From contig NZ_RXNQ01000001.1 in NCBI RefSeq assembly GCF_004138205.1, forward strand, positions 1-64,000: 64,000 bases of DNA. Direction: 5' to 3'. The translations under genes and the position numbers were made by a program. Below, piece by piece: positions 1-64,000 of this stretch; the first letter of the stretch is position 1, and every line of letters begins with the position of its first letter. The stretch is from Pedobacter sp. SYP-B3415 (lineage in GTDB: Bacteria > Bacteroidota > Bacteroidia > Sphingobacteriales > Sphingobacteriaceae). The notes beneath the pieces were generated by a model. The model searched no databases. It saw only the letters and a list, made by a program, of their open reading frames with translations, and was not told the DNA's origin.

Positions 1-1
1 T

Positions 2-94
2 TTCAACGCAAAGATCAAAGCACTAAGGGCTCAATTCAGAGGTGTCAGAAACGTGGAGTTCTTCATGTTCAGATTGATGAAAATCTATGCTTAA
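2..94 (+). pseudogene. C-terminal end of an ISL3/ISAon1-type transposase (cut by the window edge)
   Basis: The reading frame is open from base 2 to a TAA at 92-94 and encodes 31 residues, including FNAKIKALRAQFRG and FFMFRLMKIYA. This ending is characteristic of Bacteroidetes transposases of the DDE_Tnp_ISL3 type (ISAon1-like), where the conserved tail follows the last catalytic acidic residue. Only the tail is visible, so whether the whole transposase is intact cannot be judged. The repeat array at 128-720 begins about 35 bp downstream. The family call rests on remembered family resemblance of a short segment. Confidence 0.6.
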
Positions 95-127
95 TCCAAC
101 TTGCCCCCCAGATTATTTGCTTGATCC

Positions 128-725
128 AAAAAATGGCGCGATAGCGACAGCTTCGTTTATTGATGAGGCCTCCCCCCCAGGGATCACCGAAGCGACGGCC
201 GCAGCAGAGCGGAGGACGGCGCGGAGGTAATCCTGACTATACGCACATTTTCTTTACGGCGATTTCGCCACGCCCTCGATCACCGAAGCGACGGCCGCAG
301 CAGAGCGGAGAACGGCGCGAAGGCAATCGTGACTACACACATTTTCTCTACGGCGATTTCGCCAAGCCGGCACGGCTTGATCCCGGAAGGGCCGGAAAAC
401 AAAAAATGGCGCGATAGCGACAGCTTCGTTTATTGATAAAGCCTCCCCCCAGGGATCACCGAAGCGACGGCCGCAGCAGAGCGGAGAACGGCGCGAAGGC
501 AATCGTGACTACACACACATTTTCTTTACGGCAATTTCTCCAGCCGGCACGGCTTGAAGCGGAAGGGCCGGAAAACAAAAAATGGCGCGATAGCGACAGC
601 TTCGTTTATTGATGAAGCCCTCCCCCAAGGGATCACCGAAGCGACGGCCGCAGCAGAGCGGAGGACGGTGCGGAGGTAATCCTGACTATACGCGCATTTT
701 CTTTACGGCGATTTCCCAGGCCGGC
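128..725. repeat. Tandem array of ~176-bp GC-rich repeat units
   Basis: A segment A (aaaaaatggcgcgatagcga..., about 53 bp) is followed by a segment B that begins gatcaccgaagcgacggccg. A occurs at 128, 401 and 577. B occurs at 182, 278, 454 and 630. The last three B copies are spaced exactly 176 bp apart; the first two are 96 bp apart because the second unit lacks segment A. Copies differ by scattered substitutions, for example ggaggacggcgcggaggtaa versus ggagaacggcgcgaaggcaa. Unit ends contain GGCCGG-type inverted repeats. Short open frames here are repeat by-products. The array sits directly after the transposase tail, so it may be IS-associated. Confidence 0.85.
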
Positions 726-943
726 ATATGTGATAGCCTAAGGCTCAGCTAAAGAAATTAACATGCCGTCGGCAGCAATGGTAACAGAAAGGACTGTCTG
801 GGTAAATCATCAGTCCGGGCTAGCGTCACATCGCCTGTTGACCGATAATTCTAAAATGAATATGGAATTGGGCTGATGAAAATGTAGTAGCCGTTGTCTG
901 CAGTTATATGTTATATGGCTATTTGAGTTTAACGCTATGCATT

Positions 944-978
944 CAAAACGAAAGCCAGCGGCTGTCCGCTGGCTTTCC
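944..978 (-). terminator. Rho-independent terminator
   Basis: A 12-bp perfect stem (950-961 with 966-977, GAAAGCCAGCGG/CCGCTGGCTTTC) has a 4-nt loop. Read on the minus strand it is followed by TTTCGTTTTG. It lies just after the stop of the small minus-strand ORF at 995-1192. Confidence 0.65.
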
Positions 979-994
979 CCTTTTCTGTGCTTTC

Positions 995-1192
995 TTATTT
1001 CTTAAATGCAGCGCCATCAATAGACAGCTCTTCACGACTTATTGAAAGCACAGCATTACCGTAAAGATCACTGTAGTCAACCGCAAAAAAATGGTCAGAA
1101 TAGCTGCGTTTCTCTGATGATTGAGAATATGGCTGAGGGGCAATACACAAACTTAACAAGCAAATAAAAGCAGCTTTTTTATAGTGAATGAT
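995..1192 (-). CDS. Small secreted-peptide-like ORF without an ATG (possible ATT start or decayed start)
   Basis: The minus strand is open for 65 codons. It begins with K-K-A-A-F-I-C-L-L-S-L-C-I-A, a plausible signal peptide, and a short polar mature part ends in FKK. There is no ATG, GTG or upstream TTG in frame; the first codons after the preceding stop are ATC and ATT, and the only TTG is inside the hydrophobic segment. A terminator follows directly (944-978) and the ORF lies 27 bp downstream of the DUF4870 gene, consistent with a real 3' gene of that transcript. It may use ATT, or be a gene that lost its ATG. No family recognised. Confidence 0.35.
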   Translation of the reverse strand: MIHYKKAAFICLLSLCIAPQPYSQSSEKRSYSDHFFAVDYSDLYGNAVLSISREELSIDGAAFKK

Positions 1193-1219
1193 TTAAAATT
1201 CAATTAACTGATTGCCACG

Positions 1220-1585
1220 CTAAGGCCTGGCGCTATTTCGAACCTGCACCTCTGGCTGGAGAAATGCAAACTTGCCTTCAAACATTTTGCCCACGAGCGG
1301 CAGCGGTTTTCTCGCTTCATTATTTGCTGCTATGATACCCAGTAACATCAGAATAAATGTTCCCAGGCTAACGACCAGCGACAGGATATAGGCGCCCGGC
1401 AAAATGGCAACTACAATAGACGACGCAATTCCCAGCAAGACCGATAAGATGATCAGTCCGAGGGATTGTTCCAGATGATAACCGACCAGGGCATCTTTAT
1501 CTGCTCTTTTTTTGTACTCAAGGTAAGAAATGATCCACCCGATAATGGTGATGTAGGCTACTATAGCCAGTGTTTTGTTTTTCAT
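1220..1585 (-). CDS. DUF4870 (Tic20-like) small membrane protein
   Basis: This 121-residue protein has a short N-terminal helix (ALAIVAYITIIGWIISYLEY-like), a polar linker with KKRADKDALVGYHLEQSLGL, and two further long hydrophobic segments at about residues 45-65 and 68-92. The order (TM, K-rich loop, H-x-x-Q-S/A-L, TM, TM) is that of the DUF4870 family found widely in Bacteroidetes; its function is not established. The frame extends 11 codons further upstream, but MKNKTLAIVAY is the natural start. It is divergent from the TPR regulator at 1740, with about 150 bp between them. Confidence 0.75.
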   Translation of the reverse strand: MKNKTLAIVAYITIIGWIISYLEYKKRADKDALVGYHLEQSLGLIILSVLLGIASSIVVAILPGAYILSLVVSLGTFILMLLGIIAANNEARKPLPLVGKMFEGKFAFLQPEVQVRNSARP

Positions 1586-1739
1586 AACTTTATATTTTTG
1601 TGAAATAGATGTCAGCAAATCTCGAATACTTTCATCCTGTCATCAAACAAATGTCTACTACAAGGTGTCTACAGCTGAAAAAAACGGCGTATACAAAACG
1701 TCTACCAAAACATGAAGTGCATACGCTATCAATAGCATA

Positions 1740-3686
1740 GTGGTAAATCGAAGACTGCCAGCAATGAGAGAATCCAGATCTTATCTTTATCTGATCTTCC
1801 TATTCAACTTATTAATTTCCCCTATCCTGCAGGCGCAGGATTACATCGTGGATTCGTTGAAGCAGGACCTTGCCAGATCAAAAACAACGGAGCAGGCGGT
1901 AAAAATGGCTATGCTTGCGCGGGTCATGTACGAGGGAGATCCGGAATCCGCTCTCAAATCGGCGAACGAAGCGCTGAAACTGGCCCGCAAAAACCAGGAT
2001 AAGGCGCATCTTACATTCTGTTATGCAACACTGGGATATATAGCAATGCAGCGCGGTGGGCAGGTACAGGCAAAAAAATATATTGACACGGCGGTAACGT
2101 ATGCGGGAAAAACTAAAGATCCGGCAACTGCCTCTTATGCATGGCTTCGCCGCGGCTGGTTCGACCTGGTCGTTGGTAACAATGAACAAGCTATGGTTAG
2201 CTTGCTCAAAGCAGCAGGGCTTGCAGAAAAACAGCAAAACAAACAGGCATTCAGTTATCAGTCGCTGATCAATCACTATATGTCCAGCATTTATGCCTAC
2301 GGAAGCGACACCGCTAAACAACGCAGATATGCAGTAAAAAGCTTGTGGGCTGCCCGGCGAAGTGGCCGTCCGGATGATATACAAACCGGCTACATGACAG
2401 TTGCCCATAGTTTCCTGTCAAAGTTTGAGCGGGACTTGTCACAGCGAAAATGGCTGGATTCATCAAAAGCGTTTTACAAACAAGCCATGCAGTATTATCT
2501 CGAAAGAAAAAGCCGCATTTACATCCAAAGTAACGGCGCTGCTACTGCACTGAACCTTGGCAACATATATTTTAAATATCATCCGCGAAGCTTCCGCGAC
2601 AGCGCCGAATTTTATATAACTATTGCACTAAATATTGGCAGAAAGACAAAGAGTCATGAAGTCATTGCAAATTGTTATGGTCTGTTGAGCGAATACGCCC
2701 TGGCAGATAAGGAATACAAAAGAGCTGAAACCTTTTTGTTAAACGGCCTTGCAGAACTGGAGAGTTTATCGCCGGGAGCCGATCTAACCAGATCAAGACT
2801 TATGCTTGGATTGGCCAACGTAGCTGAGCGCGCAGGCAATTCCGGTAGTGCCCTGGCCTATTACAAGCGGTACATAGATTATTATAAAAAGGTTTTTGAT
2901 GCTGAGAAGCTGGCAACAGTTCAGCGTATGGAAGAAGAGTTTCATACGGCACGGCAGCAGGACGAGATCAGAAATCTGAAGGAGCGTGAAAGTTTTAACC
3001 GGAGATCAGGCTGGCTGTACCTCTGCATCGGCGCGGTCAGCATCCTCTTCCTGTGCTTTTTACTTCTTTCCTATCACTACAAACTCAAAGCAGCCCGCCG
3101 CCAGGAACAGCTGGCTGAGCAGGAAATGCAAAAGGCAGCACTCAAATTGCGGTTGCAGGAATCGGAGGCTGAGCGCCTGGTGCTTGCCAAACAGGAGTCT
3201 GATCTGCAGATCACACTAAAAGAACAGGAACAGGCCCGGTTAGAGGCCCAGCAGGAGCTGCTTCAGGACCGGACGGAATGGCTGGAAAAAGAACTGCTGG
3301 CTGGCGTTCTGAAGATTGAGGAAAAGAACGCCATTTTAGATTCGCTCAAAGCACGGGCACCGAATAATGAAGATAAAATTACGGCCAAACACATCAGTCA
3401 GATCGTTAACCAACACCAAAAATTGGATGAGCAGCAGTATGAGCTTAGCCAGATGCATCCAAACTTCTTCAACAGTTTGCAGGAAAAATGCGGCAACAAT
3501 TTGACGCGGCTCGACCTAAAATACTGTTCATACATATTGATGGGACTGGACACAAAGGAAATAGCTATTCGGCTGGGCGTGGAGCCAAAAAGTATTCGCA
3601 TGGCGAGATACCGGCTTAAACAAAAATTCAGCCTTTCGAAAGATGACAACCTTGACCAGTTCGTGAGATCATTTGGAAGCCGGTAG
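1740..3686 (+). CDS. TPR-repeat sensor/regulator with transmembrane helix, coiled coil and C-terminal HTH
   Basis: The protein is 648 residues from a GTG at 1740; the ATG at 1764 (MRESRSYLYLIF) gives a cleaner signal peptide ending ILQAQ and is an equally good start. The mature N-terminal half is a run of TPR-type helical repeats (about residues 35-400). One transmembrane helix follows near 425-445 (GWLYLCIGAVSILFLCFLLL), then a long Gln/Glu-rich coiled coil (450-540). A C-terminal LuxR-like helix-turn-helix (about 590-640) contains GLDTKEIAIRLGVEPKSIRMARYRL. This is a common Bacteroidetes one-component architecture: periplasmic TPRs and a cytoplasmic DNA-binding domain. Ligand and targets cannot be read from the sequence. 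Confidence 0.85.
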   Translation: MVNRRLPAMRESRSYLYLIFLFNLLISPILQAQDYIVDSLKQDLARSKTTEQAVKMAMLARVMYEGDPESALKSANEALKLARKNQDKAHLTFCYATLGYIAMQRGGQVQAKKYIDTAVTYAGKTKDPATASYAWLRRGWFDLVVGNNEQAMVSLLKAAGLAEKQQNKQAFSYQSLINHYMSSIYAYGSDTAKQRRYAVKSLWAARRSGRPDDIQTGYMTVAHSFLSKFERDLSQRKWLDSSKAFYKQAMQYYLERKSRIYIQSNGAATALNLGNIYFKYHPRSFRDSAEFYITIALNIGRKTKSHEVIANCYGLLSEYALADKEYKRAETFLLNGLAELESLSPGADLTRSRLMLGLANVAERAGNSGSALAYYKRYIDYYKKVFDAEKLATVQRMEEEFHTARQQDEIRNLKERESFNRRSGWLYLCIGAVSILFLCFLLLSYHYKLKAARRQEQLAEQEMQKAALKLRLQESEAERLVLAKQESDLQITLKEQEQARLEAQQELLQDRTEWLEKELLAGVLKIEEKNAILDSLKARAPNNEDKITAKHISQIVNQHQKLDEQQYELSQMHPNFFNSLQEKCGNNLTRLDLKYCSYILMGLDTKEIAIRLGVEPKSIRMARYRLKQKFSLSKDDNLDQFVRSFGSR

Positions 3687-3726
3687 GGTTCTGTACCTTA
3701 AACTACCCCAATCCCCAATTTTATCG

Positions 3727-3734
3727 TACTTTTG
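3727..3734 (+). promoter_or_regulatory. -7 promoter box (TACTTTTG) of the first PAS kinase
   Basis: TACTTTTG matches the Bacteroidetes TAnnTTTG box and lies 29 bp before the ATG at 3764. No clear -33 TTTG partner was found. Confidence 0.6.
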
Positions 3735-3763
3735 CAGCCGTTATCGATTTCAGCCTGTACACT

Positions 3764-6700
3764 ATGAATAATACAAGCAGTTCGGCATTGCCGCCTGTTG
3801 CTTTGCGCATCTTTGACACCCTGCCAGGTCAATACCTGGTCTTGTCGCCGCAGCTAACTATTCTTACTGCCAGCAATAGATACCTGAAGTTCGCCAACCT
3901 GAGCAGGGAGGATATTACCAACCGTTCACTTGCTGATGTCTTTTCCGGTTCCTTGTTTAACTGGTCAGATGAGGCGAAAAACCTGATAATTGAATCGTTG
4001 CAGCAGGTTGTGACCACTCAGTTCGCCGAGCAGTTATCCATACCTGGAGCCTTCTCCGAACCAGCGACCGCCCCGGTAGAAGTATTAAACCACCCGGTTG
4101 CAGATGATGACGGTGCTGTTGCCTATGTGATCCATGAAATTCGTTCCGTACCGGCAGGAGACGCTATGCAGGATAAATCGGCAGAAACGATTCGCATGAA
4201 AGAAGATGCGGAAACCGGCCAGCACGACAGTGACATGCAAGTTCTGTTCGATGCAGTCCCCGCCCAGATTGCCATTCTCCGGGGGCCGGATCTGACCTAC
4301 TCATACATCAACCCACAGTATAAAAGGGAGCTTTTTCCACACCGGGAAGTGTTGGGTATGCCGCTGCTGGCGGCGTTACCTGAGATCAGCAACGATCCGA
4401 TCGTTCAGATCCTATACTCGGTGTATCACACAGGCAAACCGTATATTGATACTGAGATCTGCGTACCCTTGGCCGCTGAGGCCGGCGGCGAGCTGGAAGA
4501 CCATTTTTTTAACGTCGTCTACCAACCGCTGCGCAACGAAGCGGGAGAAATTGATGCACTGCTAAGCTTCAAATACGAAATTACCCAGCATGTTGCAGCC
4601 CGGAAACTCCTGGAAGAAAAGACGGCAGATCTCGAAGTTCTTAACAACCGGCTCCATGATGCCTACCAGGAGCTGCAGGCTATAAACGAAGAACTGAATG
4701 CAAGTAATGAGGAGCTTCAGGCTACAAATGAAGAACTGAACCAGGCCCAGGATGAACTTGCCATTCTCAATGAAACGCTTGAACAACGCATTCTGGAACG
4801 TACAGCCAGATTGCAGGACAGCGAGCATGAACAGCAGGCGCTTAATGAAGAGCTGATGGCCGTGAACGAAGAGCTGTCATCGACAAATGAAGAACTGATT
4901 GACAGCCGCACGCGGATTGAAGAGACCGCCGAGCAGCTTGCCATGAGCGAACAAAAGATCAGGAGCCTGGTAGACAGTGCCCCCTTTCCGATTGGTGTGT
5001 ATGTTGGCCGCGAAATGCGCATAGAAATGTTGAACCAGGCAATTATTGACACCTGGAACCGCGGCAGCGACCTGATCGGCAAAACATACGCAGAGGTCTT
5101 GCCCGAACTTGCAGATACCGGGGTTTACGAGCACCTTGACCGGGTGTACACGACCGGCATACCCTATCACACCAGAAACGAAAGGGTTGATCTGCTGGTA
5201 GACGGCACACTCACGCCGTTTTACTTCAATTACGATTTTACGCCACTTTTTGACAGCAGCGGCAAGGTTTACGGCGTAATGAATACCGCAGCAGATGTAA
5301 CTGATCTTGCTAACGCCAAATTGCAGGCTGAGCAAAGTCAGAAAAGCCTGTATAACATCATTATGCGCTCTCCGGTGGCAAAAAGTATCTTGCTTGGTGC
5401 AGAATACAATGTAAATGTTGCTAACGACAGGATGATCACCCTTTGGGGAAAATCCCGTGAGGAAATGATGAACCACCCTATCTTCGAAGCACTGCCAGAG
5501 GCCAAAGGACAGGGCCTGGAAGAGCTGCTGGCCGACGTTTATAACAACGGGCAGACCTTTGAGGCCAAGGAAAGAGCTGTTTCACTACTGAGAAACGGCA
5601 GCCTGGAAACGATTTATCTTGATTTTGTTTATCAGCCCTACCGCGACGCACACGAAAACATTATCGGTGTGATCGTGACTGCCATTGATGTGACGAGCCA
5701 GGTTGTATCCAGGGAGCGTGTACAGCAACTCAACGAAGAACTGGCTGCAACAAACGAAGAACTTCAATCGGCAAACAACGTTCAGGCGGGTATAAACGAA
5801 GAGCTAAACGCGCTGAACGAAGCACTCAAACTTAGCCAGGCCGAGGTCCAGCTCGCAATCGATGCAGCCGGTCTTGCAACCTTTGACCTGAATCCTAATA
5901 CCGGCAGGTTTGCAGGTAACGATATGACTAAGGCCTGGTTTGGGCTGCAGCCTGCAGACGAGATCGAGCTTGAAAAAGCGGTCGCTGCCATAGCTGAAGA
6001 AGACCAGGAACGGGTGCAGCAAGCCATTGATACGGCGATGTCTTACGCTTCAGGCGGAGACTATGACATACATTATACGATTATCAATCCGCTCGATAAA
6101 GTGGCAAGGGTTGTCAGGGCAAAAGGAAAGGCCCAGTTTAATGAGAACCGAGAGCCCATCCGACTCAGCGGCGTTCTTCTCGATATTACCGAGCAGAAAA
6201 AAGACGAGCAGAGAAAAAATGACTTTATCGGCATAGCCAGCCATGAGCTGAAAACGCCATTGACCTCCCTCAAGGCGCTTATACAGGTTACAGGCCAGAA
6301 GCTGAAAACCAGCGAAGACCAGTTTCTAAAAAATACTATAGAAAAATCTGGCGTACAGGTTAAGAAGATGGAAGCCATGATCAATGGTTTTCTGAATATC
6401 TCAAGGCTGGAATCGGGAAAAATGGCAATTGAGAAAACACGGTTCAACCTGCAAACGCTGATTGAAGAAATCATAAAGGAAACTGCGCTGACAACAACAA
6501 GTCACCAGATCGTATTCGAATCCGGGTGTCCGGTTGAGATAACCGCCGACGCAGACAAAATTGAATCAGTCATATCAAATCTGATCGGCAATGCGGCAAA
6601 GTATTCTGCCCGCGGCACTAATATTACGGTAAACTGCCAGCAAAGTTCAAAGCATGTCACGGTAAGTGTAACCGACCAGGGCATGGGCATTACACCCGAA

Positions 6701-6889
6701 GATCAGCAGCGGATTTTTGACAGGTATTTCCGTGTTGAATCCAGCCATTCGCGGCATATTTCAGGCTTTGGTATTGGTCTCTATCTCAGTGCCGAAATTA
6801 TCCACCTGCATAAAGGTGAAATAGGTGTTACAAGCGAGCCGGGAATTGGGTCGACTTTTTACATCAGGTTACCGCTGGATCTGGACTAA
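3764..6889 (+). CDS. Multi-PAS sensor histidine kinase (cytoplasmic)
   Basis: This 1041-residue protein has no signal peptide or transmembrane segment. About five PAS-type domains (roughly 12-130, 160-285, 400-525, 528-650, 695-815) are interleaved with coiled coils built from repeated NEEL/TNEEL motifs (about 285-400 and 650-690). HisKA follows, with the phosphoacceptor His827 in ASHELKTPL, and then an HATPase domain with N-box NLIGNAAKYS, DQGMGI and GFGIGLYLS. It autophosphorylates on His in response to signals sensed by the PAS domains. There is no receiver in the protein and no response regulator next to it, so its partner is unknown. The downstream kinase at 7120 shares the C-terminal kinase region. 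Confidence 0.92.
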   Translation: MNNTSSSALPPVALRIFDTLPGQYLVLSPQLTILTASNRYLKFANLSREDITNRSLADVFSGSLFNWSDEAKNLIIESLQQVVTTQFAEQLSIPGAFSEPATAPVEVLNHPVADDDGAVAYVIHEIRSVPAGDAMQDKSAETIRMKEDAETGQHDSDMQVLFDAVPAQIAILRGPDLTYSYINPQYKRELFPHREVLGMPLLAALPEISNDPIVQILYSVYHTGKPYIDTEICVPLAAEAGGELEDHFFNVVYQPLRNEAGEIDALLSFKYEITQHVAARKLLEEKTADLEVLNNRLHDAYQELQAINEELNASNEELQATNEELNQAQDELAILNETLEQRILERTARLQDSEHEQQALNEELMAVNEELSSTNEELIDSRTRIEETAEQLAMSEQKIRSLVDSAPFPIGVYVGREMRIEMLNQAIIDTWNRGSDLIGKTYAEVLPELADTGVYEHLDRVYTTGIPYHTRNERVDLLVDGTLTPFYFNYDFTPLFDSSGKVYGVMNTAADVTDLANAKLQAEQSQKSLYNIIMRSPVAKSILLGAEYNVNVANDRMITLWGKSREEMMNHPIFEALPEAKGQGLEELLADVYNNGQTFEAKERAVSLLRNGSLETIYLDFVYQPYRDAHENIIGVIVTAIDVTSQVVSRERVQQLNEELAATNEELQSANNVQAGINEELNALNEALKLSQAEVQLAIDAAGLATFDLNPNTGRFAGNDMTKAWFGLQPADEIELEKAVAAIAEEDQERVQQAIDTAMSYASGGDYDIHYTIINPLDKVARVVRAKGKAQFNENREPIRLSGVLLDITEQKKDEQRKNDFIGIASHELKTPLTSLKALIQVTGQKLKTSEDQFLKNTIEKSGVQVKKMEAMINGFLNISRLESGKMAIEKTRFNLQTLIEEIIKETALTTTSHQIVFESGCPVEITADADKIESVISNLIGNAAKYSARGTNITVNCQQSSKHVTVSVTDQGMGITPEDQQRIFDRYFRVESSHSRHISGFGIGLYLSAEIIHLHKGEIGVTSEPGIGSTFYIRLPLDLD

Positions 6890-7086
6890 GCGGGCATAGT
6901 TGCATTTCTGACAGCCGGCGTATCGTCGGGAAAAAGTGGAATTCCGCACGGGGAATATCCCGTTCATTGTTTTGGTCAGGTACACCAGATCTGGAGAGAC
7001 CACTATTGCTTTGTCCATTATTCCCAGCTTGTGTACATAAAATCTGATGCTGTTTCCTGCCACCTGGCTGGACTGCCTGTTTTTTC

Positions 7087-7094
7087 TATCTTTG
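7087..7094 (+). promoter_or_regulatory. -7 promoter box (TATCTTTG) of the hybrid kinase
   Basis: TATCTTTG matches TAnnTTTG and lies 25 bp before the ATG at 7120. This suggests the kinase has its own promoter rather than reading through from 3764. Confidence 0.6.
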
Positions 7095-7119
7095 TGGCGA
7101 TAGCCACCAGGCTTTACAG

Positions 7120-10100
7120 ATGAATTTACGCGAACAAGAAAGCACCGAGCAGTTTTTATCAGGAGGTGGTGAGATGGGTAAACTGATCCGGTCTATGGAC
7201 TGGTCGAAGACTGCACTGGGACCAATAGAATCCTGGCCACAAAGTCTTCGCACCTCGGTTAGCCTCTGCCTGTCTTCGACTTTCCCTATCCTGATTGCCT
7301 GGGGTCCTGAAACCATTCAAATCTACAATGACAGTTACAGGCCCATCTGTGGTGCCAAGCACCCCGAGTCTATGGGTATGAACTTTCGGATCTGCTGGGA
7401 AACGGCCCTGCCGGTAGTTGGTGATGCCTTTACCCGCGGTGAACATGGCGAAGGCACGTATATCAACGACCAGCGTATGTTTCTTGACCGCTATGGTTAT
7501 CTGGAAGAAGCATTTATGACCTTCTCATTTGCGCCGATACGTGATGAGACCGGTGGCGTGGGTGGTATCTTTCATCCCATTACCGAGACAACGGTCAAGA
7601 TTCTCAGCGGCCGCCGTACGCAGGCACTACGCGATCTGGGCGCTGCCATTGTTAAGGCTAAATCTGTTGAAGAGATCGGGAGCCTTACAGTAGCGCGGTA
7701 TGATGAATATAACCTGGATATTCCCTTCCTGCTATTTTATCAATTGGGAGAGACCGGGGCCAGACTGATAAGCGCCGCCGGCATTAGTGACTGCTCTGCG
7801 CTAAGCCCTGTACATATCGCGCCAGGTAACGATACAGCCTGGCCACTCGATGCCTGCGCACGTTCTGGCAAGATGGAAACCGTAACCGATCTGGCGGGGC
7901 GTTTTGGCACTTTCGTTTGTGGCCCCTATGAAGAACCTCCGCATTCGGCTGTTATCCTGCCGCTCAAGCTTTCGGGTCAGGAAGAGCCTTACGGATTCAT
8001 GATTGCCGGTGTGAGCGCCAGGCGGGCACTGGATCAGGATTATCTTAACTTCTACGATCAACTTCTTAACACCTATAACACGGCGATCTCGAACGTTTAC
8101 GCGTATGAACAGGAACAGAAACGCGCCGAGGCACTGGCAGAAATAGACCGTTCCAAAACCGCATTTTTCAGCAATGTGAGCCATGAGTTCCGCACGCCGC
8201 TTACTCTTATGCTTGGTCCGCTGGAAGATCTGCTTAGCCGCGAGCCCCTGGAAGATGAGCTCAAACAGCCAATCGAGGCCACGCACCGCAATGCGCTCCG
8301 GCTACTTAAACTTGTGAATAACCTGTTGGATTATAGCCGGGTTGAAGCTGGGCGTGCTCAGGCCGCATATCAGAAAGTAGACCTGGCAGAGTTAACTGCT
8401 GACCTGGCCAGCAGTTTCCGGTCAATCATCGAGAAAGCGGGAATGCAGCTTTTGGTGGAGACCGAAACGTTGACATCACCCAGTTTTGTTGATAGGCAGA
8501 TGTGGGAAAAGATTGTCCTGAACCTGCTTTCAAATGCGTTCAAATATACCCTGAAAGGGACCATTACCGTGGCGCTCAGCCAGCAGGGCAATCATGCTGT
8601 ACTGCAGGTTAAAGACACCGGTATCGGGATACCGGAGAAGGAACTGCCACATATGTTCGAGCGCTTTCACCGGGTAGAAAACGCTGCAGGCCGTACGCAT
8701 GAGGGAACGGGCATCGGTTTATCACTGGTGCATGAACTTGTCAGCCTTCACGGCGGCGAGATCGCCGTTGCAAGCAGCGAAGGCATTGGCAGTACATTTA
8801 CCGTCAGATTGCCCCTGGGCAGTGATCATCTGCCGCAGGCGCACATGCTTACGACAGAAAAAACTGTCGATACAACTGCCCTGAAAGGTGCGTTTATCCA
8901 GGAGGCCTACAACCTGCTGCAGGATAATGCCGGCGCTGAATACGCCAATCCGAATGCAAACAGCACTATGAGCGCGCATCAGGATTTGTCTGTAACCAAA
9001 GAAACCAACATTCTTGTTGTAGACGATAATGCCGATATGCGTGCCTATCTCAACAGGTTACTTGAACCGTATTTCTCGGTTACACTTGTCGTGAATGGCG
9101 ATGATGCGCTTCGCAAGATCCGTTCATCGGATTTTGATCTTGTACTAAGCGACATGATGATGCCGGTACTTGACGGAAAACAAATGTTACGCAGGATCAG
9201 GGAGACACCTGGTACGCAGAACCTGCCGGTCATCTTTCTCTCGGCCCGTGCCGGCGAAGAAGCACGTATTGACGGACTTGAAGCGGGAGCCGATGATTAT
9301 CTCGTCAAGCCTTTCTCGGCGGCCGAATTGTTAACGAAAGTCCGGGCACAGATCAAAATCAGCAAAACACGTAACCATGCCGAACGGCAGTTACGGGAAT
9401 TACTCACCGAGGCGCCGGTCGCTATTGCAATCTACAGCTCAGCGCTGCATATAATTGATTTTGCGAATGAGCGGATGCTTCAGTACTGGGGAGTAACCGC
9501 AGCGGAAAGCTTTGCACGGCCTTTACTGGAAGTCATGCCGCACTTGGGGCAACAGGGTTTCGGCGAAATCATGGATAAGGTTTACCAGACCGGCGAACGG
9601 TTCGTTTCTGGCGAAATACCGGTAACCATAACCAAGGGGGGTATAGAAGAGACCACCTATATTCATTTAACGGTCGAAGCCCGCCGAAGCGAAGACAATG
9701 AAATTGTAGGTATGATCGCCGTTGCGGCGGATGTAACCGAGCAGGTTCTTGCCCGTCAGAGCCTTGAAAAGGTTACCGATACACTTAAACTTTCACTCGA
9801 CGCAGCTAACCTGGGTACATGGCGAACAGATCTGGGTACCGACCACCTGATCATATCAGATATAACAAGCCGCATTCATGGCTTACCTCCGGGAACCGAA
9901 CTCATGTTTTCAGATAGCGTGAATCTTGTCCTACCTGAACACCGCGAAACACTTATACAAGGCATTCGAAAGGCTATAGAAACAAAGGGACGATTCAGCG
10001 AGAATTACCAGATTCAGCCGGCCGATGGCGGAAAACGCAAGTGGCTTAATTCTACCGGCAAAGCTGAGCTTGATAGTGAGGGAAATGTGACAGGCGTAAT

Positions 10101-10821
10101 CGGAGTGATCATTGATATAACAGAATCTAAGGAGGACGAGCTGCGGAAAAACGATTTTATCGGTATGGTAAGCCACGAACTGAAAACGCCTCTGACCTCG
10201 CTGAATGGGTATGGACAAATCCTGGGTCTGTATTCACGAAAAAACAATGACGAATTTCTTCAGGATAAGGTCGACAAAATCATCGTGCAGACAAAAAAGA
10301 TGAACAGCCTGATCAACGGCTTCCTGAATGTTTCCCGTCTGGAATCAGGAAAAATACTTCTTGATAAGACCCGCTTCAACCTCTACGAATTGATTGGTAG
10401 CATCATAGATGAAACCGCAATCATTAACAATAGCCATACAATAACCTTCACAGGGCAGCAGGACATCATCCTCTATGCCGATCGCGACAAAATAGGTTCT
10501 GTCCTGTCCAACCTGCTTAGTAATGCAGTTAAATACTCGGGCAGAGGGCACAAGATCTATGTTTCGGCAACGCCCGGCTCCACTGAGGTAACCGTTGCTG
10601 TCAGAGACGAGGGTATCGGCATTAAACCGCATGATCTTGAAAAACTATTTGAAAGATATTACCGCGTAACCAATGAAAGCACCCAGCACATTGCCGGTTT
10701 CGGAATCGGACTTTATCTGAGCGCAGAAATTATTAACCGGCATGAGGGCAGGATCTGGGCTGAAAGCGTTCCCGGCGAAGGTTCCACTTTTTATATTACC
10801 CTGCCCCTGTCGCAGGAATAA
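7120..10821 (+). CDS. Double-core hybrid sensor histidine kinase (PAS-GAF-HK-REC-PAS-PAS-HK)
   Basis: The protein has 1233 residues and no membrane segments. In order: a PAS-like domain (about 20-160), a GAF-like domain (165-330), HisKA with His355 (NVSHEFRTPL), HATPase (to about 570, with GTGIGLSLVHEL), a receiver (about 627-745, ILVVDDNADMR, phosphoacceptor Asp678 in LSDMMMPVLDG, conserved K in DDYLVKPF), two PAS domains (755-1010), a second HisKA with His1019 (MVSHELKTPL) and a second HATPase ending ITLPLSQE. The second core is of the same type as the kinase at 3764. Known hybrid kinases phosphorylate their own receiver; here the receiver is placed between two complete kinase cores. There is no DNA-binding domain. 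Confidence 0.92.
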   Translation: MNLREQESTEQFLSGGGEMGKLIRSMDWSKTALGPIESWPQSLRTSVSLCLSSTFPILIAWGPETIQIYNDSYRPICGAKHPESMGMNFRICWETALPVVGDAFTRGEHGEGTYINDQRMFLDRYGYLEEAFMTFSFAPIRDETGGVGGIFHPITETTVKILSGRRTQALRDLGAAIVKAKSVEEIGSLTVARYDEYNLDIPFLLFYQLGETGARLISAAGISDCSALSPVHIAPGNDTAWPLDACARSGKMETVTDLAGRFGTFVCGPYEEPPHSAVILPLKLSGQEEPYGFMIAGVSARRALDQDYLNFYDQLLNTYNTAISNVYAYEQEQKRAEALAEIDRSKTAFFSNVSHEFRTPLTLMLGPLEDLLSREPLEDELKQPIEATHRNALRLLKLVNNLLDYSRVEAGRAQAAYQKVDLAELTADLASSFRSIIEKAGMQLLVETETLTSPSFVDRQMWEKIVLNLLSNAFKYTLKGTITVALSQQGNHAVLQVKDTGIGIPEKELPHMFERFHRVENAAGRTHEGTGIGLSLVHELVSLHGGEIAVASSEGIGSTFTVRLPLGSDHLPQAHMLTTEKTVDTTALKGAFIQEAYNLLQDNAGAEYANPNANSTMSAHQDLSVTKETNILVVDDNADMRAYLNRLLEPYFSVTLVVNGDDALRKIRSSDFDLVLSDMMMPVLDGKQMLRRIRETPGTQNLPVIFLSARAGEEARIDGLEAGADDYLVKPFSAAELLTKVRAQIKISKTRNHAERQLRELLTEAPVAIAIYSSALHIIDFANERMLQYWGVTAAESFARPLLEVMPHLGQQGFGEIMDKVYQTGERFVSGEIPVTITKGGIEETTYIHLTVEARRSEDNEIVGMIAVAADVTEQVLARQSLEKVTDTLKLSLDAANLGTWRTDLGTDHLIISDITSRIHGLPPGTELMFSDSVNLVLPEHRETLIQGIRKAIETKGRFSENYQIQPADGGKRKWLNSTGKAELDSEGNVTGVIGVIIDITESKEDELRKNDFIGMVSHELKTPLTSLNGYGQILGLYSRKNNDEFLQDKVDKIIVQTKKMNSLINGFLNVSRLESGKILLDKTRFNLYELIGSIIDETAIINNSHTITFTGQQDIILYADRDKIGSVLSNLLSNAVKYSGRGHKIYVSATPGSTEVTVAVRDEGIGIKPHDLEKLFERYYRVTNESTQHIAGFGIGLYLSAEIINRHEGRIWAESVPGEGSTFYITLPLSQE

Positions 10822-11062
10822 TTTCTTGTGCAACATCACATGACCGGGGGGCCTCCTATTGTTTTTCATTGAACATAGCCCCTTTCTCCCGGCTGTCTTT
10901 TTTTTCGTTGTTAAACTGAACAGTATGTCGCTGACCGGCGTTAACTCATGTAACCCGGCGGGGGATACGCCGAATATCCGCTGCTGATAAAGAGCGGGTC
11001 AGGCCTATAAGAATTGTCATAGCCGCCGGCAGGCGAAATATGAATTCTCAGGGATAGCACAT

Positions 11063-11791
11063 ATGCAAACTGTAGAAGTAAGTAGCATTGAACATTACCT
11101 GACACTGATCAAAGAACGGAAGGCGCAGCGAATGTCCGCAGGACACATTGAAGATTTCTTATTCCGCGGACAAGTTATGGACTCTCCCCTGCTACCCAAG
11201 ATCTGCAGGCTCAGGGCAAAAGGGGAAATTCTTGCTGTTGAGCGCAAATTACTCGTTGAATTTAAGCGTACCAATCCGCTGCTTATTGAACAGCTCCGCG
11301 CGATGGACGACTGGGACTACCTGACCATAGGCCAGCATTTTGGCCTCCCCACGCGGCTGCTTGACTGGACCAACAATGCCCTTACAGCGTTGTGGTTCGC
11401 AACCTCACCGATAGATGCACACATTCCACCCGATAATGACTTTGCCTTGGTATGGCTGTTGATGGCAGACAGCAGCGATTTTGATCTGGATATGGAGCAA
11501 ACCCATCCGTTCGATGTACAAGAAACGAAGATGATCAGACCACGGATCATCAAACAACGCATTAATAGCCAGTCGGGCGTGTTTAGCGTCATGTCTACCG
11601 CAGACCTCGAACAAAAACGGTTCCTGAACGAAAGCGACACTTACAATCAAAAGCTGGTAAAGATCAAAATCAGTAAAGAGCGTTTCCCTGAAATCAGGAA
11701 CGATCTGAACACTCTTGGCGTAAATGCATTTACAATCTTTCCGGAACTTGAAGGGCTCTGCACCCACCTGCAGTGGCGATACTTTGATTAA
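11063..11791 (+). CDS. FRG-domain protein
   Basis: The protein has 242 residues. The defining FRG motif is DFLFRGQ (about residues 31-37), followed by the conserved LPKICRL stretch, the GQHFGLPTRLLDWTNNALTALWFA block and a C-terminal half ending in LEGLCTHLQWRYF. FRG domains are named for this motif; their biochemical role is not firmly established, and some members occur near mobile or defence genes. Here it stands alone between two kinase genes, followed by a small acidic protein. No signal peptide or membrane segment. The 240-bp gap before it shows no clear promoter or RNA gene. Confidence 0.85.
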   Translation: MQTVEVSSIEHYLTLIKERKAQRMSAGHIEDFLFRGQVMDSPLLPKICRLRAKGEILAVERKLLVEFKRTNPLLIEQLRAMDDWDYLTIGQHFGLPTRLLDWTNNALTALWFATSPIDAHIPPDNDFALVWLLMADSSDFDLDMEQTHPFDVQETKMIRPRIIKQRINSQSGVFSVMSTADLEQKRFLNESDTYNQKLVKIKISKERFPEIRNDLNTLGVNAFTIFPELEGLCTHLQWRYFD

Positions 11792-11900
11792 CCGGCATTG
11801 ATAACCCGATTGCCCGGAGAAATTTTAAACCTTAGACCGGGCTGCCCTGTTCCATCATAAAAGCTGATCCCTGCTTTACACCGACTTAAGAAAAATTATC

Positions 11901-12137
11901 ATGAGCAATCAGAATAACGAAGACACCACCCGGAACGAGGCGCATACCAGGCGCACTGAAAACGGGTCTGAAGAAGTTGAAAAAGGACTTGGCTATGGTG
12001 CGCCGGGAGCGGGCTCAGGCGAAACCGTTCCGGCAGAAGAGGGTATCCCGGCAGAAGAAGCCATTGAAGAGATCGAATCAGGAGGCAACCAGCGGGATAC
12101 AGAAGAAACCGCCGACGACCGCGATACGGCTGTCTGA
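11901..12137 (+). CDS. Small acidic, probably disordered protein
   Basis: The product is 78 residues, very rich in Glu, Gly, Thr and Asn (EEGIPAEEAIEEIESGG), with no hydrophobic core, cysteines or signal peptide; it is probably unstructured. The ATG follows an A-rich leader (aagaaaaattatc). An opposite-strand ORF covers the same bases, but its product looks like a shadow. It lies 109 bp after the FRG gene and might be co-transcribed. No family recognised; function unknown. Confidence 0.55.
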   Translation: MSNQNNEDTTRNEAHTRRTENGSEEVEKGLGYGAPGAGSGETVPAEEGIPAEEAIEEIESGGNQRDTEETADDRDTAV

Positions 12138-12149
12138 TCAACACCTCCA

Positions 12150-12533
12150 TTAAAGACAGCAGGCCACTATCAGAGGGCTGGCAAACAGGATGGCACCCAT
12201 GGCAAACACAGCGGTCAGGATATGAATAACTACATGTTTTGCACGCAGCAGAACCAGCTGTTCAATCAGCCGCCCAAGCCAGAACAGGGACATCCCGATC
12301 ATAACCGCCTTCCCCAGCCTGGTATTTAGCAACTCGTCAGGATACGCAAAACACAGAAATGCGATCAGGAAGAAAATATAGATGATCCGCAGGTTGAGGA
12401 TCTGAAGAATTCCACGGTTTGCAAAACTCAGTTTCTTCAGTTCTGTTTTCCAGTTAAAGAGTTTCCAGAAAAGCAGGTGAAAACCTGCAAAGGCAAGGCT
12501 GTAGACGCCACAGACTAAAACGAGGGTATACAT
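12150..12533 (-). CDS. Four-helix integral membrane protein of unknown function
   Basis: This 127-residue protein has four predicted membrane helices (about 3-25, 45-66, 75-97 and 103-126). The loop after helix 1 is basic (KLFNWKTELKKLSFANRG), consistent with a cytoplasmic position. Length and pattern resemble small conserved membrane proteins of Sphingobacteriaceae; I do not recognise a named family. It is transcribed towards the acidic ORF at 11901, with 12 bp between the convergent stops, and stands alone. Confidence 0.7.
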   Translation of the reverse strand: MYTLVLVCGVYSLAFAGFHLLFWKLFNWKTELKKLSFANRGILQILNLRIIYIFFLIAFLCFAYPDELLNTRLGKAVMIGMSLFWLGRLIEQLVLLRAKHVVIHILTAVFAMGAILFASPLIVACCL

Positions 12534-12686
12534 TTGGCTGCTGTTTACTTAAAAGTTATGCTCCAAAACGGGCGTTGTATAACGACCAGTCAGGAACCTG
12601 GTTGCAAACTACAAATATTACTGATTGTTAATGCGGCAATTTGTGTGCATGCGCAGCCCTGCCTCCTTGTCGGCCGGAAATGTCGG

Positions 12687-14690
12687 TTAGTCTGCCTGCG
12701 CTCCGCCGGCGGCTGAAGATGCTGCAGGCAGGATAAACCAGAAAGTACTGCCAGAACCAGGCTCACTTTCGACCCCTATTTCGCCTCCGTGCCTGGTCAC
12801 AATGTCTTTCGCAATATACAAGCCCAGGCCCATGCCAGATCCGGAAGTTTGGTGAGGCATAATGCGGTAATATCGCTCAAACACATGTTCAAGCTTATCT
12901 AAGGCAATGCCTGGCCCCTGGTCGGTCACGGAGAAGATTGTGCCGTTTGGCGTACGGCCGATCGAGACCTGAATTCCTTCCGGACCCTTACCATATTTGA
13001 CAGCATTCGTGATCAGGTTGGTAATGACCTGTTCCATTCGTTGTTCATCTGCGAAAACCTCCAGATGCTTCTCTCCCTGTATGGTGATATCGTGATGGTT
13101 CCATTGCCTCTCGCGTTCAATACATGCCTGAACAAGCGCAAAAAGATTGAACCACTTTTTCTGAAGCATGACCTGGCCTTCGCGTATGCGGCTCACATCG
13201 AGCAGATCTTCAATCAATGCACGGATGCGGCGGCCGCTGCCCAGCGCCTGGCCGATCAGGTGGTCAGCCATCGAGCGGTCTTCGCGGTTCTTTACCCTGT
13301 TCAGCAGTTCGAGGGAAACATTCAGGCTTGTAATGGGTGTACGCAGCTCATGACTTGCAATTGAAACAAAATCATCTTTTTGCTGTTCCAGGCGCTTCTG
13401 TTCTGTAATATCGAGTACAGTTCCCAGCACGCGCTGTGGCTCACGCTGCGCATTGAAATAAATGTTTCCCTGAATGCGGATCCAGCGAATTGCCCCATCC
13501 AGAATAAGCCTGGCCTCGTAATACATTTTACCCGTCTTTGCACCCGCCTGGTGCGCATCTCCCGAAAGATGGCGGTCTTCAGGGTGGAACTTTTCAAGTA
13601 TTTCAACCCTTGTCGGTGAGGCTGCAAACCCAAAGATATCGTTGAACCGATCTGAAGAAATTAGTTCCTTTGATGCATAATGATAGTCGAATGTACCGAT
13701 ATCCGCAGCCTCGATTGCAAGTCTTGCGCGCTGCTCAACATCTTCAATACGTTTTCTGGCAAGTACTTTTTCTGTAACATCTATGCCCACAACCAGGACC
13801 GAGCGCACGGCACCGTTGGCCGCAAACACAGGTTTGTAAGTAAAGTCTACGTAGACCGTTTCAGGTTCGTTATTGCGAATAAGGTTTAATCTGTGTTCGA
13901 CAGCGATGAAAGCTTCGCCGGTGTCAATTACCTGCTGCAAAACGGGCGCGTAAACCTCAGCAGCTTCTGCAACACCTTCCCAGATTACCTGCCCTTCAAG
14001 TTGTTCCCGACGTTTGCCAACAAGCTTAAGATAATCGGTATTTACAGCTTCAACAACAAGATCGCCGGCGCGGATCAGGCAAATGGCAAAAGGTGCCTGC
14101 AAGACCATCTCTCCGAACCTGCGGTCACTCAGACTTAGTTCGGCATACGAAGTTTGCAGTTCTTCATTCGTCGCGGCCAGCTCTTCGTTCATAGCCGCAA
14201 GTTCTTCATTGGCTGCCGACAACTGCTCATTTGCGACCGAAAGTTCTTCGTTGGAAAGGCTAAGGTTCCGGTTTAGCCGATCTACAAGTTCCTGCTGCCG
14301 CACACGTTCAGTAACATCTGTTGCGGTATGTAAAATGCACTGCACACGACCATCGGCATCGCTAACAGCCCTGTATTCAAAATCAAAGTAATAGCGCTGA
14401 AGTACGCCCTCTACGACAAGATCTGCCGCCGTATTTTGACCTGATAGGGTAATTCCCTCTTTCCAGACCCGGGCAAACATATCTAAAAATGGCTGGGTAA
14501 TAAGTTCCGGCAACGCCTCTTTCAAAGGTAGACCTATAACTTGTCTGCCTTTGCCCCAGATGGCCAGCATCGCTTCATTTGCAAAAACAATCCTGGCGTC
14601 TGCCCCGACATGAATGGCCGTGGCATCTTTACTAAGTGTTAGTACCTGCAGTATCTGATCAGACGACAGTCCTGATGTATTTTGATCCAT
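12687..14690 (-). CDS. PAS sensor histidine kinase
   Basis: The protein has 667 residues and no membrane segments. In order: PAS (about 12-132), coiled coil of NEEL-type repeats (135-185), PAS (188-312), PAS_3-type (325-430), HisKA with His447 (ASHELRTPITSL), and HATPase (about 530-655) with NLITNAVKYG, DQGPGI and GMGLGLYIAKD. This is the third cytoplasmic PAS kinase in the block and has the same coiled-coil style as the one at 3764. No receiver or partner regulator is adjacent. A TACTTTTG box lies 22 bp upstream of the start. Confidence 0.92.
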   Translation of the reverse strand: MDQNTSGLSSDQILQVLTLSKDATAIHVGADARIVFANEAMLAIWGKGRQVIGLPLKEALPELITQPFLDMFARVWKEGITLSGQNTAADLVVEGVLQRYYFDFEYRAVSDADGRVQCILHTATDVTERVRQQELVDRLNRNLSLSNEELSVANEQLSAANEELAAMNEELAATNEELQTSYAELSLSDRRFGEMVLQAPFAICLIRAGDLVVEAVNTDYLKLVGKRREQLEGQVIWEGVAEAAEVYAPVLQQVIDTGEAFIAVEHRLNLIRNNEPETVYVDFTYKPVFAANGAVRSVLVVGIDVTEKVLARKRIEDVEQRARLAIEAADIGTFDYHYASKELISSDRFNDIFGFAASPTRVEILEKFHPEDRHLSGDAHQAGAKTGKMYYEARLILDGAIRWIRIQGNIYFNAQREPQRVLGTVLDITEQKRLEQQKDDFVSIASHELRTPITSLNVSLELLNRVKNREDRSMADHLIGQALGSGRRIRALIEDLLDVSRIREGQVMLQKKWFNLFALVQACIERERQWNHHDITIQGEKHLEVFADEQRMEQVITNLITNAVKYGKGPEGIQVSIGRTPNGTIFSVTDQGPGIALDKLEHVFERYYRIMPHQTSGSGMGLGLYIAKDIVTRHGGEIGVESEPGSGSTFWFILPAASSAAGGAQAD

Positions 14691-14712
14691 GTATGTTTTT
14701 ACAACGCTAATT

Positions 14713-14720
14713 CAAAAGTA
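14713..14720 (-). promoter_or_regulatory. -7 promoter box (TACTTTTG) of the 667-aa kinase
   Basis: On the minus strand TACTTTTG lies 22 bp before the ATG at 14690. It matches TAnnTTTG. Confidence 0.55.
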
Positions 14721-14849
14721 AGTAACGCAAACTGACATTGCGTAGTTGGATAAAATTTAAAATACTTAATCAGGTAAATCAATGCTATGGACACCCTTTT
14801 CGAATAAGTAATCTTAAAGCCTGCAGGGAGAAGTGGACTAAACGAAAAA

Positions 14850-15524
14850 TCAGCCCCTTTGCTCAAGCTGGCGAAGCCAGTCATGAACGTATTTTCCCCA
14901 CCTGGAAACCCTGACTTCTGATTTTAGTCTCTGGGCAAAAAGAATACGACCGCTGATATCGGTGATCACAACAGCCTGCAGCGGTGGAAGGGTTGCGGAA
15001 TGTTTGTGCTTAAAACGCACTTTACCGGTCTGCCTGCGTTTGGATGGTTCGCCTTCAATACAGCGCAACAGGAGCTGTCCATCCAGAACCTGCTGGCCCG
15101 GATAAGCAAGCAGCCGGTAATTCGGGGCGTCATCAGCTGCACCGATCTGACCAGATACGAGGTATTCAGACGCGCTGTCTGCATCGCAGCTTACAGTCAC
15201 CTCTGCTGTACAAAACGCAAATGCGGCAATCTCCTGTTCAAACTCATCTACAAGGATAACCCGTTCGTAAATACAGTTCTTCAATATTTCGCCGAAGGTG
15301 AGTGTAAGAGGGTGCGAACCGGAAATCTCGTTATTCGTCCACCCGATCACCTCTAATACAAGACATCCGGTTTCATTTGTCAGGTCTTCCCTTTTGCAAA
15401 ACTGAAAGTCGAGGTGATTTTGCGCATCATTCGTACCGAGCGTTACGGTAAGATAAAAAATCAAAGCATTGTTCTGTACTTTGACATACGCTTCCCAATA
15501 CTGATATGCCGTTGAACAGTTCAT
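14850..15524 (-). CDS. Conserved-looking protein of unknown function
   Basis: This 224-residue soluble protein has no signal peptide. The N-terminal half (YQYWEAYVKVQNNALIFYLTVTLG) and the middle (LVLEVIGWTNNEISG) look beta-rich. The C-terminal part is basic (KRRQTGKVRFKHKH) and ends in VSRWGKYVHDWLRQLEQRG. A good TATCTTTG promoter box sits 13 bp before the ATG, which supports expression. It is 159 bp upstream of the kinase at 14690 in the same direction. I recognise no family. Confidence 0.6.
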   Translation of the reverse strand: MNCSTAYQYWEAYVKVQNNALIFYLTVTLGTNDAQNHLDFQFCKREDLTNETGCLVLEVIGWTNNEISGSHPLTLTFGEILKNCIYERVILVDEFEQEIAAFAFCTAEVTVSCDADSASEYLVSGQIGAADDAPNYRLLAYPGQQVLDGQLLLRCIEGEPSKRRQTGKVRFKHKHSATLPPLQAVVITDISGRILFAQRLKSEVRVSRWGKYVHDWLRQLEQRG

Positions 15525-15537
15525 TGTGTGCTTTTCT

Positions 15538-15545
15538 CAAAGATA
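15538..15545 (-). promoter_or_regulatory. -7 promoter box (TATCTTTG) of the unknown 224-aa gene
   Basis: TATCTTTG on the minus strand ends 13 bp before the ATG at 15524, which would give a very short leader. Confidence 0.6.
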
Positions 15546-15610
15546 GAACTGGAAACTTAGGTCTTTCAGATAAATACGTATTCAGGTACTAAACGGATGT
15601 GGAATTTATC

Positions 15611-15655
15611 AAAAAGCAGGTAGTTAAGGATTACCTTATCCGTTTAACTACCTGC
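15611..15655 (-). terminator. Rho-independent terminator of the iron-uptake operon
   Basis: A 12-bp perfect stem (15616-15627 with 15644-15655, GCAGGTAGTTAA/TTAACTACCTGC) has a 16-nt loop. Read on the minus strand it is followed by TTTTTG. It lies 42 bp after the stop of the PepSY gene. Confidence 0.75.
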
Positions 15656-15696
15656 CTGCAAATAATCTTACCTGGCATGATTTGCCAAAAAACGTG

Positions 15697-16800
15697 TTAA
15701 GTGAACTGCCGCCGCCGGCGTCTGATCCACAGCAGCGCCCCTGTAATGGCAAGAAGACCGGGTGTCAGACCAAGGATTACGTACAGGATTTTAACCGGCG
15801 TACCACCAAAGTGGCCGGCATGCAGCTGGAAAAACGTTGCTTCAGCGCGCGTAGCTAAACCCTGTTCAGACAGGCGCTCAATCGAGACAATCCCGGCGGT
15901 TTGCGGGTCTATTGCTACCGAGTTTCCGTTATAGAATAATGCCTCTTGTGCGGGAACAACACCTTTGGCTACGAAATTTTTTCCGGGCTGCGTAGGCAGA
16001 TACACGTTTTTTATAACCAGGTCCGGGAATGCCTGCCGGGCTTTTGCGAGCATGCTGTCTATTGAAGAAACCGATGCGACAGCAGCAGGGCTTGCCACTT
16101 TCTGCCTGTTCCAGTACCCAGGATCAAAAGAAAATTTATTCATCCAGAAGCCGGTAAAAAATATGATCAAATTAAAAACGAGTGACCATACCCCTACCAC
16201 ACGGTGTAAACCTGAAGCAATGGTACGCCAGTTCTTCCAGGCAATACCCGCCCGGAAGGTTAACACCTTCCATACATGCCGCCGGTATATCACAAAGCCG
16301 GTAATTGTAGACAAAAGCATTGTCAGCCCGAAAACGGTAGCCAACAGCAGACCGGGTATGCCCATCTGGAAGCTCCAGTGAAACTGGACAAGCCAATGCA
16401 TAAGGCCCGTTCGCAAATTTCGAAGTTCCCCGTCCCGCAGTACCTTACCTGTGTAAGGGTCAATAGTCATCATACCAAGATCGTATGTACTCAACCGGCC
16501 ATCATTCTGGTAAATTCTGAATTCATAGGCGCGGTCCGGGCCGGCATCAGGATTTAACCACGCAATTCCCGCTGCTGCCGGTCGTCTTGCTACGATTTTA
16601 CGGTAAATTACATCGAGCGGCAAGGGCTCTGCGGCTGGTTTAACCCGAAGCAGGTCTGCATGCAGCGACTGATCGATTTCTTTCATAAAAACGATCATCG
16701 AACCACTCAAACCCAATAGCAGCAAAAAGACACCACTGATCAGTCCAAGCCAGCTATGCAACCGGAAAGCCTTTTTCCTAAGCTGGTTTAACGCACTCAT
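15697..16800 (-). CDS. PepSY-associated TM protein (siderophore/iron uptake accessory)
   Basis: This 367-residue inner-membrane protein has a helix at 17-37 (LHSWLGLISGVFLLLLGLSG), two around 145-170 and 195-220, and one near 335-360, followed by an RRRRR tail. The H-S-W-L-G-x-x-S-G start and the periplasmic PepSY-type segments (for example DPYTGKVLRD) define the PepSY-TM family, which often accompanies TonB-dependent ferric siderophore receptors and is suspected to reduce or release iron. Its ATG overlaps the stop of the receptor gene (ATGA at 16797-16800), so the two are translationally coupled. A terminator follows at 15611-15655. Confidence 0.88.
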   Translation of the reverse strand: MSALNQLRKKAFRLHSWLGLISGVFLLLLGLSGSMIVFMKEIDQSLHADLLRVKPAAEPLPLDVIYRKIVARRPAAAGIAWLNPDAGPDRAYEFRIYQNDGRLSTYDLGMMTIDPYTGKVLRDGELRNLRTGLMHWLVQFHWSFQMGIPGLLLATVFGLTMLLSTITGFVIYRRHVWKVLTFRAGIAWKNWRTIASGLHRVVGVWSLVFNLIIFFTGFWMNKFSFDPGYWNRQKVASPAAVASVSSIDSMLAKARQAFPDLVIKNVYLPTQPGKNFVAKGVVPAQEALFYNGNSVAIDPQTAGIVSIERLSEQGLATRAEATFFQLHAGHFGGTPVKILYVILGLTPGLLAITGALLWIRRRRRQFT

Positions 16801-19160
16801 CTGATCTGATAACTTACACCGACCCTGAAATTGAAGGGATCTCCCAGACCGCCGGTGGTTGTTGATGAACGGCTGCCAGTGAAATAATGCCTGTTGGTCA
16901 GGTTAAACGCGTTGAACTGAATCCTGTAACGGGCAATCTCATAGTCGATCGCCGCATCAAATACGGTATAGGCTGGAAAGACAAAGTTCTGATTGCTAAG
17001 CAGACCTACCTGATCACCGATGTAACGCCAGCCGCCCGCAACCGCCAGGCCCTTCAGGCTTCCCGTTAGCCGGTACCGCAGCCAGGCATTCACCATATGG
17101 TCGGGTGCATTTGCAAAACGGTCGCCTTTTTTCCCATAAGAACTGGTGCTGCGCAGCACATGCCTGTTATATGCGTAACCTGCAATCAGATCTATGTTTC
17201 CGGCGGTTCCTGTTAACGACAATTCCAGTCCGGTACTGCGGGTGCCATCTATCGCCGCCTGTCTGTGACTGTTTTCTTCTGTCGGTGCCGGTGTGAGGAT
17301 ATTTGCATAATCAATCTGGTAAGCCGAAATAGTCGCAAAAACGGCTCTTTTCAATAACTCAGCCTTGGCTCCCAATTCATACTGTGTTGCCTGCCGGGTA
17401 GGAAATGGCCCACCTGACAAGGCATTATTGGATGTCTGCGGATTAAATGAACGCAGAACCGTTCCGTAAACAGACAGTTGCTCCAACGGGAGATAGACCA
17501 GGCCAGCCCGTGGTATAAATCCCGAAGCTTTTAATTCATCGCCCTGCTTATTGTCACGCGGGGAAAGCGGGGTTTCAAGTGCATCATAGTGGTCATAACG
17601 AAGCGACAACAGCAACTTTAAAGTCCGGCCGAGACCAACCTGGTCCTGAACGTAGGCGCCAACCAGGTTTGTAATGCGCTTGTTATCATCAGATTCCTCT
17701 GCCGGCGCATCAGCAGCGGGTACATCATTCCGGTAATCAGGGTGCAGGATTGAGATGCGTGTTGATGCTTTATATTGATAATCATTTTGCGTCCAGCCAT
17801 AGCGGTTATAGTCAGCACCAACTATGATCTGGTGTTGTAAGGGCCCTGTCTTTGTGCTGTAGCTCGCATAAGCCGTACTTTGCAGGCTGAACCGGTCGGT
17901 TTCCCAGTCCTGGTAACCCCGGCTGATCGAATCGTTTCTGATTCTGCCGACCGGTATATGGTCCGTATAGTCAAGCACATTTCTAACCGCACGCTGCACA
18001 ACAGTGAGCTTCAGATGGTCTGTAAAAGCATGATTAAATGTTAACGTTGCAGATGCGTTGTTCGTTTTTCCGTAATCGGTCGGACTTTGAATTGTCAGGT
18101 TTTTGGGGTAATAGTTAAAGTCAAAGGTTCCGTCTGCATTGGGCCTGATAAAGCTACCATTGTCATACTGATGAACCGCCTTTTGATAGGCATAATTGAC
18201 CTCCAGATTAAGTGATGTAGCAGCTGAGAAGAGATATGTAAGGGAGGGGGCGAAAAACAGGTTTTGTTTTTCCTGCTCCGCGCGAAAGCTGTTTGACCGA
18301 TCATAACCCACGATTGCCCTGTATAACAACTTTTTGTCTTTCGTCACAGGGCCGGTAAAATCTGCAGATGCCCTGTAGAAATTCCAGCTGCCGGCAGAAA
18401 GGTCTACAGTATAACGTGATGTGGCTTCCGGCTTCTTTGTTATAAAATTGATTACACCCCCGGGCGCGCCTTCACTAAACAGTGCGCCCGATGGTCCGCG
18501 CAGCAGTTCCACCGACTCGATATTATAAAGCAGCGGCTGCTGACTCCACAGAAACAGGTTACCGCGAATACCATTATACAGCAGAAAACTGGCATCATTT
18601 GGCGAATATGCGGTAAATCCGCGCATACTGAACGACCCGTTTCCATTGTTCGCCTTTAAACCGGTAAAGCTGCCGGCGAGTTCATTTAATGTGAAAGCCT
18701 GTCGGTTCCGCATCACTTCTGATGATACCACCTGCACAGACTGCGGCGTTTCCAGCAAGGGCATATCCATGCGCGTGGACGTGGCCGACTGGCTGATATG
18801 ATACGGCTTCTTTGATCCGTTCACCGTAACTTCCCTTAATTCCAGCTTACTTTCTGAAAGTTCAAGACTAAGAAAGGGATTGTTGCCTTCGCGAACCGTC
18901 ACATTTTCTTTCAAAGCAGAAAAACCGAGGTTAGAAACACTGAGCACATACAGGCCGGCAGGTACTCCGCTGATGCTGAACCTGCCTGCGTTATCAGTTT
19001 GGGTGATATAGTCACGCTGACCGAGTTTGATGGTTGCACCGGCAACAGGCCCGCCGCCGGCATTCATAATTCTTCCTTGTAAATTTCCCGAACCGGGTTG
19101 ACCGAGGACGCTGTTGGTCAACAAAAACAGCATTCCCAGCATGAATGAATAAATCTTCAT
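16797..19160 (-). CDS. TonB-dependent siderophore receptor with N-terminal carboxypeptidase-regulatory-like domain
   Basis: From the ATG at 19160 (MKIYSFMLGM) the product has 787 residues; an in-frame start nine codons upstream is less likely. A signal peptide ends near LTNSVLGQ. A carboxypeptidase-D-regulatory-like domain follows (about 22-100, LQGRIMNAGGGPVAGATIKLG), then the plug (about 120-250, TPQSVQVVSSEVMRNR and GALFSEGAPGGVINFITKKP) and a 22-strand-type barrel whose end is RVGVSYQIR. The plug pattern is that of the TonB-siderophore receptor subfamily (FhuA/FpvA-like). It imports a ferric chelate across the outer membrane using TonB energy. The small Cys-rich protein lies upstream and the PepSY protein downstream. 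Confidence 0.92.
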   Translation of the reverse strand: MKIYSFMLGMLFLLTNSVLGQPGSGNLQGRIMNAGGGPVAGATIKLGQRDYITQTDNAGRFSISGVPAGLYVLSVSNLGFSALKENVTVREGNNPFLSLELSESKLELREVTVNGSKKPYHISQSATSTRMDMPLLETPQSVQVVSSEVMRNRQAFTLNELAGSFTGLKANNGNGSFSMRGFTAYSPNDASFLLYNGIRGNLFLWSQQPLLYNIESVELLRGPSGALFSEGAPGGVINFITKKPEATSRYTVDLSAGSWNFYRASADFTGPVTKDKKLLYRAIVGYDRSNSFRAEQEKQNLFFAPSLTYLFSAATSLNLEVNYAYQKAVHQYDNGSFIRPNADGTFDFNYYPKNLTIQSPTDYGKTNNASATLTFNHAFTDHLKLTVVQRAVRNVLDYTDHIPVGRIRNDSISRGYQDWETDRFSLQSTAYASYSTKTGPLQHQIIVGADYNRYGWTQNDYQYKASTRISILHPDYRNDVPAADAPAEESDDNKRITNLVGAYVQDQVGLGRTLKLLLSLRYDHYDALETPLSPRDNKQGDELKASGFIPRAGLVYLPLEQLSVYGTVLRSFNPQTSNNALSGGPFPTRQATQYELGAKAELLKRAVFATISAYQIDYANILTPAPTEENSHRQAAIDGTRSTGLELSLTGTAGNIDLIAGYAYNRHVLRSTSSYGKKGDRFANAPDHMVNAWLRYRLTGSLKGLAVAGGWRYIGDQVGLLSNQNFVFPAYTVFDAAIDYEIARYRIQFNAFNLTNRHYFTGSRSSTTTGGLGDPFNFRVGVSYQIR

Positions 19161-19296
19161 TGCGTATATAAGATTTTCCCGATGCAATCTGCCGGTTTAT
19201 GACCGGTTGACACGCATCTGGCGATTTAAATAAAAAAGTATAGCCCATCTGTACAGCAATGACTTTACTGCACAACAGGATGGAGATTAAAACAGT

Positions 19297-19680
19297 TTAA
19301 ATAAACCGGGAACGCTTTGGGGGCTGAAAAATAGTGGCCGATCGGCTGAGGAGTGCCGGTACAGCAGCGGGAAAGTATTTTGTGTGGGGATATTCGGGAT
19401 CTTCGAAACAGACGGAAGCAGGGTCCTGGTTTAATGCCTCCTGCTGGCTGTTTTTACGGGCTTCCCTTTCCTGCTTACGTTCTTTCTCCTGTACTGCCTT
19501 AACCTTTTTCATCAGGTAACAGCGGCCATTACAATGCAGTTGCGGGCGCGCCTTATTTTCGCACAACACGGAAGCGATATAATTTTTGTTCACCTCAAAT
19601 TCAGCATACACCATAAAGCGTGAGAAACTTGAGCCAAGCAGGGTTAAAATTAAACAGAAAGCAAGTATCCGTTTGAACAT
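19297..19680 (-). CDS. Small exported Cys-rich protein of TonB-receptor loci
   Basis: This 127-residue protein starts MFKRILAFCLILTLLGSS, a signal peptide. The mature part has VLCENKARPQLHCNGRCYLMKKVK (three cysteines close together) and then a highly charged helix (KERKQEREARKN). Bacteroidetes proteins with this C-x(n)-P-x-L-x-C-N-G-x-C-Y-L-x-K-K pattern are often encoded next to TonB receptors for iron or copper; metal handling is an inference. The ATG at 19680 is chosen over an in-frame upstream start because a TATCTTTG box sits only 5 bp before it. It is 136 bp upstream of the receptor in the same direction. Confidence 0.8.
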   Translation of the reverse strand: MFKRILAFCLILTLLGSSFSRFMVYAEFEVNKNYIASVLCENKARPQLHCNGRCYLMKKVKAVQEKERKQEREARKNSQQEALNQDPASVCFEDPEYPHTKYFPAAVPALLSRSATIFQPPKRSRFI

Positions 19681-19685
19681 TGGCG

Positions 19686-19693
19686 CAAAGATA
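19686..19693 (-). promoter_or_regulatory. -7 promoter box (TATCTTTG) 5 bp before the ATG; probably leaderless
   Basis: On the minus strand TATCTTTG is followed by CGCCA and the ATG at 19680. Transcription should start within a few bases of the start codon, so the mRNA would have almost no leader. Confidence 0.6.
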
Positions 19694-19816
19694 CAGGGAA
19701 TACACTTGTCAGAAAATAAAAGTGTCAAAAAAACCAGGCATGCATAAAGTCAGGTTTGCAGGTTTAATTAACGCGTGCCTAAACCAAAGCTTTCCGGGTG
19801 GTGTTATGAGCATGCT

Positions 19817-20782
19817 ATGACACAATTCGCCTATCACGCTTCACACGAACAATTCAGCCCGACCGAACTTAGAGAACATGCAGCCCTTGCTGAAGCTTCG
19901 GGCTTTGACGCAATTGCTTCATCAGATCATTTTCACCCCTGGAACAAGCAACAGGGTCATAGCGGCTTCTCGTTTGCCTGGCTTGGGGCATCCATGCAGA
20001 CAACGCGTCTTCCGTATAGTATGGTTTGCGCTCCGGGCCAGCGTTACCACCCGGCCATTGTTGCGCAGGCGCTGGCTACACTATGTGAACTGTTTCCGGG
20101 TCGGCTCGACGTGGCGCTTGGCAGCGGAGAAGCGCTGAATGAACGTATTACGGGTGAAGAATGGCCGGAAAAAGATGTACGAAACCGCCGGCTTAAGGAC
20201 TGTGCTACAGTAATTCGCAGTCTGCTTGCCGGTGAAACAGTAAACCATTCCGGTCTGGTCACAGTGCGAAATGCTAAACTTTATACCCTGCCAGAAACTA
20301 CTCCGCGTCTCTTTTGTGCCGCGCTGAGCGAGGAAACTGCACGCTGGGCAGGAACATGGGCCGACGGCCTCCTTACAGCGCATCAGGAACCAGATGCCAT
20401 GAAAGCCGTTATTGCCGCATTCCGTGAAAACGGCGGTCAGGACAAACCCATACACCTGAAAGTGCAGCTCTCTTATGCGGAGACACGCCAGGAAGCCCTT
20501 ACGGCAGCCCATGAACAATGGCGTACCAACATCCTCTCTCCTACGCTCCTTGCCAACCTTGAAACAACTACGCAGTTCGAAGCGGCAGCCGAGTTTGTTA
20601 GAGAGGAAGATCTGACAGAAATGGTACGGGTTTCAGCAAACGCTGACGAGCACATAGAGTGGATCAAAGAGGATATGAAACTTGGTTTCGACAGGATCAT
20701 CCTGCATAATGTAAACCGCAGCCAGGAAAGATTTATCAAAGATTTTGGCAACATGGTCCTGCCCGCCCTGCGGAATATGTAA
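19817..20782 (+). CDS. LLM-class flavin-dependent oxidoreductase (non-F420 type)
   Basis: A bacterial-luciferase-like TIM barrel of 321 residues, from the ATG at 19817 (MTQFAYHASHEQF); a GTG 14 codons upstream is possible. Typical segments: FSPTELREHAALAEASGFDAIASSDHF near the N-terminus, then GQRYHPAIVAQALATLCELFPGRLDVALGSGEALNE and AALSEETARWAGTWADGLLT. It resembles the TIGR03885-type group of Bacteroidetes, related to F420-dependent glucose-6-phosphate dehydrogenases but thought to use flavin. The substrate is unknown. It diverges from the Cys-rich protein gene and lies 65 bp before the cyanophycinase gene, possibly co-transcribed. Confidence 0.85.
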   Translation: MTQFAYHASHEQFSPTELREHAALAEASGFDAIASSDHFHPWNKQQGHSGFSFAWLGASMQTTRLPYSMVCAPGQRYHPAIVAQALATLCELFPGRLDVALGSGEALNERITGEEWPEKDVRNRRLKDCATVIRSLLAGETVNHSGLVTVRNAKLYTLPETTPRLFCAALSEETARWAGTWADGLLTAHQEPDAMKAVIAAFRENGGQDKPIHLKVQLSYAETRQEALTAAHEQWRTNILSPTLLANLETTTQFEAAAEFVREEDLTEMVRVSANADEHIEWIKEDMKLGFDRIILHNVNRSQERFIKDFGNMVLPALRNM

Positions 20783-20847
20783 TCCCGGCTCCGCAGACGC
20801 TATACCTAGTGAAGATCAGGGCCAATCAGCCCCTCAATAATTTGGTT

Positions 20848-21708
20848 ATGAAAGAAGAAAACAGCTGTCCGCAACCGAATGGAGTTTTGCTCATCGTAGG
20901 CGGCCATGAAGACAAGACCGGTGCGCCCGAAAAAAAAGTGCAGAAGGCGAATTATAAACCGCTTGAAGTACTCAAAACTTTTTTAGAACTGACAGGTAAA
21001 GACAAGCCGGTAATTGAGGTAATCACCTCAGCCAGTTCGGAAGGCCAGGAGAGTTTTGCTGACTATGAAAAAGCATTCCGGGAGCTTGGTCTTGCAAATA
21101 TTGGTCATATTCATCATAACAACCGCGGCGAGGCTAAAGACTCAGGGCTGGCCGATCGCATCAGGGAAGCCGACGGCGTATTTTTCTCAGGTGGCGACCA
21201 GTTGAAATTAACTTCATTATACGGCGGAACGCCGATGTTATATACGCTGAAACAGCGCTATATCTATGATAAGGTTGTAATAGGCGGAACCAGCGCAGGT
21301 GCCATGGCTATGTCTACGCCGATGATCTTTGCCGGGAATGCAGAAGCCCAGCAGCTTGTCGGTGAGATTAAAATTACCACTGGACTGGAATTTCTGAAAG
21401 AAGTTTGTATTGATACACACTTCGTTGATCGCGGACGCTTTATCCGGATGGCGCAGGTTGTTGCCACGAACCCAACCTGTATAGGCCTCGGCATCGAGGA
21501 GGATACGGCTTTGCTGGTGCGGCAGGGCGACGAACTGGAAGTTGTGGGCAGCGGCACGGTTGTGATCATTGAGGGCTTCGGAATTTCAGATTCGAATATC
21601 CTCGATTTCGGAACAGGAAAAACCATCTCCATCCAGGACCTTAATGTAAAATTGCTTGGCCGTGGCGACCGCTATATGATACCCCGTGTAAATCCGCCTC
21701 ATTTGTAA
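20848..21708 (+). CDS. Cyanophycinase-like S51 serine peptidase
   Basis: The protein has 286 residues from the ATG at 20848; a GTG at 20809 would add 13. Visible landmarks are GVLLIVGGHEDK, VFFSGGDQLKL, the nucleophile elbow GGTSAGAMAMS, DTHFVDRGRFIRM and LGIGIEED-like sequence (GLGIEEDTALLV). These define cyanophycinase, which cuts cyanophycin (poly-Asp-Arg) into beta-Asp-Arg dipeptides using a catalytic serine. There is no signal peptide, so an intracellular form is expected. No cyanophycin synthetase or isoaspartyl dipeptidase lies in this window, so the true substrate could be another beta-aspartyl polymer. Confidence 0.9.
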   Translation: MKEENSCPQPNGVLLIVGGHEDKTGAPEKKVQKANYKPLEVLKTFLELTGKDKPVIEVITSASSEGQESFADYEKAFRELGLANIGHIHHNNRGEAKDSGLADRIREADGVFFSGGDQLKLTSLYGGTPMLYTLKQRYIYDKVVIGGTSAGAMAMSTPMIFAGNAEAQQLVGEIKITTGLEFLKEVCIDTHFVDRGRFIRMAQVVATNPTCIGLGIEEDTALLVRQGDELEVVGSGTVVIIEGFGISDSNILDFGTGKTISIQDLNVKLLGRGDRYMIPRVNPPHL

Positions 21709-21763
21709 CGGACAATAGATAGATAGTCGTTACCGATAGACCCAGCTCTGTCAGCAGAACTAT

Positions 21764-22282
21764 TTACAGTGCATTTACTGCCGTGATATTGATACCGGTA
21801 AAACAATCGTCCTGGCAGTTTTTCGGCACATAACCGCAGGATGAAATAATTCCGTTATTAGCGGCTTCAAAATAGGTATCTGCATCTTCGCGCCTGACCA
21901 ACCATTGGGTTCGAGCCATGTCATAGATCTGATTGAGTGTGCGTGTTGCAGCACCATCAGAATGGCTGTTTAATCCGGTCCGGTCTTCGGTCCACTGCCC
22001 GAGGGTTTCCACGGCACCATTGTCTTTTCGGATTTTAGCAATATATTTTCTTCCGGTCACCTCGCCAGCCTGAACGGTAATCACTGTCTCGGTAAAATAT
22101 CCGGTCCAGGATGCGGATCGAACCGTATAGCTGTATGAATCAGCAGAAGACTTCTTAAAGGCAAGCCAGGTGTCAAAGCTTTTTTCCAGGTCGCTTCGGT
22201 AAGTAAGGCCATCTTTTTTACAGGAGATCAGGGTTGTGCCTGCGACAAACAGAAACAACAGCGAAAGCATCATCTTTTTCAT
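21764..22282 (-). CDS. Hypothetical lipoprotein
   Basis: The 172-residue product has an N-terminus MKKMMLSLLFLFVAGTTLISCKKDG, a lipoprotein signal peptide with lipobox LISC (Cys21). The mature part carries an YSYTVRSASWTGYF strand pattern and ends with four cysteines (SCGYVPKNCQDDCFTG), three of them closely spaced. DUF6174-like features (a Y-x-Y strand followed by ITVQAGEVT) are possible but not certain. It stands alone: 119 bp separate it from the upstream gene's stop, and its 3' end faces the cyanophycinase gene. Confidence 0.75.
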   Translation of the reverse strand: MKKMMLSLLFLFVAGTTLISCKKDGLTYRSDLEKSFDTWLAFKKSSADSYSYTVRSASWTGYFTETVITVQAGEVTGRKYIAKIRKDNGAVETLGQWTEDRTGLNSHSDGAATRTLNQIYDMARTQWLVRREDADTYFEAANNGIISSCGYVPKNCQDDCFTGINITAVNAL

Positions 22283-22363
22283 GGTTACAGTATGGTTATG
22301 TTGCTCAGAACGCCGGGGCTTACCAGGGCGCTACATGAGCGGAAAAATATTGGAAAAACAGAT

Positions 22364-22393
22364 ACTTCCGGGGGCAGCCTGCCTCCCGGAAGT
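22364..22393 (-). terminator. Probable terminator after the 243-aa exported protein
   Basis: The stem ACTTCCGGG/CCCGGAAGT (22364-22372 with 22385-22393) lies 9 bp after the stop at 22402. On the minus strand it is followed by ATCTGTTTTTCC, so the T-run starts a few bases late. Confidence 0.45.
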
Positions 22394-22401
22394 AAAGACC
22401 A

Positions 22402-23133
22402 TTACCTTCTGTTGTAATGATCAACAGCATCTTCGAGATGCCTGCCGGCTGATGCTCCGACAGCATATCCGCCTAGCGCGAATCCTGCCCCGATGCCAAG
22501 CAAAGCATAACTTGCACCGAAACTCGGCATACGGCTGTCGAATGAACCAACCGACTTCGAGCCGGAAATCAGGAAGGATGCAAGTCCGCCGATAATCGCC
22601 GCGCCCGCTACACCGTACATCACCCGCGAGGTTGATACCTTCCGTTGGTACCTTTTCAAAAGCTCCTGACTTTCCGGACTGTCTGCCATGTCGTGCATAA
22701 GATTGATGGAATTAACGCGCTTCAAATCTTCAAAGCCTTTGTTGTAATACATACGGGTGTCAACGCGCTGTGGCACGGGACGCCGGTAGCGCCCAAATTC
22801 GCCCGATAAATCTACGTCGTAAGCCTGTTGCTGATAAAGGTTCAGTTTACCTTCGACGATGCGCTCGGAAAAGGAGCTTACCCCCCCCAGGTTCAGGCGG
22901 CGTGTATTGCCGAAAAACCCTTCTTCATTGCTAAAGAATTTTACCTGCGCCGCCGGGACCCGGCGAGAATCGACGCGAAGATGCAGGGAACCATAAAAAT
23001 CAGCTCTTAGCCTGATGCGTTCGGCCTGAACCACGGAATCTGAATACAGGTAGAGATAATTGCCAGCGGGCTGCTGCTGAGCCGCAGCGCTCAGGCCATA
23101 GCAGCCCAGCGCGATGATGAGTAATTTTTTCAT
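22402..23133 (-). CDS. Exported protein of unknown function with C-terminal membrane segments
   Basis: From the ATG at 23133 (MKKLLIIALGCYGLSAAAQ) the product has 243 residues. A signal peptide is followed by a beta-rich domain (SLHLRVDSRRVPAAQVKFFSNEEGFF), then a segment with YYNKGFEDLKRVNSINLMHDM. Two hydrophobic Gly-rich segments near the C-terminus (VMYGVAGAAIIGGLASFLIS and YALLGIGAGFALGGYAVG) could be membrane helices. I recognise no family. It is divergent from the SMUG2 gene, with 121 bp between start codons. Confidence 0.7.
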   Translation of the reverse strand: MKKLLIIALGCYGLSAAAQQQPAGNYLYLYSDSVVQAERIRLRADFYGSLHLRVDSRRVPAAQVKFFSNEEGFFGNTRRLNLGGVSSFSERIVEGKLNLYQQQAYDVDLSGEFGRYRRPVPQRVDTRMYYNKGFEDLKRVNSINLMHDMADSPESQELLKRYQRKVSTSRVMYGVAGAAIIGGLASFLISGSKSVGSFDSRMPSFGASYALLGIGAGFALGGYAVGASAGRHLEDAVDHYNRR

Positions 23134-23243
23134 ATCGGTTACATGTGTGTGTGTAATCAATACTACTTAAAAAAAGTGTAAAAAAACCTTTGTAATCAAC
23201 TCGATACGAAAGATTTGCCGACCGGCATCAAAGACTGTTTTTT

Positions 23244-23251
23244 TATCTTTG
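23244..23251 (+). promoter_or_regulatory. -7 promoter box (TATCTTTG) 3 bp before the ATG; probably leaderless
   Basis: TATCTTTG is followed by CCT and the ATG at 23255. Transcription would be expected to start at or very near the A of the start codon. Confidence 0.6.
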
Positions 23252-23254
23252 CCT

Positions 23255-23962
23255 ATGACTTTTGCAGATAAGGTTATCGCATACAACCGCAAACTTGAGT
23301 ATACCGGTCTTCCGCTGCCGCCGGGTATACGTGTAATGAACCCGTTTCGGGAGAATCCGCAGGCGCTGGAAATCTCTGAAGCATTTTATCGCAAATATTA
23401 TAATGATGAAAAACCGCGGTACCTGATTCTCGGCATTAACCCCGGCCGCTTTGGTGCCAGTCTTACCGGGGTGCCTTTCACTGATCCGAAACGACTTGAG
23501 GCCGTATGCGGTTTAACGTATGAGGGCAAAGCTTCGCACGAACCGTCTTCCGTTTTCATATACGAGATGATTAATGCCTACGGTGGACCCGAAAAGTTTT
23601 ACGGAGACTTTTTTATCAACTCGCTTTCACCACTGGGTTATGTAGCACAAACTGCAAACGGCAAAGAAAAGAATTACAACTATTATGACAGTCCGTCGCT
23701 GTTAAAGGCAACAATCGCTTACATAGTTCAGAACATCCGGCAGGTTCATGATCTGGGTGTCTTCACCGATTGTTGTTTTTGTCTTGGAACCGGCCAGAAT
23801 GAAAAGTTTCTGCGTAAGCTAAATCAGGAACACCATTTCTTTCCAAAAATAGAAGCATTGGAACACCCGCGTTTTATTATGCAGTATCGTCAGAAGACAC
23901 TGACTGACTACATCGAAAAATACCTGAACACGTTCCGTAAAATCCTGGATGGGAAAGGGTAA
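23255..23962 (+). CDS. SMUG2-type uracil-DNA glycosylase family protein
   Basis: The protein has 235 residues starting MTFADKVIAYN. Motif 1 is LGINPGRFGASLTGVPF, matching the GMNPGPFGMAQTGVPF-type motif of SMUG1 glycosylases. The second catalytic motif region is EHPRFIMQYR, with HPR in place of the SMUG1 HPSPR. This combination matches the SMUG2 subgroup described from Pedobacter heparinus, which removes deaminated bases from DNA. The start at 23255 rather than an upstream TTG follows from the promoter box. It stands alone; its end meets the convergent DoxX-like gene 19 bp away. Confidence 0.85.
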   Translation: MTFADKVIAYNRKLEYTGLPLPPGIRVMNPFRENPQALEISEAFYRKYYNDEKPRYLILGINPGRFGASLTGVPFTDPKRLEAVCGLTYEGKASHEPSSVFIYEMINAYGGPEKFYGDFFINSLSPLGYVAQTANGKEKNYNYYDSPSLLKATIAYIVQNIRQVHDLGVFTDCCFCLGTGQNEKFLRKLNQEHHFFPKIEALEHPRFIMQYRQKTLTDYIEKYLNTFRKILDGKG

Positions 23963-23981
23963 AGTTGGCGAACAACCAACT

Positions 23982-24404
23982 TTAAAGAATTGACCGCTTG
24001 TTCTTTAGTCCCAAAAGTACGTTTTTCAGGACCGGGTTTAGCAGAATCACAGCTGTCCACACAAGCATGCCAAACACCACTGCGAAATAAAAGGGTTCAC
24101 CCACGCGGACCATGGTAGCGGTCGCTCCCCCGAGGAAGGCCGTGACCAGGATTGCGCCCGGAATGCGTGTGCGCGGAATTGAATACACTATTGTGGCGAG
24201 CAGAAGTACTATCCCCACAGGCCGGACAGTGTAGGCGGGCCAACCCAGGGCAAGTGTTCCCTTCACGGAATGCGGTTCCAGCATGATTTTGCCAACGGCA
24301 TCGAATAATAAAAACAGGATGCACAATACCAACAGGATTTTTCCCGCCAGGGCGGTTCTTCCGGTTGCTGAACTGTTCAGGGTGGTGGCTGATTTCTTTC
24401 TCAT
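23982..24404 (-). CDS. DoxX-like membrane protein
   Basis: A 140-residue protein with four membrane helices (about 20-42, 62-80, 84-104 and 108-130). The pattern KILLVLCILFLLFDAVGKI...LGWPAYTVRPVGIVLLLATIVYSIPRT...VTAFLGGATATMVRVGEP is that of the DoxX-like family of small Bacteroidetes membrane proteins. The physiological role is unknown. It follows the MFS gene on the same strand with a 98-bp gap. Confidence 0.82.
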   Translation of the reverse strand: MRKKSATTLNSSATGRTALAGKILLVLCILFLLFDAVGKIMLEPHSVKGTLALGWPAYTVRPVGIVLLLATIVYSIPRTRIPGAILVTAFLGGATATMVRVGEPFYFAVVFGMLVWTAVILLNPVLKNVLLGLKNKRSIL

Positions 24405-24502
24405 AACTTATTATGATGAATAAACATATATGATACAAAAATAGCACCCGCAGCGCCTGTTCACAGTGTCTGAAAACGACATGCTGATGGGCCGGATGCG
24501 GC

Positions 24503-25738
24503 TTATTGACCATCCGGCGCAGCCGCCGCGGCCCGCCAATGCCTGAACCGCAAATGGTATAACAGGTAATAAGCTAAGGCGGTAAACAAGCATAGACCAA
24601 ACAGGATCCACCACAGAAGCGGAAAACCGGCACGTTCAACCACGAGCCCCCCGGCTGCAGGCCCGATGATCTGGGCGGCGGCCCAGCCCATTGCAAAAAT
24701 ACCCGCATAACTGCCACGGTTGCGAACCGTGGTTCGCGCCACCCAGAAAGTCGTGATAAAAGGTATGGCCAGGATCTCGCCAAAGGTAATCAGCACAACC
24801 ACAACCAATGCGTTGCTCTTTCCGGGAGGAAGTACGTTGACACAAAGAAAAGCAAGCGCAGAGAGCAGGATACCGGCAACAGCGTATAACAGCGGATGTC
24901 TGCGGTTTTCAAGCCGCTGCACCAGCACCATCTCAATAAATACGATGATCAGTCCGTTCAATGCAAGCAAAAAGCCGATGAATTTTTCGTTGAATCCCCA
25001 CTGCAGTTTATAAAATACCGGCTGGATAACCATGAACTGGACAAAACAGGAGGCATAACATAACATGAACAGCATAAAAATGAGAAACACCCCGTCCCGA
25101 TAAGGACTCGCTTCCTGCGTATTTTCCGGCTGATGCTCTTTTTTACCGGCCTGAACCCGCCGCGGCATAAGCCGAAGAAGCATCAGTGCCGCAAAAATAT
25201 TGGTAATGCCATCGACCCAGAAGATGAGGTGATAGTCTATAGAAGCGAGCAAACCGCCCAGCCCACCGCCAACAGACCAGCCCAGGTTAATCGCCAAACG
25301 ATTGAGCGAAAAGGCCCTGGTTGTTGCCTCGGGGGCGCTGTAGGCTGCAACGGCGGCTGTGTTAGCCGGTCTTACCGCTTCGTTACAAATACTTAGCACC
25401 AGGATACCTGCTGCCATCACCTCAAACGACCTTAAAAAACTGACCATGACAAACAGCGCACCGCCAATCAGCATGGAACCGACCTGCACGTCATAAAAAC
25501 CCAGCCAGTCGGTCAGTTTGCCCCCGATAAAGCTCCCGATAATGGCACCAATGCCAAAGATTCCCAGCAGGATTCCGGCCTGCCCGACAGAAAAATGAAG
25601 TTCACGGATACAATAAATAGACAAAAACGGCACGACCATGGTTCCGCACCGGTTGATAAGCATGACCAGGCTGAGCAGCCAGCTGTCACGTGTAAGACCG
25701 CTGTATGCAAGCCGGTAGATATTTATAATAGCATTCAT
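24503..25738 (-). CDS. Major facilitator superfamily transporter
   Basis: The 411-residue product has about 12 hydrophobic helices and the MFS motif A between helices 2 and 3 (GSFIGGKLTDWLG), plus SICNEAVRPANTAAVAAYS in helix 4 and a long charged central loop (RRVQAGKKEHQPENTQEA). Substrate cannot be deduced; the family includes drug and metabolite exporters. The start at 25738 is MNAIINIYRLAY. It is 111 bp downstream of EamA on the same strand, with the palindrome at 25827-25856 between them, so co-regulation of the two exporters is possible. Confidence 0.88.
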   Translation of the reverse strand: MNAIINIYRLAYSGLTRDSWLLSLVMLINRCGTMVVPFLSIYCIRELHFSVGQAGILLGIFGIGAIIGSFIGGKLTDWLGFYDVQVGSMLIGGALFVMVSFLRSFEVMAAGILVLSICNEAVRPANTAAVAAYSAPEATTRAFSLNRLAINLGWSVGGGLGGLLASIDYHLIFWVDGITNIFAALMLLRLMPRRVQAGKKEHQPENTQEASPYRDGVFLIFMLFMLCYASCFVQFMVIQPVFYKLQWGFNEKFIGFLLALNGLIIVFIEMVLVQRLENRRHPLLYAVAGILLSALAFLCVNVLPPGKSNALVVVVLITFGEILAIPFITTFWVARTTVRNRGSYAGIFAMGWAAAQIIGPAAGGLVVERAGFPLLWWILFGLCLFTALAYYLLYHLRFRHWRAAAAAPDGQ

Positions 25739-25826
25739 TTGGTAGTCAGGCTGATCGGTTAAACGCGCAAATTACCGCATCGGGCTAGTTTTCACTTGTA
25801 TTTTTACGACATAGCGTATGGTCTAA

Positions 25827-25856
25827 TGCCGGGAGTCCATAATCTGGACTCAGGCA
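25827..25856. promoter_or_regulatory. Palindrome with AGTCCA/TGGACT half-sites between eamA and the MFS gene
   Basis: TGCC-gg-GAGTCCA-taatc-TGGACTC-a-GGCA forms an interrupted palindrome that contains the EamA stop codon. It has no following T-run on the minus strand, so it is a weak terminator candidate. Its half-sites equal the core of the repeats at 26830-26861. It may be an operator for the MFS gene or a hairpin at the eamA 3' end. Confidence 0.45.
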
Positions 25857-26782
25857 TGTCTCCTGACATACTTATCAAGATTCAGCAACAGCACACTGAG
25901 AAGAATAACGGCCAGGCCGGTCATGTGCCAGAAAGTAACATGCTCACCGGCAAAAAACACACCAAGCAGCACAGCGATAACCGGGTTAACATAAGCATGC
26001 GTACTGACCTGGGTGGCGGGACGAACCTTAAGCAGCCAGACATATGCGCTGAACGCTGCAATCGAGCCAAATATGATCAGGTAGGCTATCGCCAGCCATG
26101 AACGAAGGGGTACACTGGCCGGATTAAAGGCATTGAACTCATCATGAAGTGCTGCCAGCAGAAAAAAGGCCAGACCGGCAACGATCATTTGCCAGGCTGT
26201 ATTGACAGAAACGGGAGAAGCGCTGGTTTTGCCTTTAGACCACAATGAACCGGCCGCCCAGGCCACCGGCGCAAAGATCAGCAGGATGATGCCCTGCAGG
26301 TATCCCTCCTTTGGCTGCGCAGCCTGTTGCCCGAGTTCCTGTCCGAAGAGCATCAGCACCCCGATAAAGCCGCTCAGCAGCCCGAGCAATGTCGCAACGT
26401 TGCGAAGATTCTTCTTCCAGTTTGCTTTGTCGAGCACAACAAACCACATCGGATTGACAGATACCATAATGGCGACCATTGCACTGGGCAATACCTGTTC
26501 CACCCAAATCACAATGCCGTTGGCAAGGAAAAGCATCAGCAGACCGCTAATGCCCGAATTGACAATGTCGCGCCGGTTCCAGACCGGCTGCTTCCTGACT
26601 GCGCACCAGCCAAGCAGCAGCAGACCGGCAATACTGTACCTGACAGCGCCCATCAGCATGGGCGGGAAACCGTCTACAGCTATCCGGATGAAAAAGTAGG
26701 TTGAGCCCCACACAACATAGACAATGGCAAAGGCAAGAATCACATACGCAGCAGAGGCTTTTGAACTGGAAATTTGTGTCAT
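25850..26782 (-). CDS. EamA/DMT-family transporter
   Basis: A 310-residue protein with ten hydrophobic helices arranged as two EamA repeats; the first begins VILAFAIVYVVWGSTYFFIRIAVDGFPP. The VWGSTYFFIRIAV signature is typical of the YedA/RhaT-like drug/metabolite exporters. A TAATTTTG promoter box lies 19 bp before the start. The gene diverges from a MocR-type regulator (26862), and the intergenic direct repeat suggests the regulator controls it. In other bacteria MocR/EamA neighbours often handle amines, amino acids or vitamin B6; the substrate here is inferred only. Confidence 0.88.
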   Translation of the reverse strand: MTQISSSKASAAYVILAFAIVYVVWGSTYFFIRIAVDGFPPMLMGAVRYSIAGLLLLGWCAVRKQPVWNRRDIVNSGISGLLMLFLANGIVIWVEQVLPSAMVAIMVSVNPMWFVVLDKANWKKNLRNVATLLGLLSGFIGVLMLFGQELGQQAAQPKEGYLQGIILLIFAPVAWAAGSLWSKGKTSASPVSVNTAWQMIVAGLAFFLLAALHDEFNAFNPASVPLRSWLAIAYLIIFGSIAAFSAYVWLLKVRPATQVSTHAYVNPVIAVLLGVFFAGEHVTFWHMTGLAVILLSVLLLNLDKYVRRHA

Positions 26783-26801
26783 GAAGTTTCGGATTGGCTG
26801 C

Positions 26802-26809
26802 CAAAATTA
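26802..26809 (-). promoter_or_regulatory. -7 promoter box (TAATTTTG) of eamA
   Basis: TAATTTTG on the minus strand lies 19 bp before the ATG at 26782. The first CTGGACTAT repeat (26830-26838) falls at the expected -33 position. Confidence 0.55.
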
Positions 26810-26829
26810 GCATGAATTGAGCTACCTTT

Positions 26830-26861
26830 ATAGTCCAGGATTTATAAATGCAATAGTCCAG
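26830..26861. promoter_or_regulatory. Direct repeat ATAGTCCAG x2, candidate MocR operator
   Basis: ATAGTCCAG occurs at 26830-26838 and 26853-26861, 23 bp start to start, in the divergent eamA/MocR intergenic region. The complement CTGGACTAT resembles the CTGGACY half-sites reported for MocR-family regulators such as TauR. The second copy abuts the regulator's ATG. Confidence 0.65.
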
Positions 26862-28391
26862 ATGCCCCTCATCCCCCACGCCATTTTAATCGATAAGTCG
26901 TTGAGTGTTCCGGTTTATCTTCAGATTTCAAACAACATCATTAACCAGATCAGGTCGGGTACCTTGCCCCCCGGCGCAACCTTGCCAGGCAGCAGGCAAC
27001 TGGCTGCCGCGCTCGGCGTTCACCGTAAAACGGTTATTGCCGCGTACGACGAACTTTATGCCCAAAGCTGGGTCGAAGTCATAGCAAGAAAAGGAATTTT
27101 TGTTGCCAGACAGCTGCCTGAATTGACGCCACAACCCATGATGCAGGGCGGCGCGAAACAAGACTATCCCCGGGAGAGTTATTTTCAACTGAATAAGAAT
27201 CTTTTTCCGGACGTCATGTCTGCTGTTACCCAGGCAGAACAACATCTTTATTTTAATGACGGTTTTCCCGATACAAGGCTTGCGCCGATCGACTTACTGA
27301 TCAGGGAATACCGGCGTTTCGGCAGCTATCGTTTTACACCGAAGTACCTGATGTATGGTCCGGTTCATGGCTCTGAGAATCTGCGCAATGAACTTGCAGG
27401 TTTTCTGGCAAAAACCCGCGCGCTAAACGTCAGCGCGGAAAATATTATCATAACCAAAGGTGCACAGATGGCTTTGTATCTGGTATCGCAGGTGCTTTTT
27501 AAACGGAATGACGTTATTATTGTTGCCGACCCGGGTTATAAAGGCGCGAATGAGGTATTTGAGCATGCGGGCGCGCTTGTCAGGTATGTCCCGGTAGACG
27601 ACCAGGGCATGGATTTGGATGCCGTTGAAGACATATGCAAAATCGAAAGCGTCCGGGCTGTTTATGTGATTCCCCACCATCATATGCCTACTACGGTTAG
27701 TCTCAGCCAGGACCGCCGCATCCGTTTGCTCGAACTGGCCAGAATACACCGCTTTGCCATTTTTGAAGATGATTACGACTTCGATTTTCAGTACACGGGG
27801 AATCCGATACTTCCCCTTGCCAGCGCCGATCGTCATGGCAGCGTGGTTTACATCGGTTCATTCTGTAAAACGATTGCGCCGGGAATACGGATCGGGTTTA
27901 TTGTAGCGCCAGCAAACCTGATCAGTCAGACAGCAACTTTGCGTAAGCTGATCGACAGACAGGGTGAACAATTGCTGGAAGAAGCCATTGCAAACCTGCT
28001 TAAAAACGGGGACATCAGCCGGCACCTGAAAAAAATGAATAAAATTTATCATGAACGGCGCGACCTGCTTGCCGCTCTCCTTAACAGCCACCTTAACGGA
28101 AAACTGCGTTTCAGGTTGCCTGACGGCGGATTTGCCATCTGGGCGGAGTACCTGAACGGTGTCAAACCTGCAAGGGTAGCTGAAATTGCTTTTGAGATGG
28201 GGCTTAACATAGGAAATGTGGCCGATTATTTCAGCAATAACCCCAGGCCACAACCATTTGTACGACTCGGTTTTGCATCTATGAACGAGTCAGAGCTTAA
28301 GGACGCGGTAAGCATCCTTGCACGTGCTTATGATAAAGCGCTGCAGGAAAAGACCAGCAATCTTACTCCGCAGCTTTCACCAGCATCCTGA
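26862..28391 (+). CDS. MocR-family (GntR HTH + aminotransferase-like) PLP-dependent regulator
   Basis: From the ATG at 26862 (MPLIPHAILIDKSLSVPVYLQ) the product has 509 residues. A GntR winged helix comes first (about 10-80, LPGSRQLAAALGVHRKTVIAAYDEL), then a class-I aminotransferase-like domain (about 110-480). That domain has ITKGAQMALYLVSQ, ADPGYKG, EDDYDFDFQY and the PLP-lysine segment YIGSFCKTIAPGIRIGF. Such proteins bind PLP and an amino ligand and activate or repress a divergent gene. The divergent EamA gene and the direct repeat in between fit this. The upstream TTG start is rejected because it lies before the operator. Confidence 0.92.
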   Translation: MPLIPHAILIDKSLSVPVYLQISNNIINQIRSGTLPPGATLPGSRQLAAALGVHRKTVIAAYDELYAQSWVEVIARKGIFVARQLPELTPQPMMQGGAKQDYPRESYFQLNKNLFPDVMSAVTQAEQHLYFNDGFPDTRLAPIDLLIREYRRFGSYRFTPKYLMYGPVHGSENLRNELAGFLAKTRALNVSAENIIITKGAQMALYLVSQVLFKRNDVIIVADPGYKGANEVFEHAGALVRYVPVDDQGMDLDAVEDICKIESVRAVYVIPHHHMPTTVSLSQDRRIRLLELARIHRFAIFEDDYDFDFQYTGNPILPLASADRHGSVVYIGSFCKTIAPGIRIGFIVAPANLISQTATLRKLIDRQGEQLLEEAIANLLKNGDISRHLKKMNKIYHERRDLLAALLNSHLNGKLRFRLPDGGFAIWAEYLNGVKPARVAEIAFEMGLNIGNVADYFSNNPRPQPFVRLGFASMNESELKDAVSILARAYDKALQEKTSNLTPQLSPAS

Positions 28392-29265
28392 TCGTGTAAA
28401 CGGCCTGTTTTGCGGTGACGAAAAGAATGTCTTTGTCTTTGCCGCCAAAACAGAGATTGGCTGTCCACTCTTCAGGCACTTTAATGTGTCGCAGCTCCCT
28501 GCCTTCAGAATTATAGATCGTAACACCATTGCCACTCAGGTACACATTACCCTGACTATCCAGCGTCATGCCGTCACAACCCTTCTCAGCAAACAAGGTG
28601 CGCCCGCTTAGTTTTCCGGGGCCGTCAATCGTGTACCGGTAGGTTTTTCCACCGCCAAGGTCAGTTACATACAGTGTTTTTCCATCAGGCGTGCCGACAA
28701 GGCCGTTTAGCTTGCGGAAAGCCGTGTCAACCAGCACTGCCGCAGCGGAACCCGGCGCAAGGAAATATAAGCCCTGGTGTAGTAACTCGGGTGCCTTCCG
28801 GCTCCAGTAGTCGCGTTGATAGTAAGGATCTGTGAACCATATGCCGCCGTTTTTGTCGACCCACACGTCATTGGGGCCGTTAAACAGACGGCCTTCGTAA
28901 TTTCCAAGCAGTACTTTTACCTTTCCGGCTGGCGTAACAGACCAGAGTTCATTTTTTTCATCGGCACAGGCGATCAGGCTTCCATCCGGATGAAAAAACA
29001 GGCCATTTGACCTGCCTGCGTTTTTCATAAATAAGGTCAGTTTGCCGTCAAGCCCGAATTTCCAGATCGTATTGTTCGGCTGGTCGGTGAAAAAAATCTC
29101 ACCTTTTTTATTCATTGCAGGCCCTTCAGTAAATGCGAACTGCCGGCTTACGAGCTGCAGTGTCGCATTTTCCTGTACAGGGTCAGAAACCTCCTGCGCC
29201 ATCGCAGGGCTGCCCGAGAAGACCGCCGCAAATGCTGCGGCTAAGAGATATAACTTTTTCATCAT
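28363..29265 (-). CDS. SMP-30/gluconolactonase family exported hydrolase
   Basis: A 300-residue protein with a signal peptide (MMKKLYLLAAAFAAVFSGSPAMA). It is a six-bladed propeller of the SMP-30/LRE type: FTEGPAMNKKGEIFFTDQPNNTIWKF supplies the metal-binding Glu, NGPNDVWVDKNGGIWFTDPYY the Asn/Asp ligands, and NGLVGTPDGKTLYVTDLGG the further conserved loop. Members hydrolyse lactones with a divalent metal; the exact lactone is unknown, and the export signal suggests a periplasmic substrate. Its 3' end overlaps the 3' end of the MocR gene by 29 bp on the opposite strand. It is downstream of the glutaminase gene (79 bp). Confidence 0.88.
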   Translation of the reverse strand: MMKKLYLLAAAFAAVFSGSPAMAQEVSDPVQENATLQLVSRQFAFTEGPAMNKKGEIFFTDQPNNTIWKFGLDGKLTLFMKNAGRSNGLFFHPDGSLIACADEKNELWSVTPAGKVKVLLGNYEGRLFNGPNDVWVDKNGGIWFTDPYYQRDYWSRKAPELLHQGLYFLAPGSAAAVLVDTAFRKLNGLVGTPDGKTLYVTDLGGGKTYRYTIDGPGKLSGRTLFAEKGCDGMTLDSQGNVYLSGNGVTIYNSEGRELRHIKVPEEWTANLCFGGKDKDILFVTAKQAVYTIRMLVKAAE

Positions 29266-29344
29266 TCTGTTAATGGAAACCGCAATGACCGGCTAATTGT
29301 TCATCGGCCAGCGTTAATCGATCTACTCTGGTCGGTGGGTCATC

Positions 29345-31786
29345 TTACTTCTCGCGCCACTTTTCTTCAAGCATCTTAATAAAATAGCCTCCAACAACGC
29401 TCCTCGCCTGGAAACCAACCTGTTTGCCGTCGGTGGTTTCATGCCAGTCGCTCAGCGGAACACGGCTGGGCGTTTCAAGCGCATATTTATAAACCGGTTT
29501 TATGAGCGACAAAAAATCCTGCCGGTTGGCGGCCAGGCCCGCCGTCCACACGATCCAATCAGATTTGGTATAGGTTTTCCGGCTATCGAGCGGAAGGCCA
29601 TAGGCATTTTGCCTGCCAAGGTAATACCGAATTTCTTTTTCGTACACCTCTTTCGGGAAAAGATTTAACCTGAGCAGTTTGTCCCACACAAGGTTATACT
29701 TCTGGCTCCAGGTTCCTTTCTTGTCAAAAGTCAGGGCGTAATGATCGCCATCATCAGCAAGGACCATCCATTTATTTGCATAGTCTTTCGCCATCGCGGT
29801 GTATTTGTTGGCCGTTTCCGTTTCGCCAAGCTGGCCTGCAAGCCATCCATAGGCGCCTAAAGCGACAATCGCTTTTACAGAAAGGTTGGCATTTCTGGCT
29901 AGGTGACCGGCAAAGTCATCTGTGCAAAGCTGATTTGCAGGGTCCAGCCCTTCCCTGCTCAGATAATCGGCCCAGATGCCGAGCGTTTTCCAGTGTTTGC
30001 GTGCATATTCCGCGTTTCCTTCTGCCCTGGCTACTGCAGCAGCAAGAATGATCATGTTGCCTGATTCTTCCACAGGCATGTCTTCGCCATAGGTCTGGCC
30101 ATTGGCCAGCGGATATGTTCCAAGATCGTGCGCAGCAAAGGGTTTTTTCCAGCGGCCGCTTTCACTGTAAGCAAAAATACCGTTCAACAAGCCTTTAGCA
30201 AGCTCGGGATTATAAAGAAGAAACATCGGTGCAGACGGATACGTTACATCTACAGTATAGATAGACCCGTTGCTGAAATTCTCTTTAGACATAAATAAAA
30301 GCTCACCCTCAGGGCTGTTTACAAGTTTGTGCGCTGCAATGGCCTGGCGATAGGCCAGTACACAAAGTCCGGCATATTCCCTTCCGCCCGCCGCAACAGC
30401 CTGCTTAAACAACTGGTCATCAAACGCCGCAGCACGGTCTTTGAGAACAGGATAATCGGAAGCCGCCTTTACAAGTTCGTCTTCGAACTTTTTATCGCCT
30501 TCGGTATTCCAGTATGCTTTCAAACGTTTTCCGAAATACTCGACGGCATCCAGATCATCATACCCCAGCATAAGCATGTTGCTTTTTGCAGCGGCACCAA
30601 CCCGGCCCAGGTCCCAGGCCGTATTCAAGGACAGGCTCCGGCCCTCGCCTACATCGCCCGCAGGGTTGGTAAAAGACAAACGTACATCAGCAGCACGGCT
30701 AATGGATTGAGTTGCGGTCGATCCTTTTGGGAGGGCCACGTAGACGTACCCCCAGTCGATCCGCAGGTCGTCACCTTTTTTGCGCAGAACCGGCTGTTCC
30801 AGCGTTCCGGCCTTCAGAAACGCAACGCCGTTTGTATGTCCGCGGCTTGCCTGTACGGGTTGAGATGGCTGGTTTACAGCCAGGTCTGATGAGGTACTGA
30901 TCATAACCTGTACCTGATGTGTCTTGCCATCGTTCGCCCGGACCTTATAACTCACATATGAAACAGGCCTTGAGACAAGGTACAGATCTTCAAGCAGGAG
31001 CGGCGACAGGAAATCAAGGTCCAGGTCTACACCACCGCAGCGAAACGTATAATTTGTTTTTGTCGCCGTCACTGTTACAGACTTTTGTACCGCCTCAGCT
31101 GCGGGTGCACCGCGGCCCGGCACTTCGGTTACCAGCCCCGCATCCAGCTTACGGCCGCCTGCCGTGTTGGCAACATGAATTGCAAGCGTGTTTGTGCCGG
31201 CCCTGGCCAGGCCTTCGGGTAACGGAATGTAGATGTATTTGTTATTTGTCCAGCCTTGTTTCCTGAAGATCTCTCTACCATTCAGGTAAACTTCAACGTT
31301 ATCATCATGGTCAAGTTTGACAAATAATTTCTTTGTTTTTGCCGCTTCGAGTTCGAAGGTCCTTTTAACCCAGAGATGAGCAGACCGCCATAGCGTTTTT
31401 GAAACACGGTCATCGCCAAAGGGCGCTTCGGCACTTTTCCAGCTGCTCGGTGTAGCAGCGCTTTTCCAGTCTGGTCCGGGAGTGTCTTCAGTATATTGAA
31501 ACACTGCCTTACCGTCTTCTGAAGAAGGAACAACCGAAACATACTGTGGCTGTTCGGCACCAAGAAACCTGTAAATTTTACCATCAACCCGTACAAAACC
31601 CAGTAATGATTGTGCTGACCCGGTCCAGTGTGTTGTTGATGAAGCATTGAGTTTATCCGTGGCCGACCAGATGCTAAAATAACTGTCGTGGGTAATCAGC
31701 GGATAAGCGGGTGCGCGGTGCTCCTGTGCAAAAAGTGTCGTGGCAAGCAGCAGCAGACTTAATGTCTGAAGGAATCTGAGGTTCAT
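29345..31786 (-). CDS. GtaA-type glutaminase (DUF4964/DUF5127/DUF4965/DUF1793), exported
   Basis: An 813-residue protein with a signal peptide (MNLRFLQTLSLLLLATTLFA). The N-terminal segment APAYPLITHDSYFSIWSATDKLN is the DUF4964 start. Residues about 95-225 form an inserted beta-sandwich (DHDDNVEVYLNGREIFRKQG) of the galactose-binding type. DUF5127 follows (about 240-440), then DUF4965 (about 440-615, GREYAGLCVLAYRQA and VDVTYPSAPMFLLYNPEL) and DUF1793 (about 615-800). This order is that of fungal glutaminase A and its Bacteroidetes relatives. Glutaminase activity of the bacterial proteins is inferred from the family name. It is upstream of the SMP-30 gene on the same strand. Confidence 0.85.
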   Translation of the reverse strand: MNLRFLQTLSLLLLATTLFAQEHRAPAYPLITHDSYFSIWSATDKLNASSTTHWTGSAQSLLGFVRVDGKIYRFLGAEQPQYVSVVPSSEDGKAVFQYTEDTPGPDWKSAATPSSWKSAEAPFGDDRVSKTLWRSAHLWVKRTFELEAAKTKKLFVKLDHDDNVEVYLNGREIFRKQGWTNNKYIYIPLPEGLARAGTNTLAIHVANTAGGRKLDAGLVTEVPGRGAPAAEAVQKSVTVTATKTNYTFRCGGVDLDLDFLSPLLLEDLYLVSRPVSYVSYKVRANDGKTHQVQVMISTSSDLAVNQPSQPVQASRGHTNGVAFLKAGTLEQPVLRKKGDDLRIDWGYVYVALPKGSTATQSISRAADVRLSFTNPAGDVGEGRSLSLNTAWDLGRVGAAAKSNMLMLGYDDLDAVEYFGKRLKAYWNTEGDKKFEDELVKAASDYPVLKDRAAAFDDQLFKQAVAAGGREYAGLCVLAYRQAIAAHKLVNSPEGELLFMSKENFSNGSIYTVDVTYPSAPMFLLYNPELAKGLLNGIFAYSESGRWKKPFAAHDLGTYPLANGQTYGEDMPVEESGNMIILAAAVARAEGNAEYARKHWKTLGIWADYLSREGLDPANQLCTDDFAGHLARNANLSVKAIVALGAYGWLAGQLGETETANKYTAMAKDYANKWMVLADDGDHYALTFDKKGTWSQKYNLVWDKLLRLNLFPKEVYEKEIRYYLGRQNAYGLPLDSRKTYTKSDWIVWTAGLAANRQDFLSLIKPVYKYALETPSRVPLSDWHETTDGKQVGFQARSVVGGYFIKMLEEKWREK

Positions 31787-31956
31787 AATATAGGTCTAAT
31801 TTGGTTGCTAAATTGTTTTACTTGACAAACATAAACACCTTCTGGACGAAACTCGCCAAGAGGAGATACTTACTGTCAGGCAGAACAAGTATATTAAAAT
31901 TCCCTGCATCAAACCACAATTCGTTTCATCGCAACCGAAATGTTGCTGTAGACCGC

Positions 31957-33177
31957 TCATTTCGGCTCGTAACGCAATACGTACTTCCGGTAATATCTGC
32001 CCAGTTCAAATGTTCGCTCAAGCACGATCAGCAGTACGGTTGGAAGCAGGGCAAGCTCAGGCAGACCGGCAATGTAAAGTACATAGCCTGAGACCAGGAT
32101 CAAACGGAAACATTCGAGGTAATAAATCCATTGGCGCTGTTCCAGCAGGGCGCCTATATTGATCAGTGTAAGCAAAATAAAGCACAAAACGCATGAGGCT
32201 GCGATCACATCTACATACGCATAGAATAAGGTAAGCGCGAGCAAGAGGACGACACTGATGACCAGCTGGAGATTAATATAACCCCTGAACTTGTATTTAT
32301 AAATCTGTGCGCCGCGGTTCTGCAGCCACCGTTCCTCAAGCAGCGGCCTGATGTTCTGGTCCATACCCGCCGGATTACCGAAAACTGCGTTCCACTTCGC
32401 TTTGACGGTTCGTGCGCGCCTGAATGCCTCGGCAATCTCAAGGTAATAATGAAAATGCTGCCATAAGAAACTATAACTTTTTAAAGGGTGTGTCAGGCCA
32501 TAACGGGGCGGCTCTTCCTCACGTTTGTATGTTCCGAACAACATATCCCAGCATACAAATACGTCGCCGAAATTTTTGTCAAGATATTTTTCATCGGAAG
32601 CATGGTGAATGCCGTGTATTGAAGGAGTAACAAGCACATATTCCAGCCATCTGACTCTCGGAATCATTTGTGTGTGCGTAAAAAAAGAGTAAGCGCCATG
32701 CACGACCAGAATAGTCATGACCATAACCGGTGCAAAACCAAGCAGGGGCAGCGCGCACCAGAACAATGTTCGTACCGCAGCCTGTAGGGTTGTAATACGG
32801 GCAGAAACAGTAAAGTTGAATTCATCACTCTGGTGATGAACAATGTGGGCCGCCCACAGGAAGTTGATTTCATGCCCCAGACGGTGGTACCAGTACCAGG
32901 CAAGATCTGTGGCCAGCAGCAGGAGTAACCATACCCACCAGGTTTTTGGAATGTCAAAAATGGCATAATTGGCATAAACCCATTCATAGAGCCTGTAGAA
33001 ACCGACAGAAACAAACAGGTTCAGCAGGCGTTCTGCAATACCTATGCTGATATTGGCTACACTCCCTTCGTAGTTAAAAAGGTGGGCTTTTTTTTGTCTC
33101 CTGGCGAGCATATATTCCAGGAACAGAAAGAAGAAGAAAGCAGGTGCAGCAAACGCAGCATAGTTCAGATTGTCCAT
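31957..33177 (-). CDS. Sterol desaturase/fatty acid hydroxylase superfamily membrane protein
   Basis: From the ATG at 33177 (MDNLNYAAFAAPAFFFFLFLEYML) the product has 406 residues. Several membrane helices surround the di-iron histidine clusters HRLGHE, HIVHHQ and HGIHHASD, which place it in the fatty acid hydroxylase superfamily. The C-terminal third has four more hydrophobic helices, as in alkylglycerol-monooxygenase-like proteins. It probably hydroxylates a lipid in the inner membrane using O2; the lipid is unknown. An in-frame upstream extension of 28 codons is AT-rich and unlikely to be translated. It is divergent from the ROK kinase gene. Confidence 0.87.
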   Translation of the reverse strand: MDNLNYAAFAAPAFFFFLFLEYMLARRQKKAHLFNYEGSVANISIGIAERLLNLFVSVGFYRLYEWVYANYAIFDIPKTWWVWLLLLLATDLAWYWYHRLGHEINFLWAAHIVHHQSDEFNFTVSARITTLQAAVRTLFWCALPLLGFAPVMVMTILVVHGAYSFFTHTQMIPRVRWLEYVLVTPSIHGIHHASDEKYLDKNFGDVFVCWDMLFGTYKREEEPPRYGLTHPLKSYSFLWQHFHYYLEIAEAFRRARTVKAKWNAVFGNPAGMDQNIRPLLEERWLQNRGAQIYKYKFRGYINLQLVISVVLLLALTLFYAYVDVIAASCVLCFILLTLINIGALLEQRQWIYYLECFRLILVSGYVLYIAGLPELALLPTVLLIVLERTFELGRYYRKYVLRYEPK

Positions 33178-33336
33178 CACGTTTTCAAAGGTTTTCCAAA
33201 CAAACAAAAAATATACTAAATCTATAGAATTAATATTAATATTTATGCGGTATTTGTGCAAATTGTTGAAAAAGCCTTAATGTTTACGCACTTAATAATG
33301 ATAAATTAGCCGTTATTATTTGTTTAACCATAGCCC

Positions 33337-34095
33337 ATGAATACGCAAAGCATCGCAGATCAAAATATTCTTACCATCGATATCGGCGGAACAAGTCTTA
33401 AAGCCACCATTCTTACCCCTGCGGGTGAGCCGGTTTCTGAGTATATCAAAACACCGACACCTAAAGAGGCTACGCCCGAAGATGTGATTAAGGGAATCAG
33501 GGAACTGACTGATCAGCTTGGTGATGCCTATGGCCGGATCTCTATGGGCTTTCCCGGTTATGTAAAAAAAGGGCGGGTACAGACTGCGCCGAATCTTGGT
33601 AAAGACAGCTGGAATGATTTTCCGTTGGCGCAGAAGATAGCAGATATTTATGGCAAACCGGTCAGACTGATCAATGATGCCGACCAGCAGGGTCTTGGTT
33701 TGGTGAGCGGGCTGGGGTTTGAGATCGTGTTTACACTGGGTACCGGTTTTGGCACCGCACTGGTCTACGACGGAGAGCTCCTGCCCCATCTGGAACTGTC
33801 GCATATGCCCGTAAGCAAAACGGAAGACTATGACGACTACGTCGGAAAAAAGACCATGCAGGAGATCGGAAAAGAACGCTGGAACAAACGTGTCAAACGC
33901 GTTATCGGCATCTACAAGACGGTGTTCAATTATGATACCCTGTATATCGGCGGTGGCAATGCCAAGCATCTTGACTTTGAGCTTGACAAAAACATCCGCA
34001 TTGTTTCAAACCGTGACGGCATCAAAGGGGGTGCGCGGCTGTGGTCGGCCAATGAAAAATACGATGTTTTCACTAACCATCCGGCAGAAAAATAA
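33337..34095 (+). CDS. ROK kinase resembling polyphosphate glucokinase
   Basis: The 252-residue protein shows the phosphate-1 motif LTIDIGGTSLKATI, the catalytic Asp in LINDADQQGLG, and the phosphate-2 loop FTLGTGFGTAL. The zinc-binding Cys cluster of ordinary ROK glucokinases is absent. GFPGYVKKGRVQTAPNLGKDSW and RWNKRVKRVIG closely resemble the pattern of actinobacterial polyphosphate glucokinases (YPGVV..GVVRTAANV..SW and WAKQVIRVL). Predicted reaction: glucose + polyP (or ATP) to glucose-6-phosphate. The product would feed Zwf, encoded two genes downstream, and ppk1/ppx lie just beyond, which supports but does not prove polyP use. Confidence 0.82.
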   Translation: MNTQSIADQNILTIDIGGTSLKATILTPAGEPVSEYIKTPTPKEATPEDVIKGIRELTDQLGDAYGRISMGFPGYVKKGRVQTAPNLGKDSWNDFPLAQKIADIYGKPVRLINDADQQGLGLVSGLGFEIVFTLGTGFGTALVYDGELLPHLELSHMPVSKTEDYDDYVGKKTMQEIGKERWNKRVKRVIGIYKTVFNYDTLYIGGGNAKHLDFELDKNIRIVSNRDGIKGGARLWSANEKYDVFTNHPAEK

Positions 34096-34164
34096 AAAGT
34101 CACCCTTAAGAAATATTGTTCCATTCTCGCCCGTCAATTGTTAGCATTATTGATCGGTAAACTC

Positions 34165-34172
34165 TATTTTTG
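34165..34172 (+). promoter_or_regulatory. -7 promoter box (TATTTTTG) of gnd-zwf-pgl
   Basis: TATTTTTG lies 25 bp before the gnd ATG. The 102-bp gap after the ROK gene and this box suggest that gnd-zwf-pgl has its own promoter. Confidence 0.5.
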
Positions 34173-34197
34173 GCGCGAAACAAATACCGCGTAGACA

Positions 34198-35610
34198 ATG
34201 AGTACCACCAATTCACAATACCGCCTCGGCATGATCGGGCTCGGGACCATGGGCCGCAATTTGCTGCTTAACATGGCTGACAAGGGTTTTTCAGTAACAG
34301 GTTACGACAAGGACCCGAAAATGCTGGCGAAACTTGAAGAAGAGGGAAAGGAACACCAGCTAAAAGGCTTTGGAGACATCGAAGCGTTTATTGGTTCTTT
34401 AAAAACACCGCGCACGCTTGTGCTGCTTGTACCCGCCGGTCAGATCGTCGATAATGTGATTCAGGAAATAAAGCCGCTGCTTTCTGAAGGTGACATCATC
34501 ATAGACAGCGGAAACTCTTATTTTACAGATACGACCCGCCGTGTGGAAGAGCTTGCTGAAGCTGGTCTCCATTTCTTTGGCATGGGTATTTCAGGCGGCG
34601 AAGAGGGCGCCCGTTTCGGACCAAGCATGATGCCGGGCGGCGATAAGAAAGCATACGCAGAAGTAAAAGAAATTCTCGAAGCTGTTGCGGCGAAAGTTGG
34701 CAGCGATGCCTGTGTTACATATATCGGCCCCGGAGCTTCAGGTCATTTTGTAAAAATGACCCACAATGGTATTGAGTATGCCATTATGCAACTGCTGGCT
34801 GAAACCTACCAGGTACTCAAACAAACGCTGGGGTACAGCAACCAGCAGATCAATGAAACCTTTTCCAGGTGGAACAAAGGTTCGCTTCAATCATTCCTGG
34901 TAGAAATTACCGCTGAAATTTTTCTCTTCAAAGACGAAAAAACCGGTAATGACCTTGTTGACATGATCAAAGATGAGGCCCGTTCCAAAGGCACCGGTAA
35001 GTGGACATCTGAAATAGCCATGGACCTCCAGCTGCCGGTTCCGATCATCAACGAAGCCGTTTCGAACCGTGACCTGTCCAAATACAAATCGCTGCGCGGA
35101 AGCCTGGCGGCCCTTTATCCGGACCAACAAACAGGTGAAGCCCAAATCACCGAACAGGAACTGGAGCAGGCATTCTATGTGGCGATGGTTACGGCATACG
35201 CACAAGGCATGCACCTGCTCTGGCAGGCATCTAAACAATATCAATATGAGCTAAACCTGGCTGAAATTGCAAAGATCTGGCGTGGAGGCTGTATTATCCG
35301 GGCGGCGCTGCTCGAAGATATTTACCAGGCCTACAGCAGGCAGGCAGACCTGGAGCATTTATTCCTGGATCAGCAGGTTGCGGAAAAACTTTCATCGGCA
35401 GTACCGGCCCTGCGTAAACTCATCTCAGATACCGCGCTGTCAGGTAAGGCATTGCCCGCATACAGCTCAGCACTGACTTATTTTGATACTATCCGTACCG
35501 AACGGATGCCATCGAATTTGATTCAGGCACAACGCGACTTTTTCGGCGCACACACTTTTGAACGTATAGACAGTGAAGGCACCTTCCACGCCAACTGGAA
35601 CAACTTATAG
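34198..35610 (+). CDS. gnd: 6-phosphogluconate dehydrogenase, decarboxylating
   Basis: A 470-residue protein, the usual length of the long (type II) enzyme. The NADP-binding start is GMIGLGTMGRNLLLNMADKGF. Further landmarks are GMGISGGEEGARFGPSMMPGG (substrate loop), GPGASGHFVKMTHNGIEYAIMQ (catalytic Lys) and IWRGGCIIRAALLEDI. The C-terminus lacks much of a tail beyond ERIDSEGTFHANW. It converts 6-phosphogluconate to ribulose-5-phosphate + CO2 in the cytoplasm. It is followed by zwf after 7 bp, clearly an operon. Confidence 0.97.
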   Translation: MSTTNSQYRLGMIGLGTMGRNLLLNMADKGFSVTGYDKDPKMLAKLEEEGKEHQLKGFGDIEAFIGSLKTPRTLVLLVPAGQIVDNVIQEIKPLLSEGDIIIDSGNSYFTDTTRRVEELAEAGLHFFGMGISGGEEGARFGPSMMPGGDKKAYAEVKEILEAVAAKVGSDACVTYIGPGASGHFVKMTHNGIEYAIMQLLAETYQVLKQTLGYSNQQINETFSRWNKGSLQSFLVEITAEIFLFKDEKTGNDLVDMIKDEARSKGTGKWTSEIAMDLQLPVPIINEAVSNRDLSKYKSLRGSLAALYPDQQTGEAQITEQELEQAFYVAMVTAYAQGMHLLWQASKQYQYELNLAEIAKIWRGGCIIRAALLEDIYQAYSRQADLEHLFLDQQVAEKLSSAVPALRKLISDTALSGKALPAYSSALTYFDTIRTERMPSNLIQAQRDFFGAHTFERIDSEGTFHANWNNL

Positions 35611-35617
35611 GGCAATC

Positions 35618-37132
35618 ATGACACAGAAACATTCCACCCAGCCAACTATATTCGTCATCTTCGGAGGCACCGGCGATCTGAACCAGCGGAAACTTTGTCC
35701 CGCCTTGTATAACCTGTTTCTGGAAGGTTTTATGCCTTCCAAATATGCCATTATCGGGACCGGCCGAAAAGAGATTCCTGATGCAAAATTCAGGGATACC
35801 CTTGAAACCGCTGTCAACCAGTTTTCCAGAACAGGAAAGGCCGAAAAAGATAAATGGAGCGAATTTGCTTCCAACCTTTACTACTGCCCCACTGATTTTA
35901 ACACCCCGAAAACTTTCGAAAATCTGAAGGCACAGATCGAAGAAAAACAAGCAGAGTTTGGCTCGAGCACCCAGGTTATTTTTTACCTGGCGGTGGCGCC
36001 AAACTTCTTCCCGATCATTGCTGAATGCCTTCAGAAATATAAGCTTGCGCAGGACGAAGACAACAGCCGGATCGTTATAGAAAAACCATTTGGCCATAAC
36101 CTTGAAACTGCGAAAGAACTGAACGCTTTGTTAAGCAAAATATTCAGCGAGAAACAGATCTACCGCATTGACCATTATCTCGGAAAAGAAACCGTTCAGA
36201 ATATGATGGCTTTCCGGTTTGCCAATTCACTTTTCGAACCGCTGTGGAACCGTTCCTATATAGACCATGTTCAGATCTCGGTAACCGAGCAGCTGGGCGT
36301 CGGCGATCGCGGCGGTTATTATGAGGGTGCCGGCGCACTGCGGGATATGATTCAGAATCACCTTCTACAGCTGCTCTGCCTGATCGGCATGGAAACGCCG
36401 ATCAGTTTTGATGCAGACGAAATTCGGGACCGCAAAGTTGAGGTGCTTCGGGCCATGCGGTCTTTCTCATCAGAAGACATCCGGTTTGGCACCGTGCGCG
36501 GACAGTACAGCAAAGGCTGGGTTGAAGGTAAAGAGGTTCCCGGCTACCGTTCTGAGGTCGATGTAGACCCGCACTCCAATACCGAAACTTTTGCAGCCGT
36601 TAAGTTCCATATTGACAACTGGCGCTGGCAGGGTGTTCCGTTTTATGTACGTACGGGTAAACGCCTGAATCAGACCTCCTCGCTTATCACCATCCAGTTT
36701 AAAGACGTTCCGCACCATATCTTCAGTCCGGAGGTTACAGAAAGCTGGCAGCAAAACAGGCTCATCATCAGCATACAGCCGGAGATGAGCATTCGTTTAC
36801 AGGTCCAGGCAAAACGCCCGGGTGTAAATATGGTCCTCAACCCGGTAGACATGGTCTTCGATTACAAAGGCACGTATGATACCGACAGTCCTGAAGCCTA
36901 TGAAACCCTGCTGCTCGATGCGATGACCGGCGATCAGACGCTGTTTATGCGCGGCGATCAGGTTGAAGCGGCCTGGGAACTTGTTATGCCTATTATCAAT
37001 GCATGGGAAAGCAAGAAATCGTTGAACTTTCCAAATTACCCGGCAGACAGCTGGGGCCCTGAAGAAGCCGAAGCACTTATTGCGCGAGACGGTTTTCACT
37101 GGTTCCACCTGCCTATGAAAAACAAGGAGTAA
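35618..37132 (+). CDS. zwf: Glucose-6-phosphate dehydrogenase
   Basis: From the ATG at 35618 (MTQKHSTQPTIFVIFGGTGDLNQRKL) the product has 504 residues; a longer reading would overlap gnd. The NADP-binding motif is FGGTGDLNQRKL. The active-site segment is RIDHYLGKETVQNMMAFRFAN (substrate-binding Lys and catalytic His region). PFYVRTGKRL and the C-terminal DGFHWFHLP are also typical. It catalyses the first step of the oxidative pentose phosphate pathway. It lies between gnd and pgl with gaps of 7 bp and 1 bp. Confidence 0.97.
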   Translation: MTQKHSTQPTIFVIFGGTGDLNQRKLCPALYNLFLEGFMPSKYAIIGTGRKEIPDAKFRDTLETAVNQFSRTGKAEKDKWSEFASNLYYCPTDFNTPKTFENLKAQIEEKQAEFGSSTQVIFYLAVAPNFFPIIAECLQKYKLAQDEDNSRIVIEKPFGHNLETAKELNALLSKIFSEKQIYRIDHYLGKETVQNMMAFRFANSLFEPLWNRSYIDHVQISVTEQLGVGDRGGYYEGAGALRDMIQNHLLQLLCLIGMETPISFDADEIRDRKVEVLRAMRSFSSEDIRFGTVRGQYSKGWVEGKEVPGYRSEVDVDPHSNTETFAAVKFHIDNWRWQGVPFYVRTGKRLNQTSSLITIQFKDVPHHIFSPEVTESWQQNRLIISIQPEMSIRLQVQAKRPGVNMVLNPVDMVFDYKGTYDTDSPEAYETLLLDAMTGDQTLFMRGDQVEAAWELVMPIINAWESKKSLNFPNYPADSWGPEEAEALIARDGFHWFHLPMKNKE

Positions 37133-37133
37133 T

Positions 37134-37856
37134 ATGAGTTTATTAATCTATAAAACGGAGCCCGAGCTGTTCGAAGATCTGGCCGCGTTTATCATCTCGG
37201 TCGCCGAAAAAGCGATTGCTGAGCGTAACTGTTTCAACCTTGTCTTAACCGGAGGTAACTCGCCCAAAAAACTGCATGAACTGATTGTTTCAGCATATAA
37301 AGACAAACTGGACTGGTCTAAAGTTTACTTCTTTTTTGGCGATGAGCGGAATGTTACTTCAGACCATGAGAGTTACAACGGCTTGATGGCCAAAACGACG
37401 CTGCTCGATCCGCTCGGTATTCAGGAAAACCAGGTCTTTTACGTAAATACGGCACTTGCTCCTGAGAAGGCAGCTATAGAATATCAGAAGGCCATATCGA
37501 AACACTTCAACGGCAGTGACCTGAGTTTCGACCTGATCTTGCTTGGCATGGGCGACGACGCGCATACCGCCTCACTTTTCCCGCATACAGACATCCTGAA
37601 AGAAAAAGATCCGGCAGTTGCAGCTGTTTTTGTTGAAAAGCTGAACACCTATCGCATCAGCATGACCGCACCGCTGATCAACAAAGCGGAGCACGTTGTT
37701 TTTCTGGTCTTCGGGGAAGGAAAAGCAAAAGCGCTCAGGCAGGTTATCTCAAAGGAGGAAGAAGACACGGACACCTATCCGGCAAAGCTGATCCGGCCCA
37801 TAAGCGGCAGCCTGACCTGGTATGTAGACGAAGCTGCGGCTTCACTTGTAGAATAA
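37134..37856 (+). CDS. pgl: 6-phosphogluconolactonase
   Basis: The 240-residue product shows the SugarP_isomerase-type motifs LTGGNSPKKLHELI, FFGDERNVTSDHESYNG and LLGMGDDAHTASLFPHTD, as in DevB-type lactonases. It hydrolyses 6-phosphogluconolactone between the Zwf and Gnd steps. The ATG follows the zwf stop after one base, so the three genes gnd-zwf-pgl encode the whole oxidative branch. A bidirectional terminator follows 4 bp after the stop. Confidence 0.95.
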   Translation: MSLLIYKTEPELFEDLAAFIISVAEKAIAERNCFNLVLTGGNSPKKLHELIVSAYKDKLDWSKVYFFFGDERNVTSDHESYNGLMAKTTLLDPLGIQENQVFYVNTALAPEKAAIEYQKAISKHFNGSDLSFDLILLGMGDDAHTASLFPHTDILKEKDPAVAAVFVEKLNTYRISMTAPLINKAEHVVFLVFGEGKAKALRQVISKEEEDTDTYPAKLIRPISGSLTWYVDEAAASLVE

Positions 37857-37860
37857 ACCA

Positions 37861-37885
37861 ATCCCGCCCCCCGGCGGGATTTTTT
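37861..37885. terminator. Bidirectional terminator between pgl and ppx
   Basis: A perfect 8-bp stem ATCCCGCC/GGCGGGAT with loop CCCC (37861-37880) is followed by TTTTT on the plus strand. The ppx stop codon overlaps the end of the T-run, so the element separates two convergent operons. Confidence 0.85.
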
Positions 37886-38768
37886 ATGCCTGAAGGTTTT
37901 CCTCTATCATCAGATTGATCATGCCGTCTGCCAGGCCCAGCCGGGGAACATAGATCTGTTTAATACCGGTCCATTTCATCAGCGTAAGATAGATCTCTGC
38001 CGCGGGAATAATCACGTCTGCGCGGTCCTGGTTCAGACCGAGCAATGAGATCCGTTCTTTCAGCGAATGGCTGTTGATCTTGTTGTACAGCGCATTCAGT
38101 TTGATAAAACTGAGCGGCATATTTTCCTTTTCTTCAGACATTCTGAAAAGTTTGTTGATATTACCTCCGGTGCCGATCGCAACAAGATGTTTGTGCTGGC
38201 GTGTCTGCTCTTTTACCCAGTCGCGCATGTCGCTCCAGTGTTCTTCCTTATCCTGGTTGTCCAGGATACGAATCGTACCGATGTTAAACGACCGGGAAGC
38301 GACTACCTGTTTATCCACGAAAAGCGAAAGTTCAGTACTTCCTCCCCCCACATCGATATACAGGAAATTTTTTCTGATGTCAAGCTGTTCCTCAATATGG
38401 TTAGCATAGATGATCCTGGCTTCCCTGGCTCCTTCTATGATTTCCAGGTTCAGACCGGTCTGCCGGCTGATGTCTGTGGCGAGCTCTGCCCCGTTGACAG
38501 CCTCTCTCATAGCCGATGTTGCACAGGCCAGATAGCCTGAAACCTGGTATACGTCCATCAGGTTTTTAAAGGCCTGCATGGTTTTAAGCAACGCTTCACC
38601 CTTTTTTGGCGAGATGTGTTTTTCAAGAAAGGCATCATCGCCCAGACGCAGGGGCACGCGGATCAGCGTATTTTTTTTATAGGTGTATTTGTCATCTTTT
38701 AGAATCACGTCTGCAATCAGCAGGCGTACAGCATTTGAGCCGACATCAACGGCAGCATATCTGATCAT
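37884..38768 (-). CDS. ppx: Exopolyphosphatase (Ppx/GppA family)
   Basis: The 294-residue protein is a short Ppx/GppA. It has the ASKHA phosphate loops YAAVDVGSNAVRLLIAD (residues 3-19), ATSAMREAVNG, and YIDVGGGSTELSLF (about residues 137-150), with IGTGGNINKL later. Only the two actin-like domains are present; the C-terminal HD-like domain of long Ppx is lacking, as is common in Bacteroidetes. It removes terminal phosphates from polyphosphate or hydrolyses pppGpp; the choice cannot be read here. It is 2 bp downstream of ppk1 and so co-transcribed with it. Confidence 0.9.
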   Translation of the reverse strand: MIRYAAVDVGSNAVRLLIADVILKDDKYTYKKNTLIRVPLRLGDDAFLEKHISPKKGEALLKTMQAFKNLMDVYQVSGYLACATSAMREAVNGAELATDISRQTGLNLEIIEGAREARIIYANHIEEQLDIRKNFLYIDVGGGSTELSLFVDKQVVASRSFNIGTIRILDNQDKEEHWSDMRDWVKEQTRQHKHLVAIGTGGNINKLFRMSEEKENMPLSFIKLNALYNKINSHSLKERISLLGLNQDRADVIIPAAEIYLTLMKWTGIKQIYVPRLGLADGMINLMIEENLQA

Positions 38769-38770
38769 GG

Positions 38771-40840
38771 TCAGGTGGAATGTTTGGCTTTTAGGTAATT
38801 ATAGATATCTACCTGGGCGCGGATTTTTTTAGCCGCGCGGGTCCGGTAATATTTGTTATTGTTAAGCCGCGTAATTTCCCGGGCTTTTGTGTTGTCCTGC
38901 AGCTGGAGCTCAATGATCTCGCGGATTTCCTCTTTAACGTTTTTGTCAAGAATAGGGAAACCGACTTCAACGCGGTGTTCGAAATTCCGCGTCATAAAAT
39001 CGCCGGAAGAAAGGTACATATCTTCTTTTCCGTTGTTAGCAAAGATGAACACCCGGGCATGCTCGAGATACTTATCTATGATACTGATTACCCTGATGTT
39101 TTCGCTGTAGCCGCTGACTCCGGGCACCAGGCAACAGATACCACGGACAATGAGCTGGATTTTCACACCGGCATTACTTGCCTGGTAAAGCTTGTTTACA
39201 ATCCCTTCATCTGCAAGGCTGTTTACCTTCAGGATCATATAAGCCAGTTTGCCCTGTTTGGCATGCCTGATCTCCCTGTCAATGAGTTTATAGATCTTTG
39301 ACCTCGACTCCAGCGGCGATACGATCAGGTGTTTGAAACCACGGGTTACGGTCCGTTTGTTTAATGCTTCAAATAGCTTTACCAGATCGCCGGTTATTTC
39401 CTTTTTTACCGTAAACAAGCTGTGGTCGCAATAGATACCGGCAGTCTTTTCATTAAAATTTCCCGTAGCCAGGTTCGCATAATAGACGGGCCGGTCTTTT
39501 TCCATCCGTTTAACAAGACAGATTTTGGAGTGCACTTTATAATCGGTCAGCCCATAGTTGACGTTTACGCCTTCCTCCAAAAGTTTGCTCGTCCAGAAAA
39601 TATTGGCCTGTTCATCAAAACGCGCTTTAAGCTCTACCAGCACATTAACCTTCTTACCGTTTTTTGCTGCATTGATCAGCGCATTCACCACCTTTGAATT
39701 CTCAGCGAGCCGGTACAGTGTAATATTGATTTCAGCAACCTTCGGATCTATAGCCGCCTCACGCAGAAAAAGGATAATATAGTCATAAGACTGGTATGGC
39801 AGGTTTACCAGATAATCGCGGTCTGCCATCTTTGCGAAGATGCTCTGCGTTCGGTGCAGGTCTTTAACCTTCAATGGCGGAAGCGAGGGATAATTCAGGC
39901 TTGCGCTGCCAACATTTGGAAAGGCAATAAAATCGCCAAACCGATGATACCTGTTGCCCGGGATCAGGCTTTCTGCCTGCAATTTAAGTTTCGCAACCAG
40001 GGTGTTGAGCATTTGCATAGGCATATCTGAGTCATACAGCAGACGCATGGGTTTGCCCTTTTTTCTCTTTTCCAGGCTGCTCTTCAGGTCATCGATAAAT
40101 TTGTCGCTAACGTTCTTATCAATATCCAGCTCCGCATCGCGGGTTACCTGGATGGTGTAGGCCTCAATGCTATCGTACATAAACGTAAAAAACAGGTCGT
40201 CAAGGCAATAACGTACAATATCTTCTACCAGGATAATGAACTTCAGGTCGTGAGTTTCGGGAAGAACCAGGAAACGCGACAAAAATGGGGGCAGTTCTAC
40301 CAGCGCATAGCGCTCGCGACCCGAGCCGGTCTTTTTATTGAGCCGTACAAAAAAATACAGATGCCTGTCTTTAAGCTCTGGAAACGGCTTTTCAGGATCA
40401 ACCATTACCGGCACAAGATTAGACAAAATCTTATCGCGGAAGTAGTCTTTTACAAAAGTTCCCCGCGCTACATTGAGTTGGGTATCATTTAAAATAAAGA
40501 TCCGGTTACGGGCCAGTTCATTGATCAGGATATCCTGAAATAGCTGCTCGAAACGTTTTTCCTGCTTTACAACGAGGTTTTTTATTTCATTAAGAACCTT
40601 TTTCGGATTGAAGCCCAGCAATTCCTTTGATTTTTCATTCAGATTAGCCAGGCGGCTCATGGTTGCCACGCGCACTCGGTAAAACTCTTCCAGGTTGGAT
40701 GAAAAAATAGACAGGAACCTGATGCGTTCGATCAGCGGCACACTTTCGTCGGCCGCCTCCTGGAGAACCCGCTCATTAAAATAAAGCCAGCTGATCTCCC
40801 GGTTTAAGAAAGGACTTTTTTTCCTGGATTTGGTCATCAT
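38771..40840 (-). CDS. ppk1: Polyphosphate kinase 1
   Basis: From the ATG at 40840 (MMTKSRKKSPFLNREISWLYFNERVLQEA) the product has 689 residues, full length for Ppk1. The PPK N-domain (FLNREISWLYFNERVL) is followed by the middle domain and two PLD-like C-domains. Landmarks are LVELKARFDEQANIFW, DYKVHSKICLVKR (phosphorylated His region) and IYCDHSLFT. It makes polyphosphate from ATP reversibly at the membrane. Read from an upstream TTG, the frame would run through the hairpin at 40845-40867, so the ATG is preferred. It is the first gene of the ppk1-ppx unit. Confidence 0.95.
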   Translation of the reverse strand: MMTKSRKKSPFLNREISWLYFNERVLQEAADESVPLIERIRFLSIFSSNLEEFYRVRVATMSRLANLNEKSKELLGFNPKKVLNEIKNLVVKQEKRFEQLFQDILINELARNRIFILNDTQLNVARGTFVKDYFRDKILSNLVPVMVDPEKPFPELKDRHLYFFVRLNKKTGSGRERYALVELPPFLSRFLVLPETHDLKFIILVEDIVRYCLDDLFFTFMYDSIEAYTIQVTRDAELDIDKNVSDKFIDDLKSSLEKRKKGKPMRLLYDSDMPMQMLNTLVAKLKLQAESLIPGNRYHRFGDFIAFPNVGSASLNYPSLPPLKVKDLHRTQSIFAKMADRDYLVNLPYQSYDYIILFLREAAIDPKVAEINITLYRLAENSKVVNALINAAKNGKKVNVLVELKARFDEQANIFWTSKLLEEGVNVNYGLTDYKVHSKICLVKRMEKDRPVYYANLATGNFNEKTAGIYCDHSLFTVKKEITGDLVKLFEALNKRTVTRGFKHLIVSPLESRSKIYKLIDREIRHAKQGKLAYMILKVNSLADEGIVNKLYQASNAGVKIQLIVRGICCLVPGVSGYSENIRVISIIDKYLEHARVFIFANNGKEDMYLSSGDFMTRNFEHRVEVGFPILDKNVKEEIREIIELQLQDNTKAREITRLNNNKYYRTRAAKKIRAQVDIYNYLKAKHST

Positions 40841-40844
40841 AAAC

Positions 40845-40867
40845 AAAAAATCCCTGCGAAACAGGGA
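40845..40867 (-). terminator. Hairpin with T-run directly before the ppk1 start
   Basis: On the minus strand TCCCTG-TTTCG-CAGGGA is followed by TTTTTT, ending only 4 bp before the ppk1 ATG. It can be the terminator of the upstream H1-like gene (70 bp after its stop) or an attenuator in the ppk1 leader. Confidence 0.6.
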
Positions 40868-40937
40868 ATCCAAATATGCTCAATCTGTGTAAAGGAATCG
40901 TTAACCATTTGGCATACCGGAGTTAAATAATTGTTAA

Positions 40938-41579
40938 TTATTTTCCTGTAGACTTCCGTCTGCCAGGTCCTGGCTTCCGTACAGAAGTTGTCTGCGTAGT
41001 ATCCTGGCTTTCAAAAGATTCCTGAGAAGCGGCCGCAGGTAATGCCGTCTTAGCCGGCCGGCCTCGTTTGGCGGCAACCGGCTGTACGCTCGCAGTCTTA
41101 TTGGTGCTCATTCTCTTTTTAGGCATACTGGTTTCAGGTGTTACGGGTACTGCTTTAACAGCGGTATCCCTGGCCTTCAGCACCGGATTTTTTGTCTTCA
41201 CAACCGGTTTTTCAATCAGATTTCGCGCTTTGTCAGCGGTTTCGATGGCAGCTACTTTTACACTCTGAACTGCAGGTGCAGCATTATTTGAACCGCGGTT
41301 GCCGGATTTTGAATATTTTCCCGGCTTTTTCTTTACGTCGTCTTTTGCAGCAATAGTTTCAATCCTTTCTTCCACCAGTTCTTTGACCTCAGTTACCTTT
41401 TTAGACAGCCGTTTTGCGATCGACTTACTTGCTTTAGCGATTTCCTCGCCAATGTGCTCGGCATTATGGCCCAGACCGCGAACCGCTTCAAGGAAACGCT
41501 CGCTTAGGCTTTGCTCAAGTTCTTTTTTGGCTGCTTTTTTTGCCGACTTTTTTTGAGACTTCGGTTTGGTGGTTTTCAT
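40938..41579 (-). CDS. Histone-H1-like, Lys/Ala-rich protein with AT-hook-like motifs
   Basis: The 213-residue protein starts with a Lys/Ala block (KPKSQKKSAKKAAKKEL). An amphipathic helical region follows (about 20-75, FLEAVRGLGHNAEHIGEEIAKASKSIAKRL), then a low-complexity tail rich in K, A, P and T. The tail holds the AT-hook-like core KRGRPAK (about residues 170-176) and ends KPGPGRRKSTGK. This composition suggests a nucleoid-associated DNA-binding protein. It lacks a clear known fold apart from the helix. Divergent from yajQ with an 80-bp gap; its 3' end is followed by the hairpin before ppk1. Confidence 0.7.
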   Translation of the reverse strand: MKTTKPKSQKKSAKKAAKKELEQSLSERFLEAVRGLGHNAEHIGEEIAKASKSIAKRLSKKVTEVKELVEERIETIAAKDDVKKKPGKYSKSGNRGSNNAAPAVQSVKVAAIETADKARNLIEKPVVKTKNPVLKARDTAVKAVPVTPETSMPKKRMSTNKTASVQPVAAKRGRPAKTALPAAASQESFESQDTTQTTSVRKPGPGRRKSTGK

Positions 41580-41659
41580 AATATTTTTTGTTTTTTTGTG
41601 CGGAGTTGAGGTAAGAGCCTCAATAAAATTAGTTTTTTTTTACCCAAAATACCAAAATC

Positions 41660-42151
41660 ATGCCTTCTTTTGATATCGTGAGCAAAGTGGACGCGCAGAC
41701 ACTGGATAATGCTGTGAACAATGCAAAAAAAGAGATTCTGAACCGCTACGATTTCAACGGCTCGAAAAGCACAATAGACCTGGATAAAAAAACGAATGTC
41801 ATTACGATCGTAACCGAAGATGACATGCGTCTTAAAGCGATAGAGGATTCTATTATTTCGCGAATGATGAAACAGCAGCTTGATCCCAAGAGTATCGACT
41901 TTGGTAAAGAGTCAGCGGCTTCCGGAAATATGATTCGCAAGGAATTGACCATTAAAGAGGGGATTGATAAAGATGCGGCGAAAAAGATCGTGGCAAAGAT
42001 CAAGGCAAGTGGTCTGAAGGTGCAGCCCGCTATCATGGATGACCAGGTGCGTGTAACCGCAAAAAAGATCGACGACCTGCAGGCTGTGATCTCACTGTGC
42101 CGCAATGAAGACTTTGGCCAGCCCCTGCAATTTATCAATATGCGCAACTAA
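41660..42151 (+). CDS. yajQ: YajQ-family nucleotide-binding protein
   Basis: The 163-residue protein starts MPSFDIVSKVDAQTLDNAVNNAKKEILNRYDF and carries the characteristic FNGSKSTI, KQQLDPKSIDFG and KGIDKDAAKKIV-type segments (EGIDKDAAKKIVAKIKASGLKVQ). It is the full length of YajQ. Members bind nucleotides, in some species cyclic di-GMP; its role in Bacteroidetes is not settled. The stop overlaps the ATG of the GNAT gene (TAATG at 42149-42153), so the two are translationally coupled. Confidence 0.95.
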   Translation: MPSFDIVSKVDAQTLDNAVNNAKKEILNRYDFNGSKSTIDLDKKTNVITIVTEDDMRLKAIEDSIISRMMKQQLDPKSIDFGKESAASGNMIRKELTIKEGIDKDAAKKIVAKIKASGLKVQPAIMDDQVRVTAKKIDDLQAVISLCRNEDFGQPLQFINMRN

Positions 42152-42594
42152 TGGAGATCCGGGAAGACAACTACGTATTTTCTGACGACAAGCAGCTTAT
42201 TGACCTGCTCTACGTACACAAATATTTGAGCGAGGAGTCTTACTGGGCTGAGCAGATCCCGCTTGAGGTAGTTAAACGATCTATTGATAACTCACTTTGC
42301 TTCGGCATTTACCATGACAACAGACAGGTAGGTTTTGCGCGCTGGGTTACCGACAGGGCCACCTTTGCCTACCTTTGTGACGTGTTTGTAGACACCAGGC
42401 ACCGTGGTAGAGGGCTTTCGAAAAAACTGATGTCGGTTATGATCTTCCACCCCGACCTGCAGGGTCTCAGGCGGTATATGCTGGCTACGCTCGATGCACA
42501 CGGTTTGTATGAGCAGTTTGGTTTCAGGCCGCTTGAAAACCCCGAAAGGATCATGGCGATCAACATCAGGGATATTTATAAAACTGAAAAATAA
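42151..42594 (+). CDS. GNAT-family N-acetyltransferase
   Basis: The 147-residue protein has the GNAT core: FARWVTDRATFAYLCDVFVDTRHRGRGLSKKLM is the strand plus acetyl-CoA loop (RHRGRGLS, the Q/R-x-x-G-x-G/A motif), followed by LATLDAHGLYEQFGFRPLENPERIM, the usual Y-x-x-x-G-F end. It probably transfers acetyl from acetyl-CoA to an amine; the substrate is unknown. It is translationally coupled to yajQ and followed by a strong terminator. Confidence 0.9.
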   Translation: MEIREDNYVFSDDKQLIDLLYVHKYLSEESYWAEQIPLEVVKRSIDNSLCFGIYHDNRQVGFARWVTDRATFAYLCDVFVDTRHRGRGLSKKLMSVMIFHPDLQGLRRYMLATLDAHGLYEQFGFRPLENPERIMAINIRDIYKTEK

Positions 42595-42622
42595 AAGAGG
42601 CGCTTCATGGAGCGCCTCTTTT
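42593..42622. terminator. Bidirectional terminator
   Basis: A 12-bp perfect stem (AAAAGAGGCGCT/AGCGCCTCTTTT) with 6-nt loop TCATGG has A-rich and T-rich sides. It serves both the GNAT gene and the convergent GH43-like gene. Confidence 0.85.
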
Positions 42623-42638
42623 ATTTCATTTGCTTATC

Positions 42639-43631
42639 TTATTTCAAAGAGAGTGGTTTCACGCCTTCGAAAGTTATCTTAACCGGCTGAATGGTGCCGT
42701 CTTTAGCAAACTTCATCTCTTCGATACAGGTTACCCGGTGGTTACCGTTGTTATCGCCGAGCGGACGGCGGTGATAAACGATGAAGTATTTGTCTTTCTT
42801 CGGATGTTTGATAACAGAGTGATGGCCTGCACCCGTAGCCACGGCAGGATCCTGCTGAAGAATCTTACCAATTCTTTTAAAAGGCCCCATAGGTGAGTCT
42901 GCAATTGCATAGGCCACTGAATAGTCAGGACCGGTCCAACCGCCTTCAGACCACATGAAATAATACTTGCCATCTTTCATAAACATGAACGGCCCTTCTA
43001 CATAACCCTGCGGTGTAATCTCCTTAAACGTTTTACCATCTTCAAATGGAATAAATCCGGTAAAATCATTATTTAGTTTGGCTATGTTACAATGCGACCA
43101 GCCGCCATAGATTAAATAATATGTTCCGGTTTTAGGATCGCGGTATACAAACTGGTCAATTGGCTGTGCACCATTATGAAATTTGTCGATAAGCGGTTTC
43201 CCCAGGTGATCTTTATAAGGACCTTCAGGCTTATCTGCTACAGCGACACCGATGCCACCTGTTTCCTTGTCGCTCTGGATATCATTAGCACCAAAGAAAA
43301 GATAGTACTTTTTATCTTTTTCAATGATTGACGGTGCCCACATGGCCTTATTTGCCCATTTGATGGCGGCTGTGTCGATAACCCGCGGATGTTTTGTCCA
43401 GTTCACAAGATCAGGAGAGGAAAAAGCATCCATGAAAACCTGCTCGCGGTAACGTGCCGAATAGGTTGGATAGATCCAATACTTTTTACCGAAAACAATT
43501 CCTTCCGGATCAGCATACCATCCTTCAAAAACGGGGTTCCCGTTTTGTTTCTTGTCTTTCACTTTTTGCGCATACCCGCTCAGGGCCAATGCACAGCAGC
43601 ATGCTGCTGTAAGAAAAATTCGCATCTTCAT
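42639..43631 (-). CDS. GH43-like glycoside hydrolase, exported
   Basis: A 330-residue protein with a signal peptide (MKMRIFLTAACCCALALSGYAQ). The five-bladed propeller of GH43 is suggested by NPVFEGWYADPEGIVFGKKYWIYPTYS (first catalytic Asp in ADPEG), MWAPSIIEKDKKYYLFFGAND (middle Asp region), and GYVEGPFMFMKDGKYYFMWSEGG (catalytic Glu in EGP). An ATGAGHHSVIKHP loop supplies the conserved His. The family cleaves arabinose- or xylose-containing glycans; exact specificity unknown. It starts 9 bp after the stop of the sugar dehydrogenase gene on the same strand, so the two are co-transcribed. Confidence 0.85.
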   Translation of the reverse strand: MKMRIFLTAACCCALALSGYAQKVKDKKQNGNPVFEGWYADPEGIVFGKKYWIYPTYSARYREQVFMDAFSSPDLVNWTKHPRVIDTAAIKWANKAMWAPSIIEKDKKYYLFFGANDIQSDKETGGIGVAVADKPEGPYKDHLGKPLIDKFHNGAQPIDQFVYRDPKTGTYYLIYGGWSHCNIAKLNNDFTGFIPFEDGKTFKEITPQGYVEGPFMFMKDGKYYFMWSEGGWTGPDYSVAYAIADSPMGPFKRIGKILQQDPAVATGAGHHSVIKHPKKDKYFIVYHRRPLGDNNGNHRVTCIEEMKFAKDGTIQPVKITFEGVKPLSLK

Positions 43632-43640
43632 GTTCTTTAT

Positions 43641-45071
43641 TTATTTCTTAACGGGTACAAGGCGGTAAACTGTTCCCGGAGATTCGACCGCAATATAAAT
43701 AAAACCATCGGGACCCACCCTCACATCGCGCAAACGGCCAATATTCCGGAATAAAATTTCCTCGTGTACTACTTTATTATTTTTTAGGACAGAGCGGTTC
43801 AGGTACTGGAATCGCAGCGAGCCGCTGAGGATATTTCCTTTCCAGCCGGGGTATTTATCGCTGTTTACGAATGTCATCCCGCTTACGCCGATAGAGGGCA
43901 GCCAGAAATGAACAGCGTCTTCAATTCCAGGTTTTTTACTCAGATCGCTTATGATTTTCCCATTGTAATTGATACCATAGGTAACAACCGGCCAACCATA
44001 ATTCCGGCCTTTTTTAATGATATTGATTTCGTCACCTCCCCGAGGGCCATGCTCGTTTTCCCAGAGCTGTCCGGTGGCCGGATCGATGGCCATTCCCTGC
44101 GGATTGCGGTGACCGTACGACCAGATCGTAGCCCCGGCGCCTTCAGTTTTTACAAAAGGATTGTCTGCAGGCACAGTGCCATCGGCTTTGATGCGGTGAA
44201 TCTTGCCCAGGTCATTTCCCTTTATCTGCTGCGGATTTTCTTTCTCATTTCCCCGCTCCCCTACCGATATATACAATAGTCCGTCTTTGCCAAACTGTAG
44301 CCTTGAACCGTAATGATGCTGTGTGCGGGAATAAGGTTTTGCCACGAATATATCCTGTTGGCTACTTAACTGATTACCAGACAACTTCGCCTTTAATACG
44401 GCAGTGGTAGCCAGCGTTGCGCCGCCTTCTTTCTTGTATTTTGAATAGCTCAGATAAATAAATCCGTTGCTGGCAAACGCCGGATCAACAGCTACATCCA
44501 TCAGCCCGCCCTGTCCTCTGTTCAGCACCTCTGGCACACCGGAAACTTCAGAACGCCTCCCTTCTGCAGCAACATGATAGAGTTTGCCATTGCGGTCGGT
44601 AACCAGCATAGCGCCTTTAGGCAGGAAAGCCATTCCCCATGGAATGTCCAGACCTTTTACAACAGTATCAAGTTTAATGGTTAGTGCCTCTGTCTTAAAC
44701 GTAGCTGATTTTGGCTTATCACCGCCCTTGTACCGGTCTACATTTTTTATGCCTTTCAGAATGTAATCGGCAAGTGCGTACACTTCCTTATCAGTGAAGG
44801 TCGAATCGAATGAGGGCATCCCCTCGTCCGGCCAGCCTTTTTTGATCGATTTGAAAAGATCATCGCGCGAGCTGCCATGTTTCCATGACCTGTCGGCAAA
44901 TGCGTCCATTTTTTCGCCATGGCAACTGGCGCAGTAATTACGGTAGTTTTCTTCAGGGCCGGCCTCCATGTTTGGCCGGGCTGTCAGGCCGCCATCGTTG
45001 TGGAACAGCGTGGCTGCAAAAAAGAACGGACTAAGCAGCACAGGTAATACGACCAGGGATTTTTTCTTCAT
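43641..45071 (-). CDS. Cytochrome c / PQQ-dependent aldose sugar dehydrogenase fusion
   Basis: A 476-residue exported protein. After the signal region, a small class-I cytochrome c domain (about 35-110) carries the haem motif C47-A-S-C50-H51 and a methionine ligand in EGMPSFD. Residues about 125-476 form a glucose/sorbosone dehydrogenase propeller, with GLDIPWGMAFLPKG, HHYGSRLQFGKDGLLYISVGER, YGHRNPQGMAIDP, ENEHGPRGGDEIN, NYGWP and GWKGNILSGSL. It probably oxidises aldose sugars in the periplasm with PQQ and passes electrons to its own haem. It is the first gene of the unit with the GH43-like enzyme. Confidence 0.88.
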   Translation of the reverse strand: MKKKSLVVLPVLLSPFFFAATLFHNDGGLTARPNMEAGPEENYRNYCASCHGEKMDAFADRSWKHGSSRDDLFKSIKKGWPDEGMPSFDSTFTDKEVYALADYILKGIKNVDRYKGGDKPKSATFKTEALTIKLDTVVKGLDIPWGMAFLPKGAMLVTDRNGKLYHVAAEGRRSEVSGVPEVLNRGQGGLMDVAVDPAFASNGFIYLSYSKYKKEGGATLATTAVLKAKLSGNQLSSQQDIFVAKPYSRTQHHYGSRLQFGKDGLLYISVGERGNEKENPQQIKGNDLGKIHRIKADGTVPADNPFVKTEGAGATIWSYGHRNPQGMAIDPATGQLWENEHGPRGGDEINIIKKGRNYGWPVVTYGINYNGKIISDLSKKPGIEDAVHFWLPSIGVSGMTFVNSDKYPGWKGNILSGSLRFQYLNRSVLKNNKVVHEEILFRNIGRLRDVRVGPDGFIYIAVESPGTVYRLVPVKK

Positions 45072-45260
45072 ACGTTTTGTTTGCGCAAATCAGACTTTGC
45101 AGGGTGGAAAATACGAAAAAGGCATCAATGCTGATCAGATCTTGCAAAAACAGCGCGTTTCGGTCGATAATGTTACATATAACCCCTGTCGGGCAGGAGA
45201 CGCACCCCGGCTGCTTGCCAAATAAATTTGTACCTTCGTCTAAATTGATCTTCCATAAAA

Positions 45261-46208
45261 ATGAAGTCTTACCTCCTACTTTCTTTTGCACTTCTCCTTA
45301 GCTGCTCATCTGTAAAACAGGGTACATCAACGGGCGGGAACAGCCAGTTGCTTCAGGACCTTGAAGTGCTGTCATCTGATGCGTACGAAGGCCGCAAAAC
45401 CGGAACCAAGGGTGCAGAGATGACCCGGCATTTTATTACAACACGTTTTACAAAACTTGGTCTAAAATCATGTGCTGGTGGCATGCCGTATGTAAGCGAC
45501 TTCAGTTTTAGCGACAGGCAGGGAAAAAAGATAACAGGAAAAAATGTGATCGGTTACATTCCCGGTAAGACAGCTGCTGCCATCGTAATCTCCGCTCATT
45601 ATGATCACCTGGGCGTGCGCGATAATAAAATCTTTAATGGTGCTGATGATAATGCTTCAGGTGTGGCGGCCCTGCTGAAATTTGCTGCTCACTACGCTAA
45701 ATCAAAAAACAAACCTGAACATACGCTGATCTTCGCAGCGTTTGATGCTGAAGAAATGGGTCTGCAGGGTGCGAAGGCCTTTGTAGCCAATGCACCGGTA
45801 CCGCTTGACCAGGTGCTGATGAATATTAACATGGATATGATCAGCCATAACGATAAATCAGAATTGTATGCCTGCGGCACATTCAAATATCCACAGCTAA
45901 AGCCTTATCTCGTCACCACGGTTCCGGGAATAAAGGTTTTGCCCGGTCATGACGATCCCAAAATGGGTCAGGATGACTGGACCAACCAAAGCGATCAGGG
46001 CGCATTCAACGCAAAAAATATCCCTTTTATTTATTTCGGCGTTGAAGATCATAAAGACTATCACAAGGAAACAGACGAATTTCAGAATATCAACAAAGAA
46101 TTTTATTCAAAAGCGGCCGATGCCATCCAGGAAATTATTGGCCGTATAGACCGGGGTGTTACCATCCAGTCGTTATACCGCGAAAAGGTCCAGATGAAGA
46201 AACAATAG
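45261..46208 (+). CDS. M28-family zinc aminopeptidase-like lipoprotein
   Basis: The 315-residue protein starts MKSYLLLSFALLLSCSSVKQ, a lipoprotein signal with lipobox LLSC. The two-zinc peptidase core is HYDHLGV, FNGADDNASGVAALL, FAAFDAEEMGLQGA (Glu ligands and general base), NMDMISH, and a last His in VEDHKDYHKETD. Such enzymes remove N-terminal residues from peptides in the periplasm. Transcribed divergently from the sugar dehydrogenase gene (189 bp apart) and followed by a bidirectional terminator. Confidence 0.9.
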   Translation: MKSYLLLSFALLLSCSSVKQGTSTGGNSQLLQDLEVLSSDAYEGRKTGTKGAEMTRHFITTRFTKLGLKSCAGGMPYVSDFSFSDRQGKKITGKNVIGYIPGKTAAAIVISAHYDHLGVRDNKIFNGADDNASGVAALLKFAAHYAKSKNKPEHTLIFAAFDAEEMGLQGAKAFVANAPVPLDQVLMNINMDMISHNDKSELYACGTFKYPQLKPYLVTTVPGIKVLPGHDDPKMGQDDWTNQSDQGAFNAKNIPFIYFGVEDHKDYHKETDEFQNINKEFYSKAADAIQEIIGRIDRGVTIQSLYREKVQMKKQ

Positions 46209-46229
46209 CGCCAGCGAAGATGAAATATA

Positions 46230-46267
46230 AAACGTCCTGCAATAGACATGCAGGACGTTTGTTTTTT
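46230..46267. terminator. Bidirectional terminator
   Basis: An 11-bp perfect stem (AAACGTCCTGC/GCAGGACGTTT, 46230-46240 with 46250-46260) is followed by GTTTTTT. It lies between the M28 gene and the convergent 88-aa gene. Confidence 0.85.
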
Positions 46268-46308
46268 AGCATTTTTTAGGTCTACCTGGCTGGTGCCGGA
46301 AAGCCCGG

Positions 46309-46575
46309 TTAATATTCTACTTCGATAATACCTGAAACGGGTATGTGAATGCCGTGTTTCAGTTGCACAAATCCCTCTGTTGCAGACCATACGGTCGTTT
46401 CTACCTTTTTTGGTCCGGAAAAGGTGTTAAATGTCAGAACGGTTTTTGATTTGTAGGTGTTTCCCAGTCGCGCTGCAGCCTGCAGTTTCTCGGTGATGTC
46501 GCCTGCGGCAGCCGCTCCGGCCGGAATGATCTGTCTTACCTGGATGGTTTCTTTCGCTATCAGTTCTGCTCTCAT
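46309..46575 (-). CDS. Small protein of unknown function, probably beta-barrel
   Basis: The 88-residue soluble protein contains the TYKSKTVLTFNTFSGPKKVETTVWSATEG pattern and ends IHIPVSGIIEVEY, all suggestive of a small beta-barrel. There is no signal peptide. The organisation (single gene flanked by two strong terminators) and codon use like its neighbours support it as a gene; I recall similar small proteins in this family of bacteria but cannot name a domain. Confidence 0.65.
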   Translation of the reverse strand: MRAELIAKETIQVRQIIPAGAAAAGDITEKLQAAARLGNTYKSKTVLTFNTFSGPKKVETTVWSATEGFVQLKHGIHIPVSGIIEVEY

Positions 46576-46686
46576 ATCAATAGTTATTTCTTACTATTAA
46601 GCTATCAAATAAATCTGGTTATCGCAAATCCGGAACCTTGTTTTGAGGGTATGATGACATTCCAGGCTTCATTTTGCCTGCAAACA

Positions 46687-46720
46687 AAAAAGCCTCCTGT
46701 ATGGTGGCAGGAGGCTTTTT
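46687..46720. terminator. Strong terminator after the S41 protease gene
   Basis: A stem of at least 12 bp (AAAAGCCTCCTG/CAGGAGGCTTTT) is flanked by A- and T-runs on both sides. It lies 18 bp after the S41 stop. Confidence 0.85.
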
Positions 46721-46737
46721 TTATATAGATAACGAGC

Positions 46738-48339
46738 TTACCTGAGTTTGTGGCGGGTCTCGATCATTCCTTTAAATTCCTGCGGACCAAGCTCGGTTTG
46801 CAGCGTCAAAGCACTTGAAGCAGATGCTGTCCGGTTTAGTGAACTACTCACCTTTCCCTGACTGGTTACCGTAGCACCCGGCGCCAAAAGTGATACCGCG
46901 CGGGCAAGATACAGATCGCGAACGTCTCCAAAATCATACATGGAATTACCGCTTATTTCTGCAAGGTTCTGCTCAGGTACCATGCCTGTATAATAACCTC
47001 CATCGCCGCGGGAATTCTTCGTCTCAAAAAGCGACATGTAAACATCATATTTGTTTTCCAGAACTACAGGAAAAAAGCCGATCGGCTTACCATATGTGGT
47101 CTGCCCTACCAACTGCACTGTCATATGGGGTTTAAGGCTGTTGATCACGAGCTCGCTTGCAGAAGCTGTACTGCCTGATACAATAAAGACGATGTTTCTC
47201 ACACCTGTAACAGTACCTTTCTTAGCGAAGTTTGCCGTCATTGCGGCTTCTGAATAATTCACATCGGCATAGGTAACAATCTTTCCGTTCTGAAACTGAA
47301 CCTTATCATTAGCGTCAAGCAGAGGCTGATTTTTCAGAATCGTTGCTTTGCCCTCTTTCATGGTCTGGTTGTAATGCTCCACATACATGGTTCCGGTTGC
47401 GGTTGAAGGAGCGATCAGATTGATCAGATGCTCGGCCGTGCTTACGTAGCCCCCGCCATTGTAGCGAAGATCGACAATCAGGTCCGTTACTCCGTGCTGA
47501 CCGAAAAAGTTAAAAGCATTTGTAAGTTCAGTAACCGAATTCGCCGTGCTCGAGAAACGGGCATACGCAAGATAACCGATCTTATGCGTTCCGGCAGTAA
47601 TCACAGTTTGCTTGTAGATCGGGTTGCTTCTAAAAATTGCTTTGGTCAACGGAACGCTTACTGTCTCACCGGTAGATTTGTTGATCTCAAAGGTGACTGA
47701 ATTTTGTTCGATAGCAGCAATGATTGTAGCGATCTGAGCATTGAAGTTTGTGCCGTAACTGGCGCCGTTTATTTTCGTAACGCGGTCGCCGCGCTTAATA
47801 CCCGCAGTCTCAGCCGGTGAGCCGGGATACACCGCCGTAACAAAGATGCTGAAGTTTGAGGTTGTTCCGTAATAACCAAGTCTTACACCGATATCGTTTC
47901 CGTTGCCTTCAAGGTCTACCGACATGCGCTCACTTTTCAGACTGGCCTGTGGATTTGCATTGGCCTTATCAAAAATGTACGAATATTTTGGCGCCAGCTG
48001 CCCTGCCACGTAATCCGGCGAAGCCGATGTTTTTACCAGGTTGAACAGATTGTTTTCGTATTTATCAAGATTGGTACTTCCGGTTGTGTATTTACGTGGT
48101 TCATATGTATCATAACTGGGCAGCGAGCTGTTCCAGTAATAAATCTGCTGAGCGTAAAGGAAAATGGAATCATTTGTAAGTTCGACGCGGTTCGTTGTCG
48201 GCGTCTGCTTGGTGTTGCCTGAGGCCGGTGGATCTACCGGCGGCGGCTCGGGCGTTTCTACATTTGATTTTTTGCAGGAAAGCGCCATTCCTAAACACAA
48301 AACCGCCGCTGCTTTAAACAGTGATCCCCTCGTCGTCAT
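46738..48339 (-). CDS. S41-family C-terminal-processing-type protease, lipoprotein
   Basis: From the ATG at 48339 (MTTRGSLFKAAAVLCLGMALSCKKSN) the protein has 533 residues; an ATG three codons upstream (48348), just after the previous stop, is equally possible. The lipobox is MALSC. A PDZ domain follows at about 185-270 (AVYPGSPAETAGIKRGDRVTKINGASYG). The S41 core comes next: GYLAYARFSS, DLIVDLRYNGGGYV, the nucleophile loop VSGSTASASELVINSL and the Lys loop TTYGKPIGF. It should cut periplasmic proteins. It is the last gene of an operon with lolD-like, Rossmann and HAD-like genes. Confidence 0.9.
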   Translation of the reverse strand: MTTRGSLFKAAAVLCLGMALSCKKSNVETPEPPPVDPPASGNTKQTPTTNRVELTNDSIFLYAQQIYYWNSSLPSYDTYEPRKYTTGSTNLDKYENNLFNLVKTSASPDYVAGQLAPKYSYIFDKANANPQASLKSERMSVDLEGNGNDIGVRLGYYGTTSNFSIFVTAVYPGSPAETAGIKRGDRVTKINGASYGTNFNAQIATIIAAIEQNSVTFEINKSTGETVSVPLTKAIFRSNPIYKQTVITAGTHKIGYLAYARFSSTANSVTELTNAFNFFGQHGVTDLIVDLRYNGGGYVSTAEHLINLIAPSTATGTMYVEHYNQTMKEGKATILKNQPLLDANDKVQFQNGKIVTYADVNYSEAAMTANFAKKGTVTGVRNIVFIVSGSTASASELVINSLKPHMTVQLVGQTTYGKPIGFFPVVLENKYDVYMSLFETKNSRGDGGYYTGMVPEQNLAEISGNSMYDFGDVRDLYLARAVSLLAPGATVTSQGKVSSSLNRTASASSALTLQTELGPQEFKGMIETRHKLR

Positions 48340-48352
48340 ATTTATCATGAAA

Positions 48353-48958
48353 TTACAATAAGTCTTTAACACGAATATACGGTAAATTGGGTGGGAAAGA
48401 TGCGGCCGGCTGAAAATTGTTACCGGCTACCAGAAGAATATTTTCAGCGCTAATACCGCTGTTTTCAATGAGTTCCGTATAGACCGATTCAGGCGTTTTG
48501 TTCAGTTCCTCGCAGAAGTAAACCTCCAGATATTTTTCCAGGCCATGCCACTCGATCTGCCTGATTTTGTTCAGTTGCTGTTCAGGGTCTTTTGGTGTAA
48601 CGATCCAGATTTTTTTCCGCTCCACAACCAGTTCCTGCAAGAGAACAAGCAGATCTTTGAAAAGCAGGAGTTTGAGCGGAAGTTTGGCGCTGCGATGCAG
48701 CCGGTCGAAGTTTTCTCTAAAATGCGCTCCAATGCCAAAGCAGGATGCCGTTTCAGCAAAAATGTCTGCCGGACCATGTGCTTCAAATCTTTTTTTCATG
48801 AAGGCTACCATGTCTGCGGCTGGCAGCTGTTCCGTATATTCCATAAACTGGGCGAACAGGTAATAAACCTGCAGCAGGTAATCCCTTTCAGGATAAAGCA
48901 CATCGTCGAACTCAAAAATGAAGGCATTTTTATGCCTGATCAGGTGCTCATAAGCCAT
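48353..48958 (-). CDS. HAD-superfamily-like protein with degenerate catalytic motifs
   Basis: The 201-residue product from the ATG at 48958 (MAYEHLIRHK) overlaps the previous gene by 11 bp. The fold pattern is that of a HAD phosphatase with an alpha-helical cap (about 25-95). Motif I reads IFEFDDVLYPE, with Glu where the nucleophilic Asp is expected; motif II reads IWIVTPKD (Thr present); motif IV reads ILLVAGNN, without the usual acidic pair. It is therefore likely an inactive or repurposed HAD. Its partner gene encodes an ATP-grasp-type Rossmann domain. Confidence 0.7.
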   Translation of the reverse strand: MAYEHLIRHKNAFIFEFDDVLYPERDYLLQVYYLFAQFMEYTEQLPAADMVAFMKKRFEAHGPADIFAETASCFGIGAHFRENFDRLHRSAKLPLKLLLFKDLLVLLQELVVERKKIWIVTPKDPEQQLNKIRQIEWHGLEKYLEVYFCEELNKTPESVYTELIENSGISAENILLVAGNNFQPAASFPPNLPYIRVKDLL

Positions 48959-49445
48959 TGGCAGATACGGTAAAAAGTGTAAATCGTTCCTGCGGATCAA
49001 GCTGGAATGCACCCTGAAGTTTCAGGCTCCGCCCCAGATCAAATTGTGCTTCAGAAAGTTCGGGCACAGCGGCGACCGGCTGTCCGTTCATCCAGACTGA
49101 CCAGTTTGTTGCGGGCAGATCAACCGCTGGCAGGTATGATTCTGCATCAACCGGCAGCAGCACCGTTATACCAAATTCATCAAACAGCACCGCTGCCTGG
49201 GCAACGGCAAGAATTTCTTCCGCGAGTACGGGCAAGATCGCGTCAGCATCATAATCGAGGCAGGACTGCAGCAACTGGTGCGCCAGCGCATCGGGCAGAA
49301 ACTTTCCCAGCGAAACCAACCGGTACTCGTCAGTTTGCATAGATGGCATCTCTCCATAGCCCCCAAGAACGATTTGGTTGCCCGGAAAGGCCTTCAAAAG
49401 TTTGAATGTGCGTGGCGAATGGCCGCCGGTAATCAGGACTGTCAC
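48948..49445 (-). CDS. Lone Rossmann-type domain resembling the pre-ATP-grasp part of carbamoyl-phosphate-synthase-like enzymes
   Basis: The 165-residue product begins at a GTG (49445): M-T-V-L-I-T-G-G-H-S-P-R-T-F-K-L-L-K-A-F, a nucleotide-type start as in PylC/CarB-like ATP-grasp enzymes. LDYDADAILPVLAEEILAVAQAAVLFDEFG is the next conserved block. Full-length relatives continue with the ATP-grasp domain at this point; here the protein changes to a short, unrelated acidic tail. There is no ATP-binding loop or Mg ligand, so no ligase activity is expected. Stop and next start overlap by 11 bp. Confidence 0.6.
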   Translation of the reverse strand: MTVLITGGHSPRTFKLLKAFPGNQIVLGGYGEMPSMQTDEYRLVSLGKFLPDALAHQLLQSCLDYDADAILPVLAEEILAVAQAAVLFDEFGITVLLPVDAESYLPAVDLPATNWSVWMNGQPVAAVPELSEAQFDLGRSLKLQGAFQLDPQERFTLFTVSANGL

Positions 49446-49467
49446 AGTGTATATAAAAATTGAATGG

Positions 49468-50124
49468 TTAGGAGGAAACGATCATGCCGTCTTTCATCGT
49501 CACAACGCGATCGCTCATTTTGGCCAGGTCTTCATTATGCGTTACGATGATGAAAGTCTGGTTAAAATCGTCGCGCAGTTTAAAAAACAGATGATGCAGG
49601 GCCTTGGCATTTGCCGAATCAAGGTTGCCTGAGGGTTCATCGGCAAGTACAATGCCGGGGTCATTTATCAATGCGCGTGCAATAGCTACCCGCTGTTGTT
49701 CTCCGCCAGAAAGGGCCGACGGCTTATGTCCGGCCCTGGCGCCGAGCCCGAAAAAGTCGAGCAGTTGGTGCGCTCTGGCCTCTGCCTGCTTTTTTGCGGT
49801 GCCTGCAATGAATGCCGGAATACAGATGTTCTCTAATGCAGTGAATTCGGGAAGCAAGTGATGAAACTGAAAGACAAAGCCGATATTCCGGTTACGGAAG
49901 GCGCTAAGCGCATTGCCGTTCAGCTTATTTACTTCGGTATCCTGTAAGATCACCGAACCCGCATCGGGCCTGTCGAGTGTTCCTAAGATGTGCAGCAGCG
50001 TGCTTTTACCCGCGCCCGACGCACCAACGATACTTACTATCTCACCCTGGCTAACCGCAAAGTCGACCCCCTTGAGGATAGCGAGGTTCCCGTACGATTT
50101 TTTGATCCCTTCCGCTTTCAGCAT
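49468..50124 (-). CDS. LolD-type ABC transporter ATP-binding protein
   Basis: The protein has 218 residues from the ATG at 50124 ([19 protein letters not shown]). It has all ABC motifs: Walker [11 protein letters not shown]-loop [17 protein letters not shown], signature [15 protein letters not shown], Walker [13 protein letters not shown], and the H-loop VTHNEDLA. The pattern [10 protein letters not shown]...GNLDSANA is characteristic of LolD, the ATPase of lipoprotein export; other MacB-type exporters are similar. Its membrane partner (LolC/E) is not adjacent. It starts an apparently leaderless operon with the Rossmann, HAD and S41 genes. Confidence 0.9.
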
Positions 50125-50127
50125 ATG

Positions 50128-50135
50128 CAAATGTA
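50128..50135 (-). promoter_or_regulatory. -7 promoter box (TACATTTG) 3 bp before the ATG; probably leaderless
   Basis: On the minus strand TACATTTG is followed by CAT and the ATG at 50124. It shows the same geometry as the box at 23244. Confidence 0.55.
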
Positions 50136-50203
50136 GAAAAAAAGATGACGCAGCATCACGATGCTGCTGGAAGACAATTACCTTGCCAGGGATGGTGGTG
50201 GGG

Positions 50204-50253
50204 AAGTTTTAAGTGGTAAGTGCTAGGTTGTAAGTTTTAGGTGGTAAGTTTTA
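50204..50253. repeat. Short imperfect tandem repeat, about 20-bp period
   Basis: The motif TAAGTTTTAGGTGGTAAGT-type is repeated two to three times with variations (TTTTAAGTGGTAAGT, TAGGTTGTAAGT, TTTTAGGTGGTAAGT). It is in the gene-free stretch upstream of lolD and encodes nothing visible. Confidence 0.6.
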
Positions 50254-50280
50254 GGCGCAAACTCCCCCGGCCGGTTCGGC

Positions 50281-50400
50281 GTATTGAGGGATATGGACGC
50301 GTGGTCTTTCGTCTTGGTTTCTTGTTCTTTGATCTGATTGAAGGCTCAGCGTATTGAGGGGACATAAAACGTGGTCATCCTGGTTCTTTTCTCTTTGCTC
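50281..50400. repeat. Two copies of a ~55-bp intergenic repeat (third copy at 51082-51138)
   Basis: GTATTGAGGG...CGTGGTCTTTCGTC...TTCTTTGATCTGATT occurs at 50281-50339. A shorter copy lies at 50351-50400. A third, 51082-51138, lies on the other side of the transposon-like element. This suggests the element inserted into an older repeat-rich spacer. The rest of 50131-50561 holds no convincing gene. Confidence 0.6.
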
Positions 50401-50571
50401 TCCCTTCGTAAACGGCCGCTACTGCCTCCTCGCAGGGGATCCCTCGCCGTTGCGATATCAAAAAAAAACGGATTGCGTAAACGCGCTTCGGGATGACGGC
50501 ATGGGTTACGTCGGTGGGGCTTGGCAAAGTGAGGGGTTAGGCGCCCAGGTCCTGATTCATGGCTCGTGGCT

Positions 50572-51053
50572 CACTGTTGTCTGGGGAAAGTTCGCGAAAG
50601 CCCATAGTCCTTTGGTTTCCAATAGATGTGAGCCTATAGTATCGGACCGCTCACCGCCGCGGGGCTCCTTCTTTTTCTTGGAAAAGAAGCAAACCGCTCC
50701 GGCTGTGTATCTCTTCTTGCATAAAAGCATCAAAAGTCCGACGGCGGCGGGAAAAGGCCCGGATTACCCCTGCGTCATTCCGTTCCGGGCTGGTTCCCCT
50801 CCTTGGTTCCTCCCGACCTCCTTAGAACAGTGCAAGACTTTTAATACTTTTCTGCGGCGAGAAGATACAAGGCCGGTCCGCATCTATCAGTGGCAATAAT
50901 CAGGCAAAACCCTCATAGAAACCACCGCCTGTACGTAAAACCCGCACACATATAATACAGGGGGGCTTGATTCAGAAGACTCAGGCAAATACTGCTTTGA
51001 GACTGTTTCAGAAGGATCTTATTTCACTCGGCGAATTCAACCGGACAACACTG
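50572..51053 (-). mobile_element. MITE-like element copy 1 (482 bp)
   Basis: It is bounded by terminal inverted repeats CACTGTTGTCTGG at 50572 and CCGGACAACACTG at the right end. The perfect 10-bp direct repeat GCTCGTGGCT flanks it (50562-50571 and 51054-51063), as expected for a target duplication. It contains no transposase. The body is highly similar to the reverse complement of copy 3 (60649-61188), for example around aagaagagatacacagccgg and cgccgccgtcggacttttga. An ORF of 181 codons across the element is a by-product. Confidence 0.8.
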
Positions 51054-51081
51054 GCTCGTGGCTCATGGATCGGCTAGCGGC

Positions 51082-51138
51082 CATTGAGGGGCTAGGCGCC
51101 GTGGTCTTTGTCTTGGTTCCTTGTTCTTTGATCTGATC
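51082..51138. repeat. Third copy of the ~55-bp intergenic repeat
   Basis: CATTGAGGGGCTAGGCGCCGTGGTCTTTGTC...TTCTTTGATCTGATC matches the units at 50281-50400 on the far side of MITE-like copy 1. Confidence 0.6.
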
Positions 51139-51225
51139 AACTTACAACCTGCCTAATCTCAGCCCGACCATAAGTCCGTGCGCTCCTTATGATTCAAAAA
51201 AAAACATTACAAAAGTTCACTTATG

Positions 51226-51256
51226 TTTGCAAATCCAAAATACTCGCATAACTTTG
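51226..51256 (+). promoter_or_regulatory. Complete -33/-7 promoter (TTTG-N19-TAACTTTG)
   Basis: TTTG at 51226-51229 and TAACTTTG at 51249-51256 are separated by exactly 19 bp, the ideal Bacteroidetes arrangement. The -7 box overlaps the left half of the palindromic operator. The ATG is at 51277. Confidence 0.75.
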
Positions 51257-51272
51257 CAAAACAAAGTACTTT
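51251..51272. promoter_or_regulatory. Palindromic operator ACTTTG-N5-CAAAGT (+ ACTTT)
   Basis: ACTTTG-CAAAA-CAAAGT is a perfect 6-bp inverted repeat, immediately followed by ACTTT so that AAAGTACTTT is a second palindrome. A sister copy with the same spacing lies at 52234-52255. It is the probable binding site of the HTH_34 regulator encoded at 51918. Confidence 0.65.
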
Positions 51273-51276
51273 TAAG

Positions 51277-51921
51277 ATGACTGATCAACAGGAACAGATT
51301 TCGGCATTGAAAGACATCCGCAAGATGATGGAGCGCTCGTCCAGATTTATCTCATTGAGCGGACTTTCTGGCGTTGGCGCCGGTATATCGGCACTGGTTG
51401 GTGCTTTCCTTGCGCAGCGCGAACTTGATCGCTTCGGAAACAGCCGCTTTGGCGACGCCCGGGCCTACGCACCCGGTGTGAGCGGGGAAACTGATCTCGA
51501 ATTCAACCTGATCTGTATTGCCCTGGGTGTACTGGTCGCTGCACTGAGTTCCGGATTTCTGTTTACCTGGCTAAGAGCCCGCCGCGGCGGCCTTCCGCTG
51601 TGGGATCGCACCACCCGCAACATGCTCGTTAACCTGTTCATCCCGCTATTTGCCGGAGGATGTTTCGTACTGTCACTGCTGGTCAATAATTCCGGTCTGG
51701 TTGCACCTGCCTGCCTGATCTTTTACGGCCTCTCACTCATCAACGCCTCAAAATATACACTCACTGATATTCGTTACCTCGGATTTCTGGAAGTTATTCT
51801 CGGCATCATCAACCTGATCTTCCCAGCGCTGGGTTTAATCTTCTGGACAATCGGCTTCGGCATCCTGCATATCCTCTACGGTACAGTGATGTATTTTAAA
51901 TATGAACGCAAAAGCACATGA
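51277..51921 (+). CDS. Four-helix membrane protein of an HTH_34-linked operon
   Basis: From the ATG at 51277 (MTDQQEQISALKDIRKMMERSSRFISLSG) the product has 214 residues. A polar N-terminal helix is followed by about five or six hydrophobic segments (LSGVGAGISALVGAFLA, LICIALGVLVAALSSGFLF, MLVNLFIPLFAGGCFVLSLLV, GLVAPACLIFYGLSLINA, then YLGFLEVILGIINLIFPALGLIF). The DIRKMMERSSRFISLSG start recurs in Bacteroidetes proteins of unknown function next to small winged-helix regulators. Its TGA overlaps the ATG of the regulator (ATGA), so both are translationally coupled. It starts under the operator promoter. Confidence 0.8.
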   Translation: MTDQQEQISALKDIRKMMERSSRFISLSGLSGVGAGISALVGAFLAQRELDRFGNSRFGDARAYAPGVSGETDLEFNLICIALGVLVAALSSGFLFTWLRARRGGLPLWDRTTRNMLVNLFIPLFAGGCFVLSLLVNNSGLVAPACLIFYGLSLINASKYTLTDIRYLGFLEVILGIINLIFPALGLIFWTIGFGILHILYGTVMYFKYERKST

Positions 51922-52217
51922 AAAACCCGATCGAGTCGTTAAATAAGATTTTCGACAGCCGGATCCGTCTGGGTGTGATGTCAGTGCTCATGGTAAACGA
52001 ACGCATTAACTTCAATGACCTGAAGCAGATGCTGGAACTGACCGACGGCAACCTCGCCTCACACCTCAGCACGCTTGAGCAGGCCGCACTGATCTCTGTT
52101 CACAAAGCTTTTGTCGGAAAAAAAACCAATACAACCTACCAGGCAACAGAGGCAGGCAGACTCGCCTTTAAAAACCACCTCGATGCCCTGGAAAAAATGA
52201 TTAAAAATATAAGCTAA
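51918..52217 (+). CDS. HTH_34-type winged-helix transcriptional regulator
   Basis: The 99-residue protein is a single winged helix: FDSRIRLGVMSVLMVNERINFNDLKQMLELTDGNLASHLSTLEQAALISVHKAFVGKKTNTTYQATEAGRLAF-type pattern with recognition helix DGNLASHLSTLE and wing TYQATEAG. It has no separate ligand domain. This is the small MarR/ArsR-like HTH_34 family of Bacteroidetes. Overlapping its neighbour by 4 bp and with two copies of a palindromic operator in the operon, it is probably an autoregulator. Confidence 0.9.
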   Translation: MKNPIESLNKIFDSRIRLGVMSVLMVNERINFNDLKQMLELTDGNLASHLSTLEQAALISVHKAFVGKKTNTTYQATEAGRLAFKNHLDALEKMIKNIS

Positions 52218-52233
52218 TTTTTTTTGCACATAC

Positions 52234-52255
52234 ACTTTGAAACACAAAGCACTTT
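52234..52255. promoter_or_regulatory. Second copy of the palindromic operator (ACTTTG-N5-CAAAGC-ACTTT)
   Basis: ACTTTG-AAACA-CAAAGC, then ACTTTT, lies 9 bp before the ATG at 52260. This is the same distance and spacing as the copy at 51251; one base of the palindrome differs. Confidence 0.65.
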
Positions 52256-52259
52256 TAAA

Positions 52260-53867
52260 ATGAAAATAAAAATTAAATACGACTTGCTCCCGCTGCTTTC
52301 AATCGCAGGCGGTCTTCTTTTCAGCCTGCTATTCTGGGATCAGGCGCCCGGCCTCAATAAACTGGTTTACTCGGCTTTTATTTTGCTGGCGTTGCTTTTA
52401 AGCCGGAACGTTCCTGCAGACAAAGTCTTTGCCCTGTATGCGGCCATACATCTTTTTTCGGCGCTAATGATTGTAGTGAACCATTCTGAAATGGCGGCCT
52501 GGGCTTACTACATCAGCCTGTTTGCATGGGTGGGCCGTGTACATTATCCGCTTTTGAAGACTGCAGGAACGGCAATCGTTGCAGGCATTTTCCGGTTTGC
52601 CACCTTGCCCTACACCCTTTTTCAGCGCCTGAAACGGATGCGCATTGCAGGGATCTCACTCCGCCCCGTTTTGCGCCAGCTTAAGTACGTGCTGCTGCCC
52701 GCGTTCATACTACTCGTTTTTACACTCGTTTATGCAGCAGCCAACGAACAGTTTGCCGATATGCTGTCACGGCTGATCAATTCGATATTGGATGCCATCA
52801 GTCTGCTTGAAAAGATCATCTCAGTTAGAATGATTCATATCCTTGCAGGCATGGCCATAACCGCAGCCCTGATCCTTAACTATGAGCCTTCTTCATTTGA
52901 AAGAATAGAAAGCCGGCTTACCGAAGCGCTGATCAGAAAAGAAAGGCACGACCGGACGAAATCTGCGTTACATGCGTTTGCCGAAATTTTTTCCATTAAC
53001 CTGTCGGGCCGTAAAATGGCGCTGAAAACGGAGTTTATCAATGCCCGCATCTGTTTTGCGCTCCTAAACCTTCTGCTGTTATTTGTGAATGTGCTTGATA
53101 TGATCACCCTGTTCACGAAAGGTGCTGACCTGAATAATCCTTCGGCAGCCTTGCATGATGGCACAAATGCACTGATCTTCAGCATCGTGCTGGCCATGGC
53201 AGTGATTGTTTTCTTTTTCAGGGGGAACCTGAACTTTTTAAGTAATAACCGTCAGCTGAAACTGCTGGTCTATGTATGGATTGTGCAGAATGCATTTCTG
53301 GTTCTCACCGTCGCCCTGCGCGATTATCATTATATAGACCTTTACGGGCTTACCTATAAGCGGATCGGTGTTGGCGCATTTCTGATTCTCTGCTGCGCAG
53401 GACTTTTTACGGTTTACGTTAAGGTAGCTGCAACGCGAACCTTCTTTTACCTGTACAGGTGGAATGCCTTTTTCTGGCTGATATTCCTGACAGCTGGTAG
53501 TGCTGTAAATTGGGATGTGGTAATTGCAGGCTATAATGTAAACAGGGCAGACCGGATTTCACTCGATGTAGATCACCTGATGGGCTTGAGCGACAAAGCC
53601 ATTGCAATCCTTCATACAAACCGTGATCTGCTTAAAAAGCAGGTCGCTGCGATTTCAGAACAGGATGATCGCACGACCGTTCCAAAACCCGGGCAAGATA
53701 GCCTGAAACAGGATGCCGGCGCCTTACAGCTTGAAGCAGCAAAAGAATTTTCAGAGCAGCTGGAATCGAAAATTGAACTGTTCCGTAAGCGGCATGAAAA
53801 AAGTGGCTGGCAGGCCTGGAACCTGCCCGACCAGCGAACAGCGAGGTATCTTGAACATATAAAGTAG
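52260..53867 (+). CDS. DUF4153/DUF4173-family polytopic membrane protein
   Basis: From the ATG at 52260 (MKIKIKYDLLPLLSIAGGLLF) the product has 535 residues. About twelve hydrophobic helices are followed by a soluble tail (about 445-535, ISLDVDHLMGLSDKAIAILHTNRDL and a Glu/Lys-rich C-terminal helix). DYHYIDLYGLTYKRIGVGAFLIL matches the Y-G-L-T-x-x-R motif of the DUF4153/DUF4173 group. Function unknown. It is 42 bp after the HTH_34 gene with its own operator copy, so it may have a separate regulated promoter. Confidence 0.82.
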   Translation: MKIKIKYDLLPLLSIAGGLLFSLLFWDQAPGLNKLVYSAFILLALLLSRNVPADKVFALYAAIHLFSALMIVVNHSEMAAWAYYISLFAWVGRVHYPLLKTAGTAIVAGIFRFATLPYTLFQRLKRMRIAGISLRPVLRQLKYVLLPAFILLVFTLVYAAANEQFADMLSRLINSILDAISLLEKIISVRMIHILAGMAITAALILNYEPSSFERIESRLTEALIRKERHDRTKSALHAFAEIFSINLSGRKMALKTEFINARICFALLNLLLLFVNVLDMITLFTKGADLNNPSAALHDGTNALIFSIVLAMAVIVFFFRGNLNFLSNNRQLKLLVYVWIVQNAFLVLTVALRDYHYIDLYGLTYKRIGVGAFLILCCAGLFTVYVKVAATRTFFYLYRWNAFFWLIFLTAGSAVNWDVVIAGYNVNRADRISLDVDHLMGLSDKAIAILHTNRDLLKKQVAAISEQDDRTTVPKPGQDSLKQDAGALQLEAAKEFSEQLESKIELFRKRHEKSGWQAWNLPDQRTARYLEHIK

Positions 53868-53922
53868 CGCGGTATCCCTGGCAGCAGTGTTGTGGGGCGG
53901 CTGCCGGGGCAAAACCGTAAAT

Positions 53923-54267
53923 CATTGTCTTTGGGTAAAAAGTTGAAGAAGGAAACAAGATCTTTCTGAACAGTCTCAAAGACTTTTGATGCTTTTATGC
54001 AAGAAGAGATACACAGCCTTGACTTCATGCCAAACGCAGTGTAATGCGGAGGGATCTCCCTGGTGCTCGGCATTGCCGTCACCTTGATGAAAAAAGCTTT
54101 ATAACGAGCAAAGGTGAGATTCCTCACCGCACAATTCGCGGCAGAAACAATTTGGCCTGCGGTTTCGGAAGGAACCCCCGCGGCGGTGAGCGGTCCGATA
54201 TCACAGCTTACATTTATTGAGAACCGAAGGGCTACAGATTACGCAAAACTATCCCCGGACAACAGTG
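53923..54267 (+). mobile_element. MITE-like element copy 2 (345 bp, rearranged core)
   Basis: The left end CATTGTCTTTGGG is worn; the right end is CCCCGGACAACAGTG. Imperfect 10-bp direct repeats AACCGTAAAT and ACCCTAAAAT (7/10) flank it. It shares agatctttctgaacagtctc and acttttgatgcttttatgc at the left and cgcggcggtgagcggtccgat at the right with copies 1 and 3, but its middle part (about 54025-54165) is different. It contains no gene. The preceding stretch 53868-53922 holds a GC hairpin with no T-run. Confidence 0.7.
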
Positions 54268-54309
54268 ACCCTAAAATCAAAAGCACGCAAAAAAGATCGC
54301 TGTAATTTT

Positions 54310-54317
54310 TAGCTTTG
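54310..54317 (+). promoter_or_regulatory. -7 promoter box (TAGCTTTG) of the deacetylase operon
   Basis: TAGCTTTG lies 27 bp before the ATG at 54345 and 42 bp after the end of MITE-like copy 2. Confidence 0.55.
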
Positions 54318-54344
54318 CAGCAACACAAAAATTCACACCCAACA

Positions 54345-55214
54345 ATGAAGAATAAGGTACTATCCCTGGCTGCTGCCGCACTAATCTTTACTGCCGGCTG
54401 CCAGTCTAAATCGCAGCCTTCCAATACCGCTACCGATAAACCGGGCGATTCGACGAGCGCTGCTTCGCCTGCTGCCACGGTAGACGTCTCGAAGATTAAG
54501 CCGGCAAAGGCTTCCGATATCCTGGCGAAGAAACAGGTTCCTATTCTTTGTTATCACCAGGTGCGGAACTGGCGCCCTACAGACGGCAAGGTTGGCAAAG
54601 ACTATATTGTTGAGATTCAAAATTTTAAAGACCAGATGAAAATGCTGGCAGACAGCGGCTATCACACCATTCTGCCCGACCAGTTGTATGCATACCTGAA
54701 TACCGGCGCCCCGCTGCCCAGCAAGCCTATCATGCTCACTTTCGATGATACCGATATGGACCAGTTTACCATCGTTCGGCCGACACTTGAGAAATATGGC
54801 TATAAAGCGGTATATTTTATCATGACCGTTTCCATTGGCAAGAAAGGCCTGATCGAGTATATGACAAAAGATCAGATTAAACAACTTGCTGCCGAAGGAA
54901 ACGTAATTGGCAGCCACACATACGATCATAAAAACTTCAAAAAATACCAGGGCAAAGACTGGGAAGAGCAACTGGACAAGCCGACCAAAAAACTAGAAGA
55001 AATTACCGGGAAGAAAATTACTGAATTCGCTTATCCCTTCGGACTGTGGAACAGCCAGGGTATTCCCGAACTAAAGAAACGCGGCTTCAGAATGGCGTTT
55101 CAACTGGCTACAAAACGTGATGAGCAGGAACCGCTTTACACGATCCGCAGGATCATCGCCAGCGGCTACTGGAGTCCGAAGACGTTAAGCAATAGCATAA
55201 AAAATAGCTTCTAG
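54345..55214 (+). CDS. Polysaccharide deacetylase (NodB/CE4), lipoprotein
   Basis: The product has 289 residues from the ATG at 54345. MKNKVLSLAAAALIFTAGCQSK is a lipoprotein signal (lipobox FTAGC), and a Ser/Thr/Ala linker follows. The NodB domain (about 70-280) has LCYHQVRNW, LTFDDTDMDQF (metal-binding Asp pair, with T in place of the usual G), SHTYDHKNF (H-x-x-x-H metal site) and EFAYPFGLWN. It should remove acetyl or similar groups from a cell-surface or extracellular glycan. A TAGCTTTG box precedes it; the next gene starts one base after its stop. Confidence 0.88.
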   Translation: MKNKVLSLAAAALIFTAGCQSKSQPSNTATDKPGDSTSAASPAATVDVSKIKPAKASDILAKKQVPILCYHQVRNWRPTDGKVGKDYIVEIQNFKDQMKMLADSGYHTILPDQLYAYLNTGAPLPSKPIMLTFDDTDMDQFTIVRPTLEKYGYKAVYFIMTVSIGKKGLIEYMTKDQIKQLAAEGNVIGSHTYDHKNFKKYQGKDWEEQLDKPTKKLEEITGKKITEFAYPFGLWNSQGIPELKKRGFRMAFQLATKRDEQEPLYTIRRIIASGYWSPKTLSNSIKNSF

Positions 55215-55215
55215 C

Positions 55216-56586
55216 ATGCTTTCCCGTAAGATCATTTTTTTGCTTGCCGGCCTCATGGAAATTGTTTCGGCAGTGCAGGCCCAGGTACCGCATCTGACCG
55301 GAACGGTCCGCATCAACATGGCTCAGGGCCTTATTAGCTGTGATTTTACGTTATCAGATCTTCCCCGCCTGGGAAAAGACTATCAGGTACTGCTAAATAA
55401 AGGATTCAACATTAAGGCCATACGCGACAGCGCCGGCCTGGTGTTAAAATACGGCGGTTTTTATAATGGCAAGATGCGCGGTGAAGGTTTGTGTTACACG
55501 CCGCAGCGGGGCGACAGCACCTATGCAAACCCCGGCACGCTTCGGATTACGTATACAGGTGCATTTCCTGTGTACACCGATACGTTAAACTTCATCGATT
55601 TTAAAGGCCTGATTGCCTTCAATGGCAAAACACTGCGTGCAACCGATCAGTCTAAATGGTATCCCGTTATTTATGATACCAGAAACGACAGGCTTATCGA
55701 ACAGGTCACTTACCGAATCATTGTCGAGGGTGCTGATGCAAAAATGCTCTTTGTCAACGGCGACAGTCCGAAAGCCGGTCCGAAGGCTATTTTCGAATCA
55801 AAAATACCGGCTGCACCACTTCTTTTTGCCGGCAATTACCCCATCCAGCAAACCCCGGGCGCCTGGTTCCTGAATACAAAAATGACTGCTGCAGAATTGT
55901 CCGGATTCGAAAAAAACATAGCAGAAATGAAACAATTTCTCTCTGCAAAACTGAACGTCCCTTATCATACAAAGAACGTATTTATAGAACACGAGCCTGT
56001 AGAGCGCTTTCAGCAGGGGCGGGTGTGGGGATTTGTGAATTTCCCGGTTATAGCCTTTGCCGGGACATCGCTAGGCAGGATGGTCGACACCAGGACCTCT
56101 GCGCTCAAAGACAGTTCCGACTACCCGTTCATAGCGCATGAAGTAGCGCACTATTACTTTGGCAACGTGCTCAGACCGAATGCTACCCTATTCTGGTTTT
56201 TTCTCGAATCGACAGCAGAATACCTCGCGGTTAAAACTGCTGAAGCCAAGTTTGGAAAGGCCTGGGCAGATGCTCATTTCCAGAAGCAGGCAAAAGACCT
56301 TGCCGGCTTCAAGGCGATTCCGCTTGACCAGATCAGGAACCAGGATGAAGTCTCGGGAACTTACAGGTATAATTACGGGCCCCTCCTGCTGCGCGGACTT
56401 GAACAGATAGTTGGTGAAAAACGTATGTACCGTTTGCTGGAACAATGTCTGCGTGCTGACGGCCAGCTCACTGATTATGCTTTTTTCAAAAAGCGGGCCG
56501 CAGAGGCAGGGATTACCGCTAATGAATGGTTGCAATTCGAAAAAACCTTTATCAGAACTTCGAACGCAACCGCAGCCATCAGGTAA
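55216..56586 (+). CDS. Exported gluzincin-type (M1-like) metallopeptidase domain protein
   Basis: A 456-residue protein with a signal peptide (MLSRKIIFLLAGLMEIVSAVQA). A beta-rich M1-like N-domain is followed by the zinc site HEVAHYYFG (His308, Glu309, His312) and the third ligand Glu331 in ESTAEYLA, which is exactly the HEXXH-X18-E spacing of gluzincins. The M1 substrate-binding GAMEN motif is not visible, so it is a distant relative rather than a classical aminopeptidase. The start codon follows the deacetylase stop by one base; the two form an operon. Confidence 0.83.
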   Translation: MLSRKIIFLLAGLMEIVSAVQAQVPHLTGTVRINMAQGLISCDFTLSDLPRLGKDYQVLLNKGFNIKAIRDSAGLVLKYGGFYNGKMRGEGLCYTPQRGDSTYANPGTLRITYTGAFPVYTDTLNFIDFKGLIAFNGKTLRATDQSKWYPVIYDTRNDRLIEQVTYRIIVEGADAKMLFVNGDSPKAGPKAIFESKIPAAPLLFAGNYPIQQTPGAWFLNTKMTAAELSGFEKNIAEMKQFLSAKLNVPYHTKNVFIEHEPVERFQQGRVWGFVNFPVIAFAGTSLGRMVDTRTSALKDSSDYPFIAHEVAHYYFGNVLRPNATLFWFFLESTAEYLAVKTAEAKFGKAWADAHFQKQAKDLAGFKAIPLDQIRNQDEVSGTYRYNYGPLLLRGLEQIVGEKRMYRLLEQCLRADGQLTDYAFFKKRAAEAGITANEWLQFEKTFIRTSNATAAIR

Positions 56587-56655
56587 GCTTGCACCATACT
56601 CTCGTTGTTGAAACAAACAAAGTTGCCGGTTACTCGTTAAAAGGAAAACATCACC

Positions 56656-57804
56656 ATGAAACGTCTTCACCTTTTATACGGTATTGCTGCGCTGCTCAGT
56701 TTTGCAGCCTGCACCGAATCAAAACAAACAACAACTGAAACGACCACAGCAGTACCAGCTGCTGAAGCTAAACTTGACAGCCTTTTTTACAAACATCTTG
56801 AAGGCAGCATTGCAGGCAAAGCCATCGTCATGGAGCTGATCAGGTCTACTGATTATGCAACCGGGTCATATTATTACAGGGATATTGGCATCCCAATTAA
56901 ACTTCAGTTTGATTCAATTGCGCCGAATGGAGAACTCCGGTTTTCTGAGATGATGTGGAGTACAAGCGGCAACCCGAAAGCACCCCAGTTTATTGTCAAA
57001 TGGAATGGTAAGGCATTCACGGGGACCTGGAAAGACGAAGATAAAGGAAAGAATTTCCCGATTGTTCTGACAGAGACCTATGCAAAGTCTTCAGTGCCTT
57101 TCAGGGTGATGAAGGTTATCGATTCTGTCTACGCCTTTCCGGGAAAGAAAAACTCACCGCAGGCGAAAGCTACCATTCAGACGCTCATTGCTGAGGCAAA
57201 TCCCAATTCACGATTTGTAAATACCCAGATAAAAAGCATTATGCAGCTGCAGGGTTCGGATTGGAATAAGGCATTGAAAGCGAGCGCACAACGATTCTTC
57301 AACGACTATGATACCGGCATTTCTGAAGAAGACCTGAATGATCCTGAACTGGCCCGTGCATCCATGAATTATGAATCATTGGAAACACTGGGTGTGCGGT
57401 ACAATGAAAAAGATTTCCTTGTTTTTGAAGCCATGAATTTTGCCTATACGGGAGGTGCACACGGAAATCATGGTATTACATTTACCTGCTTCGACCTGAA
57501 AACAAAGCGCCGGCTGAAGCTGAAAGACATCGTAAATATAGATTCGGCAGGACTTCAGCGCCAGATAGAAAAAAGGTTCAGACAACAGTATGGCCTGGCA
57601 CCCGGGGCCAGTCTTAAAGAGATTTTGTTCGATGATTTCCTTGCGGCAAATGAAAATGTCTACTTCAATGATAAGGGAATCGGCTTCCTGTACAATCCTT
57701 ATGAAATTGCTGCGTATGCTGCCGGCGAACTTGAAGTATTCGTTCCTTACACCGATGTACGCGGTTTTATCGTACCTGCGTTCAAACAGCGAATGGGCCT
57801 GTAG
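56656..57804 (+). CDS. DUF4163/DUF3298 (RsiV-like) lipoprotein
   Basis: The 382-residue product starts MKRLHLLYGIAALLSFAACTES, a lipoprotein signal (lipobox FAAC). The first half is beta-rich (RDIGIPIKLQFDSIAPNGELRF). The second half contains the DUF4163 part and the DUF3298 motif AMNFAYTGGAHGNHGI, followed by FDLKTKRRLKLKDIV. RsiV of Bacillus, which has this DUF, binds lysozyme; whether this protein does so is unknown. It lies 69 bp after the gluzincin gene in the same direction and is followed by a terminator. Confidence 0.85.
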   Translation: MKRLHLLYGIAALLSFAACTESKQTTTETTTAVPAAEAKLDSLFYKHLEGSIAGKAIVMELIRSTDYATGSYYYRDIGIPIKLQFDSIAPNGELRFSEMMWSTSGNPKAPQFIVKWNGKAFTGTWKDEDKGKNFPIVLTETYAKSSVPFRVMKVIDSVYAFPGKKNSPQAKATIQTLIAEANPNSRFVNTQIKSIMQLQGSDWNKALKASAQRFFNDYDTGISEEDLNDPELARASMNYESLETLGVRYNEKDFLVFEAMNFAYTGGAHGNHGITFTCFDLKTKRRLKLKDIVNIDSAGLQRQIEKRFRQQYGLAPGASLKEILFDDFLAANENVYFNDKGIGFLYNPYEIAAYAAGELEVFVPYTDVRGFIVPAFKQRMGL

Positions 57805-57812
57805 TCTGCCGC

Positions 57813-57853
57813 AAAAAAGAGAGGCCGCCTCAAAAAGGCAGCCTCTCTTTTTT
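57813..57853. terminator. Bidirectional terminator
   Basis: A 13-bp perfect outer stem (AAAAAAGAGAGGC/GCCTCTCTTTTTT) with an inner GCCT/AGGC pair lies between the DUF3298 gene and the convergent GreA-like gene. Confidence 0.85.
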
Positions 57854-57865
57854 TCAATAGTATTT

Positions 57866-58327
57866 TCAGATAACCTGCAGGATTCTGAAGTGGCGCCCAT
57901 TGAAGGATACCTGCGCTCCAGCCTGCTGATCTGCGAGTACCTTACCAAGCGGCGAGGCCTGGGAAATAGCTGTTACGGCTTTGCCGGATACCTGTAAAGT
58001 CCCCCCGCTGACGCCGATAAAAAACCAGCCCTGATCGGTCTCGACAAGGCTTCCGTTTCTGACTTTGTCAGAGCCTGCGGCCGGCAGCTGCTGTAAAAAA
58101 GTTTTTTGCCTTCCGGCCTCAAAGAGCAGCTTGCGGTTATTATCAATCTGTTGCTGCATCATTTCCCGGGTGGTCTCATATTTATCGCCCGCGCTGCTTT
58201 TGGTATTATCTTTTGACGCCTCTTCGGCCAGACGGAGTGCTGTAGCAGCTTCTTCAAGCCGGCGGTCAATCAGGCTTGCCACAGCAGCAAGCACATCGGC
58301 TTTCATGCTTTGATCGTGTATGTTCAT
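57866..58327 (-). CDS. GreA/GreB-like protein
   Basis: The 153-residue protein has an N-terminal helical coiled coil (about 15-85, with EEASKDNTKSSAGDKYETTREMMQQQIDNN) and a C-terminal FKBP-like Gre domain (about 95-153, VETDQGWFFIGVSGGTLQVSGKAVTAISQASPLGKVLADQQAG). The GDKYE..R.MM segment and S-P-L-G-x-x-L match Gre factors and their Bacteroidetes relatives, sometimes mislabelled as acyl-carrier synthases. It may bind RNA polymerase. Its start is 1 bp downstream of the nitroreductase stop, so they share a transcript. Confidence 0.78.
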   Translation of the reverse strand: MNIHDQSMKADVLAAVASLIDRRLEEAATALRLAEEASKDNTKSSAGDKYETTREMMQQQIDNNRKLLFEAGRQKTFLQQLPAAGSDKVRNGSLVETDQGWFFIGVSGGTLQVSGKAVTAISQASPLGKVLADQQAGAQVSFNGRHFRILQVI

Positions 58328-58328
58328 A

Positions 58329-58907
58329 CTAATCCCTCACCCAGCGGACTTTCTCTTCGATGGGCGTCCGATTGGCCTCGCGCGGAGCGTCATGATGGTA
58401 ACCCATATAAAATATGCCCAGGCATTCTTCCTGAGCTTCAAGATCGAGAAAGGCCGATAGTGAACTGATCATGCCCGGGCTGCTCCAGTATGAACCGATC
58501 TGCAGGGCCTCTGCTGTTAGAGCCATGTTTTGCACGGCAGCGCCTACTGCTGCAATTTCTTCCCACTGCGGTACCTTCTCTCTATGGTAGCGGATATTTA
58601 TTGCAATCATCACAGCAGCACGCGATGCCTTATCGATGATGCTGTCGTATTTTTTTTGAAGAAAAGATGCAGGCGCAACCGTCTCCTTATAAAACCTGGC
58701 CAGTTCGGCACCAAACCGGCGCTTTCCATCGCCTGTAAATACAACAAAACGCCAGGGTTGGGTCAGTTTGTGGGTGGGTGCATAATTTGCACTGGCAAGC
58801 ACCGCTTCAATCGCCTCGGCAGGAACTTCCTGATCGGTATAACTTTCGGGAAAAACGCTGCGCCGTTGCCTGATCAGGCGCTCTATGGTTTCAAAAGACT
58901 GATTCAT
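58329..58907 (-). CDS. Nitroreductase-family FMN oxidoreductase
   Basis: The 192-residue protein has the nitroreductase start IERLIRQRRSVFPESYTDQEVPAEAIEAVLASANYAPTHKLTQPWRFVV (FMN-binding RRS and N/Q-P-W segments), then AAVGAAVQNMALTAEALQIGSYW and a GIFYMGYH near the C-terminus. Short YdjA-type members use NAD(P)H and FMN to reduce quinones or nitro compounds. The first gene of a two-gene unit with the GreA-like gene. Confidence 0.9.
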   Translation of the reverse strand: MNQSFETIERLIRQRRSVFPESYTDQEVPAEAIEAVLASANYAPTHKLTQPWRFVVFTGDGKRRFGAELARFYKETVAPASFLQKKYDSIIDKASRAAVMIAINIRYHREKVPQWEEIAAVGAAVQNMALTAEALQIGSYWSSPGMISSLSAFLDLEAQEECLGIFYMGYHHDAPREANRTPIEEKVRWVRD

Positions 58908-58981
58908 ATCGGGTAAAAATAGGGATTAATTTGTAGGGTGCTTGTAAAATGTGACAGACGGTGCCGCCCATTTATGCGCAA

Positions 58982-59010
58982 ACAAAAACCCCGCAGGTTG
59001 CTGCGGGGTT
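58982..59010 (-). terminator. Rho-independent terminator of guaB
   Basis: A 10-bp perfect stem AACCCCGCAG/CTGCGGGGTT with loop 58997-59000; on the minus strand it is followed by TTTTTG, 15 bp after the guaB stop. Confidence 0.85.
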
Positions 59011-59024
59011 GTATGCTGTCTGGC

Positions 59025-60506
<1,482 letters not shown>

Positions 60507-60528
60507 TTAGGAGTTATTATTTGCCGGG

Positions 60529-60551
60529 CAAAGGTAATTCAAAATTTCATG
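60529..60551 (-). promoter_or_regulatory. guaB promoter (-7 TACCTTTG; possible upstream -33 TTG)
   Basis: On the minus strand TACCTTTG occupies 60536 to 60529, 34 bp before the ATG. A TTG lies about 20 bp further upstream (near 60557). Confidence 0.6.
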
Positions 60552-60648
60552 ATTCACAACCGCGACAAGGTTTTGACCTGCCAAAATGTGATCATTCTGA
60601 CAAAACCCTGTCCGGCGACTTGCTGAACTCCGGGCATAGTTCTCAACT

Positions 60649-61188
60649 CATTGTTGTCCGGTAAAAATTTGCAGACCAAAATAAGATCTTTCTGAACAGT
60701 CTCAAAGCAATATCTGCATCAATTTTCTGAATCAAGCCCCTGAATTTTATGTCTATGGGTTTTACATACAGGCGGCGGTTTTGATGACGGTTTTGCCTGA
60801 TTACTGTCATTGATAGGTGCGAACCGGCCTTGTATCTTCTCGCCGCAGAAAAGTATTAAAAGTCTTGCAATGTTTTAAAGAGGTTGGGAAGAACCAAGGA
60901 GGGGAACCAGCCCGGAACGGAATGGCGCAGGGATAATCCGGGCCTTTTCCCGCCGCCGTCGGACTTTTGATGCTTTTATGCAAGAAGAGATACACAGCCG
61001 GAGCGTTTGTTCATGTCTTGTATGTGGTTTTTAATGGTACGAACGCTTTCGGCTATGCCTCAGGTTGCTTCTTTTTCGCCAAAAAGAAGGAGCCCCCGCG
61101 GCGGTGAGCGGTCCGATACCAGAGTTTTCACATTTATTGAAAGTCGAAGGGCTATATACTTTTGCAAAACTTTCCTCGGACAACAATG
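60649..61188 (+). mobile_element. MITE-like element copy 3 (540 bp)
   Basis: The ends are CATTGTTGTCCGG (60649) and CGGACAACAATG (61188). Extended terminal repeats continue imperfectly for about 26 bp to a shared TTTGCA. Direct repeats GTTCTCAACT and ATTCTTAACT (8/10) flank it at 60639-60648 and 61189-61198. The body matches the reverse complement of copy 1. It has no transposase and no supported gene; its short ORFs occur because copies 1 and 3 share sequence. The stretch 60537-60648 before it shows nothing else. Confidence 0.8.
61157..61164 (+). promoter_or_regulatory. -7 type box (TACTTTTG) inside the right end of MITE-like copy 3
   Basis: TACTTTTG faces outward, 105 bp before the ATG at 61270. 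It is not conserved in the equivalent part of copies 1 and 2. Confidence 0.35.
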
Positions 61189-61269
61189 ATTCTTAACTTC
61201 TTAATTACAATCCCATTAGATTCCCGCACAAATGCGCATATTTAAATTATAAAACAGCAAAAAGACGCA

Positions 61270-63102
61270 ATGAAAATTTTCCTCGGTTTTCTCTTCACCG
61301 CCCTGTTAAGCATCAACGCAGCAGCGCAGCAATTCAGATATGCATTTGTAACCGACACACATGTGGGTTCAGACAGCGGCGAGCGCGACCTTCGTAATAC
61401 TGTAGCCGATATCAACGAGCTTACCGATATTGATTTTGTGTTGGTAACGGGCGATCTGACAGAAATGGGCACCAACAAGGAACTAACCCTGACAAAAGAG
61501 ATTCTTTCCGGACTGAACAAACCCTACCATGTCATCCCGGGAAACCACGATACCGGCTGGTCCGAATCGGGCGGTGTTTCGTTTATCCGGACTTTCGGCG
61601 CTGATAAATTTAATTTCACGCACAAAGGGTTTACGTTCATCGGCAATGCCTGTGGCCCCTATGTGCGTATGTCTGATGGGCATATTCCCCGCGATGGTAT
61701 CATCTGGATGGACAAGGTGTTAAAAGATGCGCCAGCAGGACAGCGAATTGTATTTATCAATCATTATCCTTTAGATAACAGCCTCGATAACTGGTATGAA
61801 GCCACCGACCGGTTAAAACGATACAACATTCAATATGCCATTTGCGGACATGGACACCAAAATCAGCCTTACGACTTTGAAGGTATCAAAGGCACGATGG
61901 GCCGGTCTAACCTGCGGGCAAAAGACAGCATTGGCGGTTACAATATTGTAACGATGCGGACAGATTCTGTATTCTTTGCCGAAAAGAGACCGGGACAGGC
62001 GCTTCGCAATCCATGGAGAAAGTTTGGGCTCGAAACGTATCACAATGACGGCCGCAGTTATGCACGGCCGGACAGCGGCATCAATGCCAGATATCCAGAG
62101 GTGCGCAAATCATGGACTTATCACAGCGCGGCAAACGTTGTAAACACACCGCTGCAGCACAAAAAGCTGGTGATTTTTGGAAACAGCCTGGGCACGATAG
62201 AAGCGCTTAGCGCCGATAACGGAAAAAAGATCTGGAGCTTCCAGACCGGCGGCGCGATCTACAGTTCTGCGGCTTCGTGGAAAGACCTTGTCATTACCGG
62301 CTCAGGCGATGGCAAAGTTTACGCACTAAGAGCTGCGAACGGTAAGCCCGCCTGGACATTCGCAGCAAAACAGTCTGTGCTTGGAAGTCCGCTGGTTGAA
62401 GGCAAAACTGTTTATATCGGCTCCAGCGATAGCTGTTTCCGGGCCCTGGATGCGCGTTCCGGCAAGGTCATCTGGACTTTCAACGGCCTTGGCGGGACGA
62501 TCGTAGGCAAACCGCTCATCACCGGAAATACGATTGTATTCGGCTCATGGGACCGTCATCTGTACGCGCTTGATACCAGAACAGGTGCGCTGTTATGGAA
62601 GTGGAACAACGGCAATGGCAACCGGATGCTATCGCCTGCCATGTGTACGCCGGTCGAAAAAGACGGTGTAATTTATATATCAGCGCCCGACCGTACCCTC
62701 AGTGCGATTGATCTTGCTACTGGTCAGACCCTTTGGCGCAATAACGAAGCCCGGGTGCGGGAGTCGACCGGCATCGCCGCCGACGGCAGCTTTATTTATG
62801 CAAAGACCATGCAGGACGAGGTGGTGGCTTTTAAACCCGGCCGCACGAACAGCGGAATCGCCTGGAGGCTGAACGTAGGTTTTGGGTACGAACATGCCCC
62901 ATCCATGCTCATTGCCGGTAAAGACAAAGTATATTTTGGTACGCGTAACGGCGTAGTTTATGCAATCAGCCCTGACGGAAAAGCAACACGATGGGGCCAT
63001 AAGGTCGACAATTCAATGGTAAACACGGTAAATGTGCTTGCCGGCCGCAGAATCCTTGTCTCTACAATGGATGGTGTGGTTACGATGTTGCAGGAGCAAT
63101 AA
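61270..63102 (+). CDS. Metallophosphoesterase / PQQ-like beta-propeller fusion, exported
   Basis: The 610-residue protein starts with a signal peptide (MKIFLGFLFTALLSINAAAQ). The calcineurin-like domain (about 22-245) has DTHVGSD, VTGDLTEMG, PGNHDTGW, INHYPL and CGHGHQ, covering all metal ligands. Residues about 280-610 form a propeller of PQQ/BamB-type blades (repeats such as LVIFGNSLGTIEALSADNGKKIWSFQTGG and VYIGSSDSCFRALDARSGKVIWTF). Hydrolysis of a phosphate ester in the periplasm is likely; the propeller may bind protein or polymer. No PQQ-dehydrogenase catalytic residues were evident. MITE-like copy 3 ends 81 bp upstream. Confidence 0.85.
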   Translation: MKIFLGFLFTALLSINAAAQQFRYAFVTDTHVGSDSGERDLRNTVADINELTDIDFVLVTGDLTEMGTNKELTLTKEILSGLNKPYHVIPGNHDTGWSESGGVSFIRTFGADKFNFTHKGFTFIGNACGPYVRMSDGHIPRDGIIWMDKVLKDAPAGQRIVFINHYPLDNSLDNWYEATDRLKRYNIQYAICGHGHQNQPYDFEGIKGTMGRSNLRAKDSIGGYNIVTMRTDSVFFAEKRPGQALRNPWRKFGLETYHNDGRSYARPDSGINARYPEVRKSWTYHSAANVVNTPLQHKKLVIFGNSLGTIEALSADNGKKIWSFQTGGAIYSSAASWKDLVITGSGDGKVYALRAANGKPAWTFAAKQSVLGSPLVEGKTVYIGSSDSCFRALDARSGKVIWTFNGLGGTIVGKPLITGNTIVFGSWDRHLYALDTRTGALLWKWNNGNGNRMLSPAMCTPVEKDGVIYISAPDRTLSAIDLATGQTLWRNNEARVRESTGIAADGSFIYAKTMQDEVVAFKPGRTNSGIAWRLNVGFGYEHAPSMLIAGKDKVYFGTRNGVVYAISPDGKATRWGHKVDNSMVNTVNVLAGRRILVSTMDGVVTMLQEQ

Positions 63103-63194
63103 CGCTGAAGTGTCGGCCTTCTGTTCATCTTATTTTTATTTTTTTATTTAATCACAAAAACTATATCATTGCATTAAGATTAACGCTATCTCTC

Positions 63195-64000
63195 ATGCAT
63201 CTCAAATTCATCCTGGCATTGCTGCCCTTAGCAATTGCCTCTGCTGTTGGCTTCGCCCAAAGCCAAACCACACCTAAAACCTTCAAATTCGGAAAAGTCG
63301 ATCCCGCTGAATTTAACGTCCGGGCCGCCGGAGCTGACAGTGCTGCCGCTGCCATTAAAATATTTGATATCGGGAACGGCTATTTTGAAATAAATTCGCT
63401 TACCGGAGGCTTCGCATTTGTGTACGAACGGCATTTCCGGTACAAGATCAACAACAAAAATGCATATGACCTTGCTAATTTCGAAATAAGCCTTTTTCGG
63501 GGTTCAGGAACCAGCAAAGAAACGGTTGATAACCTGGAAGCCGCAACCTATAACCTCGAAAACGGAAAGGTAGTAGCCGTCAAAATGGCTAAAGATGCAC
63601 GCTTTACCGAAAACGTAGACAGATTTCGCAGCATCAAAAAATACACGCTTCCAAACGTTAAAGAAGGCTCAATTATCGAATACAAACTGCGCATCAAATC
63701 AGACTATATCTTCACGCTACGCGACTGGTCCTTTCAGGGAAGTTACCCGACACTATATTCAGAGTATTCAATCAGTATCCCCGAGTACTTCCGTTACAAG
63801 GTAAACCCTACCGGATTTTTCCCTATCCAGGTTGTAAAAAACGAGTCGGTCAATGCCAGCTACTACATTTCGGGCGCGGGATCTGTAGGAACTACGGCCT
63901 TATTTACCAAATATGTAGTCGAAAATGCACCCGCAGTAAAAGACGAGTCTTTTATCACAGCGCTGAGCGATTATACGGCGAAAATTGAGTTTGAACTGCT
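63195..64000 (+). CDS. DUF3857 domain protein, N-terminal part (continues beyond the window)
   Basis: The reading frame opens at the ATG at 63195 (MHLKFILALLPLAIASAVGFAQ, a signal peptide) and is open to the window end, 268 codons. The visible part is the DUF3857 domain: FEIVYERHFRYKINNKNAYDLANFEISLF-like (FAFVYERHFRYKINN), FRSIKKYTLPNVKEGSIIEYKLRIKSDYIF and LRDWSFQGSYPTLYSEYSISIPEYFRY. In complete members a transglutaminase-like domain follows. Such exported Bacteroidetes proteins have no known role. It begins 92 bp after the propeller gene. Confidence 0.88.
   Translation, partial: MHLKFILALLPLAIASAVGFAQSQTTPKTFKFGKVDPAEFNVRAAGADSAAAAIKIFDIGNGYFEINSLTGGFAFVYERHFRYKINNKNAYDLANFEISLFRGSGTSKETVDNLEAATYNLENGKVVAVKMAKDARFTENVDRFRSIKKYTLPNVKEGSIIEYKLRIKSDYIFTLRDWSFQGSYPTLYSEYSISIPEYFRYKVNPTGFFPIQVVKNESVNASYYISGAGSVGTTALFTKYVVENAPAVKDESFITALSDYTAKIEFEL

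Follow-up and report, generated by a model that had tools for sequence, protein, structure and literature searches.

A candidate repressor-dependent terminator in the HTH_34 operons of Bacteroidia: an internal operator placed at a fixed distance behind a T tract

Regulators that sit on DNA within a transcribed region are expected to stop the polymerase that runs into them, and the available parts of the literature on LacI, CcpA and CodY describe such roadblocks (PMC4132739, PMC10310618), which can end transcription in vivo with the help of Mfd and for which the sequence upstream of the roadblock is listed as a factor left untested (PMC4132739). The locus that we describe here shares with them a DNA-bound regulator inside a transcription unit, but its site also has a T tract, invariant and at a constant distance, for which those parts of the two papers describe no counterpart. 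The Pol I terminators (Reb1, Nsi1, TTF1) do have a T-rich element, on the non-template strand and at a fixed short distance upstream of the protein site; Pol I pauses within this element, some 15 bp upstream of where Reb1 binds, the element and the protein jointly drive deep backtracking, and the combination requires an upstream RNA hairpin (PMC12366685). A third point of contact is the CreBC regulon of E. coli and Stenotrophomonas (PMC4689548), through CreD, a frequent target behind the second operator in relatives of our locus; here, however, an HTH_34 repressor would be in control rather than a two-component system, and the DNA in hand carries a DUF4153 gene, not CreD. The regulator itself is most like PH1061 (1ub9), of the HTH_34 family, which it resembles in fold and size and which is its nearest solved structure (Foldseek E 6e-06, TM 0.79). 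The open literature that we searched yielded no operator, regulon or mechanism for HTH_34 proteins, nothing on the regulation or role of DUF4153, and nothing on point that combines a bacterial roadblock with a T tract. We also take the ArsR-like SdpR/SdpI type to be a relative in design, presumably having in common with our locus a small, ligandless, autoregulated winged-helix repressor encoded beside a membrane protein; our regulator, however, scores 15.6 bits on the NCBIfam SdpR model (cut-off 100), and gene 1 is not recognised as SdpI.

The DNA analysed, which we call the window, is a 64,000-nt forward-strand stretch of Pedobacter sp. SYP-B3415 (contig NZ_RXNQ01000001.1, assembly GCF_004138205.1), and it supplies all coordinates unless a locus or contig is named. 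The operon and its putative control elements are as follows.

51226..51229, + strand: -33 box TTTG of the operon promoter (TTTG-N19-TA in aligned site-1 sequences)
51249..51256, + strand: -7 box TAACTTTG, overlapping operator 1 (TA before RCTTTG in the same alignment)
51251..51267, + strand: operator 1, promoter type, ACTTTG-N5-CAAAGT (sequence, genome and family motif searches, alignment)
51268..51273, + strand: third half-site ACTTTT abutting operator 1 (RCTTT conserved after CAAAGY)
51277..51921, + strand: gene 1, a 214-aa membrane protein and the regulator's constant partner (conserved family, all-helical model)
51918..52217, + strand: winged-helix regulator of the HTH_34 family, 99 aa, sharing 4 bp with the end of gene 1 (family match, model)
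52218..52225, + strand: T8 tract directly after the regulator stop codon (sequence, aligned loci, class-wide search)
52226..52233, + strand: spacer GCACATAC, an invariant 8 bp from the T tract to operator 2 (gap exactly 8)
52234..52250, + strand: operator 2, internal type, ACTTTG-N5-CAAAGC (sequence, genome and family motif searches, alignment)
52251..52256, + strand: third half-site ACTTTT abutting operator 2 (sequence, alignment)
52260..53867, + strand: DUF4153 membrane protein, 535 aa, the target behind operator 2 (family match)

Family membership is clear for the second and third of the three genes. The regulator matches HTH_34 (PF13601) along the full length of the model (positions 1-80 of 80; 96.7 bits, cut-off 27) and is the one protein in the whole genome above Pfam's cut-off for that family, while its winged-helix fold is predicted with a pLDDT of 93. 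Two other assignments were rejected: as an ArsR/SmtB metal sensor the protein reaches 28.8 bits, below the cut-off of 55, and lacks cysteine, and as a PadR it reaches 17.2 bits, below the Pfam cut-off of 27, despite similar structures. The gene behind operator 2 is a member of DUF4153 (PF13687; 122.8 bits, cut-off 27), so that of the two families proposed for it at the outset, DUF4153 and DUF4173, only the first applies. The product of gene 1, whose N-terminal segment is MERSSRFISLSGLSG, matches no family above cut-off, the best being a sub-threshold match to DUF308. Its predicted model is all-helical and confident (pLDDT 88), and it found no match in the PDB (best E 1.3), so the fold gave no function.

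The two operators read ACTTTG-CAAAA-CAAAGT-ACTTTTAAG-ATG (site 1, 51251-51279) and ACTTTG-AAACA-CAAAGC-ACTTTTAAA-ATG (site 2, 52234-52262), and in both a conserved RCTTT abuts CAAAGY directly as a third half-site. The preliminary description had placed two copies here with 9 bp between CAAAGY and ATG, and the sequence agrees exactly. The bare palindrome is no commoner than in shuffles (22 copies with at most two mismatches in the window, 26.6 expected), and the case for the motif must therefore rest on the full motif. In the 4.47-Mb genome this has four exact copies, with every other match at three mismatches or more, and in 101 genomes of the family it gives 78 exact matches against none with the reversed pattern, which was put through the same search as the control for the motif statistics.

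At site 1 the operator overlaps its own promoter. The sigma-A-type sequence TTTG-N19-TAACTTTG is exact (51226-51229 and 51249-51256), as first described, and the overlap of the operator with the -7 box, also part of that description, is visible both in the window and in relatives: among 80 aligned site-1 sequences TA stands before RCTTTG in 77, and TTTG lies 19 bp 5' of that TA in 62. Since TAnnTTTG covers -12 to -5 in flavobacteria (PMC9723704), transcription is predicted to start near 51261, the last base of the N5, and to give a 16-nt leader. Conservation of the site was followed in the 80 closest HTH_34 homologues from a species-level genome collection (Pedobacter, Chitinophaga and others), which were picked by protein, and site 1 is present in all of them whose locus covers the place.

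Site 2, which lies behind the regulator in 79 of these 80, is an element of another kind. Of its 79 aligned counterparts, 7 have TA at the -7 position and none has TTTG at N19, so that the aligned loci do not show a sigma-A promoter of the form TTTG-N19-TAnnTTTG. They do show a T tract: in 79 of 79 site-2 loci, which again were close homologues chosen by protein and not by motif, exactly 8 bp separate RCTTTG from the end of a T run, which is mostly 7-9 long. Because site 2 lacks a promoter and has its own T tract, we regard the two sites as different elements, and the initial picture of a duplicated operator, that is, of two equal sites, has to be given up; two equal operators serving two promoters are ruled out by the missing promoter at site 2. 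The equal 9-bp distance to ATG, true of the window, likewise does not extend to relatives, in which the distance from site 2 to the start codon varies and that to the T run is fixed.

The gap of 8 bp is seen well beyond the close homologues. In a pooled set, 141 sites have the T tract at gap 8 and 23 have it at any other gap, and a search of the whole class in which gaps between 0 and 30 were all permitted gave gap 8 in 30 of 44 matches, with none for the control (binomial 1e-34, relatedness ignored). The tract keeps a constant distance to the operator, lies 0-4 nt from the stop codon and is variably spaced from the next ATG. Two side observations concern other gaps. In L235 and L250, from one flavobacterial genus, a T8 lies at gap 7, not 8, in the spacer of a promoter-type operator that precedes a gene encoding about 224 aa; in G347 a second operator 78 bp downstream has a T-run at gap 9.

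The pattern T6-N8-operator also travels with the regulator. It occurs in 247 of 300 genomes of the order (one control match) and in 77 of 395 genomes drawn from the phylum (control 0), and among 98 genomes from the same class or from closer groups it is found in 58 of the 78 that have the regulator and in none of the 20 that do not (Fisher p 4e-10, relatedness ignored). The enrichment at HTH_34 and DUF4153 loci that the preliminary description had looked to a genome scan to find is thus there, in these last counts as in the 78 exact matches against none within the family. The recognition-helix segment T-D-G-N-L-A-S-H is nearly invariant, as is the operator, and autoregulation by the HTH_34 protein, suggested at the start, is made likely by this conservation and co-occurrence. 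Outside its own family, nearly all inspected loci run in the same sequence of operator 1, gene 1, HTH_34 gene, T tract, operator 2 and envelope gene, and the layout is, as far as these genomes tell, kept across much of Bacteroidia. The lone exception among the 80 close homologues, L083 (Chitinophaga sp. SYP-B3965), has a different gene behind the regulator. There, at about 6285-6370, a frame beginning MFFKRLQSFRFAFNGIRSFLRSEP follows directly after the HTH_34 gene, with neither operator 2 nor T tract; we assume that it perhaps encodes a DgkA-like kinase.

We think that the regulator may be an autorepressor that prevents initiation at site 1 and works as a roadblock at site 2, where a U tract would aid release of the polymerase, and we give this reading of the sequences an even chance of being right. 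A dimer would bind RCTTTG-N5-CAAAGY together with the abutting RCTTT half-site. On site 1 it would cover the -7 box and the start point and so prevent initiation, a step that is well supported by the sequence. On site 2 it would halt polymerase that leaks from promoter 1, and the T7-9 tract 8 bp upstream would leave the stalled polymerase with a weak rU:dA hybrid, which would favour backtracking and release. The outcome would be a graded double lock, in which leakage from promoter 1 sustains gene 1 and the repressor while the envelope gene (DUF4153 or CreD) stays off. In its most general form, the proposal is of a hairpin-free, repressor-dependent terminator across Bacteroidia, where a single repressor shuts the promoter and also terminates transcription before the envelope gene, much as Reb1 does; this is a tentative idea, to which we would grant slightly less than an even chance.

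The position of the T-tract sites bears on this directly. Another operator lies 83-1255 bp upstream, in the same direction, in 135 of 141 cases, and site 2 is nearly always inside a transcription unit begun at a site 1. Of the remaining six, L087 is at a contig end, in L180 a weaker operator precedes the site by about 60 bp, and in the four with no upstream operator (L167, L178, L218 and L220) the TTTG of the operator could itself serve as a -33 box. Targets that are not linked to the regulator gene show a promoter site, then a 60-110-bp leader and then a T-tract site (L161, L162, L163, L164 and L180), and an RNA hairpin is present in the leaders of L161 and L180. As a separate observation, the reverse strand of L164 at about 6805-6900 holds a 13-codon frame, MTTKLLFAKDIKA, between the promoter-type and T-tract operators; it ends 3 nt before the T tract and is possibly a leader peptide.

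The strongest rival to the roadblock is that the T tract belongs to the operator itself and extends it at internal sites, the minor groove of the A-tract being read by the wing, by a second dimer or by some other protein. Affinity would then be higher where no promoter constrains the sequence, and site 2 would repress by occupancy or by looping to site 1. It suits this explanation that the tract keeps its distance to the operator and not to the genes, and that a weak consensus, R-N-C-Y-A-T-T-T, can be read in the 8-bp spacer. The tract is likewise present at some -33-type operators that lack upstream transcription, namely six that have no operator upstream and a T tract at gap 8 (L167, L178, L218, L220, L232 and L233), all of which stem from a search that required the tract; of the tandem sites of the -33 type collected without that bias, 0 of 5 have it, which speaks against the explanation. 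Promoter-type sites argue in the same direction, with a T tract at gap 8 in 1 of 160 in the pooled set although their 19-bp spacer has room for it, and with 6 as the longest T-run ending 6-10 bp upstream (in 3 of 90). Orientation speaks against it too, the T being on the coding strand and upstream of the operator in the direction of transcription. We consider this explanation possible but unlikely.

A second independent promoter at site 2, repressed through the operator and with the T tract in place of the -33 and -7 elements, is an improbable alternative. In its favour, the gene behind site 2 forms a functional unit of its own and there are short leaders that carry two such sites, but the promoter elements are missing from the aligned loci, as set out above, and the T tract lies too close to the operator for -35/-10 spacing. 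The main text of the F. psychrophilum study (PMC9723704) has nothing alike among its six motif classes, which include TAnnTTTG variants, sigma-54, TAnnTTGY and an ECF CGT box.

It is very doubtful that the element works in the mRNA, with U8 and an ACUUUG-N5-CAAAGU hairpin controlling translation or processing downstream. Five inner pairs of the stem never vary and the whole element is transcribed at site 2, yet 69 of 141 T-tract sites have A-C as the outer pair, so that base pairing in RNA is not kept; promoter sites conserve the sequence as well, although there the left half stays untranscribed, and the distance to the start codon varies. Equally remote is the idea that the tract is the end of a common intrinsic terminator behind the regulator gene, with no relation to the operator. 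Its place directly after the stop codon might speak for this, as might an adjacent hairpin of 5 bp or more in 14 of 135 sites; against it stand a gap to the operator that is exactly 8 bp in different families and the lack of excess folding upstream of the tract (mean z -0.05 over 135 sites), so that the G+C-rich hairpin with U run of such a terminator is not what these sites have.

The same scarcity of hairpins must be weighed against our own proposal of a roadblock with U-tract release. Like the Pol I terminators, the T-tract sites place a T-rich element at a fixed distance within a transcribed region; the RNA hairpin upstream, by contrast, is found only in some leaders (L161, L180). Because the Pol I system requires its hairpin and most sites here are without one, this counts against release at a roadblock, and so does the tendency of a closely trailing ribosome to push polymerase through. 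Also against the proposal are the -33-type operators named above that carry the tract with no operator upstream, and the two flavobacterial promoter sites with T8 at gap 7 (L235, L250). The bacterial sites differ further in being conditional on a repressor and in having a gap of 8 bp instead of about 15 bp, and this shorter gap is another point against. We would read the resemblance as one of working and not of descent.

The operon had been seen as a self-contained module, a view that its own genome contradicts, since the regulon includes unlinked genes. Exact operators stand before two membrane-protein genes elsewhere, one of promoter type before a DoxX-like gene (contig C35) and another before the gene for a protein of 111-113 aa (contig C23). 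At C23:66829-66871 (L015, about 3830-3877) this second, small membrane-protein gene is preceded by two tandem operators at a distance of 27 bp; the TTTG of the first forms the -33 box and that of the second the -7 box, so that the repressor sites double as promoter boxes. In relatives the genes behind site 2 encode DUF4153, CreD (E 4e-151) or proteins of 112, 243 and 414 aa, the last three with no family above cut-off in Pfam or NCBIfam. Separately, a 261-bp intergenic repeat occupies 50640-50900 of the window and has about 30 near-full and many partial copies in the genome. Two arms of it, 38 and 25 nt long, recur inverted at 53981-54018 and 54176-54200 and so frame the operon, and the DoxX-like gene on C35 has a copy of the repeat some 150 bp upstream.

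What would lift the repressor off its operators is probably a protein partner, because the 99-aa regulator lacks both a ligand domain and cysteine, and the membrane protein of gene 1 would be the most likely, if tentative, candidate. It might possibly be a signal-input or anti-repressor subunit, and by analogy a membrane anti-repressor of the SdpI type is a possible role. That the module senses some signal at the membrane, as was proposed from the first, is a guess prompted by gene 1 being a constant membrane partner of a regulator with neither ligand domain nor cysteine.

The regulon belongs to the autorepressor kind, and the internal operator with its T tract is what is new. HTH_34 and DUF4153 proteins are widespread in Bacteroidota, and the HTH_34 family now gets a precise motif, a likely manner of regulation, and a regulon that takes in DUF4153, CreD, DoxX-like and other membrane proteins. 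If the T-tract site does end transcription, a repressor and a U tract would together make a simple conditional terminator, and this, if true, would bear on the question of what makes a protein roadblock release the polymerase.
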